In this document: piece by piece, positions 1 to 64,000 of the stretch
Position numbering within the stretch: position 1 is the stretch's first letter
How the letters are laid out: every line of letters starts with the position of its first letter
Origin: Catenulispora sp. MAP5-51
Lineage (GTDB): Bacteria; Actinomycetota; Actinomycetes; Streptomycetales; Catenulisporaceae
Direction: 5' to 3'
NCBI RefSeq assembly: GCF_041261205.1
Contig: NZ_JBGCCH010000003.1
Coordinates: 310,001 to 374,000 of the forward strand
Length of the DNA stretch: 64,000 bases
Notes under the pieces: model-generated
What the model was told of the DNA's origin: nothing
The model's database searches: none
Seen by the model: the letters and a program-made list of their open reading frames with translations, nothing else
Made by a program: the position numbers and the translations under genes

Positions 1-629
1 AGCTGCACCCGCGGCCGATCCCGGTCGCCGAGGCGCTCAAGCGGGCCAACATCGCCGACCTGGCCGACCGCCGGGTGGACAAGCTGTCCGGCGGGCAGCA
101 GCAGCGCGTGCAGTTCGCGATGGCGATCATCGGCGACAGCCCGCTGATCGTCCTGGACGAGCCCACGACCGGGATGGACGTGGAGAACCGCCAGGCGTTC
201 TGGGCGACCATGCGCGAGCGCGCCTACGAGGGCAAGACGGTGCTGTTCGCCACGCACTACCTGGAAGAGGCGGACCAGTTCGCCGAGCGCGTCATCGTCA
301 TCAACAAGGGCCGGCTGCTCGCCGACGGCACGGCGGCCGACATCAAGGCCAGCGCCGGCGCCAAGCGGCTGTCGTTCCGGCTTCCCGGGGTGCAGGACGC
401 GGTGCTGTACCGGCTGCCGAACCTGGTGAACGTGGAGCGGCAGGCGGACATCGTGCGGCTGCAGACCTCCGACTCGGACGCCACGCTGTACGCGCTGCTG
501 GACGCCGGCTACCGGCCGGCGGACATCGAGATCCAGGCGCTGGGTCTGGAGCAGGCCTTCCTGGCGATCACCGCCGAGGACAACTCCGTCGGGGACACCA
601 ACACCGAGACCCTGGAGGCGGCGCGATGA
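1..629 (+). CDS. ABC transporter ATP-binding protein, 5'-truncated by window edge
   Basis: The reading frame is open from base 3, so the gene starts before the window; about 208 codons are visible. It carries the ABC signature LSGGQQQR, Walker B with catalytic glutamate (LIVLDEPTTGMD) and the H-loop ATHYLEE; the Walker A end lies outside. The last ~100 residues are the C-terminal extension usual for drug and polyether exporter ATPases. Its stop overlaps the permease start in an ATGA junction, so the two are translationally coupled and should form one ABC-2 exporter. With the downstream kinase and regulator this matches the Bacillus LnrLMN/YvfRS layout, where the kinase senses membrane-active antibiotics; that role is inference. 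Confidence 0.93.
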   Translation, partial: LHPRPIPVAEALKRANIADLADRRVDKLSGGQQQRVQFAMAIIGDSPLIVLDEPTTGMDVENRQAFWATMRERAYEGKTVLFATHYLEEADQFAERVIVINKGRLLADGTAADIKASAGAKRLSFRLPGVQDAVLYRLPNLVNVERQADIVRLQTSDSDATLYALLDAGYRPADIEIQALGLEQAFLAITAEDNSVGDTNTETLEAAR

Positions 630-1348
630 ACGCGACACTGACGCTCACCAAGCTGGACGTGCTGCGGGTCATGCGCAACGGCCGGTACCTGATCTTCGCG
701 ATCGCGATGCCGGCGGCGCTGTACCTGATCATCGGCAAGCAGAGCACCCAGGCCGACGGGGTCGACTTCAAGGCCTACTACATGCTGGCCATGGCCACCT
801 ACGGCGCGTTCGCCGGGGCCCTGATGAACAACTCCATCCGGATCGCCACCGAGCGCAAGTCCGGCTGGACCCGGCAGCTGCGGCTGACCCCGCTGCCGGG
901 CTGGGGCTACGTCTTCGCCAAGGTGGTCACCTCGCTGGCCACGACCATCCCGTCGGTGCTGGTGGTGTTCGGCATCGGCGCCTTCCTGAACCACGTCGAG
1001 ATGCCGGCCTGGAAGTGGGTCGCCAACGCGGTGATCCTGTGGCTGGTCTCGATGACCTTCGTCTCGCTGGCGGTGGCGATCGGCTACCGCTTCGACCCGG
1101 AGACCGCGCAGCCGGCCGTGATGCTGACCTTCTTCCCGATGGCGATCCTGGGCGGCCTGTGGTTCCCGCTCGGCGGCACGCTGGAGAAGATCGGCAAGTG
1201 GTTCCCGACGTACCAGGCCCACAAGCTGGGGACGGACATCCTGTCCACCGGCAAGGTCTCGATGACGTCGATCGCCGTGGTCGCGGCGTGGGGCGTGTTG
1301 TTCGCGCTGCTGGCGGTGCTCTCGTACCGGTCGGCGAAGGAACAGTGA
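626..1348 (+). CDS. ABC-2 type transporter permease
   Basis: A 240-residue integral membrane protein, the usual size for an ABC-2 permease, with about six hydrophobic segments (near residues 20-40, 50-70, 100-125, 130-155, 165-190 and 210-235). The stretch FFPMAILGGLWFPLGG in the second half is characteristic of ABC-2 permeases. Its ATG overlaps the stop of the ATPase gene. It should form the membrane half of an efflux pump; the substrate cannot be read from sequence, but the adjacent DesK/DesR-like system points to lipids or membrane-active antibiotics. Confidence 0.9.
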   Translation: MNATLTLTKLDVLRVMRNGRYLIFAIAMPAALYLIIGKQSTQADGVDFKAYYMLAMATYGAFAGALMNNSIRIATERKSGWTRQLRLTPLPGWGYVFAKVVTSLATTIPSVLVVFGIGAFLNHVEMPAWKWVANAVILWLVSMTFVSLAVAIGYRFDPETAQPAVMLTFFPMAILGGLWFPLGGTLEKIGKWFPTYQAHKLGTDILSTGKVSMTSIAVVAAWGVLFALLAVLSYRSAKEQ

Positions 1349-1385
1349 CGAATTGCGGAGGGACCCCCTAGGGGAGGCACGATAC

Positions 1386-1394
1386 GGAGGTGAT
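1386..1394 (+). promoter_or_regulatory. Shine-Dalgarno that decides the kinase start
   Basis: GGAGGTGAT is an uninterrupted 9-base complement of the 16S rRNA 3' end. It covers the GTG at 1390 and the ATG at 1393, so neither can be its start; the in-frame GTG at 1399 sits 8 bases after the GGAGG core and is the best start. Confidence 0.7.
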
Positions 1395-1398
1395 GGAC

Positions 1399-2715
1399 GT
1401 GTGGAGCAAGCGGTCGGCCGAGGGGCCGTCGGCGACGGCCGAGGAGGGGATGGCCGGCGCTGCGGAATGGGCCGACCGTTTGGCTTACTTGGACTCACCT
1501 CCGAAGATGCGGCATCCGCGGGTGGGACAGCCGGGCCGGTATAAGTGGCTGTTCGCCGCGGTCTGGCTGTTCTACCTGATCGACCCGGTCGCGAAGGTGG
1601 CCGGGTCGCACCACGCGCCGGGCTTCAAACTGCTGGTTTACGGCGTGGTCGCGGTGTTCGTGGTGGCGTACTGCTGGCTGGCGAACGCGGTGTATCCGAA
1701 GACCGGGTCGGTCGGCGTGGTCAACGAGGCCCCGCGCGGGGTGCTGCCGATTCTGGTGGTCATGGCGTCGATCGCGCTGGTGACGAGTCTGTGGATCTAC
1801 CCGGACCTGGCCGTCATGTGGGTGTACGTCGGCGCGGGGGCGGGCCTGGGCCTGTCGATCCGGAACGGCGTGGCCTTCCGCGGCGTCCTCGTGGCGCTGG
1901 GCCTGATGACCGTCTGCGTCCTGGTCTCCAGCGACCTCCGCTCCTTCTCCACCTGGCTGACCCTGTCCTTCCCGATCTTCTTCGCCGGCATGTCCACCCT
2001 CGGCATCCGCCAGATGGCGCTGCTGATCGGGGAACTGCGCGAAGCCCGCACCCAGGTGGCCCGCCTGGCGGCCAACGAGGAGCGCCTACGCCTGGCCCGC
2101 GACCTCCACGACCTGACCGGCCACTCCCTGGCGACCATCACCCTGAAGGCGGAACTGGCGCAGCGCATGATGGCCAAGGCCCGCGACGCCGCCCCGGACG
2201 GCCCCACCCCGCGCCTGGACGCGGCCCTGAAGGAGGTCGAGGAGATCGAGCAGGTCTCCCGCCAGACCCTGACCGACATCCGCCAGGCCGTGAGCGGCTA
2301 CCGCCGCGCGACCCTCGCGGTGGAGGTGGCCTCGGCGCACGCGGCCCTGGAAACGGCCGGCATCAAGCTCGACGCCTCCCCGGAGGTGGCCGCCGCCACC
2401 GGCGAGTTCGACGCCGGGAGCGAAGCCGCCCTGGCCTGGAGCCTGCGTGAAGCGGTGACGAACGCGATCCGCCACAGCGGCGCCGACCGGGTCGAGGTGA
2501 CCCTGGTCCGCAGCGGCGAGGAGATGGTCCTCACCGTGCGCAACGACGGCCGCGGGCTGGCCGCCACGATCGGCTCGACGGACGACTGCGGCGGCCACGG
2601 CCTGACCGGGCTGCGCGAGCGGCTGGACGCGGTCGGCGGGCGGCTGTCGGTGGGCGGGAACGATGGGGACTTCCGGTTGGTGGCGGCGGCGCCGGCGCGG
2701 GCGAGTGCGGGGTAG
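1399..2715 (+). CDS. DesK/LnrJ-like sensor histidine kinase
   Basis: A membrane-bound NarL-type histidine kinase of about 438 residues. Hydrophobic segments fill roughly residues 45-200. They are followed by the HisKA_3 dimerisation helix with the phospho-accepting His in ARDLHDLTGHSLATI and a C-terminal HATPase domain (N-box EAVTNAIRHS, glycine-rich GGHGLTGLRERL). The start at GTG 1399 follows the Shine-Dalgarno; GTG 1390 is the longest open frame. It lies 41 bases after the permease stop and 51 bases before the response regulator, so it should phosphorylate that regulator. DesK-type kinases respond to membrane state; whether this one senses lipid fluidity or an antibiotic is unknown. Confidence 0.92.
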   Translation: MWSKRSAEGPSATAEEGMAGAAEWADRLAYLDSPPKMRHPRVGQPGRYKWLFAAVWLFYLIDPVAKVAGSHHAPGFKLLVYGVVAVFVVAYCWLANAVYPKTGSVGVVNEAPRGVLPILVVMASIALVTSLWIYPDLAVMWVYVGAGAGLGLSIRNGVAFRGVLVALGLMTVCVLVSSDLRSFSTWLTLSFPIFFAGMSTLGIRQMALLIGELREARTQVARLAANEERLRLARDLHDLTGHSLATITLKAELAQRMMAKARDAAPDGPTPRLDAALKEVEEIEQVSRQTLTDIRQAVSGYRRATLAVEVASAHAALETAGIKLDASPEVAAATGEFDAGSEAALAWSLREAVTNAIRHSGADRVEVTLVRSGEEMVLTVRNDGRGLAATIGSTDDCGGHGLTGLRERLDAVGGRLSVGGNDGDFRLVAAAPARASAG

Positions 2716-2766
2716 ATCCGCATCCGCCGCACCGCCTCCCGCCCCGCCCGACGATAGGTTGGCCCC

Positions 2767-3393
2767 ATGACCGACGCCTCTCCCGATGTCGTCCGCCTCC
2801 TGCTCGCCGAGGATCAGGCCATGGTGCGCGGTGCCCTGGCGACGTTGCTCAACCTCGAGGACGATCTCGAGGTCGTCGCGGAGGTGGGCCGCGGTGACGA
2901 GGTGCTCGCGGCGGCGAAGGCGGCTGATGTGCGGGTGGCGTTGCTGGACATCGAGATGCCGGGGATGTCGGGGCTGGATGCCGCCGACGCCTTGCACCGG
3001 GCGCTGCCGGATGTGCGCATCATCATCCTGACCACGTTCGGGCGGCCCGGGTTCCTGCGGCGGGCGATGGAGTCCGGGGCTTCGGCGTTCCTGGTGAAGG
3101 ACGCTCCGGTGGCCGAGTTGGTCGCGGCCATCCGCAAGGTGCTGCGGGGGGAGCGGGTCATCGATCCGGATCTGGCGGCCGCCGCGCTGGCCGCCGGGGA
3201 GAACCCGTTGACGCCGCGGGAGCGTGATGTGCTCGGGGCCTGCGCCGACGGGTCGACAATCGCCGACGTCGCGCGGCGGCTGCACCTGTCGGAGGGCACG
3301 GTGCGCAACTACCTGTCGGCCTGCATCCAGAAGACCGCCGCCCGGAACCGCACTGAGGCGGTCCGGGCGGCGCAGCAGCGGGGCTGGCTGTAG
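2767..3393 (+). CDS. DesR-like NarL/LuxR response regulator
   Basis: A 208-residue response regulator. The receiver domain has the acidic pair at E15/D16, phospho-acceptor D61 in LLDIEMPGMSG, and the conserved Thr/Lys (ILTTFGRPG, VKDAP). A LuxR-type helix-turn-helix occupies roughly residues 138-200 (LTPRERDVLGACADGSTI, SEGTVRNYLS). The receiver and the C-terminal ending EAVRAAQQRGWL are very like Bacillus DesR/YvfU. Expected to be phosphorylated by the kinase upstream and to control the ABC exporter. Confidence 0.93.
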   Translation: MTDASPDVVRLLLAEDQAMVRGALATLLNLEDDLEVVAEVGRGDEVLAAAKAADVRVALLDIEMPGMSGLDAADALHRALPDVRIIILTTFGRPGFLRRAMESGASAFLVKDAPVAELVAAIRKVLRGERVIDPDLAAAALAAGENPLTPRERDVLGACADGSTIADVARRLHLSEGTVRNYLSACIQKTAARNRTEAVRAAQQRGWL

Positions 3394-3420
3394 AGCAGCG
3401 GCGGGTCTACCGCCTCGGCA

Positions 3421-4242
3421 TCACTTCTTCGGCAACGTCGCCAGCAGTGCGCCGGCCACCTGATTGTTCAACCCGACGCCCTTCATCTCGGCCATCCCCA
3501 GCGGTGCCGCGATCTCTTCCGAGAAGAAGTAGCTGACCGAAGCCTGGTCGTCGTCGACGGTGAGGCCCGGGCCGCCGCTCATGCCACCGCTGTAGTAAGT
3601 CCACCTGACCTGGTGCCCCTGCAGCGTCGCAGTGCCCTTGGTGCAGTGGGAGGCGTCGGCCGTGCACGTGGTCGGAGTGCCCCCGGAGTTCCCCGGCACA
3701 TAGTGCGTCACGGAAACATCGAGTACCGCCTGGCCCATATTGAACTCCGCGGCGTAGCCATTCATCTCCGCACCCCGGAACAGCTTGAGTTCCGCAGCGT
3801 ATTCGGCCGGCAGCGCGGCCTTGATCGCGGCCAGTACCGCCGCGTCGGCGACCGGATCATGGGACGCCGTCGGGAACGAGGGATCCTTTCCCGAGCCCGG
3901 AGGCGAGAACACCTTCGAACCCGTCGGCGGGCTGACCGGGATCCTGCCCGGGAGGCTGCGGCCCCCGTCGGAGCTCGGGACCGGCCCGGTTCCGGTGCTG
4001 CCGGGGCCGATCGCCGGTCCGCTCCCGGCCCTCGCCGGCTGCCCGGACCCGAACCCGCCGAGCGTCACCACCGCCCCGACCACCCCGGCCAGCGCGAGTG
4101 CCGTCCCGCCGCCGCTCATCACGGCGCGCCGCCGCCGCTGCCGGTGTCCCAGCGCCCGGGCCCGTTCCGGCAGGCCGCCGACCGTCGGCACCGTCTCCGG
4201 CGCCACCGCGGCGAACAACCTCCCGACATCTGTCTCCTCCAT
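3421..4242 (-). CDS. Membrane-anchored partner of SigE-family sigma factor (putative anti-sigma-like)
   Basis: A 273-residue protein with an N-terminal cytoplasmic stretch of ~42 residues, an arginine-rich stop (RQRRRRAV), one transmembrane segment near 43-65, a Pro/Ser/Gly-rich linker to ~110 and an extracytoplasmic domain to the end. No zinc anti-sigma motif is visible and I do not recognise the outer domain. AGGAGG lies 5 bases before the ATG. The gene starts 10 bases after the stop of the sigma factor gene, and the same layout recurs at 13826-15351 in this window. Genes paired with SigE-family factors in this way often act as regulators of them, hence the tentative call. Confidence 0.7.
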   Translation of the reverse strand: MEETDVGRLFAAVAPETVPTVGGLPERARALGHRQRRRRAVMSGGGTALALAGVVGAVVTLGGFGSGQPARAGSGPAIGPGSTGTGPVPSSDGGRSLPGRIPVSPPTGSKVFSPPGSGKDPSFPTASHDPVADAAVLAAIKAALPAEYAAELKLFRGAEMNGYAAEFNMGQAVLDVSVTHYVPGNSGGTPTTCTADASHCTKGTATLQGHQVRWTYYSGGMSGGPGLTVDDDQASVSYFFSEEIAAPLGMAEMKGVGLNNQVAGALLATLPKK

Positions 4243-4252
4243 CTAGGCCTCC

Positions 4253-4756
4253 TCAGCTCCCGATGAGATCCAGCGCCTGGTCCCCCAGGACCGAGCGCAA
4301 CTGGTGGAGACCACGGTGGGTGTGCGACTTCACCGAGCCCGCGGAGATGCCGAGCGCGTCGGCGGTCTCCTCGACGCTCCGGTCCTCCCAGAACCGCAGC
4401 ACCAGCACCGCGCGGTAGCGGGGCGTGACCTTGGCGAGCGCGGACAGTAGAGTCAAGCGGACGTCGCTGGCAATACCAGTGCCAGCGACGTCCGGAACCG
4501 CCGCGCTCAAGATCTCCTGCTTCCGGCGACGCCGATAGGTGTCGACGTAAGTGCGGAACAGGATCCGGTGCACATACCCGTCGATCTGCTCGACGCGCTG
4601 GATCCTGTTCCATGCCGTGTACACCTTCGCCAGCGCGTTCTGCGTCAGGTCCTCGGCCAGGTGCCAGTCCCCGCACAACAGGTACGCCGTACGCAGCAGC
4701 CTGTGCTGCCGTGCGAGGACGAACTCGTCGAACTCCCGCTCACGCGCTTCCCGCAT
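4253..4756 (-). CDS. SigE-family ECF RNA polymerase sigma factor
   Basis: A 167-residue ECF sigma factor of the actinobacterial SigE family. Region 2 runs over residues ~10-75 (RTAYLLCGDWHLAEDLTQNA, then VDTYRRRRKQE) and region 4 over ~105-160 (LRFWEDRSVEETADALG, SAGSVKSHTHRGL). The ATG at 4756 has GGAGGGAG about 8 bases upstream. It heads a two-gene unit with the membrane partner. Such factors usually respond to envelope signals; the regulon is unknown. Confidence 0.92.
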   Translation of the reverse strand: MREAREREFDEFVLARQHRLLRTAYLLCGDWHLAEDLTQNALAKVYTAWNRIQRVEQIDGYVHRILFRTYVDTYRRRRKQEILSAAVPDVAGTGIASDVRLTLLSALAKVTPRYRAVLVLRFWEDRSVEETADALGISAGSVKSHTHRGLHQLRSVLGDQALDLIGS

Positions 4757-4886
4757 CCGCCGCTCCCTCCGTGGTCACCCCACTGACGAAGCGGCGGACG
4801 CGCGGGGTTGCGTCAGCGGCCGAACACGTTGTCAGCGCTCAGATGTGCACGGCCTTCGGGGCGTCGGCGGAGACCCCCGCCCGCCG

Positions 4887-5072
4887 ATGATCGATCCGGA
4901 GATGCTGACCGACCGCCTCGTCGGCATCCTGCTCGACGGTCTGCGCGCCGGCGCCGCGAACCGCCCGCTGCCCGGCGAGCCGGCGGTGTTCAGCCCGCTG
5001 GACCCCGACGACCGCGCGGCCGTCGAGCGGGCCATCGCCGAGGAGAACGCGCGCAGAGGGCTGCGGGGCTAG
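4887..5072 (+). CDS. Small hypothetical protein
   Basis: A 61-codon frame encoding an acidic, helical protein (start MIDPEMLTDRLVGILLDGL, end IAEENARRGLRG). The composition looks like real protein and the frame fits actinomycete codon bias, but there is no clear Shine-Dalgarno and no family is recognised. It lies divergent from the sigma factor gene. Confidence 0.4.
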   Translation: MIDPEMLTDRLVGILLDGLRAGAANRPLPGEPAVFSPLDPDDRAAVERAIAEENARRGLRG

Positions 5073-5125
5073 GCCCCGCGCAGGGACCTCGCCGCCGCAG
5101 CTTCAGAACCGCAGGGTCGGGTGGC

Positions 5126-5593
5126 TCAGAACGCGAACACGTCCCCGGTCGCCTTGGCCGCCCAGCCGCCGTTGGAGAACCTGTGGCTCCACGCGACCTT
5201 CCGGCCCTCCCACGTTCCGGCCGCCTGGACCTCCACCGGCGCTTCGAGGGCCGGTGCCATCCACGCCGGGTGGACGGCCAGCTCGTCGAGCCGGCCGTGG
5301 ACCGCGGCCAGCTCCTGGCAGGCCGAGGTCGCGTCCTTCAGGCCGCCGGCGCCGTGGATCACCGGTGTGGCGCCGTGGGCCGTGGTCGTCGTACAGAGCA
5401 GGTAGGCGGTGTGGGTCCGGCCGTGCGGGGAGTCCACGCGCTTGAGGTGCACGGCGCCGAGCACGTGCACGGTGAACCGGGGCGCGGCGTGAGCGGTGCG
5501 GTGGGCGGTGGTGGCTTGAGCGGAGGCGGCGCCTGCGGACAGCGCGGCGACGGACAGGAACGCGGTGGCGGTGACGGCGGCCAGTCGGCGCAT
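5126..5593 (-). CDS. Secreted hypothetical protein
   Basis: A 155-residue protein with a Sec signal peptide (MRRLAAVTATAFLSVAALSA, cleavage after ASA-QA near residue 26). The frame opens further upstream, but ATG 5593 has AAAGGGA about 6 bases before it and begins exactly at the signal peptide, so it is preferred. The mature part of ~130 residues contains one close Cys pair region and no family that I recognise. It stands alone between the sigma factor gene and the sdh terminator. Confidence 0.65.
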   Translation of the reverse strand: MRRLAAVTATAFLSVAALSAGAASAQATTAHRTAHAAPRFTVHVLGAVHLKRVDSPHGRTHTAYLLCTTTTAHGATPVIHGAGGLKDATSACQELAAVHGRLDELAVHPAWMAPALEAPVEVQAAGTWEGRKVAWSHRFSNGGWAAKATGDVFAF

Positions 5594-5684
5594 CGTCGGT
5601 CCCTTTCTCGAGGGCCCCGCCGGCCGCGGGATCGGCCGGCGTGGAGCACAGACCAGCGTCCCGCGAAACGTGCCCCCGAAAGTG

Positions 5685-5720
5685 GAAGACCCGCCGGAAA
5701 TCACCATCCGGCGGGTCTTC
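5685..5720. terminator. Perfect 14-bp hairpin terminator after sdhB
   Basis: GAAGACCCGCCGGA (5685-5698) and its exact complement (5707-5720) enclose an 8-base loop, with TTTC following on the plus strand. It sits 43 bases after the sdhB stop and before the start of the secreted-protein gene, so it can stop sdh transcription and could work in both directions. Confidence 0.85.
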
Positions 5721-5763
5721 TTTCAGATATCAGACCAGTGTCGCATATCGGGTCATCCAGAGG

Positions 5764-6533
5764 TCAAATGACTCGACGCGTGATCAGCGCCCGCTTCACC
5801 TCGGCGATGGCCTGCGTGATCTGGATCCCGCGCGGGCACGCCTCGGTGCAGTTGAACGTGGTCCGGCAGCGCCACACGCCCTCGCGGTCGTTCAGGATCT
5901 CCAGGCGCTCGTTCGCCCCGTCGTCGCGGGAGTCGAAGATGAACCGGTGCGCGTTGACGATCGCCGCCGGGCCGAAGTACTGCCCGTCGGCCCAGAACAC
6001 CGGGCACGACGTGGTGCACGCCGCGCACAGGATGCACTTGGTGGTGTCGTCGAAGCGGTCGCGGTCCTTCTGCGACTGGATCCGCTCGCGCGTGGGCTCG
6101 TTGCCGTGCGCGATCAGGAACGGCTTGACGTCGCGGTAGGCCTGGAAGAACGGCTCCATGTCGACCACGAGGTCCTTGAGCACCGGCAGGCCCTGGATCG
6201 GCTCGACGGTGATCGGCTTGGTCGGGTTCAGGTCCTTCACCAGGGCCTTGCACGCCAGCCGGTTCTTACCGTTGATCCGCATGGCGTCCGAACCGCAGAC
6301 GCCGTGCGCGCAGGAGCGGCGGAAGGTCAGCGACCCGTCCTGCTCCCACTTGATCTTGTGCAGCGAGTCCAGGATGCGGGCCGTCGGGTCCGCGGTGACC
6401 TGGTAGTCCACCCAGTGCGGCGCGGAGTCCACTTCCGGGTTGTAGCGCCGGATGCGGACCGTGATGGTCATCATCTGGACGCCGGCCTTGCCGGACGCGG
6501 AGGTCTCGACGTGCTCTTGTACGGCGGTGCTCA

Positions 6534-6534
<1 letters not shown>
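5764..6534 (-). CDS. sdhB: Succinate dehydrogenase iron-sulfur subunit
   Basis: The 256-residue electron-transfer subunit of complex II. The N-terminal ferredoxin-like domain carries the 2Fe-2S ligands in RRSCAHGVCGSDAM. The C-terminal domain carries the [4Fe-4S]/[3Fe-4S] clusters in CILCAACTTSCPVFW and CTEACPRGIQITQ. It passes electrons from the SdhA flavin to quinone at the membrane. Its ATG overlaps the sdhA stop by one base (TGATG), and it is the last gene of sdhCDAB, before a strong terminator. Confidence 0.97.
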
Positions 6535-8297
<1,763 letters not shown>

Positions 8298-8305
8298 GCG
8301 CTCGC

Positions 8306-8755
8306 CTAGCCCTTGATGTTCGGGTCGAACGTGAAGATGACCAGGGTGCCGAGGAAGATCGTCAGCACGGCGGCCGTGTACAGCAGGCCCTTGAGGATCG
8401 CGCGGGTGCGGTCCTTGTCGGCGTAGTCGTTGATGACGGTGCGCATGCCGTTGGTGCCGTGGATCATCGCCAGCCACAGCTGCAGCAGGTCCCAGAACTG
8501 CCACCACGGGGAGGCCCAGCGGCCGGCCACGAAGGCGAAGCCGATCTTCTCCACGCCGCCGTCGGTGACCATCATGATGAACAAGTGGCCGAGCACCAGG
8601 AAGACCAGCAGGACCCCGGAGGCCCGCATGAACAGCCAGGAGTAGAGCTCGAAGTTGCCGCGGGTGACCTTGCCCGGTCCCTTGCGGGTGCGCATGCGCT
8701 GCGAGCGGCCGGGGTTTCCCGTACGCGGCGGCTCGAGGGAGACGTGAGTGCTCAT
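8306..8755 (-). CDS. sdhD: Succinate dehydrogenase membrane anchor subunit
   Basis: A 149-residue protein with three hydrophobic segments (near 45-70, 85-110 and 125-148). The His in VLGHLFIMMV is a plausible haem ligand, and IHGTNGMRTVINDY is typical of SdhD. It anchors SdhAB to the membrane and helps form the quinone site with SdhC. It follows sdhC by 7 bases in the order sdhC-sdhD-sdhA-sdhB. Confidence 0.93.
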   Translation of the reverse strand: MSTHVSLEPPRTGNPGRSQRMRTRKGPGKVTRGNFELYSWLFMRASGVLLVFLVLGHLFIMMVTDGGVEKIGFAFVAGRWASPWWQFWDLLQLWLAMIHGTNGMRTVINDYADKDRTRAILKGLLYTAAVLTIFLGTLVIFTFDPNIKG

Positions 8756-8762
8756 GACCGGC

Positions 8763-9161
8763 TTACCACCCGAACCACTCGTGGAAGGTGTGCTGCATCA
8801 TCGGCTCCAGGAAGCCGAGCATGAGCACCGCCCACAGACCGACGACGAACCACAGGAGCTGGCGCTGGTACTTCGGCCCCTTGCTCCAGAAGTCGATCGC
8901 GATGATCCGCAGGCCGTTGAAGGCGTGGAACATGACGGCGCCGACCAGGCCGACCTCGAGGAGGTTCACCACGGGGTTCTTGTACGTGCCGATGACCTGG
9001 TTGTACGTGTGCGGACTGACGCGGACCAGGGCCGTGTCGAGCACGTGTGCGAACAGGAAGAAGAACACGAGGACGCCGGTGACGCGTTGCGCGACCCAGC
9101 TCCACATGCCTTCCCGGCCGCGGTAGAGGGTGCCCTTGGCGCCCTGAGCTCCGCTTGCCAT
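8763..9161 (-). CDS. sdhC: Succinate dehydrogenase cytochrome b556 subunit
   Basis: A 132-residue membrane protein with three transmembrane helices. FAHVLDTALVRVSP carries the candidate haem His, and MFHAFNGLRIIAIDF is the family motif. The frame opens upstream to 9227, but ATG 9161 has AGAGG 8 bases before it and gives the usual length. First gene of the sdh operon. Confidence 0.93.
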   Translation of the reverse strand: MASGAQGAKGTLYRGREGMWSWVAQRVTGVLVFFFLFAHVLDTALVRVSPHTYNQVIGTYKNPVVNLLEVGLVGAVMFHAFNGLRIIAIDFWSKGPKYQRQLLWFVVGLWAVLMLGFLEPMMQHTFHEWFGW

Positions 9162-9262
9162 GCCCAGCCTCTCAGGTGAAGTAGCTGACGAGACGACTAC
9201 CGCTACCTCCCGCAACGGTCGTGACATGCGGCCAGGCTTCGGTGCCAGCGGTCATGCTAACG

Positions 9263-9291
9263 ATCATCAAATGGACAAAAGGGACTCGCAA
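9263..9291 (-). promoter_or_regulatory. Candidate sdh promoter
   Basis: On the minus strand TTGCGA (9291-9286) and GATGAT (9268-9263) are separated by 17 bases, about 100 bases upstream of sdhC. Each box matches the housekeeping consensus at 4 of 6 positions, so this is only a candidate. Confidence 0.3.
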
Positions 9292-9358
9292 GCCGAGTGT
9301 GACCAACCCCTCAAGGCCCGGACGCCGAATGGGTAGCGTTCGGCCTTGTGAGGGATTT

Positions 9359-9376
9359 GCCAACGTTTTCGTTGGC
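9359..9376. other. Small perfect hairpin between sdhC and the P450 gene
   Basis: GCCAACG-TTTT-CGTTGGC is a perfect 7-bp stem with a 4-base loop, followed by an A/T-rich run. It lies in the 360-base gap (9162-9521) between divergent genes and could be an operator or a stem in either leader. Apart from this, the candidate promoter and the KstR-like box, I see nothing else in the gap. Confidence 0.4.
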
Positions 9377-9447
9377 TTAAATATCCGCCCGTCCTCGCAG
9401 GTTGCGGCGCGGTAACGACCGCCGGTGCCGATGGCTATTGCGGAAAG

Positions 9448-9461
9448 TAGAACACGTTATT
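9448..9461 (+). promoter_or_regulatory. KstR-like operator
   Basis: TAGAACACGTTATT matches the mycobacterial KstR pattern TnnAACnnGTTnnA at all positions except the last and contains the AACACGTT palindrome. It lies 60 bases before a CYP125-like gene, which is a KstR target in mycobacteria. Binding is inference. Confidence 0.4.
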
Positions 9462-9521
9462 ACGGTGCCCCTACACCGGAAGCTGACAGCCCGTCAGGAA
9501 ACTCGGCCGGGAGGCGCTCGC

Positions 9522-10772
9522 ATGTCTGTTTCGACCAAGCCCGCGATCCCGGTGAACCGGGACTTCACCGATCCGGACCTGTACGAGGAGCGGATGCCGT
9601 TCGAGGAGTTCGCCGAGCTCCGGCGGACCGCGCGGCTGTGGTGGTGCGCGACCCCGGACTCCCAGCAGCCGTTCGGTGACGACGGGTACTGGGTGGCCTC
9701 GCGGCACGCGGACGTCAAGTACGTCTCCACGCACCCGGAGCTGTTCGCCTCCTCGCCGAACACCGCCCTGGTGCGCTTCGGCCCCCGCGTCACGCGCGAA
9801 GACCTCGACATGCAGAAGGTCATCATGCTGAACGCCGACGCCCCGGACCACACCAAGATGCGCAACATCGTCCAGCGCGGCTTCACCCCGCGCTCGATCA
9901 ACGCGCTGGGGTCGGTGCTCAAGGAGCGCACGCGCCGGATCGTGGCCGAGGCGGTGGAGCGCGGAAGCGGGAACTTCGTCACCGACCTGGCCAGCGAACT
10001 GCCGCTGCAGGCGATCGCCGACCTGATCGGGGTGCCCCAGGAGGACCGCTGGAAGCTGTTCGAGTGGTCGAACACCATGACCGGCTACGACGACCCGGAC
10101 CTGAACGTCAGCGAGGAGGACGGCAAGAACGCCTCCATCGAGCTCCTCGTGTACGCGATGGGCCTGGCGGCGCAGCGCCGCGAGCACCCCGAGGACGACA
10201 TCGTCACCAAGCTCATCCAGGCCGACCGCGGCGACGGCTTCGGCAAGCTGAACGACGACGAGTTCGGCTTCTTCGTGATGATGCTGGTGGTGGCCGGCAA
10301 CGAGACCACCCGCAACGCCATCACGCACGGCATGCGGGCCTTCTTCGACAACCCCGCACAGTGGGAGCTCTATAAGAAGGAACGGCCCAAGACCGCCGCC
10401 GACGAGATCGTCCGCTGGGCCACCCCGATCATCTCCTTCCAGCGCACCGCCGCGGCCGACACCCTGCTCGGCGACGTCGAGGTCAAGGCCGGCCAGCGAG
10501 TGGTGATGCTGTACTCGTCCGCCAACTACGACGAGACCGTGATCGCCGCCCCCCACACCTTCGACATCACCCGCGACCCCAACCCCCACCTCGGCTTCGG
10601 CGGCGGCGGCCCGCACTACTGCCTGGGCGCCAACCTGGCGAAGATGGAGATCAACCTGATGTTCGAGGCGCTGGCCGACCTGGCGCCCGGGCTGGCCCCG
10701 GACGGCGACGTCCGGCGGCTGCGGTCGGCGTGGATCAACGGGATCAAGGCGCTGCCGGTGCGGTACGCGTAG
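9522..10772 (+). CDS. Cytochrome P450, CYP125-like (steroid C26/27 monooxygenase family)
   Basis: A 416-residue P450. The I-helix is VVAGNETTRNAITHG, the ExxR is DEIVRWATPI, and the haem loop is GFGGGGPHYCLGANLAK with proximal Cys367. The N-terminal block (DFTDPDLYEERMPFEEFAEL) and LPLQAIADLIGVPQEDRWKL closely follow mycobacterial CYP125A1, which oxidises the sterol side chain terminus. ATG 9522 has GGGAGG about 8 bases upstream; earlier in-frame starts lack this. The KstR-like box upstream and a CYP124-like gene elsewhere in the window support a role in sterol or branched-lipid oxidation, but no other sterol genes are present here. Confidence 0.85.
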   Translation: MSVSTKPAIPVNRDFTDPDLYEERMPFEEFAELRRTARLWWCATPDSQQPFGDDGYWVASRHADVKYVSTHPELFASSPNTALVRFGPRVTREDLDMQKVIMLNADAPDHTKMRNIVQRGFTPRSINALGSVLKERTRRIVAEAVERGSGNFVTDLASELPLQAIADLIGVPQEDRWKLFEWSNTMTGYDDPDLNVSEEDGKNASIELLVYAMGLAAQRREHPEDDIVTKLIQADRGDGFGKLNDDEFGFFVMMLVVAGNETTRNAITHGMRAFFDNPAQWELYKKERPKTAADEIVRWATPIISFQRTAAADTLLGDVEVKAGQRVVMLYSSANYDETVIAAPHTFDITRDPNPHLGFGGGGPHYCLGANLAKMEINLMFEALADLAPGLAPDGDVRRLRSAWINGIKALPVRYA

Positions 10773-10799
10773 GGGGCTTCCGGGCTCAGGCCTCGGGGC

Positions 10800-10919
10800 T
10801 CAGGCATCGGCGAGCGGGCTGCTCATCAGGGAGACGGTGAGTTCCAGGCCGAGTGCTGTCGCGAGCTTGTCCAGCGTCTCCAGGGTCGGGTCTGGTCCAG
10901 ATCGTGTCCGCGGACTCAT
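10800..10919 (-). pseudogene. Remnant of XRE-family (HigA-like) antitoxin, C-terminal end only
   Basis: A 39-codon frame whose body (DPTLETLDKLATALGLELTV) is the typical end of an XRE helix-turn-helix antitoxin, i.e. the part after the recognition helix. The N-terminal DNA-binding half is missing. Its ATG overlaps the stop of the toxin remnant (ATGA). Together with that fragment it looks like a toxin-antitoxin pair reduced by an internal deletion. Confidence 0.55.
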
Positions 10920-11005
10920 GGCCTGCCTCGCAGCGGAAGCGCGGCGAGCCACTCGGGCACTTCGGGTTCCAGCTCGATGGTGTACGGCATCGAGCTGTGG
11001 TTCAT
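10916..11005 (-). pseudogene. Remnant of RelE/HigB-type toxin, N-terminal end only
   Basis: A 29-codon frame. Residues 6-24 (MPYTIELEPEVPEWLAALP) match the start of actinobacterial RelE/HigB toxins, after which the reading frame stops. The remaining ~80 residues, including the RNase core, are absent. The start lies inside a perfect palindrome of the sort that toxin-antitoxin complexes bind. Confidence 0.55.
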
Positions 11006-11019
11006 ACGGTCAACCGTAT
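11004..11019. promoter_or_regulatory. Palindromic operator of the decayed toxin-antitoxin locus
   Basis: ATACGGT-CA-ACCGTAT is a perfect 7-2-7 palindrome overlapping the toxin-remnant start codon. Type II toxin-antitoxin operons are usually autoregulated at such sites. It has stayed perfect while both proteins decayed. Confidence 0.55.
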
Positions 11020-11196
11020 CGCCACCCGGGGCGGGTGGTTGAACCACGGCGTCACGGCATCGTGGCACCGTGACCACTCCGAGGTGACGCAAAACTCAGG
11101 CCGACCCGTTGGTGCCCTTAAGAGGTACCGAATACCCTGCGGTCAAGGAGGCCGCGTACCCTCGCCGCGAGCCCCGTAGCCTTAAGGAGCCCGAAG

Positions 11197-12780
<1,584 letters not shown>

Positions 12781-12824
12781 GCGACAGCTTCCCGAATACA
12801 TACGCGTTCCCGAACACATACGCG

Positions 12825-12860
12825 CCGCCTCGATCGACCGGTACCGGCCGATCGAGGCGG
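12825..12860. terminator. Bidirectional terminator between convergent genes
   Basis: CCGCCTCGATCG (12825-12836) pairs perfectly with 12849-12860 around a 12-base loop that itself contains CCGGTACCGG. It sits between the stops of the mutase and hydrolase genes. An imperfect ~18-base direct repeat (cccgaatacatacgcg-like) occupies 12790-12826. Confidence 0.75.
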
Positions 12861-12882
12861 ATGTGCGTTCACGCGGCTGTGG

Positions 12883-13611
12883 CTAGCTCATGTGCCGCGC
12901 GAAGAACCGGGCCGCGCTGTCCACCTCGAACCACGGAGTGCCCTTGTGCCCGCCGAGGTTGGCGTGCAGCGTCTTCTCCGGGCTGCCGAAGGCGTCGAAC
13001 ACGTCCAGGACCGGCTGCCGTTCCATCCCTTCGTCGTCCCACTGCATGAGGTACAGCAGCGGGATCGTGAACTGCCGGGCCTCCTCGACCAGTGCCGCGG
13101 GTACGAAGCTCTGCGCGAACAGGGTGGCCGCCGCGATGCGCGGCTCGACCAGCGCCAGCCGGATGCCGACGGAGTTCATGCCCTCGTACCAGACCGGGCC
13201 GTCGATCTCCGGCAGCGCGGACAGGGCGTCCAGAACGGCCCGCCACTCCGGGACCGCCTTCTCGACCAACGGCAGGATGAAAGCGTCGATGATCGCGTCG
13301 ATCGGTTCGCCGGCCTCCAGTGCCCGGCGCAGATCGGCGCGGTGCTGCTCGTCGACCGCGGACCGGGGCCGGTCGCCGTGCCCGGGCAGGTCGATGGCGG
13401 CCACCGCGTAGCCGTACTCCGCGGCGAAGTGGCGGGCCCGGGCCACCAGCCGGGGCAGGCGCTTGTGCAGGCCGCCGGGGTGGCCGCTCAGAACCAGTGG
13501 GGCAGGTGCGGACGCGGATCCGGGCGTCCACAGGATGCCGGGGACCTCGCCGAGGGTGAATTCGCGTTCGACGACGCCGTCGTCGAGACGCTGTTCGGCT
13601 GTGAATTCCAT
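12883..13611 (-). CDS. Alpha/beta hydrolase family protein
   Basis: A 242-residue alpha/beta hydrolase. The oxyanion-side motif is VLSGHPGGLHKRLPRL, the GHGD segment is IDLPGHGDRP, the nucleophile elbow is YEGMNSVGIRLAL, and the C-terminal catalytic His is in LGGHKGTPWF. The elbow is atypical because the first Gly of GxSxG is Met (M-N-S-V-G). Related proteins are esterases or dienelactone-hydrolase-like; no substrate can be named. It converges with the mutase gene across a terminator. Confidence 0.8.
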   Translation of the reverse strand: MEFTAEQRLDDGVVEREFTLGEVPGILWTPGSASAPAPLVLSGHPGGLHKRLPRLVARARHFAAEYGYAVAAIDLPGHGDRPRSAVDEQHRADLRRALEAGEPIDAIIDAFILPLVEKAVPEWRAVLDALSALPEIDGPVWYEGMNSVGIRLALVEPRIAAATLFAQSFVPAALVEEARQFTIPLLYLMQWDDEGMERQPVLDVFDAFGSPEKTLHANLGGHKGTPWFEVDSAARFFARHMS

Positions 13612-13825
13612 GGTCGTGCCTTTCGGGAATGCGCGTGGAACGGCGCTCCCGGACGGCCTACGACCGCCCGACCGTGACCCCGGAAAGGAGCACCCATGTC
13701 GATGTGTTCACGGGTACCACCTCCTCGGTCTCCTGCACGGTCCCGGCGAAAGTAGCGCGGCCCCCGGCGTCCGGGCAACCCCGATCGGCCGTCTCGTGCT
13801 CTAGGTAGGGCGGAAGGGGGTCGCG

Positions 13826-14404
13826 ATGCCCGAGAGCGGCACAGACAAGAACGCCGGGGCCGGTGCCCAGGCCGACGCCGACGCCGACGCCGAGTTCCAG
13901 GCCTACATGGCGGCTCGGTGGCCGGTGCTGGTGCGGACGGCTTATCTGCTGACGGGGGACCGGTTTCTGGCCGAGGACCTGGCGCAGACCGCGCTGACGC
14001 GGGTCTACGCGTCGTGGCGGCGGGTGCGGCGGGCCGACGACGTCGACGCCTACGTGCGGCGGGTGCTCGTCAACGCCAACTCCGGACGGTTCCGGAAACG
14101 GCGCGTGGCCGAGCACCTGGTGGCGGCACCGCAGGACGGGCGTTCGCACGTCCCGCACGAGCCGCTCGCCCAGCGCTCCACGGTGATGGCGGCGCTGGCC
14201 GAACTGCCGCCGCGGCAGCGGGCCGTGGTGGTGCTGCGGTACTGGGAGGACCTCTCCGAGCGGGAGGTCGCCGCGGCGCTGGGCTGCTCGACCGGCACGG
14301 TCAAGAGCCAGTCCTCGAAGGCGCTGGCCCGGCTGCGGCACAGCGCCGTGCTCGTCGATCCCGAGTCGATGCTGGCGGAATCTGGAAGGAAGGATGCGGA
14401 ATGA
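13826..14404 (+). CDS. SigE-family ECF RNA polymerase sigma factor
   Basis: A 192-residue ECF sigma factor preceded by an Ala/Asp-rich lead of ~28 residues. Region 2 (RTAYLLTGDRFLAEDLAQTA, then SGRFRKRRV) and region 4 (LRYWEDLSEREVAAALGCST, TVKSQSSKALARL) are clear. GGAAGGGGG lies just upstream of the ATG. Its stop overlaps the next gene by ATGA, as expected for a sigma factor with its regulator. Confidence 0.92.
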   Translation: MPESGTDKNAGAGAQADADADAEFQAYMAARWPVLVRTAYLLTGDRFLAEDLAQTALTRVYASWRRVRRADDVDAYVRRVLVNANSGRFRKRRVAEHLVAAPQDGRSHVPHEPLAQRSTVMAALAELPPRQRAVVVLRYWEDLSEREVAAALGCSTGTVKSQSSKALARLRHSAVLVDPESMLAESGRKDAE

Positions 14405-15351
14405 ACGACGAGTCAGAGCGTGAGGGACTGCATGGGGGACTGCATGGCGCGTTCGACGCGGCGGTCTCGGGGCTGGTGATCGGCTCCTCGCCGACCGCGG
14501 AGGTCATGCGGGACGGCGCGGTGCGGCGGACGCGGCGCCGGCTGGCGGTGACGTCCGGGGTGGCGGCGCTGGCGGTCCTGCCGGTCGCTGCGATGGGCGT
14601 CTTCGCGGGCGGCCACCCCGCGAAGGGCAGGGTGGTGAGCGCGGCGTCGAGCCCGACATCGAGCCCGACGTCGAAGGCGAAGGACGCGGCCAACCCGCCG
14701 CCGATCGTCGTGCCCACGCCGCTGCCGGCGCCCGGGAAGGGGAACCCCGCGCTGCCGAACGACAGCGTCGTGGTGCTGGCGAGCGGAACGCAGGACGGGC
14801 AGCACTGGCGGCTGGTCCGTGACCACTATGTGGTGGCCGGTCCGGAACCGGCGAACGTCATGGGCGACCCCAGTTCGCGGCCGCACCTGCCGTACGCGGC
14901 CAACTGGGACAAGCCGGGGACCATCGAGTGCGATTTCACCGCGGTCCAGTGGGGCGACGCGGCGCCGGGCGAACCAGGCGACTTCCTGGCCGGCGGCGGG
15001 TGCAACCCGACCGACGACGGCTCGATCACCAGGATCTTGGGACGGTTCGCCGAAGGCAGCCCTCCCCAAAGCAATCCGGTGAACACGCCCGCCTACACCG
15101 AAGGCCGGATCGACGGCACGGACGCGGCGTACGTCACCGTGCACCTCGACGGCTGGAGCTCTGGGAAGCAGCCGGTCATCGAGGTTCCGGGGGAGCAGAA
15201 CGACTACTTCATGGTGATGGTGCCGGGCTCTGCGCTTCCCTACAAAAACGGGGATGTCACGGTGTACGACGCACACGGCCGTGTGCTCGGAACTCAGAAG
15301 TACCCGGGCCCGATGTTCGGCACTTCGGTCCCCAGCCCGACCGCCAAGTAG
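14401..15351 (+). CDS. Membrane-anchored partner of the second SigE-family sigma factor
   Basis: A 316-residue protein with ~47 cytoplasmic residues ending in RRTRRRLAV, one transmembrane segment near 49-68, a Ser/Pro linker and an extracytoplasmic domain of ~220 residues with two or more Cys (CDFTAV, GGCNPTDDG). The longest frame starts at 13918 inside the sigma gene; ATG 14401 is chosen because it gives a proper N-terminus and an ATGA coupling. Its topology parallels the protein at 3421-4242. A regulator of the sigma factor is the likely role; the outer domain is unrecognised. Confidence 0.75.
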   Translation: MNDESEREGLHGGLHGAFDAAVSGLVIGSSPTAEVMRDGAVRRTRRRLAVTSGVAALAVLPVAAMGVFAGGHPAKGRVVSAASSPTSSPTSKAKDAANPPPIVVPTPLPAPGKGNPALPNDSVVVLASGTQDGQHWRLVRDHYVVAGPEPANVMGDPSSRPHLPYAANWDKPGTIECDFTAVQWGDAAPGEPGDFLAGGGCNPTDDGSITRILGRFAEGSPPQSNPVNTPAYTEGRIDGTDAAYVTVHLDGWSSGKQPVIEVPGEQNDYFMVMVPGSALPYKNGDVTVYDAHGRVLGTQKYPGPMFGTSVPSPTAK

Positions 15352-15370
15352 CGGTCCGACGCCACCGGCG

Positions 15371-15409
15371 GTGCGGTCTCAGGCCAACTCGACTGACCTG
15401 AGACCGCAC
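15371..15409. terminator. Hairpin terminator after the sigma-factor unit
   Basis: GTGCGGTCTCAGG (15371-15383) is exactly complementary to 15397-15409 across a 13-base loop, 20 bases after the stop of the membrane partner. There is no T tract, as is common in actinomycetes. Confidence 0.7.
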
Positions 15410-15422
15410 TACCATGGTGGCA

Positions 15423-15440
15423 GATCTGCGAGCGCAGATC
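15423..15440. promoter_or_regulatory. Perfect palindrome upstream of DmfA2-like gene
   Basis: GATCTGCG-AG-CGCAGATC is a perfect 8-2-8 palindrome 37-54 bases before the likely start. It is the right size for a dimeric repressor site; the regulator is unknown. Confidence 0.45.
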
Positions 15441-15476
15441 GGGGATCACTGCAGAGCGTTCCGATCGGCGGCGTCA

Positions 15477-16946
15477 ATGGGTGTCAGCATGGGGTTCGGC
15501 AAGTACGGCCGGCGCGTCGCGGCCAAGGCCAAGCGCGAGGTCACCGGGATGTTCCGGGCCAAGCCGTACAACCCCGGGCACCCCGCCCCGGCGGCCCGCG
15601 CCGTCGCGCCGGCCGAGCACGTCGCCGCCGCCGGGGAGCCGGTCTGGTCGCCGAAGTCCGGCGGCACCTGCGCCAGCAGCGACGTCGAGGGGCGCGTGCG
15701 CGTCTACGCCTCGGCGAACAGCGTGAACCTCGGCGCGGGCATCGATTTCATGGTGTCGGTGAACCCGCCGCAGCCGTACACCGTCGAGGTGTTCCGGGTC
15801 GGGGCCGAGGATGTCAGCGTCCTGAAGACCGAGGCGCTGGAGGGCGTGCCGCAGGAGTGGTCGGCGCTGGATCTGTCGACCCGGACCATCACCTGCTCCT
15901 GGACGCCGAGCTGGCACCTGGACGTGCCGGCCGGTTGGCGCAGCGGGATCCACGTCGCGAAGCTGCGGACCGAGGACGGCTTGCAGACGTGCGTCCCCTT
16001 CGTGGTGCGCGACGACGCGCAGAGCCACGACATCCTGGTCGCGCTGCCGTTCCCGACGTACCAGGCGTACAACGAGTACCCCAAGGACAAGAAGACCGGC
16101 GCGAGCCTGTACTACGCCTGGGAAGACGGCAAGATCTACACCGAGGGCAAGGCCGCGACGAAGGTCAGCTTCGACCGGCCGTACCACGTCACCGGGCTGC
16201 CGGCGAACTTCGACCTGGACACCGCGTTCGCCAAGTGGGTCGAGACCTGGGCCGCCGAACAGGGCAAGAGCGTCGGCTACGCCGACAGCGCGGACCTGCA
16301 CGACGGGACCGTGGACCCGACGCGTCACAAAGCCCTGATCTTCCCCGGGCACGACGAGTACTGGTCGGCGCAGATGCGTGACGCGCTCGACAAGGCGATC
16401 GCCAACGGCGCGCACGTCGCGTTCCTCGCCGCGAACAACGTCTACTGGCGCATCCGGCTGGAGGACGGCGGCCGGACGGTCGTCTGTTACAAGAACCGCC
16501 CCGACCCCGGCGCGGCGTCGGCGAACGAGCGCACCGCGCAGTGGCGGCAGACGGGACGGCCGGAGCAGGAGGTGCTCGGCGCGCAGTACGTGTCGACGCT
16601 GAAGGGGACCGCGCCGCTGGTGGTGGACAACGCGGGCCACTGGTTCTGGGAGGGCACCGGGGTCCGGGACGGGGAGCAGATCCCCGAGCTGCTGTGGGGC
16701 GAGTGCGACCAGGTGCAGCCGTGGGTTCAGAGCCCCGAGGGCGTCGAGATCCTGGCGGCGTCGCCGTACACCGGGCAGGGGCAGCCGCGGATGCAGCACA
16801 CGGTGGTGCACCGTACGCCGGCCGGCGGGCTGGTGTTCGACGGCGGCACGTTCCACTGGGCGAAAGGGCTGTCCGCGCACGGGATCGCCGACTCGCGGAT
16901 CCAGCGGGCGACCGCGAACCTGCTGGCGCGGATGCTGGGGGAGTAG
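15477..16946 (+). CDS. N,N-dimethylformamidase large-subunit-like protein
   Basis: A 489-residue protein (ATG 15477; ATG 15489 also possible; frame open to 15414). A basic N-terminus is followed by a beta-rich domain (VYASANSVNLGAGIDFMVSV) and the characteristic block AYNEYPKDKKTGASLYY of the dimethylformamidase beta-subunit family. Then come FPGHDEYWSAQMRDAL and LAANNVYWRI in the second half. Family members cleave amides or have unknown function, so the name indicates similarity only. No signal peptide is evident. A diverged paralogue (16995-18188) runs convergently, with 48 bases between the two stops. Confidence 0.75.
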   Translation: MGVSMGFGKYGRRVAAKAKREVTGMFRAKPYNPGHPAPAARAVAPAEHVAAAGEPVWSPKSGGTCASSDVEGRVRVYASANSVNLGAGIDFMVSVNPPQPYTVEVFRVGAEDVSVLKTEALEGVPQEWSALDLSTRTITCSWTPSWHLDVPAGWRSGIHVAKLRTEDGLQTCVPFVVRDDAQSHDILVALPFPTYQAYNEYPKDKKTGASLYYAWEDGKIYTEGKAATKVSFDRPYHVTGLPANFDLDTAFAKWVETWAAEQGKSVGYADSADLHDGTVDPTRHKALIFPGHDEYWSAQMRDALDKAIANGAHVAFLAANNVYWRIRLEDGGRTVVCYKNRPDPGAASANERTAQWRQTGRPEQEVLGAQYVSTLKGTAPLVVDNAGHWFWEGTGVRDGEQIPELLWGECDQVQPWVQSPEGVEILAASPYTGQGQPRMQHTVVHRTPAGGLVFDGGTFHWAKGLSAHGIADSRIQRATANLLARMLGE

Positions 16947-16994
16947 CGGAGTAGCCGGCGCGTCCTCGACCGCCGCCGGCCCGGCCGCCCGGCC

Positions 16995-18188
16995 TCAGTA
17001 CCGAATCAAGATCCTGTCATCCCGGCCGTCGGGCCCCGGCGCGAAGTCGACCGAGGGCGGCGGCACGCCGTCGAGGCCGCCGACGTCGGTGCCGTGCAGC
17101 GACGCCTCGGCGATGGCGGCCCGCATCCGCGGCGACCACAGATCGGCGCGGAACAGCACCTTGCGATAGGCGGCCGGATCGACCAGGCCGGCGTGCACAT
17201 CCAGGCTGGTGGCGAAGTCGGTGGCGGTCAGCGGCTCCACGAACGCGGCATCGGCGGCGAACCCGGCGGGCAGCCCGTTGCCCGCGAAGGGCCGGTCCAG
17301 CGAGAGCGCCCGAGCCCGCCGCACATCGGCGATCGGCCACGGATTGGCCGCGATGTACGCCGCGAACGGCAGCACCACCAGCGTCGGAAAACCCGCCGCC
17401 AACGGCCCGCGCACGACGAAGGGCACATACGCGCTGCGCCCCCGCAACGCCATGACGGACAACAGCGGAGCCTCGACGGTGAAGCGCGCGACATACAGGC
17501 CCGGCGGCCACGACTCGGGGATGTCGAGCAGGAGCGAGGGCTCCCAGTCGCACCAGGTGAGGGGGACGCCGAGGTCGCCGGCCGGGCCGCCGGTGCCGAT
17601 GGCGTTGATGCCGTCGCGGCCGGGCCGCTGGCTGCTGCCGGCTGTCGCGCCCGCGCCACGCTCGGAATCCCCGCCCGAAGTGCCGAAGCCGCTGCCGGCT
17701 GTCCCCTCGCTGCTGTCGAAATCGTCGCGCACCGGCTTCCGCTCGCCGCCGGCCGGGTCACTTTCGCCGCTGCCGACCGCCTCGTCGCCGCCGAAGCCGT
17801 TGCCCAAGTCATCGCCCAAGCCATCGCCCAAGCCGCCCCCGAAATTTTCGCGCGTCGACCGCCACCCGCCGCCCGCCACCCCGGGCCAGTCACCGAACCT
17901 GGCGTCGAGCCCGCCTCCGCTGCCGTCCTTCGCCGCCGTCACCCGCACCCATGTCAGTGCCGCGCCGTCCTGGTCCTCGCCGACGAAGCGCACCGCGGGC
18001 GTCGGCACCGGCGTGCCGATGCGGCGCACGGCGACCGAGCACGCGGCGCCGCTGGGCACCGAGACGCGGAACTCCATCGTGCCGCCGGCCGGGGCGCTCG
18101 GGGCGGAGGCGTAGGCCTGGATCGCGCGGCGGCCGCCGGGCAGCGGCAGCCGGGGGCTCGGCAGTCGGGGGGGCCTGCGGGTCTTCAC
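16995..18188 (-). CDS. Diverged, shortened paralogue of the dimethylformamidase-like protein
   Basis: A 397-residue protein that aligns with its convergent neighbour along its length. AIQAYASAPSAPAGGTMEFR pairs with the neighbour's VYASANS block; LLLDIPESWPPGLYVARF with its WHLDVPAGWRSGIHVAKL; SLDRPFAGNGLPAGFAADAA with SFDRPYHVTGLPANFDLD. It has a ~75-residue Gly/Asp/Ser-rich insertion near 110-190. It lacks both the YNEYPKDKKTG block and the GHDEYW motif (replaced by FRADLWSP) and ends ~100 residues early. Probably non-catalytic or decaying. GTG/ATG choices upstream were not resolved. Confidence 0.6.
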   Translation of the reverse strand: MKTRRPPRLPSPRLPLPGGRRAIQAYASAPSAPAGGTMEFRVSVPSGAACSVAVRRIGTPVPTPAVRFVGEDQDGAALTWVRVTAAKDGSGGGLDARFGDWPGVAGGGWRSTRENFGGGLGDGLGDDLGNGFGGDEAVGSGESDPAGGERKPVRDDFDSSEGTAGSGFGTSGGDSERGAGATAGSSQRPGRDGINAIGTGGPAGDLGVPLTWCDWEPSLLLDIPESWPPGLYVARFTVEAPLLSVMALRGRSAYVPFVVRGPLAAGFPTLVVLPFAAYIAANPWPIADVRRARALSLDRPFAGNGLPAGFAADAAFVEPLTATDFATSLDVHAGLVDPAAYRKVLFRADLWSPRMRAAIAEASLHGTDVGGLDGVPPPSVDFAPGPDGRDDRILIRY

Positions 18189-18354
18189 AATCCGTCACCC
18201 TGGCATGGCTAGGTCGGAGAAACGCGTTCCTACCCACATGGGCCATGGGGCAATCCTCCTATCGGGTCAGAAAATCGCGATCTTCTTCACCCGATCAGCG
18301 CATCATTTGACAGACCGCCCCCACAGTCACCGCCTGCGGGCCTACCCTTGGGCA

Positions 18355-19605
18355 ATGGACCAGGCTCACCAAGCGCCGGTCGCGAGCGACTCGGCCTCCG
18401 CATCGGATCAGCACGCGCACGTCTCGGACGTGCTCGACGTGGTGGGTCACCTCGTGCCAGAGCTGGTCCTCTTCCGGCGGGACCTCCATGCCAACCCCGA
18501 GCTGAGCCGTGCCGAGTTCCGGACCACCGCGGCCATCGCCGCGCGGCTGGAGCGGGCCGGGCTCGCGCCCCGGGTGCGCGGTGTCGGGACCGGTCTGGTC
18601 TGCGACATCGTCCCGGCGGGCAGCGAGAAGCTGCCCTTCCTGGCCTTCCGGGCCGACATCGACGCGCTGCCGGTCGAGGAGGCCAACGAGCTCGACTTCC
18701 GCTCCAGGGTCCCGGGCGTCATGCACGCCTGCGGGCACGACGTGCACACCGCCGTGGTCCTGGGCGCGGGCCTGGCCCTGGCCGAACTGGCCCGCGCCGG
18801 GCGGCTGACCCGGCCGGTGCGCCTGGTCTTCCAGCCCGCCGAGGAGGTCATGCCCGGCGGCGCGCTGGACATGGTGGCCGAGGGCGCGCTGTACGGGGTC
18901 AGCAAGATCCTGTCCGTCCACTGCGACCCGAAGCTGGACGCCGGCCAGGTGGGCCTGCGCACCGGGCCGCTGACCGCGGCCTGCGACATGGTCTCGCTGA
19001 CCCTGGACGGCCCCGGCGGCCACACCTCCCGGCCGCACCTGACCGCCGACCTGGTCTACGCCCTGGCCTCGATCGTGGCCGAGGTCCCGGCGGCGCTGTC
19101 CCGGCGCATCGACCCGCGCGCCGGCCTGTCCCTGGTCTGGGGCCAGATCGCGGCCGGCAGCGCGCCGAACGCGATCCCCGGCCACGGCTCGGCCAAGGGC
19201 ACCATCCGCACCCTGGACCAGGACGCCTGGAACCAGGCCCCGGACGTGGTGCACGAGCTCATCGACGCGATCGCCGCGAAGTTCGGCGTCAAGCACACCC
19301 TGGACTACGTGCAGGGCGTGCCCCCGGTGGTGAACGAGGCCGAGTCGGTGGCCCTGCTGCGCACCGCGGCCTCCCGGGCCCTGGGCGGCGAGGCGGTGGT
19401 CAGCACCCCGCAGTCCCTGGGCGGCGAGGACTTCGCCTGGTACCTGCAGCGGGTCCCCGGCGCCATGGCCAGGCTCGGCGTGCGCACCTCCGGCGACAAG
19501 GCCGTGCGCGATCTGCATCAGGGGACGTTCGTGGCCGACGAGGGCGCGATCGCGGTCGGCGTCCGGATGCTCGCCACCGCCGCGCTGTGCGACTGGATCA
19601 GCTGA
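18355..19605 (+). CDS. M20-family amidohydrolase
   Basis: A 416-residue cytosolic metallohydrolase of the M20D (hippurate hydrolase/N-acyl amino acid amidohydrolase) type. Metal ligands are in MHACGHDVHTAVVLG, QPAEEVMPGG and the late HLGGED-like LGGEDFAWYLQ. The lid domain includes GHTSRPHLTADLV. The ATG at 18355 precedes a ~35-residue Ser/Ala-rich lead. It probably removes an acyl group from an amino acid; the substrate is unknown. It is followed directly by the giant palindromic element. Confidence 0.9.
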   Translation: MDQAHQAPVASDSASASDQHAHVSDVLDVVGHLVPELVLFRRDLHANPELSRAEFRTTAAIAARLERAGLAPRVRGVGTGLVCDIVPAGSEKLPFLAFRADIDALPVEEANELDFRSRVPGVMHACGHDVHTAVVLGAGLALAELARAGRLTRPVRLVFQPAEEVMPGGALDMVAEGALYGVSKILSVHCDPKLDAGQVGLRTGPLTAACDMVSLTLDGPGGHTSRPHLTADLVYALASIVAEVPAALSRRIDPRAGLSLVWGQIAAGSAPNAIPGHGSAKGTIRTLDQDAWNQAPDVVHELIDAIAAKFGVKHTLDYVQGVPPVVNEAESVALLRTAASRALGGEAVVSTPQSLGGEDFAWYLQRVPGAMARLGVRTSGDKAVRDLHQGTFVADEGAIAVGVRMLATAALCDWIS

Positions 19606-19668
19606 GCGTTCGCGGGAAGCAGCGCTTGTGAGTTGTCCGTGGGTGGCGGGTGGCGCGATGCGGTTGAG

Positions 19669-19843
19669 TGGTGGGTTTTAGGAGCTTTTTACGGCTTCGC
19701 GCAGGGTTCACGGGATCCGTGGGTGGCGCGGGTCAGGGGTCCCTTGTGTCGTGTCAGGGCGGCGGGGGTGTGGGCAGATGGTCGGGTCTACGGCCACGGG
19801 CAAGACCAAAAGCGACAATCAAGAGCAGAGGCGACAGTCAAGG
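19669..19843 (+). repeat. Left 175-bp arm of perfect inverted repeat
   Basis: By direct reading, every base from 19669 to 19843 is complementary to 20892-20718. It begins TGGTGGGTTTTAGGAGC and ends GCGACAGTCAAGG-like. Such identity implies recent duplication or ongoing conversion. Confidence 0.92.
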
Positions 19844-19950
19844 TCAAAGGCTTACAGGCGCCTCCGGCGGCGCCTGCGCGGCGAGCGGCCTCGCTCCGGG
19901 GAGTGGGGGTTGCGCTGCCCGGCGGCGGTCGTTGCTTGTGGTCGCCTTCG

Positions 19951-20103
19951 TCCCGGATTCCCCGTCGCATCGTCGCCTTACGGAAGCAGACCGGTCCGGT
20001 GGTATCAAGTCGGATCGCCCAGCTGTTGGTCCAGTATCAGCGACTTGACACCACCGGCCCGGCCTGCTTGGCTTCGCCCGCCGACGCGACGGGGAATCCG
20101 GGA
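19951..20103 (+). repeat. Left two-stem hairpin unit of the palindrome
   Basis: The outer stem TCCCGGATTCCCCGTCGC (19951-19968) pairs perfectly with 20086-20103. The inner stem CCGGTGGTATCAAGTCG (19996-20012) pairs with 20041-20057 with one mismatch and extends by a weaker 10-bp stem (19986-19995 with 20058-20067). The loop is 28 bases. Confidence 0.85.
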
Positions 20104-20245
20104 CAACCCCGCCTGTGGGAAGGGTTCCCGCACCCCATGCCCGCAGACTCACCGCCGCGTGTGCGTCGGTGACGTCCATCGACGTGGTGTAAGCAATCTT
20201 CGACGTGGGCAGGACGCAAGACACGCCCGAGCGCGTGGTGATCTT

Positions 20246-20294
20246 CATGGATGTGAAGAACCGGCCATCAGCAGGCCGGTTTTTCACATCCATG
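20246..20294. repeat. Central 21-bp hairpin
   Basis: Bases 20246-20266 pair with 20274-20294 with a single G-T type mismatch around a 7-base loop. It lies at the symmetry centre of the 1.3 kb palindrome, where extrusion or RNA folding would nucleate. The descending strand has a TTTTT run, so it could also act as a terminator. Confidence 0.85.
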
Positions 20295-20414
20295 GGCTCA
20301 GATGCCCACTGCGGCAGCTGTGACCCGGGGCTTCACCGCTGAAGACTACTTACACCACGCCAGTGGACCCGTGCGTCGCGGAGTGGACCGAGTCCACACC
20401 ACAGGCCGGGGTTG

Positions 20415-20572
20415 TCCCGGATTCCCCGTCGCTTCGGCGGTGCTTGCACAACCATCCTGGACTGGGCGGTGTCCAGCCGGACGAAACCGGTGGCCAGTAA
20501 CAGCGATCCGGCTTGACACCGCCCAGGCCGGGATGGTTCCCTCCGGGCGACGAAGCGACGGGGAATCCGGGA
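20415..20572 (-). repeat. Right two-stem hairpin unit of the palindrome
   Basis: The outer stem TCCCGGATTCCCCGTCGC (20415-20432) pairs perfectly with 20555-20572 and is identical to that of the left unit. The inner stem CTGGGCGGTGTCCAGCCGGA (20462-20481) pairs with 20507-20526 with one mismatch and extends outward (20450-20461 with 20527-20538). The inner stem sequence differs from the left unit but remains paired. Confidence 0.85.
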
Positions 20573-20662
20573 CAGAGGCGACCACAAGCAACGTCCGCCG
20601 GCAGCCAGCGCGGCCCCCACTCCCCGGAGCGAGGCCGCTCGCCGCGCAGGCGCCGCCGGAGG

Positions 20663-20727
20663 CGCCCTTGACTGTCGCCCTTGACTGTCGCCCTTGACTG
20701 TCGCCCTTGACTGTCGCCCTTGACTGT
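20663..20727 (-). repeat. Five tandem copies of a 13-bp unit
   Basis: CGCCCTTGACTGT is repeated exactly five times at 20663-20727 in the right arm; the left arm has a single copy near 19830-19843. There are no spacers, so this is not a CRISPR array. It looks like a slippage expansion. Confidence 0.9.
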
Positions 20728-20892
20728 CGCCTCTGCTCTTGATTGTCGCTTTTGGTCTTGCCCGTGGCCGTAGACCCGACCATCTGCCCACACCCCCGCC
20801 GCCCTGACACGACACAAGGGACCCCTGACCCGCGCCACCCACGGATCCCGTGAACCCTGCGCGAAGCCGTAAAAAGCTCCTAAAACCCACCA
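20718..20892 (-). repeat. Right 175-bp arm of perfect inverted repeat
   Basis: Exact reverse complement of 19669-19843. Similarity continues outward at lower identity to about 20938. Confidence 0.92.
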
Positions 20893-21131
20893 CCAGCCGC
20901 AGACGCCGCGCCACCCCGCAACCCACAGACAAGTCACGACCGCCCGGAAGGGCGCGGCGGCGAACACGGGATGGCGTCGGCTTAAAGGAACCTCAACGCG
21001 CGGGTGACGCGGCGCAAGCCCCTGAACAGCACATCGGCCAGACATTGACGATGAGTTGGCACCTTATGTCCCTTTCCCCCCCTTTCGCCGCCGCTTGGTG
21101 CGTGCGCCCCGTAATCCCCCGGCGGCGTCGT

Positions 21132-21154
21132 GCGATCATGCCGAAAATGATCGC
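21132..21154. promoter_or_regulatory. Inverted repeat upstream of nucleoside importer operon
   Basis: GCGATCAT and ATGATCGC form a perfect 8-bp inverted repeat with a 7-base spacer, 137 bases before the lipoprotein start. It is a candidate repressor site for the operon. The rest of 20939-21290 shows no gene; a Shine-Dalgarno (GGAGGGGGAG) precedes the start. Confidence 0.4.
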
Positions 21155-21290
21155 CTGTTCCGGGATCACAGGTGTATTGCGATGTGGCCCCGCAAGCGCT
21201 GAACTGACTGACCAATAGGTACGGCCTGCTTACGCTGTCTACCGTCGTCCACATTGTGGCTGTCTTATCGAAAGATCTGGAGGGGGAGCC

Positions 21291-22442
21291 GTGCGCACCA
21301 CCAACATGACCAGGATCGCCGCCACCGCGGCCGTGGTGGCCCTGGCCGCCGCGGGCTGCGGCTCGAAGTCGACCGCGGGTTCGAGCTCTTCGAGCACGAC
21401 CGGTTCGACGACCTCCGCGTCGTCCTCGTCCTCGTCCACCTCGGGCGGCTCCGCCTCGAACGCCAACTTCCAGGCGTGCATGGTGACCGACACCGGCGGT
21501 ATCGACGACCGCTCGTTCAACGCCTCGGCCTGGAAGGGCATGCAGGACGCGCAGACCGACGGCAAGGCCAAGGTGAAGTACGTCCAGTCGGCGACGGAGA
21601 ACGACTACGTCACCAACATCACCAGCCTCGAGTCGCAGAACTGCAACCTGATCGTCACGGTCGGCGGCCTGATGGCCGACGCCACGGACAGCCAGGCCGC
21701 GGCCAAGCCGGGCCAGAACTTCGCGATCGTCGACAACAGCTCGGCGGACAGCAAGACCAACAAGCCGGTGCCGAACGTGCACGGCATGGAGTTCAACACC
21801 GCGCAGGGCGGCTTCCTGGCCGGCTACCTGGCCGCCGCGTCCTCCAAGTCCGGCGTCGTGGCCACCTGGGGCGGCATGAACATCCCGCCGGTGACCATCT
21901 ACATGGACGGCTTCTGGGAAGGCGTCCAGTACTACAACAAGGCCAAGAGCAAGAGCGTGAAGGTCCTGGGCTGGGACGAGACCAACCCCAGCAGCGGCAC
22001 CTTCTCGAACTCCTTCACGGACACCAACAAGGGCAAGTCGATCACCGACGGCTTCATCAACCAGGGCGCCGACATCGTCTTCCCGGTCGCCGGCGGCGCC
22101 GGGCGCGGTGCCACGGCCTCGGCCAAGGCCGGCAAGGCCAAGGTGATCTGGGTCGACAGCGACGGCTGCGTCTCGGACAACGAGGACTGCTCGGTGTTCC
22201 TGGCCTCGGTGACCAAGGGCATCGAGACCGCGGTGAAGAAGACGGTCGAGGACGCCGCGGCCGGCAACTTCAAGGGCGGCACCCAGGACGTCCTGGACCT
22301 GTCCAACGGCGGCACCGACCTGGTGTACGGCCAGCAGCTGGGCTCCTCGATCCCGTCGGACCTGCAGACCGAGATCACGAACCTGAAGTCGCAGATCACC
22401 GCCGGCACGATCAAGATCACCTCGCCGTCCCAGCCGAAGTAA
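21291..22442 (+). CDS. BMP-family nucleoside-binding lipoprotein
   Basis: A 383-residue lipoprotein with signal peptide and lipobox (VALAAAGC, Cys23), then a Ser/Thr-rich tether to ~55 and a BMP/PnrA-like binding domain. VTDTGGIDDRSFNASAWKGM is the hallmark of this family, which binds purine and pyrimidine nucleosides. Residues NLIVTVGGLMADAT and VFPVAGGAGRGATA line the expected cleft. It starts at GTG 21291 with a strong GGAGGGGGAG site. First gene of the importer-salvage operon. Confidence 0.92.
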   Translation: MRTTNMTRIAATAAVVALAAAGCGSKSTAGSSSSSTTGSTTSASSSSSSTSGGSASNANFQACMVTDTGGIDDRSFNASAWKGMQDAQTDGKAKVKYVQSATENDYVTNITSLESQNCNLIVTVGGLMADATDSQAAAKPGQNFAIVDNSSADSKTNKPVPNVHGMEFNTAQGGFLAGYLAAASSKSGVVATWGGMNIPPVTIYMDGFWEGVQYYNKAKSKSVKVLGWDETNPSSGTFSNSFTDTNKGKSITDGFINQGADIVFPVAGGAGRGATASAKAGKAKVIWVDSDGCVSDNEDCSVFLASVTKGIETAVKKTVEDAAAGNFKGGTQDVLDLSNGGTDLVYGQQLGSSIPSDLQTEITNLKSQITAGTIKITSPSQPK

Positions 22443-22469
22443 CACCCTTTCGAGAAGCGATCACGACCG

Positions 22470-24129
<1,660 letters not shown>

Positions 24130-24137
<8 letters not shown>

Positions 24138-25419
24138 CGAGTCGGAACTGCGACGCGAAGCGTCTCCTCAACGGGCGGTGGAAGGAGACGGACGGGCGAA
24201 GCGCGTACTCGTCGGGATCAGCTCCGCCAACACCGTCACCGTCACGATCCTGGCGTTCGTGCTCTCGGTGGTGATCGGCGGCATCCTGATGATCGTCTCC
24301 GACCAGCACCTGCTGACCGAGTGGGGCTACGTCTTCAGCAAGAACTGGAGCGATGCGCCGAGCGATTCCTGGAACAAGGTCGCCAACGGCTACATCGCGA
24401 TGTTCCACGGCGCGATCTACGACCCGCACGCCAAGCAGGCACTGCGCCCGATCGAGAACACCATCGTCGAGGCCACCCCGCTGGTCTTCGCCGGGCTCGC
24501 GGTGGCGCTGCCGTTCCGCGCCGGGCTGTTCAACATCGGCGGCCAGAGCCAGCTGATCATCGGCGCGGTCTTCGCCACCTGGGTCGGCTTCTCGATCTCG
24601 GCGCCGATGCCGCTGCACGTGCTGCTGGTCATCATCGCCGGCATCATCGGCGGCGCGCTGGTCGGCGGGCTGACCGGGCTGCTCAAGGCCCGGTTCGGGG
24701 CGCACGAGGTGATCAGCTCGATCATGCTGAACAACATCGCGCTCGGCGTGCTGGCCTGGCTGATCAAGACCAAGGCCTTCCACGACCCGAACCGCCAGGA
24801 CGCGATCAGCAAGCCGGTCAAGAGCACCGCGCTGCTGCCGGCGGTCTCCGGCAGCAGCCCCGAGGTGAACCTCTCGACGGTGCTGGCGATCCTGGCCGTG
24901 CTGCTCATCTGGTGGCTGATGACCCGCTCGACGCTGGGCTTCCGGCTGCGCGCCCTGGGCTCCAACCCGGACGCCGCGCGCACCGCCGGCATCTCGGTCT
25001 CGCGCAACCAGGTCTACGCGATGCTGCTGGCCGGCGGTCTGATGGGACTGGTGGCCGTGACGCAGATCAGCGGCACGCTGTCGGCCTCGCACGCCATGAC
25101 CGCCACCCTGGACAACGGCTTCGGCTTCACCGGCATCACGGTGGCGCTGCTGGGCCGCGGCAAGCCGGTCGGGGTGGCGCTGGCCGCCCTGCTGTTCGGC
25201 GCGCTGGACGCCGGCGGCGTGGTCATGGAGGCCGCGACGACGCCGACCGTGCCGCATGACGTGGTCACCGTGGTGCAGGCCGTGATCGTGGTCTTCGTCG
25301 CCGCCCCGAAGCTGGTGCAGGAGATCTTCCGGCTGCGGGACGTGCGGCGCAACGGCCACACGGTCACGCCGTCGGTCGCCCCGGCCTCGGCCGTCGACTC
25401 CGCGGCGGAGGCGGTGTGA
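24130..25419 (+). CDS. Nucleoside ABC importer permease 1
   Basis: A 429-residue permease of the NupP/YufP type with about ten hydrophobic segments. The block GLFNIGGQSQLIIGAVFATW is typical, with EVISSIMLNNIALGVLAWL and FTGITVALLGRGKPVGVALA further on. ATG 24130 overlaps the ATPase stop by 8 bases. GTG 24118, closer to GAGGAG, is also possible; the frame opens at 24061. Confidence 0.92.
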
Positions 25420-25481
25420 TGCTCCCTCCGACGTACGTTCCCGAACCGGCCCAGGCGGCCTCGAAGGCGGAGGTCAACTGA
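25419..25481 (+). CDS. Possible 20-codon coupling ORF between permease genes
   Basis: An ATG overlapping the stop of permease 1 (TGATG) opens a 20-codon frame (MLPPTYVPEPAQAASKAEVN) that ends one base before the ATG of permease 2. It has no own function that I can name; re-initiation along it would couple translation of the two permeases. Confidence 0.2.
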   Translation: MLPPTYVPEPAQAASKAEVN

Positions 25482-25482
25482 C

Positions 25483-26787
25483 ATGGCCGTAGCGACGATC
25501 GCCCCGGCGCCGGCCGCGATAGCCGGCGGCACCGAGGCGGACACCCGGCGGTACACCGCCGGGGCCACGCAGATCATCATGGGCCTGGTGGCCCTGTTCG
25601 GCTTCGGCCTGGGCACCCGCACCGCGCACGGCGCCAGCACCACCTTCGGGATGACGCTGGTCTCCAAGCAGGGCACGCACGTCCCGGACTGGATCTTCCC
25701 GGCGCGTCCGGCGATCGTGGGCCTGGCCGTGGTCGTCATCGCGCTCGGCGCGGCGCGCCTGGCGGTGCAGCTGCCCAGGCGCTGGCGGCTGATCGCGACC
25801 TCGGTGGTCCTGTTCTGCTTCACCTTCGCCTTCATGGCCTGGAGCGCCGCGGACCCCAAGGGCGGCGAGCGGCTGGTGCTGCCCTCCGTGCTGGACTCGA
25901 TGGTGATCGCGGCGGTCCCGCTCGTGCTCGGCGCCCTCGGCGGCGTCGTGGGCGAGCGCTCCGGCGTGGTCAACGTCGCGATCGAGGGGCAGCTGCTGTT
26001 CGGCGGCTTCATGACCGCGCTGGTCGGCACGGCCACCGGCAGCCTGTGGATCGGCGTGATCGCCGGCGTCCTGTCCGGCGCGCTGATGGGCCTGCTGCTC
26101 GCGGTGCTGGCCATCCGGTACCTGATCGAGCAGGTCGTGCTCGGCGTGGTGCTGAACCTGCTGGCCCTGGGCGTCACCGGCTTCCTGTTCAAGTCGCTGA
26201 TGCAGACCAACCAGAACTCGTACAACAACCTGACGCCGTTCACCACGGTCCGGATCCCGGGGCTGGCCTCGCTGTGGGTGATCGGCCCGGTGGTGTTCGA
26301 CCAGCCGCTGATCGTCTACATCACCGTGTTCCTGGTGGTGGCGGTGCACGTGGGCCTGTTCCACACGCGCTGGGGCCTGCGGACCCGGGCGGTCGGCGAG
26401 CACCCGGCCGCCGCCGACACCGTCGGCGTCAAGGTGCTGCGGCTGCGGTACCGCAACGTGATGATCGGCGGGGCCTTCGCGGGCCTGGGCGGCGCGTGGC
26501 TGGTCGGCAACGTCGGCAACTTCACGGAGAACATGACCAACGGCAAGGGCTTCATCGCCCTGGCCGCGGTGATCTTCGGCCGCTGGTCGCCGTTCGGCGC
26601 GCTGGCCGCGGCGGCGCTGTTCGGCTTCACCGACGCGCTGGCCAGCCAGACCTCGTCGTTGCAGCTGCCGATCCCCTCGGACCTGCTGACGACGCTGCCC
26701 TACGTGGCGACGCTGTTCGCGGTGGCCGGCCTGATCGGCCGGGTGCGGGCGCCCGCCGCCGACGGCAAGCCGTACGTCAAGGGCTAG
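25483..26787 (+). CDS. Nucleoside ABC importer permease 2
   Basis: A 434-residue permease of the NupQ/YufQ type. An N-terminal extension with three hydrophobic segments (residues ~25-120) precedes the core, which begins at LPSVLDSMVIAAVPLVLGAL and contains GVVNVAIEGQLLFGGFMTAL and AVGEHPAAADTVGVKV. GGAGG lies 6-10 bases before the ATG. Its TAG stop lies inside the terminal repeat of a MITE-like element. Confidence 0.92.
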   Translation: MAVATIAPAPAAIAGGTEADTRRYTAGATQIIMGLVALFGFGLGTRTAHGASTTFGMTLVSKQGTHVPDWIFPARPAIVGLAVVVIALGAARLAVQLPRRWRLIATSVVLFCFTFAFMAWSAADPKGGERLVLPSVLDSMVIAAVPLVLGALGGVVGERSGVVNVAIEGQLLFGGFMTALVGTATGSLWIGVIAGVLSGALMGLLLAVLAIRYLIEQVVLGVVLNLLALGVTGFLFKSLMQTNQNSYNNLTPFTTVRIPGLASLWVIGPVVFDQPLIVYITVFLVVAVHVGLFHTRWGLRTRAVGEHPAAADTVGVKVLRLRYRNVMIGGAFAGLGGAWLVGNVGNFTENMTNGKGFIALAAVIFGRWSPFGALAAAALFGFTDALASQTSSLQLPIPSDLLTTLPYVATLFAVAGLIGRVRAPAADGKPYVKG

Positions 26788-26977
26788 ACGGTTGATTCCT
26801 GGGAGTACCGGCGCGAAACGTCTGATCAGCGGCGCCTGGCCGCCCCGGCCGACCACCCACAGCCAACCAGGCTGAGGGAGGTCGTCCGGGTCGCCCATGC
26901 TTGCTGCTGAGCCGTTTCGCAAGATTGTTTGTCAGGTGCGGTGCTGCTTGCCGGACCCCCAGGAATCAATCGTCTAG
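26784..26977. mobile_element. MITE-like element with 20-bp terminal inverted repeats
   Basis: CTAGACGGTTGATTCCTGGG (26784-26803) is complementary to 26958-26977 with one mismatch, and weaker similarity continues inward (CCGGC/GCCGG). The 194-bp unit has no coding capacity. It fills almost all of the 217-base gap between the permease and cytidine deaminase genes and supplies the permease stop codon. It could instead be a large processing or attenuation stem in the operon mRNA. Confidence 0.5.
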
Positions 26978-27004
26978 ACGAACAACGAAGGCTAACCTGA
27001 TCCG

Positions 27005-27409
27005 ATGAAGACCGAGATCGACTGGGCCGCCCTGCGCACCGCCGCACGAGAGGCTATGGCGCACGCGTACGTGCCGTACTCGAAGTTCCCGGTGGGCGCG
27101 GCGGCCCTGGTCGACGACGGCCGGATCGTCAGCGGCTGCAACGTGGAGAACGCCTCGTACGGCCTGACGCTGTGCGCGGAGTGCGGGCTGGTGTCCGCGC
27201 TGCACGCCTCCGGCGGCGGCCGGCTGGTCGCCTTCGCGTGCGTCGACGGCGCCGGCGCGGTCCTGATGCCCTGCGGGCGCTGCCGCCAGCTGCTCTTCGA
27301 GTTCGGCGGGAACGAGCTGCTGGTGGATCTGGGCCCTGACACCTCTCCGACGACGATGTCGGAACTCCTGCCGCGGGCCTTCGGCCCCGACAATCTCGGC
27401 AACAGCTAG
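27005..27409 (+). CDS. cdd: Cytidine deaminase
   Basis: A 134-residue small-type cytidine deaminase converting cytidine and deoxycytidine to uridine and deoxyuridine. Substrate motif CNVENASYGLTLCAECGL holds the zinc Cys and catalytic Glu (CAE); PCGRCRQLLFEFG supplies the other two zinc cysteines. Length is typical. It lies between the importer and thymidine phosphorylase (10 bases away), so imported pyrimidines are deaminated and then phosphorolysed. Confidence 0.95.
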   Translation: MKTEIDWAALRTAAREAMAHAYVPYSKFPVGAAALVDDGRIVSGCNVENASYGLTLCAECGLVSALHASGGGRLVAFACVDGAGAVLMPCGRCRQLLFEFGGNELLVDLGPDTSPTTMSELLPRAFGPDNLGNS

Positions 27410-27419
27410 GGAACAGCAC

Positions 27420-28709
27420 ATGGACGCCATCACCGTCATCCGCGCCAAGCGCGACCGCGCGGAGCTCACCGACGAGCAGATCGACTGGATCATCGCCGCC
27501 TACACCGACGGCCGCGTGGCCGACGAGCAGATGTCCGCGCTGGCGATGGCGATCCTGCTGAACGGCATGAACCGGCGCGAGATCGCGCGCTGGACGCAGG
27601 CGATGATCTCCTCCGGCGAGCGCATGGACTTCTCCGCGCTCACCCGCCCGACCGTGGACAAGCACTCCACCGGCGGCGTCGGCGACAAGATCACGCTCCC
27701 GCTGGCCCCGCTGGTGGCGGCCTGCGGCGCGGCCGTCCCGCAGCTGTCCGGCCGGGGCCTGGGCCACACCGGCGGCACCCTGGACAAGCTGGAGTCGATC
27801 CCCGGCTGGCGGGCCCGGCTGTCCAACGAGGAGATGCTGGCGGTGCTGGCCGAGGCCGGCGCCGTGGTCTGCGCGGCCGGCGACGGCCTGGCCCCGGCCG
27901 ACCGCAAGCTGTACGCGCTGCGCGACGTCACCGGCACCGTCGAGGCGATCCCGCTGATCGCCTCCTCGATCATGTCCAAGAAGATCGCCGAGGGCACCAG
28001 CGCCCTGGTGCTGGACGTGAAGTGCGGAAGCGGCGCGTTCATGAAGGACTTCGCCAACGCCCGCGAACTGGCCGAGACCATGGTCGCCCTGGGCACCGAC
28101 CACGGCGTGGCCACCACCGCGCTGATCACCGCGATGGACAACCCCCTGGGCCGCACCGCCGGCAACGCGCTGGAAGTGCGCGAGTCGGTCGAGGTGCTCT
28201 CCGGCGGCGGTCCCGAGGACATCAAGGAACTGACCCTCGCGCTGGCCCGCGAGATGCTGGCCGCGGCCGGCCTGGACGCGGTCGACCCGGCGGACAAGCT
28301 GAAGGACGGCTCGGCCTTGGACGCCTGGAAGCGCATGATCACCGCGCAGGGCGGCGACCCCGACGCGACCCTCCCGACGGCGAAGGAGACCCACGTGGTC
28401 ACCGCCGACCGGGACGGCCTGCTGGTCGGCATGGACTCCTTCAAGGTCGGCGTCGCCGCCTGGCGCCTCGGCGCGGGCCGCGCCCGCAAGGAGGACGCGG
28501 TCCAGGCCGGCGCCGGCGTGGAGTGGCACGCCGTCCCCGGCGACGCCGTGAAGGCCGGCCAGCCGCTGTTCACGCTGCACACCGACACCCCCGAGGCATT
28601 CGACTCGGCGCTGGAAAGCCTGGCGGGCGCTTGCGAATTCGCTGCTCCCGGCGCGGAGTTCACTCGGTCGCCGCTTGTTTTGGACCGAGTCGCCGCTTCG
28701 AACCGGTAA
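27420..28709 (+). CDS. deoA: Thymidine/pyrimidine nucleoside phosphorylase
   Basis: A 429-residue member of the glycosyltransferase family that splits thymidine or uridine with phosphate to base and (deoxy)ribose-1-phosphate. The phosphate-binding loop is KHSTGGVGDKITLPLAPLVA, with LDVKCGSGAFMKD as the second family motif. Part of the same operon; its product feeds the mutase and DeoC encoded elsewhere in this window. Confidence 0.95.
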   Translation: MDAITVIRAKRDRAELTDEQIDWIIAAYTDGRVADEQMSALAMAILLNGMNRREIARWTQAMISSGERMDFSALTRPTVDKHSTGGVGDKITLPLAPLVAACGAAVPQLSGRGLGHTGGTLDKLESIPGWRARLSNEEMLAVLAEAGAVVCAAGDGLAPADRKLYALRDVTGTVEAIPLIASSIMSKKIAEGTSALVLDVKCGSGAFMKDFANARELAETMVALGTDHGVATTALITAMDNPLGRTAGNALEVRESVEVLSGGGPEDIKELTLALAREMLAAAGLDAVDPADKLKDGSALDAWKRMITAQGGDPDATLPTAKETHVVTADRDGLLVGMDSFKVGVAAWRLGAGRARKEDAVQAGAGVEWHAVPGDAVKAGQPLFTLHTDTPEAFDSALESLAGACEFAAPGAEFTRSPLVLDRVAASNR

Positions 28710-28718
28710 TGTCTATCC

Positions 28719-29822
28719 ATGGATGAAGAGCTGATTCGCAGGGCTCCGAAGGCCCTGCTGCACGACCACCTCGACGGTGGTCTGCGCCCCCAGACGGTCA
28801 TCGAACTGGCCGACCAGTACGGCTACACCAACCTCCCCGAGTACGACGGCACCGCCGACGGCCTCGGCCGGTGGTTCGCCGAGGCCGCGGACTCCGGGTC
28901 GCTGCCTCGGTATCTGGAGACCTTCGAGCACACGGTCGGAGTGATGCAGCACGCCGACGCGCTGTTCCGGGTCGCCGCCGAGTGCGCCGAGGACCTCGCC
29001 GCCGACGGGGTGGTCTACTCCGAGTCGCGGTATGCGCCCGAGCAGCATCTGGAAGCCGGGCTGAGCCTGGACGAGGTCGTGGAGGCGGTGGATGCCGGCT
29101 TCCGGGAGGGGGAGCGCCGGGCTGCCGCCGCCGGGCGGCAGATCCGGGTCGGGACGCTGCTGACCGCGATGCGGCACGCGGCGCGCTCCTCGGAGATCGC
29201 CGAACTCGCGGTGCGGCACCGGGACAAGGGTGTGTCAGGGTTCGACATCGCCGGGGCCGAGGCCGGGTATCCGCCCACCCGGCACCTGGACGCCTTCGAG
29301 TACCTGCGCCGGGAGAACTTCCACTTCACGATCCACGCCGGGGAGGCCTTCGGGCTGCCCTCGATCTGGGAGGCGCTGCAGTGGTGCGGCGCGGACCGGC
29401 TGGGCCACGGCAACGCCATCATGGACGACATCCTGGTGGACGCCGACGGCAAGGCGACGCTGGGCCGGCTGGCGGCGTATGTGCGGGACAAGCGGATCCC
29501 GCTGGAGATGTGCCCCACCTCGAACCTGCAGACCGGGGCGGCGCGCTCCTACGAGTCCCACCCGATCGGGTTGTTGCGAGACCTGCACTTTCGGGTGACG
29601 GTGAACACCGACAACCGGCTGATGAGCTCCACCTCGATGACGCGTGAGTTCACCGAACTGCACAAGGCCCACGGCTACACGCTGGAGGACATGCAGTGGT
29701 TTACGATAAACGCTCTGAAGTCCGCGTTCCTGCCCTTTGACCAGCGGTTGGAGCTGATCAACGAGCACGTGAAGCCGGCCTACGAGCAGCTGCGCGCCGA
29801 GGCGTCTCCGTCCCCTGCTTAA
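28719..29822 (+). CDS. add: Adenosine deaminase
   Basis: A 367-residue enzyme making inosine from adenosine. Zinc ligands are the HDHLDG pair at residues ~17-19, H in IHAGEAFG, and the Asp in [11 protein letters not shown]. Catalytic Glu is in HAGE, and DRLGHGNAI carries the catalytic His. It starts 9 bases after deoA and ends the operon; inosine is then a substrate for the phosphorylase at 44103-44912. Confidence 0.95.
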
Positions 29823-29838
29823 GGGGATTCCGACGGGA

Positions 29839-29853
29839 GCGGAAGGGTTCCGC
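29839..29853 (+). terminator. Weak hairpin after add
   Basis: GCGGAA-GGG-TTCCGC, 17 bases after the add stop, followed by GGCGTTCTGTT. A short 6-bp stem, only a possible terminator. Confidence 0.35.
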
Positions 29854-29993
29854 GGCGTTCTGTTAGGAAGCCGGGTGACTCACCTCTTCGGCGGAGGACG
29901 TGTTGGATCCGCCGTCCGATGTCGGTACGTTGCGTAGGCGCCGCATCGCACACCGTGATCGCGGTCCCCTATGCAATCCGCGAGGTATCACCG

Positions 29994-30659
29994 ATGTCGA
30001 AGCTCACCCCCAGCGCGCTCCGCGGTCTGAGCGTCGCCGCCGGCACCGTCGGTCTGGCCGCCGTCGGGGCGGCGGCCATGGCCGGCCAGGCCGCCGCGGC
30101 CGAGTCCGGCCCGGCGGCCCTCGCCGGCGGCGGTCTGCCGGTGTCCACCAACGCCGTGCCCGCGGTCTTCGGCGCGATGGCCCACAACCAGGGGACCATC
30201 GCCGGCATCCCGCTGTCGCACTTCCCGCTGTTCGGCCAGCTGCCGGGGATGATGAACGACGCCTCGCCGTCCCCCGACGCGCTGCCGGGCCTGGGCTACG
30301 CGGACCTCGGCGAGGTGCCGCTGGGCCGCAGCCGTCCGCTGCCGGGGGCGCAGGGCGTGCAGGGCGAGCGCACCACGCACATCGCGCGGCACGCCGCCCC
30401 CGTGGCCGCCATGACTCCGGCTGCCCCGGCCGCCCCGGCCGCCCCGGTCGCCCCGGCAGTCCCCGCGCCGTCCTTCCCGCCGGCCGCGGCCCCGGTGCCG
30501 CAGGCGCCGGCTCCGGCCGCCCAGGCTCCGAAGGCGCAGACCGGACCGCTCGACAGCGTCACCAACGCCTTGCACGGCCTGCCGGTCCTCGGCGGCCTCG
30601 CCGGCAACCTGCCGCTGGGCGGTCTGCCCCTGGGCGGACTGACGAACCTGGGCGGCTGA
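29994..30659 (+). CDS. Secreted Ala/Pro-rich protein
   Basis: A 221-residue secreted protein. After a signal peptide (RGLSVAAGTVGLAAVGAAAM, cleavage near AAA-AE, residue ~38), a region with a short central motif (GAMAHNQGTIAGIPLSHFPL) is followed by a long Ala/Pro tract (130-195) and a Gly/Leu-rich end. ATG 29994 is chosen because it begins the signal peptide; the frame opens at 29919. A shorter protein at 35697-36023 has a similar layout. No enzymatic motif; a surface or structural role is guesswork. Confidence 0.65.
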   Translation: MSKLTPSALRGLSVAAGTVGLAAVGAAAMAGQAAAAESGPAALAGGGLPVSTNAVPAVFGAMAHNQGTIAGIPLSHFPLFGQLPGMMNDASPSPDALPGLGYADLGEVPLGRSRPLPGAQGVQGERTTHIARHAAPVAAMTPAAPAAPAAPVAPAVPAPSFPPAAAPVPQAPAPAAQAPKAQTGPLDSVTNALHGLPVLGGLAGNLPLGGLPLGGLTNLGG

Positions 30660-30867
30660 GCCCGGCGCCGCGGGATCCCTTGCGGCACCAGGGCTTCTCA
30701 AGCCTCCACCCCACCGGAAGCGGAAGACTCCGCCCGGAAGCACAAGCTCTCCCACCACGAACCCGGGCCGCCGACAGTGAAGACTCCTCGGCCCGGATGC
30801 CACCCGTGCGATCAGGGCACGGACACAACCCGGCGCGAAGCCGGTTCCGATAGGTGATTTTTCCGGC

Positions 30868-30903
30868 GGCCGCGCCGATCCCCGCACCGGGGGTCGCGCG
30901 GCC
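30868..30903. terminator. Hairpin downstream of the afsQ-type operon
   Basis: GGCCGCGC (30868-30875) and GCGCGGCC (30896-30903) enclose an inner CCCC/GGGG stem, 12 bases after the lipoprotein stop on the minus strand. No T tract in the direction of transcription. Confidence 0.5.
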
Positions 30904-30914
30904 GTCGCGCTGTG

Positions 30915-31523
30915 TCAGTTTCCTGTCAGCGCCCTGCTCGTCGCCGGAACGGAGGGCTTGGCGGTCCCGACGCCGGCCGCTCCGCCGGCGTCGAGGACGA
31001 CCCCCTCCGGGCAGTCCTGCCAGCCCGTGTCCTCCCCGGTGTCCGTGAATATGAGCCGGGTGCTCGCCTTGAGGTTGTCCCGATGCTGGATCCACCACTG
31101 GTCGAAGGTGCAGTACAGCTGCTCTTGGGCGAGCGTGCCGAGTCTGGTCGGGCTGGACACGTAGAACTCGTGCGCCTGGTCGCCCGGCTTGATGGTGACA
31201 CCCGGCGGCACATAGGTCGTGTACTGCTGCACCTGCTCGTCGGCGGACAGCTGGGCGAGCTGGTTCGGCAGGTCCGTCAGGCTCGGCGCGGCGGCGACCG
31301 GCCGGTTGATCATCGTGCCCGGTCCCTTGTTGATGCTGGAGATCAGGAACACCGAGACGGTGTACGGGTACTGCGACGGGGAGACCGACTGCGGGCTGCT
31401 CGACGGGGACTCGCCGAACGGCTCGGTCTGCGCGATGTTCACCCCCGTGGGCTGTACGCCGCAGCCGGCGGCGGCCAGCGCGACGACGGCCGCGACGACG
31501 GCGATGGCCTTCCCGCGCCTCAC
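30915..31523 (-). CDS. Lipoprotein encoded with the AfsQ-like two-component system
   Basis: A 202-residue lipoprotein with lipobox VVALAAAGC and a ~25-residue Ser/Pro tether. The domain that follows has short motifs SVFLISSINKGPGTMINRPV and YYTTYVPPGVTIKPG-like text, but no catalytic pattern. Its start overlaps the kinase stop (GTGA), so it is co-translated. In Streptomyces the afsQ1-afsQ2 operon likewise ends in a lipoprotein gene that can modulate signalling; this protein probably does the same on the outer membrane face. Confidence 0.75.
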   Translation of the reverse strand: MRRGKAIAVVAAVVALAAAGCGVQPTGVNIAQTEPFGESPSSSPQSVSPSQYPYTVSVFLISSINKGPGTMINRPVAAAPSLTDLPNQLAQLSADEQVQQYTTYVPPGVTIKPGDQAHEFYVSSPTRLGTLAQEQLYCTFDQWWIQHRDNLKASTRLIFTDTGEDTGWQDCPEGVVLDAGGAAGVGTAKPSVPATSRALTGN

Positions 31524-33076
31524 TGCGGCATCACCTGTGCCGGGACGGTCGCCTGCAGCGGCAGCCGCAGAGTGAAGACGGCGCCGCCCTCGGGGTGGTT
31601 GCCGCCGGTCAGCTCGCCGCCGTGGATGTGCGCGTTCTCGTAGGCGATCGACAGGCCCAGGCCGCTGCCCTCGGAGCGGACGCGGGCCTTGTCGGCCTTG
31701 TAGAAGCGCTCGAAGATGTGCTCCAGGGCGTCCGGGGGGATGCCCGGTCCGTGGTCGCGGACCTGCAGGACCAGGTTCGGTCCGAACGTGCCGATGGACA
31801 ACTCCACTGGTCCTTCCCCGCCGTGCTTTATCGCGTTGCCGACCATGTTGGCCACGATCACGTCGATCCTGCGCTGGTCCACGGTGACGACCAGGCTGGG
31901 CGGCACGTTCAGGGTGACGCGTCCGGTCCAGCCCCGGGTGTTCAGGCAGCCCTCCACCAGCGCCACCAGGTCGGCGTCCTCGCGCCGGAGCTGCGCGGTG
32001 CCGGCGTCGAAGCGCGAGACCTCCATCAGGTCCTCGACCAGCCGGGCCAGCCGCCGGGTCTCGGCCACGATGAGCTGGGCCGCCGGGGCGCTCTCGTCGC
32101 CGACGTCGGTCGCCTCCTCCAGCATGTCGGTGACGGCGGTCATCGCGGTCAGCGGGGTGCGCAGCTCGTGCGAGACGTCGGCGACGAAGCGCCGGGACGC
32201 CGCCTCCAGCGAGCGCAGTTCGGCGATGGAGCGTTCCAGGGCCTCGGCGGTCTCGTTGAAGGTGCGCGAGACGTCGGCGACCTCGTCGTTGCCCTTGACC
32301 TCGACCCGGGTGTCCAGCTTGCCGGCGCCGAGCTTGCGGGCCGCGATCCCCAGACGCCGCAAGGGAAGCAGGACGCCCCGCGAGGCGAGCAGGCCCAGCA
32401 GCAGCGATATCGCTATCGCGACGGCGGAGGCGATCGCGGAGTTCTGCGCCAGCCGCGTCAGGTCCTCCTGCTGCGGCTCCAGGTTGATGAAGTCGTAGAC
32501 CTCGACCCCGTTGGGCTGCACCGAACTGCCGATGATCAGGCAGGGCTGGCCGTTGATCGTCGCCCGCTGCCAGGCGATGCTCTTCTTCGCCGCGGTGCGC
32601 AGCCCGGCCGGAATCGACTCGTAGCTGAGCGAGTTGTCGACCGAGCCATCGGGTATCCCCGTGCGGTGCAGGTACCAGGTCGTGCCGCTGGCCTGCTGGA
32701 GTTTGTAGGCGATGGTGGTCAGGCTGGTGGTGAGGCTGGCCGCCTGCGGCTGCGGCGAGGGGCGCGCGTTCTCGAGGGATTCCTGGTTGTTGCTGACGGC
32801 GGCCTTGAACTGGAGCACTGAGGTCTGGTTCATGCGCGTCATCAGCGACTGCCGGGTCAAGACGTAGGAGACCCCGGTCACCGCGACCGACGTCATCAGC
32901 GCCACCGCCGCGAAGGCCGCCAGCAGCCGCATCCGCAGCCCGGTCAGCCGCAGCGGCCGCTTGTGCCTGCGGCGTTCCCTGTCCGCACGCCGGGGCAGCC
33001 CTTGTACCTTCGCGGGCTTCGCCGTCTGCGAGGCGGACTTGGCGCTCTTCGGCCTCTCTTTAAGCACGCTGCACAC
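31520..33076 (-). CDS. afsQ2: AfsQ2-like sensor histidine kinase
   Basis: A 518-residue kinase. Basic N-terminus to ~48, TM1 ~50-70, extracytoplasmic sensor ~70-210, TM2 ~212-235, HAMP to ~285, HisKA with His in FVADVSHELRTPLTAMT, and HATPase with VANMVGNAIKHGGEG and RSEGSGLGLSIAY. It follows the AfsQ1-like regulator by 99 bases. In Streptomyces coelicolor AfsQ1/Q2 responds to nitrogen excess and controls antibiotic genes; orthology is judged from the regulator and context. Confidence 0.88.
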   Translation of the reverse strand: MCSVLKERPKSAKSASQTAKPAKVQGLPRRADRERRRHKRPLRLTGLRMRLLAAFAAVALMTSVAVTGVSYVLTRQSLMTRMNQTSVLQFKAAVSNNQESLENARPSPQPQAASLTTSLTTIAYKLQQASGTTWYLHRTGIPDGSVDNSLSYESIPAGLRTAAKKSIAWQRATINGQPCLIIGSSVQPNGVEVYDFINLEPQQEDLTRLAQNSAIASAVAIAISLLLGLLASRGVLLPLRRLGIAARKLGAGKLDTRVEVKGNDEVADVSRTFNETAEALERSIAELRSLEAASRRFVADVSHELRTPLTAMTAVTDMLEEATDVGDESAPAAQLIVAETRRLARLVEDLMEVSRFDAGTAQLRREDADLVALVEGCLNTRGWTGRVTLNVPPSLVVTVDQRRIDVIVANMVGNAIKHGGEGPVELSIGTFGPNLVLQVRDHGPGIPPDALEHIFERFYKADKARVRSEGSGLGLSIAYENAHIHGGELTGGNHPEGGAVFTLRLPLQATVPAQVMPQ

Positions 33077-33175
33077 TCAAGCAGTCGTCGCTGAATGTGA
33101 GCAAGACAATGCTCTGTGTGACACTCCTCAGGGTGGCGGTACCGGCGCCGGTCGTGGCGCGACCTGTCAGCGCGC

Positions 33176-33862
33176 TCATCGCGGCGGATCCAGGCGGTAG
33201 CCGACGCCGCGGACGGTCTTGATCAGCGTCGGTTCGGCGGGGACGTCCTCCACCTTCGCGCGCAGGCGCTGGACGCAAGCGTCGACCAGGCGGGAGTCGC
33301 CGAGGTAGTCGTGCTCCCAGACCAGGCGCAGCAGCTGCTGGCGGGACAGGGCCTGGCCGGCGTGCCGGGAGAGCTCCATCACCAGCTTCAGCTCCGTCGG
33401 GGTCAGCGGGATCGGGACGCCGCGCTTGCTCACCGTCATCGCCGAGCGGTCCACGGTCAGGTCGCCGTAGACCGCGACGTCGCTGGTCTCGCGCTCGCCG
33501 CGGCGCAGGACCGCGCGGATGCGGGCGTCCAGGACGCGCGGCTGCACCGGCTTGACGACGTAGTCGTCGGCGCCGGACTCCAGGCCGACGACCACGTCGA
33601 TGTCGTCGCTGCGGGCGGTCAGCAAGATGATCGGGAGCTGCTCGGTGCGGCGGATCTGGCGGCAGACCTCGAAGCCGTCCACGCCCGGCAGCATCACGTC
33701 CAGGACGATCAGGTCGGGGCGCACGGACTTGTAGGCGGCCAGCGCCTCCTCGCCGCTGGCGGCGACGGTGACCTGGTGGCCTTGACGGGTCAGCGCGAGC
33801 TGGAGCGCCGTGCGGATGGCGGCGTCGTCTTCGACCAGGAGCAGGGACGGCATGGCTGCCAT
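33176..33862 (-). CDS. afsQ1: AfsQ1-like OmpR-family response regulator
   Basis: A 228-residue regulator with receiver (LLLVEDDAAIRTAL, phospho-Asp in VLDVMLPGVDGFEV, Lys in DDYVVKPVQPRV) and winged helix (LTPTELKLVMELSRHAGQAL, then ACVQRLRAKVED). Long stretches match my memory of S. coelicolor AfsQ1 almost residue for residue, including ESGADDYVVKPVQ and LVWEHDYLGDSRLVDA. ATG 33853 is an alternative start. It is divergent from a SigQ-like gene, as in Streptomyces. Confidence 0.92.
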   Translation of the reverse strand: MAAMPSLLLVEDDAAIRTALQLALTRQGHQVTVAASGEEALAAYKSVRPDLIVLDVMLPGVDGFEVCRQIRRTEQLPIILLTARSDDIDVVVGLESGADDYVVKPVQPRVLDARIRAVLRRGERETSDVAVYGDLTVDRSAMTVSKRGVPIPLTPTELKLVMELSRHAGQALSRQQLLRLVWEHDYLGDSRLVDACVQRLRAKVEDVPAEPTLIKTVRGVGYRLDPPR

Positions 33863-33919
33863 TCTGCCTTGAGCTGGGCGGCTCTCAGGAAGTCTTCAGG
33901 CAGGGGCTGTTGCACTCCT

Positions 33920-33935
33920 GTGACACGTCGGCGAC
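33920..33935. promoter_or_regulatory. Candidate AfsQ1 box between afsQ1 and sigQ
   Basis: GTGAC-ACGTCG-GCGAC fits the reported AfsQ1 pattern GTnAC-n6-GTnAC except for one base in the second half-site. It lies 35-50 bases before the sigQ start in the divergent region, where AfsQ1 binds in S. coelicolor. Confidence 0.4.
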
Positions 33936-33969
33936 GAAGCGCGGAAGGGCGGCCGCGAGCCTTCTAGAC

Positions 33970-34509
33970 ATGACGGACCATGCCCCCGACGTACGCAGCT
34001 CGCGAGACGACTTCACCGAGTACGTCGCCACGCGCCGCTCGACGCTGCTGCGCGCGGCCTGCCAGCTCACCGCCAACCCCGCCGACGCCGAGGACCTGCT
34101 GCAGGAAGGCCTGGTCAGGGTGTACGGGGCGTGGCACCGCATCGCCGACAAGCGGGTCGCGCACGCCTACGTGCGGCGCACCATGTCGAACCACCAGATA
34201 TCGCAATGGCGCCGGCACCGCGTCGAGGAGTACCCGGCCTCCGACGAACTGCCGGACTCGGCGGTGTGGGACCTGGACACGGAGCGTGTCGAGTTGCGCA
34301 CGGTCCTGCATCACGCGCTGGCCGCGCTCCCGCACCGCGACCGGCAGGTCCTGGCGCTGCGTTACTACGGCTCGTACACGGACTCCGAGATCGCCGAGCG
34401 GCTCGGTATGTCGATCGGTACGGTGAAGTCGACGTTGTGGCGCGCCTTGAGGAAACTGCGCGAGAACGGCGCGGTCCGCACATTGCACGCCGACTTGGTC
34501 GCGGCCTGA
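33970..34509 (+). CDS. sigQ: SigQ-like SigE-family sigma factor
   Basis: A 179-residue SigE-family sigma factor. Region 2: LLRAACQLTANPADAEDLLQ and AYVRRTMSNHQISQWRRHR. Region 4: LALRYYGSYTDSEIAERLGM and SIGTVKSTLWRALRKL. ATG 33970 is preferred over the open frame to 33910. Divergent placement next to afsQ1 supports the name; in S. coelicolor sigQ is an AfsQ1 target that counteracts antibiotic production. Confidence 0.85.
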   Translation: MTDHAPDVRSSRDDFTEYVATRRSTLLRAACQLTANPADAEDLLQEGLVRVYGAWHRIADKRVAHAYVRRTMSNHQISQWRRHRVEEYPASDELPDSAVWDLDTERVELRTVLHHALAALPHRDRQVLALRYYGSYTDSEIAERLGMSIGTVKSTLWRALRKLRENGAVRTLHADLVAA

Positions 34510-34692
34510 GGGCCTCCTGCCACGCCTTTGGGACCCGCAGTACCGCAGGCCCTTGTATTTCTTTGGTAAAGCCAAACCGGCGTCAATCCATAGATAACGC
34601 GATGACCTGAACGTTTTGTGTTCACGCGCCCCTGGTTGTGTGGAAGGCTGTTCGGCGAAGACTGACCGACTCACAGTTAGGGGCTAGAGGTC

Positions 34693-35493
34693 ATGCCTCC
34701 GATAGCTCAGCGCCTTCGCGAACCGGCGGCCTTTGTGCTGCTCGCTTTCGGCGCGCTAAGCACGCTGTTCAATACGATCACGTTCCTGTTCGGCCCGGGG
34801 GAGAACAACAACGGGCTCGGTGGCGTAGGACCGTCCTTCTCAGACCGCGCGGCGATGCAGGTCTCCAGCCTGCTGAGCGTCGTGGTCGTGGCCGCGCTGG
34901 TCGGTGCGGTGTACCTGGCGCACTCCCCGGCGCCGCAGCTGAAGAACGCCAAGATCCTGACACTGCTGTCGCTGGTCACCCTGGGCGTCGCGGACCTGTT
35001 CGGGGTGGTCGCGCTGTTCTCGGCCTTCGGCGCCAACGGCGCGACCGGCTGGGACAAGACCTCGACCTTCTTCATCTCCCTGGGCCAGCTCGGCATCGCC
35101 GGCATCGGCAGCTGGTTGGTGCTGGGCTACTTCCAGCAGCACCAGCCCGCCAAGCCCGCCGCCGGCTTCCCGCAGCAGCAACAGCAGCAGTGGGGCCCGG
35201 CGCCGCAGCAGCAGCAGTGGCAGCAGCCGCCGGCGCCGCCGCAGCAGCAGCAGCAGCCGCAGGGCCAGCAGCAGCCGTGGGGCCCGCCGCCCCAGCAGCA
35301 GCAGGCGCCGCAGACGGGGCAGCAGCAGCCGCCGCAGCCGCAGTGGGGTCAGCCGCAGCCGCAGGGCGACGCCGACTCGATGATGACGCAGGCGATCCCG
35401 ACCGTGCCGCCGGCGCCGCACGGCCAGCAGGGCCAGCAGCAGCCGCCTCAGCAGGACGGCGGGCTGGGGATCGGGAACTGGACCGCGGAGTAG
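34693..35493 (+). CDS. Membrane protein with glutamine/proline-rich tail
   Basis: A 266-residue protein. Four hydrophobic segments (near 12-35, 52-78, 88-112, 125-148) form the membrane part. From ~155 to ~245 it is almost only Gln, Pro, Gly and Trp, with runs of up to six Gln encoded by pure CAG, and repeated QQWGP-type motifs. The tail should be cytoplasmic and unstructured. AGAGG precedes the ATG. The membrane part resembles no family that I can name; Gln/Pro-rich tails in actinomycetes often serve in protein contacts at the cell pole or wall. Confidence 0.75.
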   Translation: MPPIAQRLREPAAFVLLAFGALSTLFNTITFLFGPGENNNGLGGVGPSFSDRAAMQVSSLLSVVVVAALVGAVYLAHSPAPQLKNAKILTLLSLVTLGVADLFGVVALFSAFGANGATGWDKTSTFFISLGQLGIAGIGSWLVLGYFQQHQPAKPAAGFPQQQQQQWGPAPQQQQWQQPPAPPQQQQQPQGQQQPWGPPPQQQQAPQTGQQQPPQPQWGQPQPQGDADSMMTQAIPTVPPAPHGQQGQQQPPQQDGGLGIGNWTAE

Positions 35494-35522
35494 TCACGCC
35501 GCGGCTTTAGCAGGAATCACGG

Positions 35523-35549
35523 GGAGGGCCGGCCGGTGGCCGGCCCTCC
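35523..35549 (+). terminator. Perfect 12-bp hairpin after the glutamine-rich protein gene
   Basis: GGAGGGCCGGCC-GGT-GGCCGGCCCTCC, 30 bases after the stop, followed by TGCCTGTT. Confidence 0.75.
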
Positions 35550-35571
35550 TGCCTGTTCGGGGGCGGCCGAC

Positions 35572-35683
35572 GAGCCTGGTGTCGGCCGGTGGGCCTCGCC
35601 TCGAAAACCGTGCGCGGCGCTCTGAATGAGCCTGGTGTCAGCCGGTGAGCCCCGCCTCGAAAACCGAGCCCGGCGCCCGGAAA
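35572..35683 (+). repeat. Two tandem copies of a 56-bp unit
   Basis: 35572-35627 and 35628-35683 share GAGCCTGGTGTC, CCTCGAAAACCG-like and CGGCG blocks at about 80% identity. Noncoding, between a terminator and the 3' end of the small secreted-protein gene. Confidence 0.75.
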
Positions 35684-35696
35684 GCCTGCTCCCCGC

Positions 35697-36023
35697 TCAG
35701 CGCAGCAGCCGCCCCACCAGCGGCACCTCCCGCAGCGGCAGCCCGTCGTGCAGGGGCGTGGTGACCGGCAGTGTCGACAGGTCCATGCCGGCCAGCGGCA
35801 CATGCAGGTTGTTCGACAGCAGGTCCAGGGGCGTGTGCGCGAGCGGGTACAGCTGGGTGGCGCCGAGGCTGTGGGTCGCGTTGTGGATGGTCGCCGTGGC
35901 CGCGGCGGTTCCGGCGTCGGCCGTGGGGTCGTCGTTCTGGGCGGCGCGGGCGGCCGGGGCGGCGGTGAGGGCCAGGCCGGTGAGGGCGGCCAGGCCGAGG
36001 GTGCGGCGGGTGAATTCGGACAT
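35697..36023 (-). CDS. Small secreted protein
   Basis: A 108-residue protein with signal sequence SEFTRRTLGLAALTGLALTA (twin Arg, so Tat export is possible; cleavage near ARA-AQ, residue ~28). The mature 80 residues contain HNATHSLGATQLYPLAHTPL and a Leu/Pro-rich end. ATG 36023 begins the signal peptide; the longer frame to 36323 overlaps the neighbouring gene. Similar in style to the protein at 29994-30659. Function unknown. Confidence 0.6.
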   Translation of the reverse strand: MSEFTRRTLGLAALTGLALTAAPAARAAQNDDPTADAGTAAATATIHNATHSLGATQLYPLAHTPLDLLSNNLHVPLAGMDLSTLPVTTPLHDGLPLREVPLVGRLLR

Positions 36024-36039
36024 GTCCGCTCCAACGACA

Positions 36040-36072
36040 CCGGGTGCCCGGCCGTAACGGCGGGGCACCCGG
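36040..36072. terminator. Hairpin terminator after the deoC-aldehyde dehydrogenase operon
   Basis: CCGGGTGCCC (36040-36049) pairs with 36063-36072 and encloses an inner GCCG-TAA-CGGC stem. It lies 35 bases after the stop of the last gene on the minus strand. Confidence 0.7.
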
Positions 36073-36106
36073 TGGTGGCTAACGGTATTGCTTGTTGCGG
36101 TGGTGC

Positions 36107-37156
36107 TCAGATGCCGATGGGGTGCCAGACCGTCTTCGTCTCCAGGAACGGCTTCATGCGGGACAGGCCCGGGTCCGCCGTCCAGTCCGGGCCGCCGGGG
36201 GCCGGGCGCACGACGCGCTTCAGGTTGTCCGCGGCCGCGATCTCCAGGTCGCGGGCCAGGTCCGAGCCGGCCGGGACGCCTGCCAGGTCCAGGGCGTTCA
36301 CGTCCAGGTGCGAGGCCAGCCACGGGGCCAGCTCCGCGGTGCCGCCGGTCAGGATGTTGACGACGCCGCCGGGCAGGTCGGAGGTGGCCATCACCTCGCC
36401 GAGGGTGACCGCCGGGAGCGCCGAGGCGTCCGGGGCCACGGCCACGACCGTGTTGCCGCCGACGATCGCCGGGGCGATCACGGAGGTCAGGCCGAGGAGC
36501 GTCGGGGTGGCCGGGGCCAGCAGCGCCACCACGCCGGTCGGCTCCGGCGAGGAGACGTTCCAGTACGGCCCGGCGACCGGGTTGGCCGCGCCGAGCACCT
36601 GCGCCAGCTTGTCCGACCAGCCCGCGTACCAGACCCAGCGGTCCACGGCGGCGTCCACCTGCGCGTAGGCCGCCTCCGTCGAGATGCCCTCGACCCCGGC
36701 GATCTGCTGCGCGAACTGGTCGCGGCGCTCCTCCAGCATCTCCGCGATCCGGTACAGGATCTGGCCGCGGTTGTACGCCGTCGCCTTGGCCCAGCCGGGC
36801 TGGGCCGCGCGGGCGACGCGCACCGCGTCGCGCGCGTCCTTGCGCGAGGCCTGCGCCGCGTTGGCGATGAACTCACCCGTGCTCGCCGCCACGGCGTAGC
36901 TCCGTCCACTTTCCGAACGCGGGAAGGCGCCGCCGATGTAGAGCTTGTAGGTCTTGCGCACGGAAGAACGGGATGCGGCCGCGGGAGTGGGAGCGCTCAC
37001 TGTCGCCGACACCTCTTCAGGAACAGCAGCAGAGACGGGAGCAGAGACGGGAGCAGCCGCCGCCTTGGCCGGAGCCGCAGCCGCCTTCGCAGTCTTCGTC
37101 GCAGTCTTCGCAGCCGTCTTCGTCGCCTTGGCAGGCTTCTTCTTGGTCTCAGACAT
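36107..37156 (-). CDS. Truncated aldehyde dehydrogenase-family protein with Lys/Ala-rich N-terminus
   Basis: A 349-residue protein. Residues 1-30 are histone-H1-like (KKPAKATKTAAKTATKTAK), then Ala/Pro/Val-rich to ~65. Residues 68-320 follow the NAD-binding half of aldehyde dehydrogenases (KLYIGGAFPRSESGRSYAV, AYNRGQILYRIAEMLEERRD, DLPGGVVNILTGG). The catalytic domain with the nucleophilic Cys is missing, so it cannot be a normal dehydrogenase. Its ATG overlaps the stop of the complete enzyme upstream by 8 bases, which suggests a co-made partner subunit. Related truncated neighbours follow deoC-ALDH in other actinomycetes as far as I recall. Confidence 0.8.
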   Translation of the reverse strand: MSETKKKPAKATKTAAKTATKTAKAAAAPAKAAAAPVSAPVSAAVPEEVSATVSAPTPAAASRSSVRKTYKLYIGGAFPRSESGRSYAVAASTGEFIANAAQASRKDARDAVRVARAAQPGWAKATAYNRGQILYRIAEMLEERRDQFAQQIAGVEGISTEAAYAQVDAAVDRWVWYAGWSDKLAQVLGAANPVAGPYWNVSSPEPTGVVALLAPATPTLLGLTSVIAPAIVGGNTVVAVAPDASALPAVTLGEVMATSDLPGGVVNILTGGTAELAPWLASHLDVNALDLAGVPAGSDLARDLEIAAADNLKRVVRPAPGGPDWTADPGLSRMKPFLETKTVWHPIGI

Positions 37157-38600
37157 CGAGGTAAGCCTCCAGACCGTGGCGCCCGCCCTCGCGGCCGTAC
37201 CCGGACTCCTTGTACCCGCCGAACGGCGAGGTGGGGTCGAAGCGGTTGAACGTGTTCGCCCATACCACGCCGGCCCGCATCCGCTGCGCCAGCCACAGGA
37301 TCCGCGAACCCTTGTCCGTCCACACCCCCGCGGACAGGCCGTAGGCGGTGTTGTTGGCCTTCTCCACGGCCTCGGCCGGGGTCCGGAACGTCAGGACCGA
37401 CAGCACCGGTCCGAAGATCTCCTCGCGCGCGATCCGGTGTGCCTGGGACACGCCGGTGAAGATCGTCGGGGCGAAGAAGAACCCGCGCTCGGGCAGCTCG
37501 CACGGCGGCGACCAGCGTGTGGCGCCCTCGGCCTCGCCGGCCTCGGTCAGGGTCCGGATCCGGGCCAGCTGCTCGGCGGAGTTGATGGCGCCGATGTCGG
37601 TGTTCTTGTCCAGCGGGTCGCCCACGCGCAGCGTCTTCATGCGCTCGCGCAGCCGGTCCACGACCTCCTCGGCCACCGACTCCTGCACCAGCAGCCGGGA
37701 CCCGGCGCAGCAGACGTGCCCCTGGTTGAAGAAGATCCCGTCGACGATGCCCTCGATCGCCTGCTCCAGCGGGGCGTCGTCGAAGACCAGGTTCGCCGCC
37801 TTGCCGCCGAGTTCCAGCGTCACCTTCTTGGAGGTGCCGGCGACCTGCTTGGCGATCATCCGGCCGACCTCGGTCGAGCCGGTGAAGGCGACCTTGTCCA
37901 CGCCCGGGTGCGAGACCACGGCCGCGCCGGTGGCCCCGGCGCCGGTGACGATGTTCACCACCCCCGGCGGCAGGTCGGCCTGCCGGCAGATCTCCGCGAA
38001 CAGCAGCGCGGTCAGGGGAGTGGTCTCGGCCGGCTTGAGGACCACGGTGTTCCCGCACGCCAGCGCCGGCGCGACCTTCCACGCCAGCATCAGCAGCGGG
38101 AAGTTCCACGGGATCACCTGGCCGGCCACGCCGAGCGGCCGCGGGTTCGGTCCGAGGTTCGCGTAGCCGAGCTTGTCGGCCCAGCCCGCGTAGTAGAAGA
38201 AGTGCGCGGCGGCCAGCGGGATGTCGACGTCGCGCGACTCCCGGATCGGCTTGCCGTTGTCCAGCGACTCCAGCACGGCCAGCTCGCGGGCCCGCTCCTG
38301 GATGAGGCGCGCGATCCGGAAGATGTACTTGGCGCGCTCGGCGCCGGGCATCCTGGACCAGACCTCGTCGTAGGCGCGGCGCGCGGCGGCCACGGCGCGG
38401 TCCACGTCGGCGGCGTCGGCCATCGCGACCTCGGCCAGCACTTCCTCGGTGGCCGGGTTGACCGACTTGAAGGCGCTGCCGGAGCCCTCAACGAACTCCC
38501 CGTCGATGAACAGGCCGTAGGACGGCTTGAGGTCGACGACCGAGCGGGACTCGGGCGCCGGGGCGTATTCGAAGATGTTCTTAACGGCTGTGTCGGCCAT
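37149..38600 (-). CDS. Aldehyde dehydrogenase
   Basis: A complete 483-residue NAD(P)-dependent aldehyde dehydrogenase. Asn/Lys of the cofactor site are in VIPWNFPLLMLAWK and NTVVLKPAETTPL, the glycine turn in FTGSTEVGRMIA, the general-base Glu in TLELGGKAAN and the catalytic Cys in GHVCCAGSR. ATG 38600 starts 2 bases after the deoC stop; the upstream frame is shadow. Likely oxidises the acetaldehyde released by DeoC; that substrate is inferred from operon order. Confidence 0.93.
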   Translation of the reverse strand: MADTAVKNIFEYAPAPESRSVVDLKPSYGLFIDGEFVEGSGSAFKSVNPATEEVLAEVAMADAADVDRAVAAARRAYDEVWSRMPGAERAKYIFRIARLIQERARELAVLESLDNGKPIRESRDVDIPLAAAHFFYYAGWADKLGYANLGPNPRPLGVAGQVIPWNFPLLMLAWKVAPALACGNTVVLKPAETTPLTALLFAEICRQADLPPGVVNIVTGAGATGAAVVSHPGVDKVAFTGSTEVGRMIAKQVAGTSKKVTLELGGKAANLVFDDAPLEQAIEGIVDGIFFNQGHVCCAGSRLLVQESVAEEVVDRLRERMKTLRVGDPLDKNTDIGAINSAEQLARIRTLTEAGEAEGATRWSPPCELPERGFFFAPTIFTGVSQAHRIAREEIFGPVLSVLTFRTPAEAVEKANNTAYGLSAGVWTDKGSRILWLAQRMRAGVVWANTFNRFDPTSPFGGYKESGYGREGGRHGLEAYLDV

Positions 38601-38602
38601 GA

Positions 38603-39544
38603 TCAGTCCACCGTCACGTAGTCGGGACCGGAGTACACGCCGGTGGCGAGCTTGCGGCGCTGCAACAGCAGGTCGTTGAGCAGGCTGGAGGCGCCGAAGC
38701 GGAACCAGTCCGGGTCCAGCCAGTCCGGGCCGGCGGTCTCGTTCACGGTCACCAGGTACTTGATCGCGTCCTTGGCGGTCCGGATGCCGCCGGCCGGCTT
38801 CACGCCGACCTGCCGGCCGGTCTGCGCGCGGAAGTCGCGCACCGCCTCCAGCATCAGCAGGGTGACCGGCAGCGTCGCGGCCGGGCTGACCTTGCCGGTG
38901 GAGGTCTTGATGAAGTCGGCGCCGGCCAGCATCGCGAGCCAGGAGGCTCGCATGACGTTGTCGTAGGTGGCCAGCTCGCCGGTCTCCAGGATCACCTTCA
39001 GGTGCGCGTCGTGGCCTCCTGTCGCGCAGGCGGCCTTGACGGCGGCGATCTCCTCGGCGACGGCGGCGTACCGGCCGGCCAGGAAGGCGCCGCGGTCGAT
39101 CACCATGTCGATCTCGTCGGCCCCGGCCTCGACCGCCGCGGCGGTGTCGGCGAGCTTCACGGCCAGCGGCGCCCGGCCGCTGGGGAACGCGGTGGCCACG
39201 GCGGCCACCTTGATCCCGGTGCCGGCCAGCGCCTCCTTGGCGGTGGCGACCATGTCGCCGTAGACGCAGATCGCCGCCACGCTCGGGCAGTCGGGCTGGT
39301 CGGGCTCGGGGTGCGCGCCCTTGGCGCACAGCGCCCGGACCTTGCCCGGCGTGTCGGCGCCCTCCAGCGTGGTCAGGTCGACCATGCGCACGGCCAGGTC
39401 CAGGGCCTGGGCCTTCGCGGTGGTCTTGATCGATCGGGTTCCCAGCTTGGCGGCGCGGGCGTCGGCGCCCACCTGGTCCACGGGCGGCAGACCGTGGAGG
39501 AGGCGGCGCAGGCCCGCGTCGTCGAGGGCGAGTTGTGCGGTCAC
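38603..39544 (-). CDS. deoC: Deoxyribose-phosphate aldolase
   Basis: A 313-residue class I aldolase that splits 2-deoxyribose-5-phosphate into glyceraldehyde-3-phosphate and acetaldehyde. The Schiff-base Lys is in ADFIKTSTGKV and the second active-site Lys in GVKPAGGIRTAKDA; EIDMVIDRGAFLAG is also typical. It is ~60 residues longer than enteric DeoC at the N-terminus, as usual in actinomycetes. It heads the operon with the two dehydrogenase-family genes. Confidence 0.95.
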   Translation of the reverse strand: MTAQLALDDAGLRRLLHGLPPVDQVGADARAAKLGTRSIKTTAKAQALDLAVRMVDLTTLEGADTPGKVRALCAKGAHPEPDQPDCPSVAAICVYGDMVATAKEALAGTGIKVAAVATAFPSGRAPLAVKLADTAAAVEAGADEIDMVIDRGAFLAGRYAAVAEEIAAVKAACATGGHDAHLKVILETGELATYDNVMRASWLAMLAGADFIKTSTGKVSPAATLPVTLLMLEAVRDFRAQTGRQVGVKPAGGIRTAKDAIKYLVTVNETAGPDWLDPDWFRFGASSLLNDLLLQRRKLATGVYSGPDYVTVD

Positions 39545-39662
39545 GGGACCACGGTAGACGGTGCTCTCTACGTGGAGAAATGGCAGGTCTTGACGATCAC
39601 CGCTTGGTCACAATCGGTTCTCGGTCTCGGAGGGTGGGACGGGGGGTGGCAGAATCGGGTGT

Positions 39663-40385
39663 ATGCGACTGAAATCCCCGGCTACGGCAGATGGCGCGAC
39701 CGCGTCGGACGCCGAGAAGCCCACCGCCTACCGCACCATCGGCTCCCTCGGGACCGGTGCCCTGTTGGTGGTCTTCGGCGCGATCTTCGTGTTCGCGTTC
39801 GGCCTGAGTTCGGACAAGCACCCGGTCGGCGCCCTGGTCGGACTGCTGATGATGGTCAGCGGCGTGATCGGCGGCCTTTACCCGGCCGCATTCAGCTACC
39901 CCGACCGGATCTCGATCCGCAACCCCTTCCGGCGCATCGACGTCAGCTGGCCGCGCGTGGAGGCCGTCTCGGCCCGGCTGTCCATGGTGATCGAGACCGT
40001 CCCGGAGGAGGGCAAGGCCCACAAGTACACGGTCTGGGCCATCCCGGTCTCCATGCACGAGCGCCGCAAGAACGACCGCGCGGTGGCCAAGAAGGTCCGC
40101 GTGGCCCGCGCCGAGTCGGCCAAGCAGGCCGCGAGCGGCGGCGATCTGGCCGGCAGCGCGCTCGGCTCGGCCGGCTACGGCCGCCCCAAGACCCTGCGCG
40201 AGGACCCGGTCGAGACCATGGCCTTCGCCGACCAGGCGGTCGTGGAGATGCGCGACCGCAAGCGGATGTGCACGACGTCGGTGGAGAAGGCGGCGGCGAC
40301 CACGGTGACGTGGAACTGGTACACGCTGGCGCCGTTCGGCGTGAGCGTCGCGCTGCTGGTGGCGGCCATCCTGGGCGCGTTCTAG
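39663..40385 (+). CDS. PH-like domain membrane protein
   Basis: A 240-residue protein with two N-terminal transmembrane segments (~27-50 and 55-78), a cytoplasmic domain starting YPDRISIRNPFRRIDVSWPR that looks like a bacterial PH domain (DUF-type, cf. bPH_6), a Lys/Arg/Ala-rich stretch at ~130-160, and a last hydrophobic helix at the end. It is divergent from deoC. Function unknown. Confidence 0.7.
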   Translation: MRLKSPATADGATASDAEKPTAYRTIGSLGTGALLVVFGAIFVFAFGLSSDKHPVGALVGLLMMVSGVIGGLYPAAFSYPDRISIRNPFRRIDVSWPRVEAVSARLSMVIETVPEEGKAHKYTVWAIPVSMHERRKNDRAVAKKVRVARAESAKQAASGGDLAGSALGSAGYGRPKTLREDPVETMAFADQAVVEMRDRKRMCTTSVEKAAATTVTWNWYTLAPFGVSVALLVAAILGAF

Positions 40386-40422
40386 CCGTCGCGGGCGCCT
40401 TCGGGCGCCTTTTGACCGCGCC

Positions 40423-41106
40423 TCAGCCGGCGATCCGCGCCCCGATGCCGTCGAGCAGGAAGTCCAGCCCCATCCGGAAGGTCTCGTCGGCATCCAGGTG
40501 CGCGGCGTCCCGTACGACGGTGGCCAGCGCCGGGAACTTGCCGTCGGCGAAGGTGCGCGTCAGGTAGGGCCCGGTGGCGGCCTGCCACTGCTCCTGGTCC
40601 ATGCCGGTGACCCGTTCGGCGCGCCGTTCGGCGATCTCGCGGCGTACGGCGCCGATCACGTAGGCCCGCACGGCGCCGATCACCGGCATGACGGCGTCCG
40701 CGTGGACGGCCCCGCCGAGCCCGGAGATCACGGCCTCGCCGGTGGCCAGGGCCAGCGGCCCGAGCTGCGGCCGCCCGCCGATCAGGTCGGCCAGCCATTC
40801 GTGCCGGTGCACGGCCTGCCGCGTGCTCTCGGCGTACGAGGCCAGCACCTCCCGCCAGCCGTCGCCCGCGGGCCCGACCTCGGCGTGCACCGCGTCGACC
40901 ATCAGGTCGAGCAGTTCGTCCTTGGTGTCGAGGTAGCCGTAGAGCCGCATCGGCCCGACGTCCAGCGCGGCGGCGACCTTGCGCAGCGACACCGCGGCCA
41001 GGCCGTCCGCGTCGGCCAGGCCGATCGCGGCCCGGACGATCCGCTCCCGGCTCAGCGGGGCCGGCGCCGGCCGCTCCGGCGGTTCCGGCCGCTCCCACAG
41101 CACCAT
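40423..41106 (-). CDS. TetR-family regulator with tetracycline-repressor-type C-terminus
   Basis: A 227-residue repressor. The helix-turn-helix lies at ~22-65 (RIVRAAIGLADADGLAAVSL, RKVAAALDVGPMRLYGYL). The C-terminal ligand domain resembles that of TetR-class proteins (TetR_C_1). It is transcribed away from a TetX-like monooxygenase gene, and the shared 83-base region holds two operator copies; it should repress itself and the monooxygenase. Confidence 0.88.
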   Translation of the reverse strand: MVLWERPEPPERPAPAPLSRERIVRAAIGLADADGLAAVSLRKVAAALDVGPMRLYGYLDTKDELLDLMVDAVHAEVGPAGDGWREVLASYAESTRQAVHRHEWLADLIGGRPQLGPLALATGEAVISGLGGAVHADAVMPVIGAVRAYVIGAVRREIAERRAERVTGMDQEQWQAATGPYLTRTFADGKFPALATVVRDAAHLDADETFRMGLDFLLDGIGARIAG

Positions 41107-41132
41107 GGCGCCGACCTTACAGCGTCCGTCGC

Positions 41133-41162
41133 GATACAGTGTATCGACAGATACGGTGTATC
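41133..41162. promoter_or_regulatory. Twin TetR operators
   Basis: O1 GATACAGTGTATC (41133-41145, perfect 6-1-6 palindrome) and O2 GATACGGTGTATC (41150-41162, one mismatch) lie 17 bases apart, centred between the divergent tetR and monooxygenase starts. The sequence GATACnnTGTATC is typical of this TetR subclass. Confidence 0.75.
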
Positions 41163-41189
41163 GGCTGGATCGATAGCGAGGGAGACGCC

Positions 41190-42299
41190 ATGCGCATCGC
41201 CGTCATCGGAGCCGGGCTGGGCGGACTGGTCCTGGCCCGGGTCCTGCACCTGCACGGGATCGAGGCCGTCGTCTACGAACGCGAACCATCGCGCGACGCC
41301 CGCGGCCAGGGCGGCATGCTCGACATCCACTCCGGCCAGCGCGCCCTGCGCGAGGCCGGCCTGATCGACGAGTTCTTCGCGATCGCCCGCGGCGAGGGCC
41401 AGGACATGCGCCTGCTCGAACCGGACGGCACCCTGCTGCTCCAGGAGGACACCCCGGACGACGCCCCGCTCCTGCGCCCCGAGGTCGACCGCGCCGATCT
41501 GCGGGCCCTGCTGCTGGACTCCGTTCCCGAAGGCACAGTGCGCTGGGGCCACGCGTTCCGCTCCGCCGCCGACGGCCTGCTGCACTTCGCCGACGGCAGC
41601 ACCGCGCCGTACGACCTGCTGGTCGGCGCCGACGGCGCGCAGTCCCGCGTCCGGCCCCTGCTCACCGGCGCCCGCCCGGCGCACATCGGCAAGAACGTCG
41701 TCGAGATCGGCATCCCCGACATCGACCGCACCCGCCCCGACCTCGCGGCCATGGTCGGACGCGGCACCTACTGGGTGCTCGGCGGCGGGACGGCCCTGGC
41801 GGCCCAGCGCAACGGCGACGGCCGTGTCCGCATCGGCGTGAGCTTCTACAACACCCCTGAGGACTGGTTCGCCACCAGCGGCATCCCGTTCGACGACCCG
41901 GCGGCGGCGAAGGCCCGGCTGATCGAGCTCCTCCCCGGCTGGGACTCCCGGTTCATCGCGCTGATCCAGGCCTGCGACGACACGGTCATGCCCCGGTCGA
42001 TCAGCACTCTGCCGGTCGGCCTCACCTGGCCGTCGCAGCCGGACGTCACACTGGTCGGCGACGCCGCGCACCTGATGCCGCCGACCGGACAGGGCGCCAA
42101 CATGGCGATGGTCGACGGCGCGGTGCTCGGCGGGGAGTTGGCCGCGCGGCCGGACGACTGGCCCGCCGCCGTCGCGGAGTACGAACGCGAGATGTTCGAG
42201 CGGGCCGGCGCCGCCGCTAGGAGATCTGCGGAGATGCACGAGATGCTGTCGTCGCCCGACGCCGCGAAGAAGCTGCTCGCGTTCTTTCAGCCTGGGTGA
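41190..42299 (+). CDS. FAD-dependent monooxygenase, TetX-like
   Basis: A 369-residue class A flavoprotein hydroxylase. The dinucleotide fold is RIAVIGAGLGGLVLARVL at the very start, the DG motif is DLLVGADGAQSRVR, and the GD motif LVGDAAHLMPPTGQGANMAM is close to that of TetX-type tetracycline monooxygenases. ATG 41190 follows GAGGGAG. It is divergent from, and probably repressed by, the TetR regulator. The substrate is unknown; many such enzymes act on polyketides or aromatic compounds, and drug inactivation should not be assumed. Confidence 0.88.
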   Translation: MRIAVIGAGLGGLVLARVLHLHGIEAVVYEREPSRDARGQGGMLDIHSGQRALREAGLIDEFFAIARGEGQDMRLLEPDGTLLLQEDTPDDAPLLRPEVDRADLRALLLDSVPEGTVRWGHAFRSAADGLLHFADGSTAPYDLLVGADGAQSRVRPLLTGARPAHIGKNVVEIGIPDIDRTRPDLAAMVGRGTYWVLGGGTALAAQRNGDGRVRIGVSFYNTPEDWFATSGIPFDDPAAAKARLIELLPGWDSRFIALIQACDDTVMPRSISTLPVGLTWPSQPDVTLVGDAAHLMPPTGQGANMAMVDGAVLGGELAARPDDWPAAVAEYEREMFERAGAAARRSAEMHEMLSSPDAAKKLLAFFQPG

Positions 42300-42309
42300 A
42301 GTGGATCTC

Positions 42310-44082
42310 TTAAGCGAACCGCCCGAACCACTCGTCGAGATCGGCGCGCACCGCGGCGATCCGCTCCACCACCGGCGAGCGGTCCGCGGCCGCGCGGTCG
42401 CCGAGCTCGATGTAGCACTTGAGCTTCGGCTCGGTGCCGCTCGGGCGGACCGCGATCCAGCCGTTCTCCAGGGCCAGCCGCAGGCCCTGCTCCGGCGGGA
42501 GCGCCGTGCCGTTGGCGGACAGGTCGCCGACCTCGGTCACCGTGACGCCGCCGAGTGCGGCCGGCGGGTTCCGGCGCATAGTGCGCATCATCGTCTGGAT
42601 CTGCTCGGGGTCGTCGCTGCGGATCGACAGCTGCGTGGTGACCAGGTTGCCGGTGATCTTGTCGACCTCGGCCAGGTAGTCCAGCAGCGTCCGGCCGTCG
42701 GCCTTGAGAGCGGCCACCATCACCGCGGTGGTCAATGCGGCGGTGACGCCGTCCTTGTCCTTCACATGCGAGGGGTCGACGCAGTAGCCGATCGCCTCCT
42801 CGTAGCCGAAGGCGAGGTCCGGGACCTTGGACAGCCACTTGAAGCCGGTCAGCGTGCGGGCGTAGTCGACCGCCGCGTCGGCGGCGATGGAGGCCAGGCC
42901 TTCCGAGGACACGATCGAGGTCGCGAACGTGCCGCGGCGTCCCGCGGTCGCCAGGTAGTGGCCGAGGATCAGCCCGACGTCGTCCCCGGACAGCCGCCGC
43001 CAGCCGCCCGGCGCGGCCTTGTCCGGCACGGCCAGGGCCATGCGGTCGGCGTCGGGGTCGTTGGCGATGATGAGGTCGGCGTCGTGCTCCGCGGCCAGGG
43101 CGAAGGCCAGGTCCAGCGCGCCGGGCTCCTCCGGGTTCGGGAAGGAGACCGTCGGGAAGTCCGGGTCCGGCTTCTGCTGCTCCGGAACGCTGATCGGCTC
43201 GGGGAACCCGGCGTTCGTCAGGACCCTGCGGGCCAGTTCGTAGCCGACTCCGTGCATGGCCGTGTAGACGTACTTCAGGTCGAGGTCCGCCTCCGGCGGC
43301 AGCAGTTCCTTCGAGCGCGCCACGTAGGCGTCGATCACCGACTCCTCGATGACCTCCGCGTCCGCGACCGCTCCGCGCGGCACGTCGGCCAGCGCGCCGA
43401 CCGCGTCGATCTTCGCGGCGATCAGGCTGTCGTTCGGTGTCGTGATCTGCGAGCCGTCGCCGAGGTAGACCTTGTAGCCGTTGTCCCGCGCCGGATTGTG
43501 GCTGGCGGTGACCATCACGCCGGCCTTCGCACCGAGTGCCAGCACGCTGTAGGCCAGCATCGGCGTCGGCAGCTCGCGCGGCATCAGGTACGGCCGGTGC
43601 CCGGCGCCGAGCATCACCTCGGCGGTGTCCTCGGCGAAGCGCCGCGAGTTGTGCCGGGCGTCGTAGCCGATCGCCACGACCTGCCCGGCGCCGTGCTGCT
43701 CGGTCACGAACGCGGCCAGGCCCGCGGCGGCGCGCAGCACCGTCACGCGGTTCATCCGGTTCGGGCCCGCGCCGAGTTCGCCGCGCAGGCCGGCGGTGCC
43801 GAACTGCAGACGGCCGTCGAAGCGGTCCTCGAGGTAGCCGTACGCCACCGAGTCGCCGGACTCGGCCGCCTCCAGCAGGTCGGTCAGCTCGGTGCGGGTC
43901 GCCGGGTCCGGGTCCTCGGCCAGCCAGGCGCGGGCGGCGGCGAACAGCGCTTCGCTGATCGGGGTGCCGAGGCTGGTCGTGGTGCCGGTGGTGGTGCCGG
44001 TCTGAGTGCTGGTGCCGGTGGTGGCAACCGCCGCGCCGCCGCCGCTGTGGTCGGCGCTCTGAGTCTCGGTGCTCTGCGTCAT
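42310..44082 (-). CDS. Phospho-sugar mutase (phosphopentomutase/phosphoglucomutase family)
   Basis: A 590-residue alpha-D-phosphohexomutase. After a Thr/Ser-rich lead (~40 residues) come the phosphoserine loop VMVTASHNPARDNGYKVY, the metal loop ANDPDADRMALAV, the sugar loop FGYEEAIGYCVDPSHVKDKD and the phosphate loop RPSGTEPKLKCYIEL. It follows the purine phosphorylase by 20 bases, so the likely job is (deoxy)ribose-1-phosphate to 5-phosphate, linking phosphorolysis to DeoC. Phosphoglucomutase or mannomutase activity is the alternative. Confidence 0.92.
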   Translation of the reverse strand: MTQSTETQSADHSGGGAAVATTGTSTQTGTTTGTTTSLGTPISEALFAAARAWLAEDPDPATRTELTDLLEAAESGDSVAYGYLEDRFDGRLQFGTAGLRGELGAGPNRMNRVTVLRAAAGLAAFVTEQHGAGQVVAIGYDARHNSRRFAEDTAEVMLGAGHRPYLMPRELPTPMLAYSVLALGAKAGVMVTASHNPARDNGYKVYLGDGSQITTPNDSLIAAKIDAVGALADVPRGAVADAEVIEESVIDAYVARSKELLPPEADLDLKYVYTAMHGVGYELARRVLTNAGFPEPISVPEQQKPDPDFPTVSFPNPEEPGALDLAFALAAEHDADLIIANDPDADRMALAVPDKAAPGGWRRLSGDDVGLILGHYLATAGRRGTFATSIVSSEGLASIAADAAVDYARTLTGFKWLSKVPDLAFGYEEAIGYCVDPSHVKDKDGVTAALTTAVMVAALKADGRTLLDYLAEVDKITGNLVTTQLSIRSDDPEQIQTMMRTMRRNPPAALGGVTVTEVGDLSANGTALPPEQGLRLALENGWIAVRPSGTEPKLKCYIELGDRAAADRSPVVERIAAVRADLDEWFGRFA

Positions 44083-44102
44083 CGCGTCCCCTTCCGGGCC
44101 GG

Positions 44103-44912
44103 TCAGATCTTCTCGACGATGCCCTGCAGCAACGTCCCCAGGGACGCCGCCGACGCCGCGCCGGTCTCCGTGACCTCTTCGTGCGACAGCGGCTGGCCGG
44201 TCATGCCGGCCGCGAGGTTCGTCACCAGGGAGATACCCATGACCTCGGCCCCCGCCTCGCGGGCCGCGATCGCCTCCAGCGCGGTGGACATGCCGACCAG
44301 GTCGGCGCCCCAGGCGCGGAACATGTGGATCTCCGCCGGGGTCTCGTAGTGCGGGCCGCGCAGCGCCAGGTAGACGCCCTCGGCCAAGGTCGGGTCGACG
44401 GTGCGGGCCAGCGCGCGCAGCCGCTCGGAGTACAGATCGGTGAGGTCGACGAAGCGCGCCCCGACGATCGGCGACTCGTTCTGCAGGTTCAGGTGGTCGC
44501 TGACCAGGACCGGCTTGCCCGCCTGCATGTCCGAGCGCAGGCCGCCGCAGCCGTTGGTGAGCACGACGGTCTTCACGCCGTTGGCCACCGCGGTGCGCAC
44601 GCCGTGCGCCACCGAGGCCACGCCACGGCCCTCGTACAGGTGGGTGCGGCCCAGGAACACCAGCACCTTGTTGCCGCCGACGGTCACCGAGCGGACCTTG
44701 CCCGCGTGCCCGACCACACCGGAGGCGGCGAAGCCGGGCAGGTCGCCGACCGGCGCCTCCCAGTCCGGGGTGCCGAGCCCGTCGGCGGCCTCGGCCCAGC
44801 CGGAGCCCATGACCACGGCGACGTCGTGCTGCCCGGCCAACTCGGTGAGGCGGGCGGCGGCCGTCTCGGCCAGCCGGTAGGGGTCCTGGGGGGCGTCAGC
44901 GCTGTTCGTCAC
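44103..44912 (-). CDS. Purine nucleoside phosphorylase
   Basis: A 269-residue trimeric-type phosphorylase for inosine/guanosine. The phosphate site is VVMGSGWAEAADGLG, with GRTHLYEGRGV, VLTNGCGGL and MSTALEAIAAREAGAEVMGIS further on. GTG 44912 gives the family length; the frame is open far upstream without similarity. First gene of a two-gene unit with the mutase. Confidence 0.93.
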   Translation of the reverse strand: MTNSADAPQDPYRLAETAAARLTELAGQHDVAVVMGSGWAEAADGLGTPDWEAPVGDLPGFAASGVVGHAGKVRSVTVGGNKVLVFLGRTHLYEGRGVASVAHGVRTAVANGVKTVVLTNGCGGLRSDMQAGKPVLVSDHLNLQNESPIVGARFVDLTDLYSERLRALARTVDPTLAEGVYLALRGPHYETPAEIHMFRAWGADLVGMSTALEAIAAREAGAEVMGISLVTNLAAGMTGQPLSHEEVTETGAASAASLGTLLQGIVEKI

Positions 44913-44993
44913 CTGGTGAGCGTACAGCGCCGGGTCTGTGAACGCCTGATGCCCGATGCCCGATGCCGGACGGCGGTCGTCAACAAACGGTGC

Positions 44994-45068
44994 CCTGAGA
45001 CCCGGTGCCCCGAGAACCGGATCCCTGAGACCCGGTGCCCCGAGAACCGGATCCCCGAGAACCAGTCC
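44994..45068 (+). repeat. Five tandem 15-bp units
   Basis: The units cctgagacccggtgc and cccgagaaccggatc alternate twice, making an exact 30-bp repeat, followed by a fifth degenerate unit. It ends 2 bases before the stop of the MFS gene, in the 158-base gap to the phosphorylase start. Confidence 0.85.
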
Positions 45069-45070
45069 CC

Positions 45071-46450
45071 TCAGACCGCCACGAACCCCGGCGCCGGCTC
45101 CTCGCCGAGCGGTGCCGGCAGCGCCGAGATCACCGGCGCGTCCGCGCGCAGGTGGCGCACCTGCGAGGACATGAACGTCAGCCCGGTCGCCCCGACGATC
45201 ACCCCGGCCGCGCCGAGCTGCACCGCCTTGGTCCCGAAGGCGTTCGCCGCGGGGCCCGCGACCAGGTCGCCGAGCGGGGAGGCGCTCAGCGAGCCGAGCG
45301 CGTCGTAGGAGTAGACGCGTGCCAGCTTCTCCTGCGGGATGTGCCGGGTCAGCGCCACGGTCCACAGGATCATGAAGTACTCGCCGGAGAAGCCGGCCAG
45401 CACCGACACCGCCGAGATCGCCCACAGCGGCCCGCCCAGACTCATCACCAGCGGCGGCAGGGCGAAGGCGAAGGTGAGGATGGTGCCGACGAACATCGGC
45501 CGCTTCACCTGGTACACCAGCCCGGCGATGCCGCCGAGCAGGATGCCCAGGCCGTCGCAGCTGACGATGGTCGCCCAGGCCGCGGCGCCGCCGAGGCGGG
45601 TCTTGGCCACCTCCGGACCCAGCACCAGGAACCCGCCGAACCAGCCGGCCAGGACCGCCGCGTAGCAGGCGATGACCGCCCACAGCCAGGTGCGCGAGCG
45701 CACCTCGGCCCAGCCCTCGTGCAGCTCGTGCAGCATGCCCGGCGCCTTCTCGGCGACCCGCTCCAGCGCGGTGACGGTGATCCGGATCAGCGGTACCGAG
45801 CCGAGCAGCAGCAGGACCCCGTCCAGGCCCATCGCCCAGCCCGGCCCGAAGACCGAGACCAGCACGCCGCCCAGCGCCGAGCCGATCATCAGCATCGAGG
45901 ACTGCGCCAGCCGGGACAGCGAGGACGCGGCCTGCATCCTGTCCTCGGGCACCAGCCGCGGGATCAGCGACTGCGACGAGGGGTAGAACAGGGCGCCGCC
46001 GGTGCCCATCAACAGCGCGGCGACCAGCAGGTTCCAGGTGTTCGCGGCATGCGTGAACATCATCAGCGCGGCCAGGCCCTCGCCGGCGGCGGCCGAGAGG
46101 TTGGCGGCCAGCATCACCCGCTGCGGCCGGAACCGGTCCGCCAGCACTCCGCCGACCAGCGTGAACACCAGCATCGGGGCCAGCTGCGCGGCCAGCACCA
46201 GGGACACCGCGGCGGCGTTGCCGTCGGGGTGCGCTGTGGACTTGGTCACCTCGAGCACGGCGAAGGACAGCGCCACCGACGAGATGCCGGTCGCCGATGT
46301 GGACAGCAGGCGTTCCAACAGCACCAGCCGGAACTGGCTGAGCCGCAGGACGGTGAGGGACTCGCGGAAGGTCTCCTTCAGAGACGTCGGTTCCGCTACC
46401 CGGCTGATTGAGGGCGCTTCCGCCGCGAAGTCCTGGGCGGGGTTGCTCAC
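45071..46450 (-). CDS. MFS transporter (DHA3/macrolide-efflux-like)
   Basis: A 459-residue transporter with twelve hydrophobic segments between ~38 and ~430. The loop GGVLADRFRPQRVMLAANL is the MFS A-motif, and GGALFYPSSQSLIPRLVPED is typical of the DHA3 subfamily. The N-terminal ~30 residues are cytoplasmic. Expected to export small molecules with the proton gradient; substrate unknown. It is divergent from the quinone reductase gene. Confidence 0.9.
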   Translation of the reverse strand: MSNPAQDFAAEAPSISRVAEPTSLKETFRESLTVLRLSQFRLVLLERLLSTSATGISSVALSFAVLEVTKSTAHPDGNAAAVSLVLAAQLAPMLVFTLVGGVLADRFRPQRVMLAANLSAAAGEGLAALMMFTHAANTWNLLVAALLMGTGGALFYPSSQSLIPRLVPEDRMQAASSLSRLAQSSMLMIGSALGGVLVSVFGPGWAMGLDGVLLLLGSVPLIRITVTALERVAEKAPGMLHELHEGWAEVRSRTWLWAVIACYAAVLAGWFGGFLVLGPEVAKTRLGGAAAWATIVSCDGLGILLGGIAGLVYQVKRPMFVGTILTFAFALPPLVMSLGGPLWAISAVSVLAGFSGEYFMILWTVALTRHIPQEKLARVYSYDALGSLSASPLGDLVAGPAANAFGTKAVQLGAAGVIVGATGLTFMSSQVRHLRADAPVISALPAPLGEEPAPGFVAV

Positions 46451-46529
46451 GGTTATCTACCTGGTTTCTGAACTGGTCGCTAGCCGACCCAGGCTATCCG
46501 GTGCCGCCAACCAATTTTTGTGGGAGACA

Positions 46530-47945
46530 ATGGAGCACGTGACTCGGATCGTGATCATCGGCGGCGGACCTGGCGGCTACGAGGCGGCGCTGGTCGCCTC
46601 CCGACTCGGCGCGGAGGTCGTGCTCGTCGAGCGCGACGGCGTCGGTGGTGCCTCGGTGCTCACCGACTGTGTTCCGTCCAAGACGCTGATCGCGACCGCT
46701 GACGTGATGTCCTCCTTCGAGTCGGCCGAGGAGCTCGGCATCCGCATCGGGGGCACGTCCGTCGGCAGCAGCTGTGTGACCGGCGTCAACCTGGACAAGG
46801 TCAACCGCCGCGTGAAGAACCTCGCCTCGGCGCAGTCCGTGGACATCGCCGAGTCGCTGAGCAAGGCCGGCGTGCAGATCGTCAAGGGCCGCGGCCGCCT
46901 CACCCCGGACCGCCAGGTCGAGGTGGACCTGGCCGACGGCACCGTCGGGATCTACCACGCCGACGTGATCCTGCTGGCCACCGGCGTGCGCCCGCGCGAG
47001 GTGCCCGAGGCGATGCCCGACGGCGAGCGCATCCTGAACTGGAAGCAGGTCTACAACCTCAAGGAGCTCCCGCCGGAGCTGATCGTGGTCGGCTCGGGCG
47101 TCACCGGCGCGGAGTTCGCCGGCGCCTACCAGGCTCTGGGCTCGGCGGTGACCCTGGTCTCCTCCCGCGACCGGGTCCTGCCCGGCGAGGACGCCGACGC
47201 CGCCGAGGTGCTGGAGAGCGTCTTCCGCCGCCGGGGCATGCGCGTGCTGTCCCGCTCCCGCGCCGCTTCGGCGGTCCGGGACGGCGACCGCGTGATCGTG
47301 ACGCTGGAGGACGGCCGCACGGTCGAGGGCTCGCACGTCCTGATGGCCGTCGGCTCCCTGCCCAACACCGAGGGCCTGGGCCTGGAGGAGGCCGGCGTCG
47401 AGCTGACCAAGAGCGGCCACATCGAGGTGGACCGGGTCTCGCGCACCTCGGCGCCCGGCGTCTACGCGGCCGGCGACGTCACCGGCGTGCTGCTGCTGGC
47501 CTCGGTGGCCGCGATGCAGGGCCGCATCGCGATGTACCACGCCCTGGGCGAGGCGGTGTGGCCGATAAACCTCAAGCGGGTCTCGTCCAACATCTTCACC
47601 AGCCCCGAGGTGGCCACGGTCGGCCAGACCAACGTCAACGCGCACCACGGCTCGCCCGGCTTCAACGAGTACAAGCTGGCGCTGGACTCCAACCCGCGCG
47701 CCAAGATGCTGGGCTTCAAGGACGGCTTCGTGAAGCTGTTCTCCCGCAAGGGCTCGGACACGATCGTCGGCGGCGTGATCGTCGCCCCGCGCGCCAGCGA
47801 GCTGATCCACCCCATCACCATGGCGGTGGACCTGCACCTGACCGTGGACCAGGTGGCGTCGGTGTTCACCGTGTACCCGTCGCTGTCCGGCTCGGTCGCC
47901 GAGGCCGCGCGCCGCCTGCACGCCGACGTCAAGGACGAGGACTGA
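46530..47945 (+). CDS. NAD(P)H-quinone dehydrogenase, LpdA type
   Basis: A 471-residue flavoprotein with the pyridine nucleotide-disulphide reductase fold (IVIIGGGPGGYEAALVASRL, VVGSGVTGAEFAGAYQALGS, GVYAAGDVTGVLLLASVAAM). The redox disulphide is broken: the CxxxxC position reads SVLTDC, leaving one Cys in VLTDCVPSKTLIA. That pattern matches mycobacterial LpdA, a quinone reductase rather than lipoamide dehydrogenase. ATG 46530 is used, with GGGAG close upstream. Confidence 0.9.
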   Translation: MEHVTRIVIIGGGPGGYEAALVASRLGAEVVLVERDGVGGASVLTDCVPSKTLIATADVMSSFESAEELGIRIGGTSVGSSCVTGVNLDKVNRRVKNLASAQSVDIAESLSKAGVQIVKGRGRLTPDRQVEVDLADGTVGIYHADVILLATGVRPREVPEAMPDGERILNWKQVYNLKELPPELIVVGSGVTGAEFAGAYQALGSAVTLVSSRDRVLPGEDADAAEVLESVFRRRGMRVLSRSRAASAVRDGDRVIVTLEDGRTVEGSHVLMAVGSLPNTEGLGLEEAGVELTKSGHIEVDRVSRTSAPGVYAAGDVTGVLLLASVAAMQGRIAMYHALGEAVWPINLKRVSSNIFTSPEVATVGQTNVNAHHGSPGFNEYKLALDSNPRAKMLGFKDGFVKLFSRKGSDTIVGGVIVAPRASELIHPITMAVDLHLTVDQVASVFTVYPSLSGSVAEAARRLHADVKDED

Positions 47946-48060
47946 TCCCGCCCCAACCCGCCCGCAGGCTTGTCCGAGCCCTTGTCTGAGCCCTGATACG
48001 GCTGCCAGGATGGTCGCCGTCGGGAGGGTTACCAGTCGGTAGCGGCAGGGGGCGTCAGAC

Positions 48061-48629
48061 GTGAAGGTCCCGCACAGCGGTGCCCGGTTCCAACTGATCG
48101 CGGCTCTGGTGATCGGCGGTCTCGTGGTCGGGGCGGCGGTGGTCTGGACGCCGGCGGGGCCGGCGGCGACTCGGATCCGTGTCAGCCGGCATCGCAGAGT
48201 GCCGCGGACAAGACCGGATCGCAGCTGTGCGCGGCGCTGAAGAAGGCGGGACTGCCCGCGCTGCTGGGCGTCCCGGGCGCGAAACCCGTGTACGCCGGCC
48301 AGATGACGGTGCCCGGCAGCTCGCCGGAGGTCCACGTGGAGTGGAACGTGGGGCCGTACTCGGTGATCCTGTCGACCGGCCAGGCCGCCATCGCCAAGCC
48401 GACGGAGCAGGTCGCCGGACATCCCGCGGCGCTGCTGTCCGGGACGTCCGGCGGGAAGCAGGTGAACCGGCTGGAGGTGGGCTGGAGTGCCGCCGGCGGC
48501 ACGGGGGTCTACGCGGTGGACGTGATGATGGTGGACGGTTCGGCGATGGCGCAGAGCGACGCCGGCCGGCTGGAGCGGACCGTGGCGGCGAAGGTGTTGC
48601 CGGGGTTGCCGGAATGGCACGCCGGTTAA
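48061..48629 (+). pseudogene. DUF6215-like membrane-anchored protein, split by a frameshift
   Basis: GTG 48061 (AGGGGG 8 bases upstream) opens a membrane anchor (FQLIAALVIGGLVVGAAVV) that soon runs out of frame. From about 48139 the -1 frame continues as a Cys-containing domain (SDPCQPASQSAADKTGSQLC, ALKKAGLPALLGVPGAKPVY) to a stop at 48627-48629. One extra G near 48138-48141 would restore VVGAAGGLDAGG and one ~189-residue protein. The domain resembles DUF6215 proteins of actinomycetes. It is either a recent pseudogene or a base missed in the assembly. Confidence 0.6.
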
Positions 48630-48639
48630 AACGCATATT

Positions 48640-48690
48640 CGAACGCCCGCAACGCCCGCAACGCCCGAAACGCTCGCAACGCCTGCAACG
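48640..48690 (+). repeat. 9-bp tandem repeat, about 5.6 copies
   Basis: Units of GCAACGCCC with small changes, starting 11 bases after the stop of the DUF6215-like gene. Confidence 0.85.
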
Positions 48691-48742
48691 GATATGGCGT
48701 AGACAGCCGTGAGGAATACCGGCCGCCTACGCCACAATGTTC

Positions 48743-48785
48743 GATTCGGCTGATTCGGCTGATTCGGCCGAGTCGGTGAATCAGC
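48743..48785. repeat. Three 9-bp repeats ending in a small hairpin
   Basis: GATTCGGCT twice and GATTCGGCC once (48743-48769). GCTGATTC (48758-48765) pairs with GAATCAGC (48778-48785). It lies just beyond the stop of the minus-strand gene and could terminate it. Confidence 0.7.
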
Positions 48786-48809
48786 ACCCGGATGAATCAG
48801 AGTCCGCAA

Positions 48810-50264
48810 TCACCAATCCGAACCGCCGCCGCCCCAATCCGAACCACCGCCTCCGGCATCGCCTCCGCCGCCGCCCCAGTCGCTGCCGCCCCAGTCGGTC
48901 GAGCCGCCGGAGTCGCCCCAGCCGCCGCCACCGCTGTCGCCGCCGGAGCCGCCATCGCCTCCGCCGCCACCGAAGCCGCCGTCGCCCCAGCCGCCGCCGT
49001 TGTCGTAGTAGTTGTTCTCGACGTAGCCGCCGTCCCCGCCGAACATCGAGCCCATCGCCGTCCCGATCAACAGCGCCGGCAGTATCGACCCGCCGTAGTA
49101 CCCGCCGGCCCACGGCGCGTACACCGGTCCCGCGTTGTAGTACGGCTGCGGTCCGTAAGCCGTCTCGACCTCGCGCACCTGCGGGTACTGGCCGGTGTCC
49201 ACCCGCGTCATGTCCGCGGCGCACGCCGGCACCGGACGCGGCGCGCCGCCCGGCGGAGCCCACGTCACCTCGCCGACCGACGGTCCGTGCCGCGGGTCGA
49301 AGAAGCACGGCGGCCGCCGCTCCGGCAGCGGAGTCCCCTTCCGGCGCGCGTCCAGGGTCGCCAGCGCGAACCGCCCCTCGTCCAGCGCCTCGGTGACCTT
49401 CTTCATGTCGTCCGGCCGTGCCGCCGCCGCGGTCGCCGTCTTGGCCGCCTCGTACTGGTCCAGCGCGGTGCTGTAGTCGGCGCGCATCTCGTCGGTCGCG
49501 GCCGGGTCGCCCGGGGAGAAGTCCAGACGGTCCAGCACCTCGCCGTAGGCGGTGATGTCCTCGTCGACGGCCTGCTTCAGCCCGGCCAGCTCCGCGGCGC
49601 GCCGCTGGTTCGCCCGCCGCTTCTTCCGGCTGTTCACCGCCAGCCAGGCGCCACCGCCGGCGATCGCCAGCACCGCGATCAGCACGAGCGCGCCCGAGCC
49701 GGACTTCGAGGAGGAGGAAGAAGACGAAGACGGGCTCCCGTTCGGATTCCCGCGGCCGTCGGCGGCCACCGCGGCGTCGACGGAGGAGACGAACGAGGTC
49801 AGCACCGTGTCCAGGTTCCCGCCGCTGCCCTGCGCGGCGGCGAGGGCGAGCTGGTTGGCCTGTCCGGTCCGCAGCGTGCCGGAGAAGTCCAGGGCCTGGA
49901 AGCTGTGGGCGACGCTCGCGGCGTAGACGCCCGGCTGTCCGACCTTGTTCCGGAACTGCTGCAGCAGCGTGGACTGGTGGAACGTCGGGTTGTCCGGCAG
50001 TACCGCGATGAACACCTGGGTGCCCGAGTGCATCCCGTGGATCTGCGCCACCACCGCGTCGACCTGGGCCGAAGTCAGCTGGACCGGCGCGGCGGGGTCG
50101 ATGTAGACCGGCTTGTCCTTGAGCGCCGCCGCGACCGAGTCGACCGACGACGGCGAGTCCGCGTGAGCGGTGCCCCCTATGGCGAACAGAGAGAGCAGGA
50201 GTGCGAAGCCCGCAAGAAGGACCGCGAACGTCCTCCTTCCCCGGCGGGCGAGAACGTGTTCCAT
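48810..50264 (-). CDS. Secreted/membrane protein with TPM-like domain and Gly/Asp/Trp-rich tail
   Basis: A 484-residue protein. Signal peptide ~12-36 (cleavage THA-DS), an extracytoplasmic TPM-like domain ~40-165 (KPVYIDPAAPVQLTSAQVDA, then TQVFIAVLPDN), Ser-rich linker, transmembrane segment ~193-212, basic stop RKKRRANQRR, coiled helical region ~220-300, a Tyr/Pro/Gly region, and a final ~70 residues almost only Gly, Asp, Ser and Trp. TPM domains occur in phosphatase-like and photosystem assembly proteins; no activity can be assigned. Confidence 0.75.
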   Translation of the reverse strand: MEHVLARRGRRTFAVLLAGFALLLSLFAIGGTAHADSPSSVDSVAAALKDKPVYIDPAAPVQLTSAQVDAVVAQIHGMHSGTQVFIAVLPDNPTFHQSTLLQQFRNKVGQPGVYAASVAHSFQALDFSGTLRTGQANQLALAAAQGSGGNLDTVLTSFVSSVDAAVAADGRGNPNGSPSSSSSSSSKSGSGALVLIAVLAIAGGGAWLAVNSRKKRRANQRRAAELAGLKQAVDEDITAYGEVLDRLDFSPGDPAATDEMRADYSTALDQYEAAKTATAAAARPDDMKKVTEALDEGRFALATLDARRKGTPLPERRPPCFFDPRHGPSVGEVTWAPPGGAPRPVPACAADMTRVDTGQYPQVREVETAYGPQPYYNAGPVYAPWAGGYYGGSILPALLIGTAMGSMFGGDGGYVENNYYDNGGGWGDGGFGGGGGDGGSGGDSGGGGWGDSGGSTDWGGSDWGGGGGDAGGGGSDWGGGGSDW

Positions 50265-50344
50265 GTCCCGAGGCTAACGGATCCGCGAAACGAAGGCCCG
50301 CCGTACGCGACGCGTACGGCGGGCCCGACCGGCCACGCCGGGAT

Positions 50345-52108
50345 TCAGTCCTTGATCTCGCACAGCACGGTGCCGGCCGTGACCGTCGTCCCGACCTCGG
50401 CCGCGATCGACGTCACCGTCCCGGCCTTGTGCGCGTTGATGGGCTGCTCCATCTTCATCGCCTCGAGCACCACGATCAGGTCCCCGGCGGCGACCTCCTG
50501 GCCCTCCTCGACGCCGACCTTGACGATCGTGCCCTGCATCGGCGCGGTCAGCGAGTCGCCGGAGACCGCGGCGCCGCCGGAGGCCTTGCCGGACCGCTTC
50601 GGCGCGGCCTTGCCGCCCGCGCGGCCCGCGCCGCTGGAGGCCGACACCCCGAGCTCGGCCGGCAGCGACACCTCCAGGCGCTTGCCGCCGACCTCGACGA
50701 CGACCTTGGTGCGCTCGCCGGCCTCCGCGGCCTCGCCGGGGGTGCCGGCGTAGGGCGGGATGGTGTTGTCGAACTCGGTCTCGATCCAGCGCGTGTGCAC
50801 GTGGAACGGACCCTCCTCCGGCGTGAAGGCCGGGTCGTCCATCACCGCGACGTGGAACGTCAGCGCGGTGGGCATGCCGTCGATCTCGAACTCGGCCAGC
50901 GCCCGGCGGGCCCGCTCGACGGCCTGCTCGCGGTCCCGGCCCGAGACGATCAGCTTGGCCAGCAGCGAGTCGAAGTTCTGGCCGATCTCGGCGCCCTGCT
51001 CGATGCCGGAGTCCAGGCGCACGCCCGGGCCCGACGGCGGCCGCCAGGTGGTGACCACACCGGGGGCCGGCAGGAAGCCGCGGCCGGGGTCCTCACCGTT
51101 GATCCGGAACTCGAACGAGTGGCCCCGGACCTCGGGGTCGCCGTAGCCCAGCTCCTCGCCGTCGGCGATCCGGAACATCTCGCGGACCAGGTCCAGGCCG
51201 GTGACCTCCTCGGTGACCGGGTGCTCGACCTGCAGGCGGGTGTTCACCTCCAGGAAGGAGATGGTGCCGTCCTGGCCGACCAGGAACTCGCACGTCCCGG
51301 CGCCGTAGTAGCCGGCTTCCTTCAGGATCGCCTTAGAGGCCCGGTAGAGCTCGGCGGTCTGCTCCTGGCTCAGGTAGGGCGCCGGGGCCTCCTCGACCAG
51401 CTTCTGGTGCCGGCGCTGCAGCGAGCAGTCCCGGGTGGAGACCACGACCACGTTGCCGTGCTTGTCGGCCAGGCACTGCGTCTCCACGTGCCGGGGCCGG
51501 TCCAGGTAGCGCTCGACGAAGCACTCGCCGCGGCCGAAGGCGGCGACCGCCTCGCGCACCGCCGAGTCGTACAGCTCGGGGATCTCCTCCAGCGTCCGCG
51601 CCACCTTCAGGCCGCGGCCGCCGCCGCCGAACGCCGCCTTGATCGCCACCGGCAGGCCGTTCTCGCGGGCGAAGGCCACGACCTCGTCGGAGCCGGAGAC
51701 CGGGTCCGGGGTGCCGGCCACCAGCGGGGCGCCGGCGCGCTGCGCGATGTGCCGGGCCGACACCTTGTCGCCGAGCGAGCTGATCGCCGCCGGCGGCGGG
51801 CCGATCCAGGTCAGGCCGGCGTCCATGACCGCCTGCGCGAACTCGGCGTTCTCCGACAGGAAGCCGTAGCCGGGGTGCACCGCGTCGGCGCCGGAGTCGG
51901 CGGCGGCCTTCAGCAGCTTGTCGATGACCAGGTAGGAGTCGCCGGGCGTCGACCCGCCGAGGGCGTAGGCCTCGTCGGCGACCCGGACGTGCAGGGCGTC
52001 CCGGTCCGGGTCGGCGTAGACCGCGACGGAGCCGAGGCCCGCGTCCCGGCACGCCCGGGCGACTCGGACCGCGATCTCGCCACGATTGGCGATCAGAACC
52101 TTGCGCAC
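50345..52108 (-). CDS. Acyl-CoA (acetyl/propionyl-CoA) carboxylase alpha chain
   Basis: A 587-residue biotin carboxylase fused to biotin carboxyl carrier protein. N-terminal [23 protein letters not shown]-grasp motifs [13 protein letters not shown] and [15 protein letters not shown], and C-terminal biotin attachment [11 protein letters not shown]. The linker (~460-515) is Ala/Gly/Lys-rich. GTG 52108 has AAGGGA upstream; the longer frame has no similarity. It carboxylates its biotin with ATP and bicarbonate and passes CO2 to a carboxyltransferase such as that beginning at 63722; biotinylation would need the ligase at 61854-62765. Confidence 0.95.
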
Positions 52109-52346
52109 GGCGGCAATCCCTTCCCAGTGGGTAGTCGTTCGCAGTTTAGGGCCGTATGCGTGAACCGGCTCTACGATGCGGACGTGGTTCGCGCCACTTC
52201 GGGGGACCCGCCGCGACCCCCGCCGTACCCGTATGCGCCTTTCGACGTCTCTTTTCTCCCTCTCAAGGTGGATGCGTCCTCGGACACCGACCGCTACGCT
52301 TTTCCCGGAGTAACGCGATACAACGCGAACACACTTGGGGGACCGG

Positions 52347-53120
52347 ATGAACGGGCCAGGCTCCTGGGACGGCCGTAGTGCCGAGGAGGTCTTGTACGAG
52401 GCGCGTAAAGCGCTGTACGTCATGGTCGGCTTCATCGCCGTCATCTGGGCCTTGCAGGTGGTGAACTGGGCGACGAACTACCAGCTGTCCACCCACTTCG
52501 GCATCGTCCCCCGCAACGTCGGCCACCTCGGCGACATCATCTCCTCTCCGTTCCTGCACTACAGCTGGCAGCACATCGAGAGCAACAGCGGCCCGCTGTT
52601 CGTGTTCGGGTTCCTGGCCGCCTACCGGGGCGTCCGCAAGTTCCTGATGGTGACCCTGATCATCACCTTCAGCAGCGGGCTGATGGTCTGGTTCGCGCAG
52701 GGCAACTCCAACACCGTCGGCGCCTCCGGCCTGGTCTACGGCTACTTCGCCTACGTCATCGTGAAGGGCCTGTTCGACCGGCACCTGGTGGACGTGCTGA
52801 TCGGCTGCGTCATGGCGCTGTCCTACGCCTACCTGCTCACCGCCGCGCTGCCCGGCGTGCCGCACGTGTCCTGGCTGGGCCACCTCGGCGGCGCGATCGG
52901 CGGCGTGCTGGCCGGCTGGCTGCTGCGCGAGCGCGGCGCCGCCAGGGAGGTCGAAGACGGCGGGGGCCGCGAGCCCCTGGGCGACGGCGGCGGCCTGTCG
53001 GACACCAAGATCCTGTCCGCGCCGGCGAAGGACGGTGGCCGGAAATCGGCCAAGGGCGGTAGTCTCCCGGGCAGCCCGCGGTCGGACCTCCTGAAGGAGC
53101 TCGACGATCTCGGGTTGTGA
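52347..53120 (+). CDS. Rhomboid-family intramembrane serine protease
   Basis: A 257-residue protein with about six membrane segments. The serine is in [12 protein letters not shown], the catalytic His in [12 protein letters not shown], and the HxxxxHxxxN element in [17 protein letters not shown] ~55-residue charged cytoplasmic tail follows. ATG 52347 has GGGGGA upstream and is preferred to TTG 52335. It should cut membrane proteins within the bilayer; substrates unknown. The 238-base gap before it (52109-52346) holds no gene. Confidence 0.92.
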
Positions 53121-53141
53121 TTCCCGAGAGGCGTGGGTGGG

Positions 53142-54479
53142 GTGCGGATACAACGCAGAGCACGGTCTGTCGTCGCCGGTGTCGCCGGCACCTGCCTGAT
53201 CACGGCGGCGATGGGGGTCCTCGCGGCGACCCCGGCGCAGGCCCGCGGATCGGCGAGTCTGACGCTGGGACCGAACAACGGCGCCCCGAACACGCCCTTC
53301 ACGGCCAGCTTCCACATGAACGCCGCCGGCGGGCCGGCGGGGTGCGCGGGCGGCTCGGTCACCTTCACGTTCGACAACACCCCGGTCGGCTCGGCCGGCC
53401 TGGACCAGACCTGCACCGCGACCACCACGCTGGCGGTGCCGGCGACGGCCGGCGCCGGCGCGCACAAGGTCCGTGCGACGTCCGCAGGAGCGCCGCAGAA
53501 CGCCTCGGCCACGGCGAACTTCACGGTCACCGCCGGCGCGCCCACCAATACGGCGACCACTCCCGGCGCCCCGACGACGCCGTCCACGGACGCGGGCTCC
53601 CCGTCGTGGTCGAACTCGACCACGCCCTACCCGGGCTGGACGGCTCCGCCGTTCGCCAGCCAGGTGATCCCGACCTCGACCGGGCCCTGTGACACCTCCG
53701 GCCCGCACGCGGCCGCGCCGGACAAGGCCTTCCTGCAGATACCGGCCTACTCGGTCGGGGCGCACGCGCCGAACACCGGGTCCAAGGTCGTCGCCGAGCC
53801 GGCCACCGGCGCGCTGCCGATCCTGTCGGTGGGCCCGGCCGGGATGATCCCGCCGCAGCTCGGGGACGGCCAGCACCCGTACAAGTACCTCGAGCTGATG
53901 GAGACGATCGACCCGAACGTGTCGTCGAAGCTGCGGCTGGCCGCCGCGGCCGGCGAGCCGTTCGGATGCCTGCACGTGGAGTCGTTCGGCGGGCTGGGCA
54001 GCGGCTACGGCTACCTGTCGTACGCGCTGAAGGACGCGACCGTGATCAGCGTCCAGGACGCGAACCAGGACGGCTCGCCGTTCCAGACCGCCGAGCCCTC
54101 GGTGGCCGCGCCGAGCACCCCGGTGCCGGCGACCAGTGGCAAGCCGACCGGCAAGGAGACCGGCAAGGGCAAGGCGCCGGCGGCGCCCCCGGCGGCTCCG
54201 CCGACACCGACGCCCACGGCGAAGTTCGAGAAGGTCGTGCTGGGCTACTCGTCGCTGACCTGGGAGTACCAGGAGGCCGCCGGCGGCGCGCAGGCGCCGA
54301 TCCACCGTGGCGCGGGGACCATCGTCCCGCCGCCGCCGCCCGCGCCGCTGTCGTACTCGAACCTGGTGTTCGCCTTCGGCGGCCTGGTCGCGGCGGCGGT
54401 CGCGTTGATGTTCGCCTACCACTCGCGGCGCCGGGACCTGGCGCGCCGCCAGCGGCGGCGGCGCGCGACGCACGCTTAG
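53142..54479 (+). CDS. Secreted, membrane-anchored hypothetical protein with Ig-like N-terminal domain
   Basis: A 445-residue protein. Signal peptide ~10-35 (cleavage AQA-RG), an Ig-like beta domain ~36-130 (SASLTLGPNNGAPNTPFTAS), Thr/Pro linker, a middle domain with Cys pairs, a Lys/Thr/Pro linker ~330-350, and a C-terminal transmembrane helix followed by RRRDLARRQRRRRATHA. GTG 53142 lies ~10 bases from GAGAGG; GTG 53133 is too close to it. It starts 21 bases after the rhomboid gene, so it could be co-expressed with, or a substrate of, that protease; this is speculation. Confidence 0.7.
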   Translation: MRIQRRARSVVAGVAGTCLITAAMGVLAATPAQARGSASLTLGPNNGAPNTPFTASFHMNAAGGPAGCAGGSVTFTFDNTPVGSAGLDQTCTATTTLAVPATAGAGAHKVRATSAGAPQNASATANFTVTAGAPTNTATTPGAPTTPSTDAGSPSWSNSTTPYPGWTAPPFASQVIPTSTGPCDTSGPHAAAPDKAFLQIPAYSVGAHAPNTGSKVVAEPATGALPILSVGPAGMIPPQLGDGQHPYKYLELMETIDPNVSSKLRLAAAAGEPFGCLHVESFGGLGSGYGYLSYALKDATVISVQDANQDGSPFQTAEPSVAAPSTPVPATSGKPTGKETGKGKAPAAPPAAPPTPTPTAKFEKVVLGYSSLTWEYQEAAGGAQAPIHRGAGTIVPPPPPAPLSYSNLVFAFGGLVAAAVALMFAYHSRRRDLARRQRRRRATHA

Positions 54480-54490
54480 GGGACGGTCGG

Positions 54491-54541
54491 GGCGATCAGG
54501 GCGATCAGGGCGATCAGGGCGATCAGGGCGATCAGGGCGAT
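54491..54541 (+). repeat. 9-bp tandem repeat, 5.6 copies
   Basis: GGCGATCAG is repeated exactly five times plus a partial copy, directly after the stop of the preceding gene and before the convergent hydrolase gene. Confidence 0.9.
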
Positions 54542-54555
54542 TCTTTTGGGTGTTC

Positions 54556-55113
54556 TCAGCCCTGGTCGAAGCTGAGCTCCGCGGCGGAAACCGTCCCGGC
54601 GCTGCGGCCCGGCGCCTCGTGGTACTGCCAGTACAGGTTGGTGTGCGCGATGACGGCGCCCGGCGCCGGGGCGCCGTAGGAGCTCAGGTCCTCGGTGGTG
54701 TGCGCGTCGCTGACCAGGAGGGCGTCGTAGCCGCGGGCGACGGCGCCGTGCAGGGTCGAGCGGATGCAGGCGTCGGTCTGCGCGCCGGTCACCACCAGGC
54801 TGCCCACTTTCAGGCCGGCCAGCAGCGACTCCAGGTCGGTCTCCTCGAACGAGTCGCCCCACTGCTTCTGCACGTTCAGCTCGTCCTCGCGCGGGTCCAG
54901 TTCCGGCACGATCTTCCACGGCTCCGAACCGGCCGTCCGGTTCTCCCCGGCGTCCTGGATCCACACCACCGGAACGCCCGCCGCGCGCGCCTTGCCGACG
55001 ACCGTGTTGATGTTGGCCACGACGGCGTCCCGCTCGTGGTTGCCGGCGACCACGCCGTTCTGGACGTCGATGACCAGGACGGCCTTGTTCGGGCGATTCT
55101 CGAGAGTGCTCAT
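54556..55113 (-). CDS. Isochorismatase-family cysteine hydrolase
   Basis: A 185-residue hydrolase. The triad is Asp in VLVIDVQNGVV, Lys in QKQWGDSFEETDLE and Cys in VVTGAQTDACIRSTL, preceded by the usual cis-peptide. Family members hydrolyse isochorismate, nicotinamide or other amides; the substrate cannot be told. It stands alone between convergent and co-directional neighbours. Confidence 0.9.
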   Translation of the reverse strand: MSTLENRPNKAVLVIDVQNGVVAGNHERDAVVANINTVVGKARAAGVPVVWIQDAGENRTAGSEPWKIVPELDPREDELNVQKQWGDSFEETDLESLLAGLKVGSLVVTGAQTDACIRSTLHGAVARGYDALLVSDAHTTEDLSSYGAPAPGAVIAHTNLYWQYHEAPGRSAGTVSAAELSFDQG

Positions 55114-55174
55114 CTCCTCAAGCTAACCGGGGCCGGTGACAACCGCCCACCGATTCAGATCTTGCCGACCGGGC

Positions 55175-56488
55175 TCACAGCGCGTAGCCGAGACGCTTGA
55201 TCCCATTGATGAAACTGGACGTCAGCCGGTCGGGCTCGCCGACGCTGCGGATGCTCGGCGCGCGAACGAACAGCTCCCGCAGCAGCGCGGTCATCTCGGT
55301 CCGGGCCAGGTGCGCGCCGAGGCAGAAGTGCGGGCCGGGGCCGCCGAAGCTCAGATGCGGGTTGGGGGAGCGGGTGATGTCGAACCGGTCGGGGTCGGCG
55401 AAGACCTCGGGGTCGCGGTTGGCGGCGTTGTAGAAGAGCAGGACCTTGTCGCCCTTCTTCAGCGGTGTGCCGTTGAGGTCGTAGTCCTGTGTCAGGGTGC
55501 GGCGGAACTGCGTCACCGGGGTCGCGTAGCGCAGGATCTCGTCGAGGGCGCCGACGATGTGCTTGTCGAAGTCGCTCTGCAACAGCGCCATCTGGTCGGG
55601 ATGGTCCGTGAGGAGCTTCAGGCCGTGGGACAGCGCGGTCCGCGTGGTCTCGTTCCCGGCGACCACCAGCAGGATGAAGAAGGAGCCGAACTCCTGGTCG
55701 GTGAGGGCCTCGCCGTCGACGTCGGCGTTCACCAGCTTGGAGGTCAGGTCGCCGGTGGGCCGGCGGCGGCGCTCCCGGCCCAGGGCCGCGGCCAGGTGGT
55801 GCAGCTGGCGTCCGGCGCGGACCAGGCGGTACAGCGCGACGGGGCCGACCAGCTTGGTGCGCAGCGGGCCCGCGTCGTCGGGGACGCCGGTGTACTCCGG
55901 GTCGCTGCCGGCCACGATGCGGTTGGTGTGCGCGTGGACCATGGCGTGCCGGTCCTCGGGGATGCCCATCATGTCGCAGATGACCTGCATCGGCAGGCGG
56001 GCCGCGGCTTCGGCGACGAAGTCGCCGGTGCGGCGGGTGAGCAGGCCGCTGACGATCTGGGTGCAGGCCGCGTCGATGTCCGTCTTCAGGGCGCCGATCA
56101 GCTTCGGCGTGAAGGCGCGGGAGACGATGCGGCGCAGCCGGGCGTGCCGGGGGTCGTCCATGTTGATCATCGAGCCGAAGTAGGCGGCCAGGTAGCGCGG
56201 CATGTCCGGGATGCTGTTGGAGGTCGGCTCGCTGCTGAAGACCTCCGGGTGCCGGCTGGCCGTCACGACGTCGGCGTGGCGGGTCAGGGCGTAGTAGCCG
56301 GCGCCGGGCTTGATGAGGGGGAACCTGGGCTCGGCGAACAACGGGGCCGCGGGGCGCGCTCGGAGCTCGGCGAAGGCGGCCATACGCTGGTCGTAGGGCA
56401 GGGACCAGAAGCGGTTGTCGGACAGGTCGATGCCCGAGGGGTCGGGGTCGGTACCGGTGTCTGTACTGGTGCCAGAGTCGGTGGCCAT
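55175..56488 (-). CDS. Cytochrome P450, CYP124-like
   Basis: A 437-residue P450 with I-helix LLVVAGNETTRTALSHG, ExxR DEILRYATPV and haem loop SFGGPGPHFCLGAHLAR. Blocks such as LAAYFGSMINMDDPRHARLR and MQVICDMMGIPEDRH follow mycobacterial CYP124, an omega-hydroxylase of methyl-branched lipids and sterol side chains. An Asp/Thr-rich lead of ~18 residues precedes the family start. Together with the CYP125-like gene it suggests terpenoid or sterol side-chain oxidation. Confidence 0.85.
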   Translation of the reverse strand: MATDSGTSTDTGTDPDPSGIDLSDNRFWSLPYDQRMAAFAELRARPAAPLFAEPRFPLIKPGAGYYALTRHADVVTASRHPEVFSSEPTSNSIPDMPRYLAAYFGSMINMDDPRHARLRRIVSRAFTPKLIGALKTDIDAACTQIVSGLLTRRTGDFVAEAAARLPMQVICDMMGIPEDRHAMVHAHTNRIVAGSDPEYTGVPDDAGPLRTKLVGPVALYRLVRAGRQLHHLAAALGRERRRRPTGDLTSKLVNADVDGEALTDQEFGSFFILLVVAGNETTRTALSHGLKLLTDHPDQMALLQSDFDKHIVGALDEILRYATPVTQFRRTLTQDYDLNGTPLKKGDKVLLFYNAANRDPEVFADPDRFDITRSPNPHLSFGGPGPHFCLGAHLARTEMTALLRELFVRAPSIRSVGEPDRLTSSFINGIKRLGYAL

Positions 56489-56581
56489 GGGGTCAGCTTG
56501 ACACCGGACTCTGATACGTCAAGCCTTTCCGGTGATCGCATGGTCACTTTGCGGAACGGCCGGGCCGCAGGATCCTGACGG

Positions 56582-57685
56582 CTACCGGCCGCGGCGTATT
56601 CGGCGGCGGTCGCGGGAGGCGGCGCTGCCGTCGGCCGCCTTCTCCTCGACCCGGACGAGGTGGCGCGCGGTGGCGGCCACGGGACGCTGGATGCCTTCGC
56701 GCTTGGCCTCGTACTGGGCCGCGTCGGCGAGGCGGAAGAGGGTGTCGCGGTTGCCGACCGGGCCGGCGGGGCCGTCGGTCGCGGCGTATCCGACCGCGGC
56801 GCCGGTGATGCCCTCCAGCTTCGAGGCCCGGGCCGCCAGGTCCTCGGCGAGCTGGCTGACCGCGGACCAGGGCTGGCCGACGACCAGGACGCAGAACTCG
56901 TCGCCGCCGATGCGGGCCGCCAGAGCGCCGCTGACGGTGCCCGCCACCGCCGACAGGTGCCCGGCCAGCTGCTCCAGGACGGCGTCGCCGGAGTCGTGGC
57001 CGGAGGTGTCGTTGACCTGCTTGAGCCCGTTCACGTCGCAGATGATCAGCGCCACCGGCAGGCTCGTGAGCCGGTGCAGCTCCATGGCCTCGTCCAGCCC
57101 CACCTCGATGGCCCGCCGGTTGGCCAGCCCGGTCAGCTCGTCGGTGTAGGCCAGCCGCTCCAGGTACTCCTGCCGGTCGGCCTGCGCGAGCCCGGCGCTG
57201 ACCAGGGCCGCGAGCGTGGCGGCGAAGTCCAGGTCGGCGTCGGTGTAGGGCTCCTGGTCGGCGGTCCGGGCCGCGTACAGCTCGCCCCAGACCTGCCCGG
57301 CGAAGAAGATCGGCGCGATGAGCGCGCTGTCCCGCCGCCGCAGCCGCAGCGAGGCGGTGCGCCGCGGGTCGGCGTCGGCGTCGTCGCTGCGCAGCGTCCA
57401 GGGCCGCGGGTACTCCTCGCTCGTGATGCGCGGGAAGTCCGACGGCGCGTACCACTCGTCCTCCGGGCACCGCTCTTCGAAAGGACGCAGGTCCCCGTGG
57501 TTGAGCAGCACCCGCAGCTGCCCGGTGGCGCGCACGAACTCCGACAGCGAGACCACCCGCGCGTCCAGCGCCTTGCGCGACTCCTCGGCCACCACGGTGA
57601 TGACCTCACTGAACCCGTGGACCCGCGCCAAAGCGCGGGCCAGGTCGGTGAGCGCACGCAGCCGAACCGAGGCTTGATCAGCCAT
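56582..57685 (-). CDS. GAF-GGDEF protein (putative diguanylate cyclase)
   Basis: A 367-residue cytoplasmic protein. A GAF-like sensor domain occupies ~10-170 (ALIAPIFFAGQVWGELYAAR) and a GGDEF domain ~180-340 (YTDELTGLANRRAIEVGLDE, ICDVNGLKQVNDTSGHDSGD, RIGGDEFCVLVVG). The GGDEF signature is intact, so c-di-GMP synthesis is likely; no RxxD inhibitory site is seen before it. In streptomycetes c-di-GMP controls development. A basic tail (RDRRRIRRGR) ends the protein. Confidence 0.88.
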   Translation of the reverse strand: MADQASVRLRALTDLARALARVHGFSEVITVVAEESRKALDARVVSLSEFVRATGQLRVLLNHGDLRPFEERCPEDEWYAPSDFPRITSEEYPRPWTLRSDDADADPRRTASLRLRRRDSALIAPIFFAGQVWGELYAARTADQEPYTDADLDFAATLAALVSAGLAQADRQEYLERLAYTDELTGLANRRAIEVGLDEAMELHRLTSLPVALIICDVNGLKQVNDTSGHDSGDAVLEQLAGHLSAVAGTVSGALAARIGGDEFCVLVVGQPWSAVSQLAEDLAARASKLEGITGAAVGYAATDGPAGPVGNRDTLFRLADAAQYEAKREGIQRPVAATARHLVRVEEKAADGSAASRDRRRIRRGR

Positions 57686-57809
57686 CGTCGCGAGGCCCGC
57701 CGTTCGGAGTCACGGGACCACGCTAGGTGATCTCCCCCGCCTGTGCCACTTCACCCGTCCGGGCGACGGTCCACAAGATCCACCCCCGCTGTCGGTACCG
57801 TGACCCGAC

Positions 57810-58019
57810 GTGACCGGAGTCGACCACCCCACACCCACGGCCGAAGACGGCCTCACCGCCGCCCGCACCCGGGCCGCCGAGCTGGGGGTGTCGGTATCCG
57901 AATACGTCCGCGACCAGCTGCGCCGGACGCGCGGCGAGGAGGCTTGGGAGCGGGCGCTGGCGGAGGCCGGGGCGGGGGAGGCGTTCCCGCCGGCCCAGCC
58001 GGGGGTTTCGGGGGAGTAG
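57810..58019 (+). CDS. Small RHH-like protein, possible orphan antitoxin
   Basis: A 69-residue protein starting at GTG 57810. TAARTRAAELGVSVSEYVRD looks like the helix pair of ribbon-helix-helix or FitA-type antitoxins. There is no toxin gene directly after it; a complete VapBC pair begins 67 bases downstream. Weak assignment. Confidence 0.45.
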   Translation: MTGVDHPTPTAEDGLTAARTRAAELGVSVSEYVRDQLRRTRGEEAWERALAEAGAGEAFPPAQPGVSGE

Positions 58020-58038
58020 GTCAGGGGACGGCCGGATA

Positions 58039-58071
58039 CGATGTACATAGGAAGCCTTGCTCGATGTACAT
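58039..58071. promoter_or_regulatory. Twin operator of vapBC
   Basis: CGATGTACAT occurs at 58039-58048 and 58062-58071, two helical turns apart; each contains the palindrome ATGTACAT. They lie 16-48 bases before the vapB start, and TACGAT there could be a -10 box. Expected VapBC autoregulatory site. Confidence 0.65.
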
Positions 58072-58086
58072 CAGATGGAGGCCATC

Positions 58087-58293
58087 ATGTCCACCACCCA
58101 GATCGACATCGATCTCGACTTGCTGAACCGGGCCGCGGAGATACTCGGTACCTCGACGAAGAAGGCCACGGTGAACGAGGCGCTGCGGCAGGTTGTCGAT
58201 CAAGCGGTTCGACGACAGCACGTCGAGGAACTCGCCGCTGGAGCACTACCGGACCTCAGCGATCCCGCGGTGATGGACAACGCATGGCGGTAG
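58087..58293 (+). CDS. vapB: VapB-family antitoxin
   Basis: A 68-residue antitoxin with an N-terminal ribbon-helix-helix (TTQIDIDLDLLNRAAEILGT, TKKATVNEALRQVV) and a C-terminal toxin-binding tail (LPDLSDPAVMDNAWR). ATG 58087 has TGGAGG 7 bases upstream. Its end overlaps the toxin gene by 10 bases. Confidence 0.88.
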   Translation: MSTTQIDIDLDLLNRAAEILGTSTKKATVNEALRQVVDQAVRRQHVEELAAGALPDLSDPAVMDNAWR

Positions 58294-58703
58294 CTCTCTA
58301 CCTCGCCGACACGAGCGTCTGGGCTCGACTGGCCCAACCAGCGGTGCGCGGTGCTATAGAGCCGCGGATCGAGCGGGGCCTCGTCGGTACCTGCCCGATT
58401 GTCGACCTGGAGATCCTTTACAGCGTGCGCAGCGGTGCCGAGCATGATCACTTCTCGGCGCGGCGTCGTGCGTTCGAGTACTTCCCGTTGACCGACGAGA
58501 TCGCTCAGCGGGCGATCGAGGTACAGAACCTCCTGGCGCACGGGGCCCAGCACCGATCGGTGTCCATTCCGGATCTCATCATCGCGGCGACGGCCGAACG
58601 CTTCGGCCTGACCGTGCTGCACTACGACGACGACTACACCCGCATCGCCATGATCACAGGACAGCCGGTCGAGTGGGTGGTGCCCCGCGGCACCGCGGAC
58701 TGA
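58284..58703 (+). CDS. vapC: VapC-family PIN-domain ribonuclease toxin
   Basis: A 139-residue PIN toxin. The acidic residues expected for metal binding are all present: Asp in LYLADTSVW, Asp/Glu in CPIVDLEIL, Asp in SIPDLIIAATAE and Asp in HYDDDYTRIA. It appears intact. VapC toxins cut specific tRNAs or rRNA when VapB is degraded. Cotranslated with vapB. Confidence 0.9.
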   Translation: MAVALYLADTSVWARLAQPAVRGAIEPRIERGLVGTCPIVDLEILYSVRSGAEHDHFSARRRAFEYFPLTDEIAQRAIEVQNLLAHGAQHRSVSIPDLIIAATAERFGLTVLHYDDDYTRIAMITGQPVEWVVPRGTAD

Positions 58704-58738
58704 TCGCCGACCAGCGGGGACCGGCGGACGATCGGCGG

Positions 58739-58773
58739 GGCCGCCTGGTCCGGCACAGCCGGACCAGGCGGCC
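58739..58773. terminator. Perfect 16-bp hairpin between vapC and hmgL
   Basis: GGCCGCCTGGTCCGGC (58739-58754) and its exact complement (58758-58773) are separated by only ACA. It lies between two convergent genes and should terminate both. Confidence 0.85.
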
Positions 58774-58792
58774 GACCTCAGCTCTGCGCTGC

Positions 58793-59707
58793 TCAGCTCT
58801 GAGCCAGCCGCGTCCGCGGCCCCGCCCGCAGCACCTGCGAGGGCAGCGTCCGCCCGACCGCGCGCTCGGCGTAGGCGGCCGTGTCCAGCAGGGCCTCCAG
58901 GTCCACGCCGGTGTCGATGCCCATGTCCTCGACCATGTGGACCAGCTCCTCGGTGGCGATGTTGCCGGAGGCGCCGGGCGCGTAGGGGCAGCCGCCGAGG
59001 CCGCCGACCGAGGCGTCGAAGTCCGTGACGCCCAGTTGCAGCGCGGCCAGGACGTTGGCCAGACCGGTGCCGCGCGTGTTGTGGAAGTGCAGGTTCAGCG
59101 GCTTGTCGGCGTGGGCCGAGCGGGTCTCGCCGATCAGGCGGGTCACGCGGGTCGGGGTGGCCATGCCGGTGGTGTCGCCGAAGGACAGGGAATCGGCCCC
59201 GTGCGCGGCGGCGGTGTTCACCACCCACATCACGCGCTCGGTGGGGACCTCGCCCTCGTACGGGCAGCCCCACGCCGTGGACACGATCACCTGGACCGTG
59301 GCGCCGCGGCCGTGGGCCAGGTCGATGATGGCGGCGATGTCGTCCAGGGACTCGGCGGTGCTGCGGTTCAGGTTCTTCTTGTTGTGCGTGTCCGAGGCGG
59401 AGACGACCACCTCGATCTCGTTGAACCCGGCGTCCAGGGCGCGCTCGGCGCCCTTCAGGTTCGGCACCAGCGCGGAGTAGCGCACGCCGGAGGCCCGGGT
59501 CATCTGCGCGGCGACCTCGGCGGCGTCGGCCATCTGCGGGATCGCGCGGGGGTGCACGAACGACACCGCCTCGATGCGCGACACGCCGGTGCCGGACAGT
59601 CGGTCGATCAGTTCGATCTTGGTCTGGGTGGAGACCGGGTCCTCGTTCTGCAGGCCGTCGCGCGGCCCCACTTCCCGGAGCGACAACGCTGTCGGCATAT
59701 CGGTCAT
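58793..59707 (-). CDS. mvaB: Hydroxymethylglutaryl-CoA lyase
   Basis: A 304-residue TIM-barrel lyase splitting HMG-CoA into acetoacetate and acetyl-CoA, the last step of leucine breakdown. Active-site Arg/Asp are in REVGPRDGLQNED, metal His in LNLHFHNTRGTGLAN, and the catalytic Cys loop in GGLGGCPYAPGASGN. Full family length. Near acyl-CoA carboxylase genes, as expected for acyl-CoA catabolism. Confidence 0.95.
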   Translation of the reverse strand: MTDMPTALSLREVGPRDGLQNEDPVSTQTKIELIDRLSGTGVSRIEAVSFVHPRAIPQMADAAEVAAQMTRASGVRYSALVPNLKGAERALDAGFNEIEVVVSASDTHNKKNLNRSTAESLDDIAAIIDLAHGRGATVQVIVSTAWGCPYEGEVPTERVMWVVNTAAAHGADSLSFGDTTGMATPTRVTRLIGETRSAHADKPLNLHFHNTRGTGLANVLAALQLGVTDFDASVGGLGGCPYAPGASGNIATEELVHMVEDMGIDTGVDLEALLDTAAYAERAVGRTLPSQVLRAGPRTRLAQS

Positions 59708-59808
59708 GGGACCGATGCTAATCGCGATGTCTCACACTGTGGAATGTGAGGGCGGTCACGAGGTGGCGTATCAGCAGCTCAGCCCGCGGTCCTCAGCCCG
59801 CGACACCC

Positions 59809-61101
59809 TCAGCCCGCGGTCAGCGCCGAGGGCTCGATCTCCCCGAGTCCGCGCACCATCCGCGTCCCGATCGGCTCCAGCTCGAACGTGGAGTCCGAGG
59901 CCAGCGCGGCCGCCAGCTCCGGGTCCACCACGATCTGGTCCGGCTCGGCCAGCGAGGTCAGCCGCGCCGCCAGGTTGACCGTGGTGCCGTAGATGTCGCC
60001 GTTGCGCTGCACCACGTGCCCGTACGCCACGCCGATGCGCAGCTCGGGCACCGCCTCGGTGCGCCGCATCGCGCCCAGCAGGTCCAGCGCGATGCGCGCG
60101 GCCCGGGCCGGGGAGTCGGCGGCGAACATGATCTCGTCGCCCAGGGTCTTGATCAGCCGGCCGCCGCCGTAGGCGACGGTGTCGGCGGCGTTGGCCTCGA
60201 ACACCGACACCAGCCGGGCCAGCTCCTCCTCGGAGAGCTGGCGCGAGAGCCGGGTGAAGGACACCAGGTCGGCGAAGCCGACGGCCTGCAGGCCCTCGGC
60301 GTGCTCCTGCATCTGCTGCCGGACCCGCCCGGCGGCCGCGGCGAGCTGCCGGCGCCAGACGTAGACCAGCAGCTCCTCCAGCTCCGGCAGCACCCGGCGG
60401 CCGATCCGGTAGCCGAACTCGGCCATCCGCTCCGAGCCCACGCCGGCCGTGTCGAAGGCGTCGAACAGCACGTCGACCTGCCATTCGGCGAGCCGGGCCG
60501 TGGTCTGCCCCATGGAGCGGGCGACCTGGACCGCGAAGTCCTCGGTGAACAGCCCGCTGCGCGGCATGCCGCCGAGCCGCAGCAGGGCGTCCACGTCGGC
60601 GTCGGTGAAGGCCCGGGCCTGGCCGACGTCGGCGAAGCCCATGGCCCGCCAGTAGCGGCGGGCCTCGTCGTAGGGGATCCCCGCGGCCTTGCAGACCTCG
60701 TAGGCGGTGTGCCGGGGGACGCCGCCGAGCAGCAGGGCCTCCAGCTCGTCGCCGCCGGCCTTGCGCTTGGCGCGGGATCGGGACGGGGACGGGGACTGGG
60801 GCTGCGGCTGCACGTCGGGCAGGTTGGCCGCGCCGGACGTGCCGGGTCCGGCGGGGCCGCCTGCGGTGCCGGGTGTGCCGTTGGACGCGGCGCCCGATGC
60901 TGTGCTGTTCGAGCCGGCGGTGTTCGACGCGGTGCCGTTCGACCCGGCACCGGAGGCAGCAGACCCGGCACCGGAGGCGGCAGCCCCGGCCCGCGCCGAC
61001 CGGCCGGCCGGACCGCCGTTCCGGGCCGTGTTGCCCGCCCCGGAGGCCTTGCCGTTCCGGGCCGCGTCGCGGCCGCCGTCCCCCGGCACCCTGCGCGCCA
61101 T
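59809..61101 (-). CDS. Class III adenylate cyclase
   Basis: A 430-residue cyclase. Residues 1-~95 are an Ala/Gly/Asn/Ser/Pro-rich, probably disordered region. A helical domain ~105-250 (ADVDALLRLGGMPRSGLFTE) is the regulatory part seen in actinomycete Cya. The catalytic domain ~255-425 has the metal Asp in GFADLVSFTRL, the second in IKTLGDEIMFAAD, and the transition-state Asn/Arg in TTVNLAARLTSL. Gene order with biotin ligase and HMG-CoA lyase matches the streptomycete cya region. cAMP there promotes germination and development. Confidence 0.9.
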   Translation of the reverse strand: MARRVPGDGGRDAARNGKASGAGNTARNGGPAGRSARAGAAASGAGSAASGAGSNGTASNTAGSNSTASGAASNGTPGTAGGPAGPGTSGAANLPDVQPQPQSPSPSRSRAKRKAGGDELEALLLGGVPRHTAYEVCKAAGIPYDEARRYWRAMGFADVGQARAFTDADVDALLRLGGMPRSGLFTEDFAVQVARSMGQTTARLAEWQVDVLFDAFDTAGVGSERMAEFGYRIGRRVLPELEELLVYVWRRQLAAAAGRVRQQMQEHAEGLQAVGFADLVSFTRLSRQLSEEELARLVSVFEANAADTVAYGGGRLIKTLGDEIMFAADSPARAARIALDLLGAMRRTEAVPELRIGVAYGHVVQRNGDIYGTTVNLAARLTSLAEPDQIVVDPELAAALASDSTFELEPIGTRMVRGLGEIEPSALTAG

Positions 61102-61191
61102 CGTCTTCCGCAGCTCCTGCCCTGGTCGCCGTCGTATCGCCTGCGTACTGCTGCTTCCCGCCGGCGTACTGCTGATTCTCGCCTGTGTCTG

Positions 61192-61731
61192 CTACTTCTT
61201 GCCGTGGTGCTCCTCGGGCTCGGCCAGCGCGGCCGAGCCGTCGGCGCCGACGTTGCTGATCAGGTTGGTCAGCTCACGCTGGGTGGACTCCACGTGCGGG
61301 ATGTCCTCCAGCTGCTCCTGACCGTGCTCGCCGGCCGACTCCACCACCAGCGTGCCACAGCCCAGGATGCGGTCGAGCAGGCCGTTGTGCTTGAACGACA
61401 CGTCGTTGATCTTCACCAGGGGCATGTCGCGGCCCTCGCGGTGGATGAAGCCCTCGCGGATGATGAGGCGCTTGTTCGTGACGATGTAGTTCTTGTTCAG
61501 CCAGATGACCCACGGCCGGACCGTGAAGACGATGATGGCGATCAGCGCCAGCGCGCCGACGCCGATCGCGGCGACCTTCTGCGTGTTGCCGCTGGTGAGC
61601 CCGGCCGCGGCGCCGAACACGGCGACCGCGACGATCAGGTTCAGCACCGGGAGGATCAGCGCCTTCCAGTGCGGACGCATCGCGAGGTCGATCTGTTCGC
61701 CCGGCGCCAGAAGGTGCTTGGGGTAACCCAT
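61192..61731 (-). CDS. PH-domain (bPH2-like) membrane protein
   Basis: A 179-residue protein. A short N-terminus (KHLLAPGEQIDLAMRPHWKA) leads into two transmembrane helices (~28-48 and 53-75) and then a bacterial PH domain of the YdbT/DUF304 type (NYIVTNKRLIIREGFIHREG, RILGCGTLVVESAGEHG). A Glu/His-rich end follows. ATG 61731 is chosen; upstream frame is shadow. Function unknown; this gene commonly sits between biotin ligase and cyclase genes in actinomycetes. Confidence 0.85.
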   Translation of the reverse strand: MGYPKHLLAPGEQIDLAMRPHWKALILPVLNLIVAVAVFGAAAGLTSGNTQKVAAIGVGALALIAIIVFTVRPWVIWLNKNYIVTNKRLIIREGFIHREGRDMPLVKINDVSFKHNGLLDRILGCGTLVVESAGEHGQEQLEDIPHVESTQRELTNLISNVGADGSAALAEPEEHHGKK

Positions 61732-61853
61732 TGCCGTCACCACTCCCTCAACTCCGCGCCTCCCCCCTGTGAGGAAGCGAAGGTGTCTTGTCGCCACGCA
61801 TACTGGCAGACAATAGGACCGCTTGGCAGTTACTTGCTGGTGACAGGGTCTTG

Positions 61854-62765
61854 TCATCTGAGATGAACGACATCGCCCGCTCCGAACGCCCGCTCCCCGT
61901 CGGCGTTCCGCACGAGCAGACGGCCGTCCCCGTCCAGCCCCACGGCCTCGCCCTCCACCGGCTCCCCGCCCGGCAGCTCCACCCGCACCCGCCGCCCGAA
62001 CGTGGCGCACGAAGCGGCATAAGCCGAGGCCAGACCGGATGCCATGGGGTCGCCGCCGGTGACGCTCCAGTCCGTGTACCAGCGTTCGATCTCCCGCAGC
62101 ACGGCCCGCAGCACGGTGTCCCGGTCGGCGGCCTTCGCGTCCTCCAGCACGAGCGACGTCGCGTGCGCGGCGGGCAGCTCATCGCGCCGCAACGAGACGT
62201 TGAGCCCCAGCCCCACCACAGCCGCCGGCCCGCTCGGCGTCTCGACCCGCTCGACGAGGATCCCCCCGAGCTTGCGCGCGGCACCATAAGCGGTGTCCTT
62301 ATTACTACTGTCGGTTTCATTGGCGGCCCCGGACTCGTCCACCACGATCAGATCGTTCGGCCACTTCAACCGCACCGGCACCCCGGACACGGCGTCCACC
62401 GCCGTCCGCACCGCGGTCCCCGCCAACAGCGGCAGCCACCCCCACCGCACCGCCGGCACATCCTTCGGCCGGAGTAGCACTGACAGGAACAACCCCGAAC
62501 GCGCCGGCGCCGTCCAGGTCCGCCCCAACCGCCCCCGCCCCGCACTCTGCGCCTCGGCGACGAGAACGTACCCCTCGTCCTTCCCAGCCCGCGCGGCCTC
62601 GGCCACATCCGCGTTCGTGGACCCGGTCTCCGGCACGATCTCGACCCGCCGCCAGAGCCCGCCGGGGCGGACTACAGCCTTGTTCACCGCCAGCTCACGG
62701 AGGGGCGGGCGGTCGAGATCACTGTAAGGCGATTGACGTCCGTTCGAATCCTCCGCGCCGGTCAT
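61854..62765 (-). CDS. birA: Biotin--[acetyl-CoA-carboxylase] ligase
   Basis: A 303-residue ligase without the N-terminal repressor helix-turn-helix, thus an enzyme only. ETGSTNADVAEAARAGKDEG, the biotinyl-AMP loop SAGRGRLGRTWTAP, and RLKWPNDLIV are diagnostic; a C-terminal SH3-like cap follows. It attaches biotin to the carrier Lys of acyl-CoA carboxylases. Its ATG overlaps the stop of the tnpB remnant (ATGA), so the remnant now forms its leader. Confidence 0.93.
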   Translation of the reverse strand: MTGAEDSNGRQSPYSDLDRPPLRELAVNKAVVRPGGLWRRVEIVPETGSTNADVAEAARAGKDEGYVLVAEAQSAGRGRLGRTWTAPARSGLFLSVLLRPKDVPAVRWGWLPLLAGTAVRTAVDAVSGVPVRLKWPNDLIVVDESGAANETDSSNKDTAYGAARKLGGILVERVETPSGPAAVVGLGLNVSLRRDELPAAHATSLVLEDAKAADRDTVLRAVLREIERWYTDWSVTGGDPMASGLASAYAASCATFGRRVRVELPGGEPVEGEAVGLDGDGRLLVRNADGERAFGAGDVVHLR

Positions 62766-63568
62766 GTCCAGATCCCTTCGCTTCGGTCGGTTCCTGCTTC
62801 ATCGACGACTGCCGGAACGCACTCCGGGCTTACACCGCCTCCACAGGCGTTTAGCCTCTCCCTACGTCCCAGGGCGAGGATGTTGCGGGCCGCGTTCACA
62901 TCACGATCATGTCGCATTCCGCAGGACGGGCAGTCCCACTCCCGGATGCGGAGCGGCATGTGCTTGACGCGAGTGCCGCAGCACGAACAGGTCATCGTGG
63001 TCGGGGCGAACCGGTCGACCTTGGCGAAATCCCGTCCCGCTTGGTTCTCGCGGATGATCCGAGTGGACTCCTGGTGGTGCCAGTCACGGCGCCGGTCGGC
63101 GACTCTCGCGTATTGCCGCGCCAGCTTCGACCGGGCCTTCTCCCGGTTGGCAGAGGATTTCTGCTTCCGGGACAACTCCCGGTGCAGCCGTTTGAGCTTC
63201 CGCTCGGCCTGCCGCAGGAACCGTGGTGCGGCGATCTTGGCTCCGTCGGACAGAGCCTGCCGTCGTCGCGGAGGGTGAAGGCATTGGACATCAGCCGAAT
63301 CGCCTGCCGCGGGTCACGCTTCGACTTGAAGCGAGGGAGGTTGACCGCCGGACCGCTTCGCGTGCCCCGCCTGGACGCGAAGAAGGCACGGTAAGCGCGG
63401 TTCAGGTCGCGCAGCCGTCGTCGATGAACCCCTGCCCGGCCGCGAATGCCTCCTGCCGCAGGGCGATGCGCTCGCCCGGGCATTCGGGTGTGCCCGGGTG
63501 GTGTACAACGACGGCCTACGCCGCTGCGCTGCGTCCGGATACAGGCGGTACCTGTAGCGCAACAGCAT
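62762..63568 (-). pseudogene. tnpB: Scrambled IS200/IS605-family tnpB remnant
   Basis: Pieces of TnpB lie in order but in different frames: MLLRYRYRLYPDAAQR (63568-63521); ERIALRQEAFAAGQGFIDDG (63473-63414); LRDLNRAYRAFFASRRG through NAFTLRDDGR (63414-~63258); ALSDGAKIAAPRFLRQAERK through STRIIRENQ (to ~63036); and DFAKVDRF, the CSCC/CPSC zinc ribbon and HDRDVNAARNIL (to 62762). The conserved AFGCARVVYNDGLR piece is present but on the opposite strand (63480-63521). Segments that should hold the RuvC-I Asp and RuvC-II Glu are deleted, so it cannot be a nuclease. No tnpA is nearby. Confidence 0.85.
63480..63521 (+). other. Micro-inverted tnpB segment
   Basis: Fourteen codons read AFGCARVVYNDGLR on the plus strand. 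In TnpB proteins this motif directly follows the start sequence found here on the minus strand up to 63521 and precedes the LRQEA segment found from 63473 down. A block of roughly 42-48 bp has therefore flipped in place, with small base changes at the joints. Confidence 0.75.
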
Positions 63569-63721
63569 GCAGCCGATGTTATGGCTGTCCAGCGCGCCGA
63601 CGGCGAACATTCGCGCGATGATGGCCCGAACGAGTGATCGACGGCCTCCCCGCCGCCCGCTGGTTCGTGTGGACAGAATCACGGTCCGCCGCCCGGGGCA
63701 TCGTGCCTGATACGCATTAAA

Positions 63722-64000
63722 GTGACCACCGTGACCGACGCCGAAGCCCCCTCAGCCCACGCACCCCACACCACGGCGGGCAAGCTCACGGAGCTCCGCT
63801 CCCGCCTCGACACCGCGATCCACGCCGGTAACGAGCGTGCGGTGGAGAAGCAGCACGCCAAGGGGAAGATGACGGCCCGCGAGCGGATCGAGTATCTGCT
63901 CGACGACGGCTCCTTCATGGAGCTGGACGAGCTGGCCGTGCACCGTTCCGCGCGCTTCGGCATGGAGCGGAACCGGCCCTACACCGACGGTGTGGTCACC
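63722..64000 (+). CDS. Acyl-CoA carboxylase beta subunit (carboxyltransferase), 3'-truncated by window edge
   Basis: The first ~93 codons of a propionyl/acetyl-CoA carboxylase carboxyltransferase: KLTELRSRLDTAIHAGNERA, KQHAKGKMTARERIEYLLDD, SFMELDELAVHRSARFGMER. Start GTG 63722 or 63731; there is no good Shine-Dalgarno, and TACGCA at 63710-63715 just before 63722 would fit a leaderless transcript. It should transfer CO2 from the biotin carrier encoded at 50345-52108 to acyl-CoA. It is divergent from birA, with the tnpB remnant between them. Confidence 0.9.
   Translation, partial: MTTVTDAEAPSAHAPHTTAGKLTELRSRLDTAIHAGNERAVEKQHAKGKMTARERIEYLLDDGSFMELDELAVHRSARFGMERNRPYTDGVVT

Follow-up and report, generated by a model that had tools for sequence, protein, structure and literature searches.

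Prokaryotic MITEs are non-autonomous, intergenic elements with terminal inverted repeats (TIRs), target direct repeats, ends shared with an IS and a predicted transcript that folds strongly, and they are described as 'typically <500 bp' and AT-rich (PMC10969869). Correia elements (CREE) of Neisseria are mobile and often intergenic, with inverted ends at which they can generate promoters and an RNA hairpin that is read by RNase III, and they measure ~70-157 bp and often insert at TA (PMC2649163). ERIC, REP/BIME and REPIN repeats are likewise multicopy palindromic repeats outside genes, but far shorter than the element described here. REPs are tied to a transposase class other than ISL3; IS of the ISL3 family have ends that begin GGCGC and duplicate 8 bp of target, which is often rich in T or A.

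Here we describe a palindrome found in a 64,000-nucleotide stretch of the genome of Catenulispora sp. MAP5-51 (the whole of the analysed DNA, hereafter the window) that resembles several of these systems in part. It shares with MITEs the features listed above: it has no transposase of its own, it has TIRs and a target duplication, and it shares its ends with an autonomous IS. Unlike typical MITEs, it measures 979-1,324 bp without nested genes, has a GC content of 66-69% and contains two units that fold independently and whose covariation signal is strand-specific; because of its length and GC content, we call it MITE-like and not a typical MITE. Ends and 8-bp duplications are of the ISL3 kind, but arms and units stand where an ISL3-family IS has its transposase gene. 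With CREE it shares a mobile, often intergenic habit, inverted ends and a hairpin in RNA (predicted here), but the palindrome is about 1 kb long, has two predicted four-way junctions and uses 8-bp targets, as opposed to the TA target and ~70-160 bp of Correia/NEMIS elements (PMC2649163).

Anatomy of the element

An inverted-repeat search bore out the 1.3-kb inverted repeat reported in a preliminary description of this DNA, with its ends corrected to 19621 and 20944, where conservation stops in an alignment of 65 arms (1,324 bp, TIR to TIR). According to the same alignment and its printed ends, the left TIR (19621-19645, + strand) is the diverged AGCGCTTGTGAGTTGTCCGTGGGTG (consensus searched, GGCGCCCCTGACNNRTGTGTGGGTG) and the right TIR (20920-20944, - strand) is GGCGGTCGTGACTTGTCTGTGGGTT when read inward. 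The outer left arm (19668-19843) is 100% complementary to the outer right arm (20718-20893) over 176 nt, as checked by equality and close to the 175 bp of identical flank first claimed, and an inner arm pair (19857-19977 and 20546-20666, 121 nt) matches at 93%. Further in lie unit A (19950-20104, outward (sense) strand -; covariance model score 159.7 bits), with a predicted four-way-junction structure, and unit B (20414-20573, outward (sense) strand +; 154.1 bits), which has the predicted structure of unit A with different stem sequence; both units (model matches L089:3351-3505:- and L089:3815-3974:+) belong to the alignment on which the model was trained. The closing helices of both units and the inner stem of unit B are listed by the inverted-repeat search; the inner stem of unit A is not in that list and was read from the sequence and seen in the predicted fold.

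Where all four boxes are intact, copies are ordered as arm, unit, centre, second unit and arm, with each unit bounded by two inverted 17-bp boxes that lie 134-141 bp apart. Among the 13 copies in which both terminal motifs were located, 11 are 979-1,095 bp long and the other two carry inserts. The centre of the window copy (20105-20413) contains the small inverted repeats GGGAAGGGTTCCC and GTGGACCGAGTCCAC, and the two three-base-loop hairpins previously noted at 20114-20132 and 20383-20397 are present when read from the sequence. At 309 bp it is longer than the ~100 bp of most copies owing to an insert (borders approximately 20174 and 20368) that has inverted ends of its own and, in its middle, a 21-bp hairpin (20246-20294). 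This extra sequence of ~209 bp otherwise occurs only in copies L051 and L052, as judged against 26 other copies with centres of 102-105 bp, and has no genome match at E <= 0.001 outside these three. It sits at the same spot in all three and is 99-100% identical over the 184 bp compared, despite the window half overall being just 87% and 82% like the L051 and L052 copies; the pattern is one of mosaic copies, produced by gene conversion or re-transposition. Another apparent recombinant, seen in the alignment, combines a B-type stem with an A-type loop (L056, 3261-3420). The 13-bp tandem repeats CTTGACTGTCGCC (20663-20731) occur in the right arm only and break the left-right symmetry of the window copy.

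Inspection by eye of the element's reading frames found no transposase (Pfam was run on the flanking genes alone). Upstream lies a peptidase M20 family gene (18205-19605, + strand, start codon unrefined; PF01546, E = 1e-38), and downstream a gene for a BMP/PnrA-like ABC transporter substrate-binding lipoprotein (21291-22442, + strand; PF02608, E = 1.9e-52).

Copies and taxonomic range

One half of the palindrome gave at least 135 BLAST matches in its own genome (with the best 40 of 225 first-look candidates scored), which were grouped by hand into 39 places. The unit was present at least in part in all 39 fetched regions (L051-L089), and three further loci (L141, L205 and L206) also bear it, so own-genome copies number at least 39. 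All 10 genomes of the genus that were searched contain a palindrome match. With the covariance model, the unit was found in 10 of the 147 genomes of an order sample, all within the genus, and in 1 of the 296 genomes of a phylum sample, namely the own genome; the other 137 and 295 genomes, respectively, gave no unit when the best 20 (order) or best 10 (phylum) candidates per genome were scored under strict filters, by which distant forms could be missed, and at least 8 genomes are common to the two samples. Some copies are incomplete: three loci (L139, L142 and L143) are partial palindromes with terminal repeat and arm sequence in which no unit was found, and four others from relatives G001 and G009 (L100, L105, L110 and L126) yielded a single full-length unit between their arms.

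Several other identities were considered and set aside. A search of 72,556 plasmid and 50,697 phage records (E 1e-5; very close records may be missing from the result) returned no match to the palindrome, which speaks against a plasmid or phage element. The box sequence has five exact hits in other named bacteria, all in unrelated species and at loci where the model finds no unit. The preliminary description could match the palindrome to no known riboswitch, intron or REP family, and no Rfam (release 15) family reaches its gathering score in the window; in L089 only two microRNA families appear, far below threshold and apparently spurious. Nor is the palindrome a single copy or an assembly artefact, since copies are dispersed and the palindrome is present in a relative assembled as one 10,467,782-bp contig. 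Among open-licence papers, searched by title or abstract start, we found no description of such palindromes in Catenulispora.

Mobility

The terminal motif of the palindrome is GGCGCCCCTGAC..RTGTGTGGGTG, and in the 65 aligned arms conservation runs up to this motif and not beyond it. Immediately outside, 8 of the 13 elements have unshifted flanking 8-mers that match at 7 or all 8 positions (all 8 in 6 elements; for example GGTTAAGC, TTTTCTCA, AGAAAAGC and CATTTTGT), and the flanks of the other 5 agree at 2-6 of 8 positions, with no clear duplication. An automatic test recovered duplications in 6 of 26 own-genome elements versus 0 of 650 mismatched pairings; the end pattern it used was loose and put some ends in the wrong place (L075 and L079, for instance, where the duplication is visible by eye). 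At the window site, the spacing from the M20 gene to the BMP gene is ~290-470 bp in all eight readable relatives (those with both flanking genes on the fetched locus) versus 1,685 bp here (tblastn ends), and the site in each of these relatives is therefore too short for the element. The contig of a ninth relative, G008, begins inside an arm at this site, which indicates that it shares the insertion; this sharing is consistent with the decay of the window copy's duplication (CGGGAAGC and CGGAAGGG, 5 of 8). That the palindrome is a mobile element is well supported by these observations, and we consider it very probable.

A candidate mobiliser is suggested by the ends. Relative G001 carries an intact 1,403-bp element (L149, 1426-2828) with a 425-amino-acid DDE_Tnp_ISL3 transposase (PF01610, E = 6.8e-71), ends (GGCGCCYCTGACTYATCCGTGGGT; given separately as GGCGCCCCTGACTTATCCGTGGGT and GGCGCCTCTGACTCATCCGTGGGT) that are nearly those of the palindrome, and the 8-bp duplication CATTTTTC on both sides. 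In the own genome, a 3' ISL3 remnant (L158/L135) ends in GGCGCCTCTGACCTATGTGTGGGT, one base off the palindrome consensus, and no intact ISL3 element with palindrome-like ends was seen among the 5 of 6 PF01610 matches inspected. Given the shared ends and duplication length, an ISL3-family transposase would move the palindrome in trans, and the palindrome is a giant non-autonomous MITE-like passenger.

Other transposase genes and ends were also encountered. A second ISL3-family element, with ends GGCTCTTCG unlike those of the palindromes, occurs in G004 and the own genome (L150 and L151). An IS256/Mutator-type transposase gene (L058, 3591-4946; PF00872, E = 3.1e-125) lies inside the centre of one palindrome, and the centre may be a landing site; IS256 was rejected as the mobiliser because this gene is nested there with its own ends.

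Predicted fold and covariation of the units

Read from centre to arm, the ~155-nt unit is predicted to form a long closing helix that encloses two mini-hairpins with a long inner hairpin between them. The RNA minimum-energy fold contains the four-way junction in 65 of 79 units on the outward strand and in 63 of 79 on the opposite strand, as is to be expected for hairpins.

The claim that the stems covary held up in a structural alignment of 24 units (A1; 25 non-redundant units, minus 3 incomplete ones from L036, L100 and one of L129, plus the two window units). Paired cells made up 98.5% of 1,224 versus 89.0 in shuffled alignments, two-sided changes affected 21 of the 51 pairs versus 12.0, and the covariation score was 0.310 versus 0.115, with 0 of 500 shuffles reaching the observed value for any of these measures; for further pair types, 6 of the 500 shuffles did attain it. 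When partners were slid by 1-3 columns, which keeps relatedness intact, the controls gave at most 46.1% paired cells, 6 pairs and a score of 0.071, a comparison that leans toward the structure, as this is the RNAalifold consensus of the same 24 rows. Whole stems of the first mini-hairpin are swapped between copies (GTGC..GCAC, GGC..GCC and TGGC..GCCA). The covariance model built from such copies recovers others genus-wide.

A divergent subfamily in G002, G003 and G006 has a different closing helix and units of ~173 nt and keeps the junction. The GGCGCC end (<=4 mismatches) was absent in 10 of the 11 loci of this subfamily that were read; the lone match, in L202, faces away from the palindrome and is probably the start of an adjacent ISL3 piece. 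At ~2382 of that locus, an ISL3-type end, GGCGCCCCTGACTTATCCGTGGGT, begins where the palindrome arm stops, and there is an ISL3 match on the same contig. Several ends in the subfamily (L195-L204 and L214) read GGGTTCGGR followed by a T-run and are perhaps the ends of another mobiliser.

Strand bias of imperfect pairs

In any hairpin, an imperfect G.T pair on one strand is an A.C pair on the other. Across 125 units, the arm-to-centre strand has 136 A.C and 8 G.T pairs, and the outward strand therefore has 136 G.U and 8 A.C. Counted as parsimony gains on a tree of the 122 distinct units, outward G.U outnumbers A.C by 55 to 7 (P = 2.4e-10 if independent). By cells, the outward G.U:A.C ratio is 47:0 for A units, 31:0 for B units and 3:0 for untyped units in the own genome, and 17:4 in G001 (where it is weaker), 10:1 in G009 and 28:3 in other genomes among the relatives. 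The 18 units of the divergent subfamily, which played no part in defining the structure, give 58:0, with their alignment fitted to the model and the strand chosen by the better model score. Unpaired sites are biased in the same direction but more mildly (128:72), and part of the strand signal may accordingly be mutational; the stem bias exceeds that of unpaired sites (Fisher P = 1.2e-4) as well as that of the arms (Fisher P = 1.6e-7). At the centre ends, oriented A-first, there are 10 G.T and 14 A.C pairs, and thus no bias. At the 51 loci scanned, both units face outward in each of the 28 elements that have two, and together with the 55 versus 7 gains this orientation makes the selected molecule appear single-stranded and of outward polarity. 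Selection on the fold of the unit on the outward strand is thus supported and, in our judgement, likely.

Single-stranded DNA would give the same strand bias, and the strongest alternative is that the unit works as single-stranded DNA, or as an extruded cruciform that a protein recognises, as in parvoviral ends and Streptomyces telomere hairpins. DNA hairpins also tolerate G.T, and the outward strand is the more stable one in 76 of 79 units with DNA parameters, compared with 66 of 79 with RNA parameters; in addition, the mini-hairpins have GAA, GCA or GTA loops, which are very stable in DNA, in 10 of 24 rows, although the others are TCT, TTT, CCT or two bases. Yet a given DNA strand has the favoured polarity for one unit and the unfavoured polarity for the other, and both unit types are biased. 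Moreover, the mobiliser is DDE-type by Pfam family, and no DDE-type transposase is known to use hairpins of single-stranded DNA. We therefore regard a DNA role as unlikely and favour the reading in which the unit acts as RNA, which seems somewhat the better bet; divergent synthesis of this RNA from the centre would be the simplest reading of the outward bias.

Less likely still is a selfish palindrome with no selected fold, in which template switching or gene conversion (quasi-palindrome correction) maintains the pairing between the complementary halves. The perfectly complementary outer 176 bp of the window copy would fit such correction, and the mosaic units and the shared centre insert suggest that copies have recombined. 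Correction should, by our reasoning, show no strand preference, contrary to the excess of G.U gains in the stems, and it should also act in the outer arms, where mismatches are frequent (660 in 6,812 positions) and, at 140:170 plus 350 other mismatches, without bias (27 own-genome four-box elements, L085 giving no arm pairs; cells, not events). Within the units, a purine-purine mismatch of the inner stem (A1 columns 49/116; A.G or G.A) is kept, not corrected, in 21 of 24 units from several species.

Genomic context

Of the elements with enough flank, 25 of 44 lie between convergent genes, 14 between tandem genes and 5 between divergent genes, and convergent pairs account for 9 of 65 neighbouring pairs at these loci (Fisher P = 5e-6) and, across the window, for 7 of 34 (P = 0.002), with genes called by a GC3-based caller that is not validated and pairs counted where gaps exceed 30 bp. 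By eye, many ends abut the T-runs of terminator-like hairpins, and insertions are often in T- or A-rich runs. We interpret the placement between convergent genes as a target preference combined with selection against other positions. No sigma-70-like promoter was found in 19500-21300, and a scan gave one terminator-like site versus 1.3 expected. A role as transcription terminator or 3'-end stabiliser for flanking genes, although in keeping with the convergent placement and with insertion beside terminator-like hairpins, is very unlikely: incoming transcripts would read the first unit they meet from arm towards centre, a direction in which its imperfect pairs are A.C rather than G.U, the placement is equally explained by target preference and selection against insertion near promoters, and the window copy sits between tandem genes.

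Discussion

Together, these results favour an ISL3-moved, MITE-like element that carries two divergently transcribed structured noncoding RNAs whose fold is under selection, a reading to which we assign a probability of roughly 0.6. The cargo would be the two ~155-nt four-way-junction units (fold predicted), facing outward from a centre of ~100 bp; both would be transcribed divergently from the centre outward, and selection would act on the fold of the resulting RNAs. These RNAs might serve the element rather than the host, for example as a structure for protein binding or processing by which the element is protected or regulated, which is a guess.

The preliminary description had proposed selection on structure and a structured RNA or DNA hairpin in place of simple junk. 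Selection on structure is supported for the outward ~155-nt unit, present twice, but not for the 1.3-kb palindrome as a whole: because the palindrome is a transposable element bounded by ends of the ISL3 type, its outer part needs no structural selection, and mismatches there are free of strand bias. Plain junk is likewise contradicted by covariation above controls, but the transposable nature of the locus had been missed.

More tentatively, and with slightly less than an even chance, the palindrome could represent a new kind of mobile element, an ISL3-borne giant palindrome with paired divergent RNAs of a new structural class that selection keeps through helix replacement. This class would be a four-way junction that has no Rfam match, is limited to the genus among the genomes searched and also occurs in the GGCGCC-less subfamily.

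Short IS derivatives are the usual picture of bacterial MITEs, and the palindrome is at least twice the usual length. Long palindromes are expected to be unstable in bacteria, and dozens of copies per genome therefore raise the question of how such palindromes are tolerated. The comparison of outward G.U with A.C, with the arms as an internal control, tells selection apart from the self-correction of palindromes and could be applied to other palindromic repeats. In Catenulispora, strand-specific signs of selection, present in each of the 10 genomes searched, suggest a possible new RNA of mobile DNA, which is a testable proposal.
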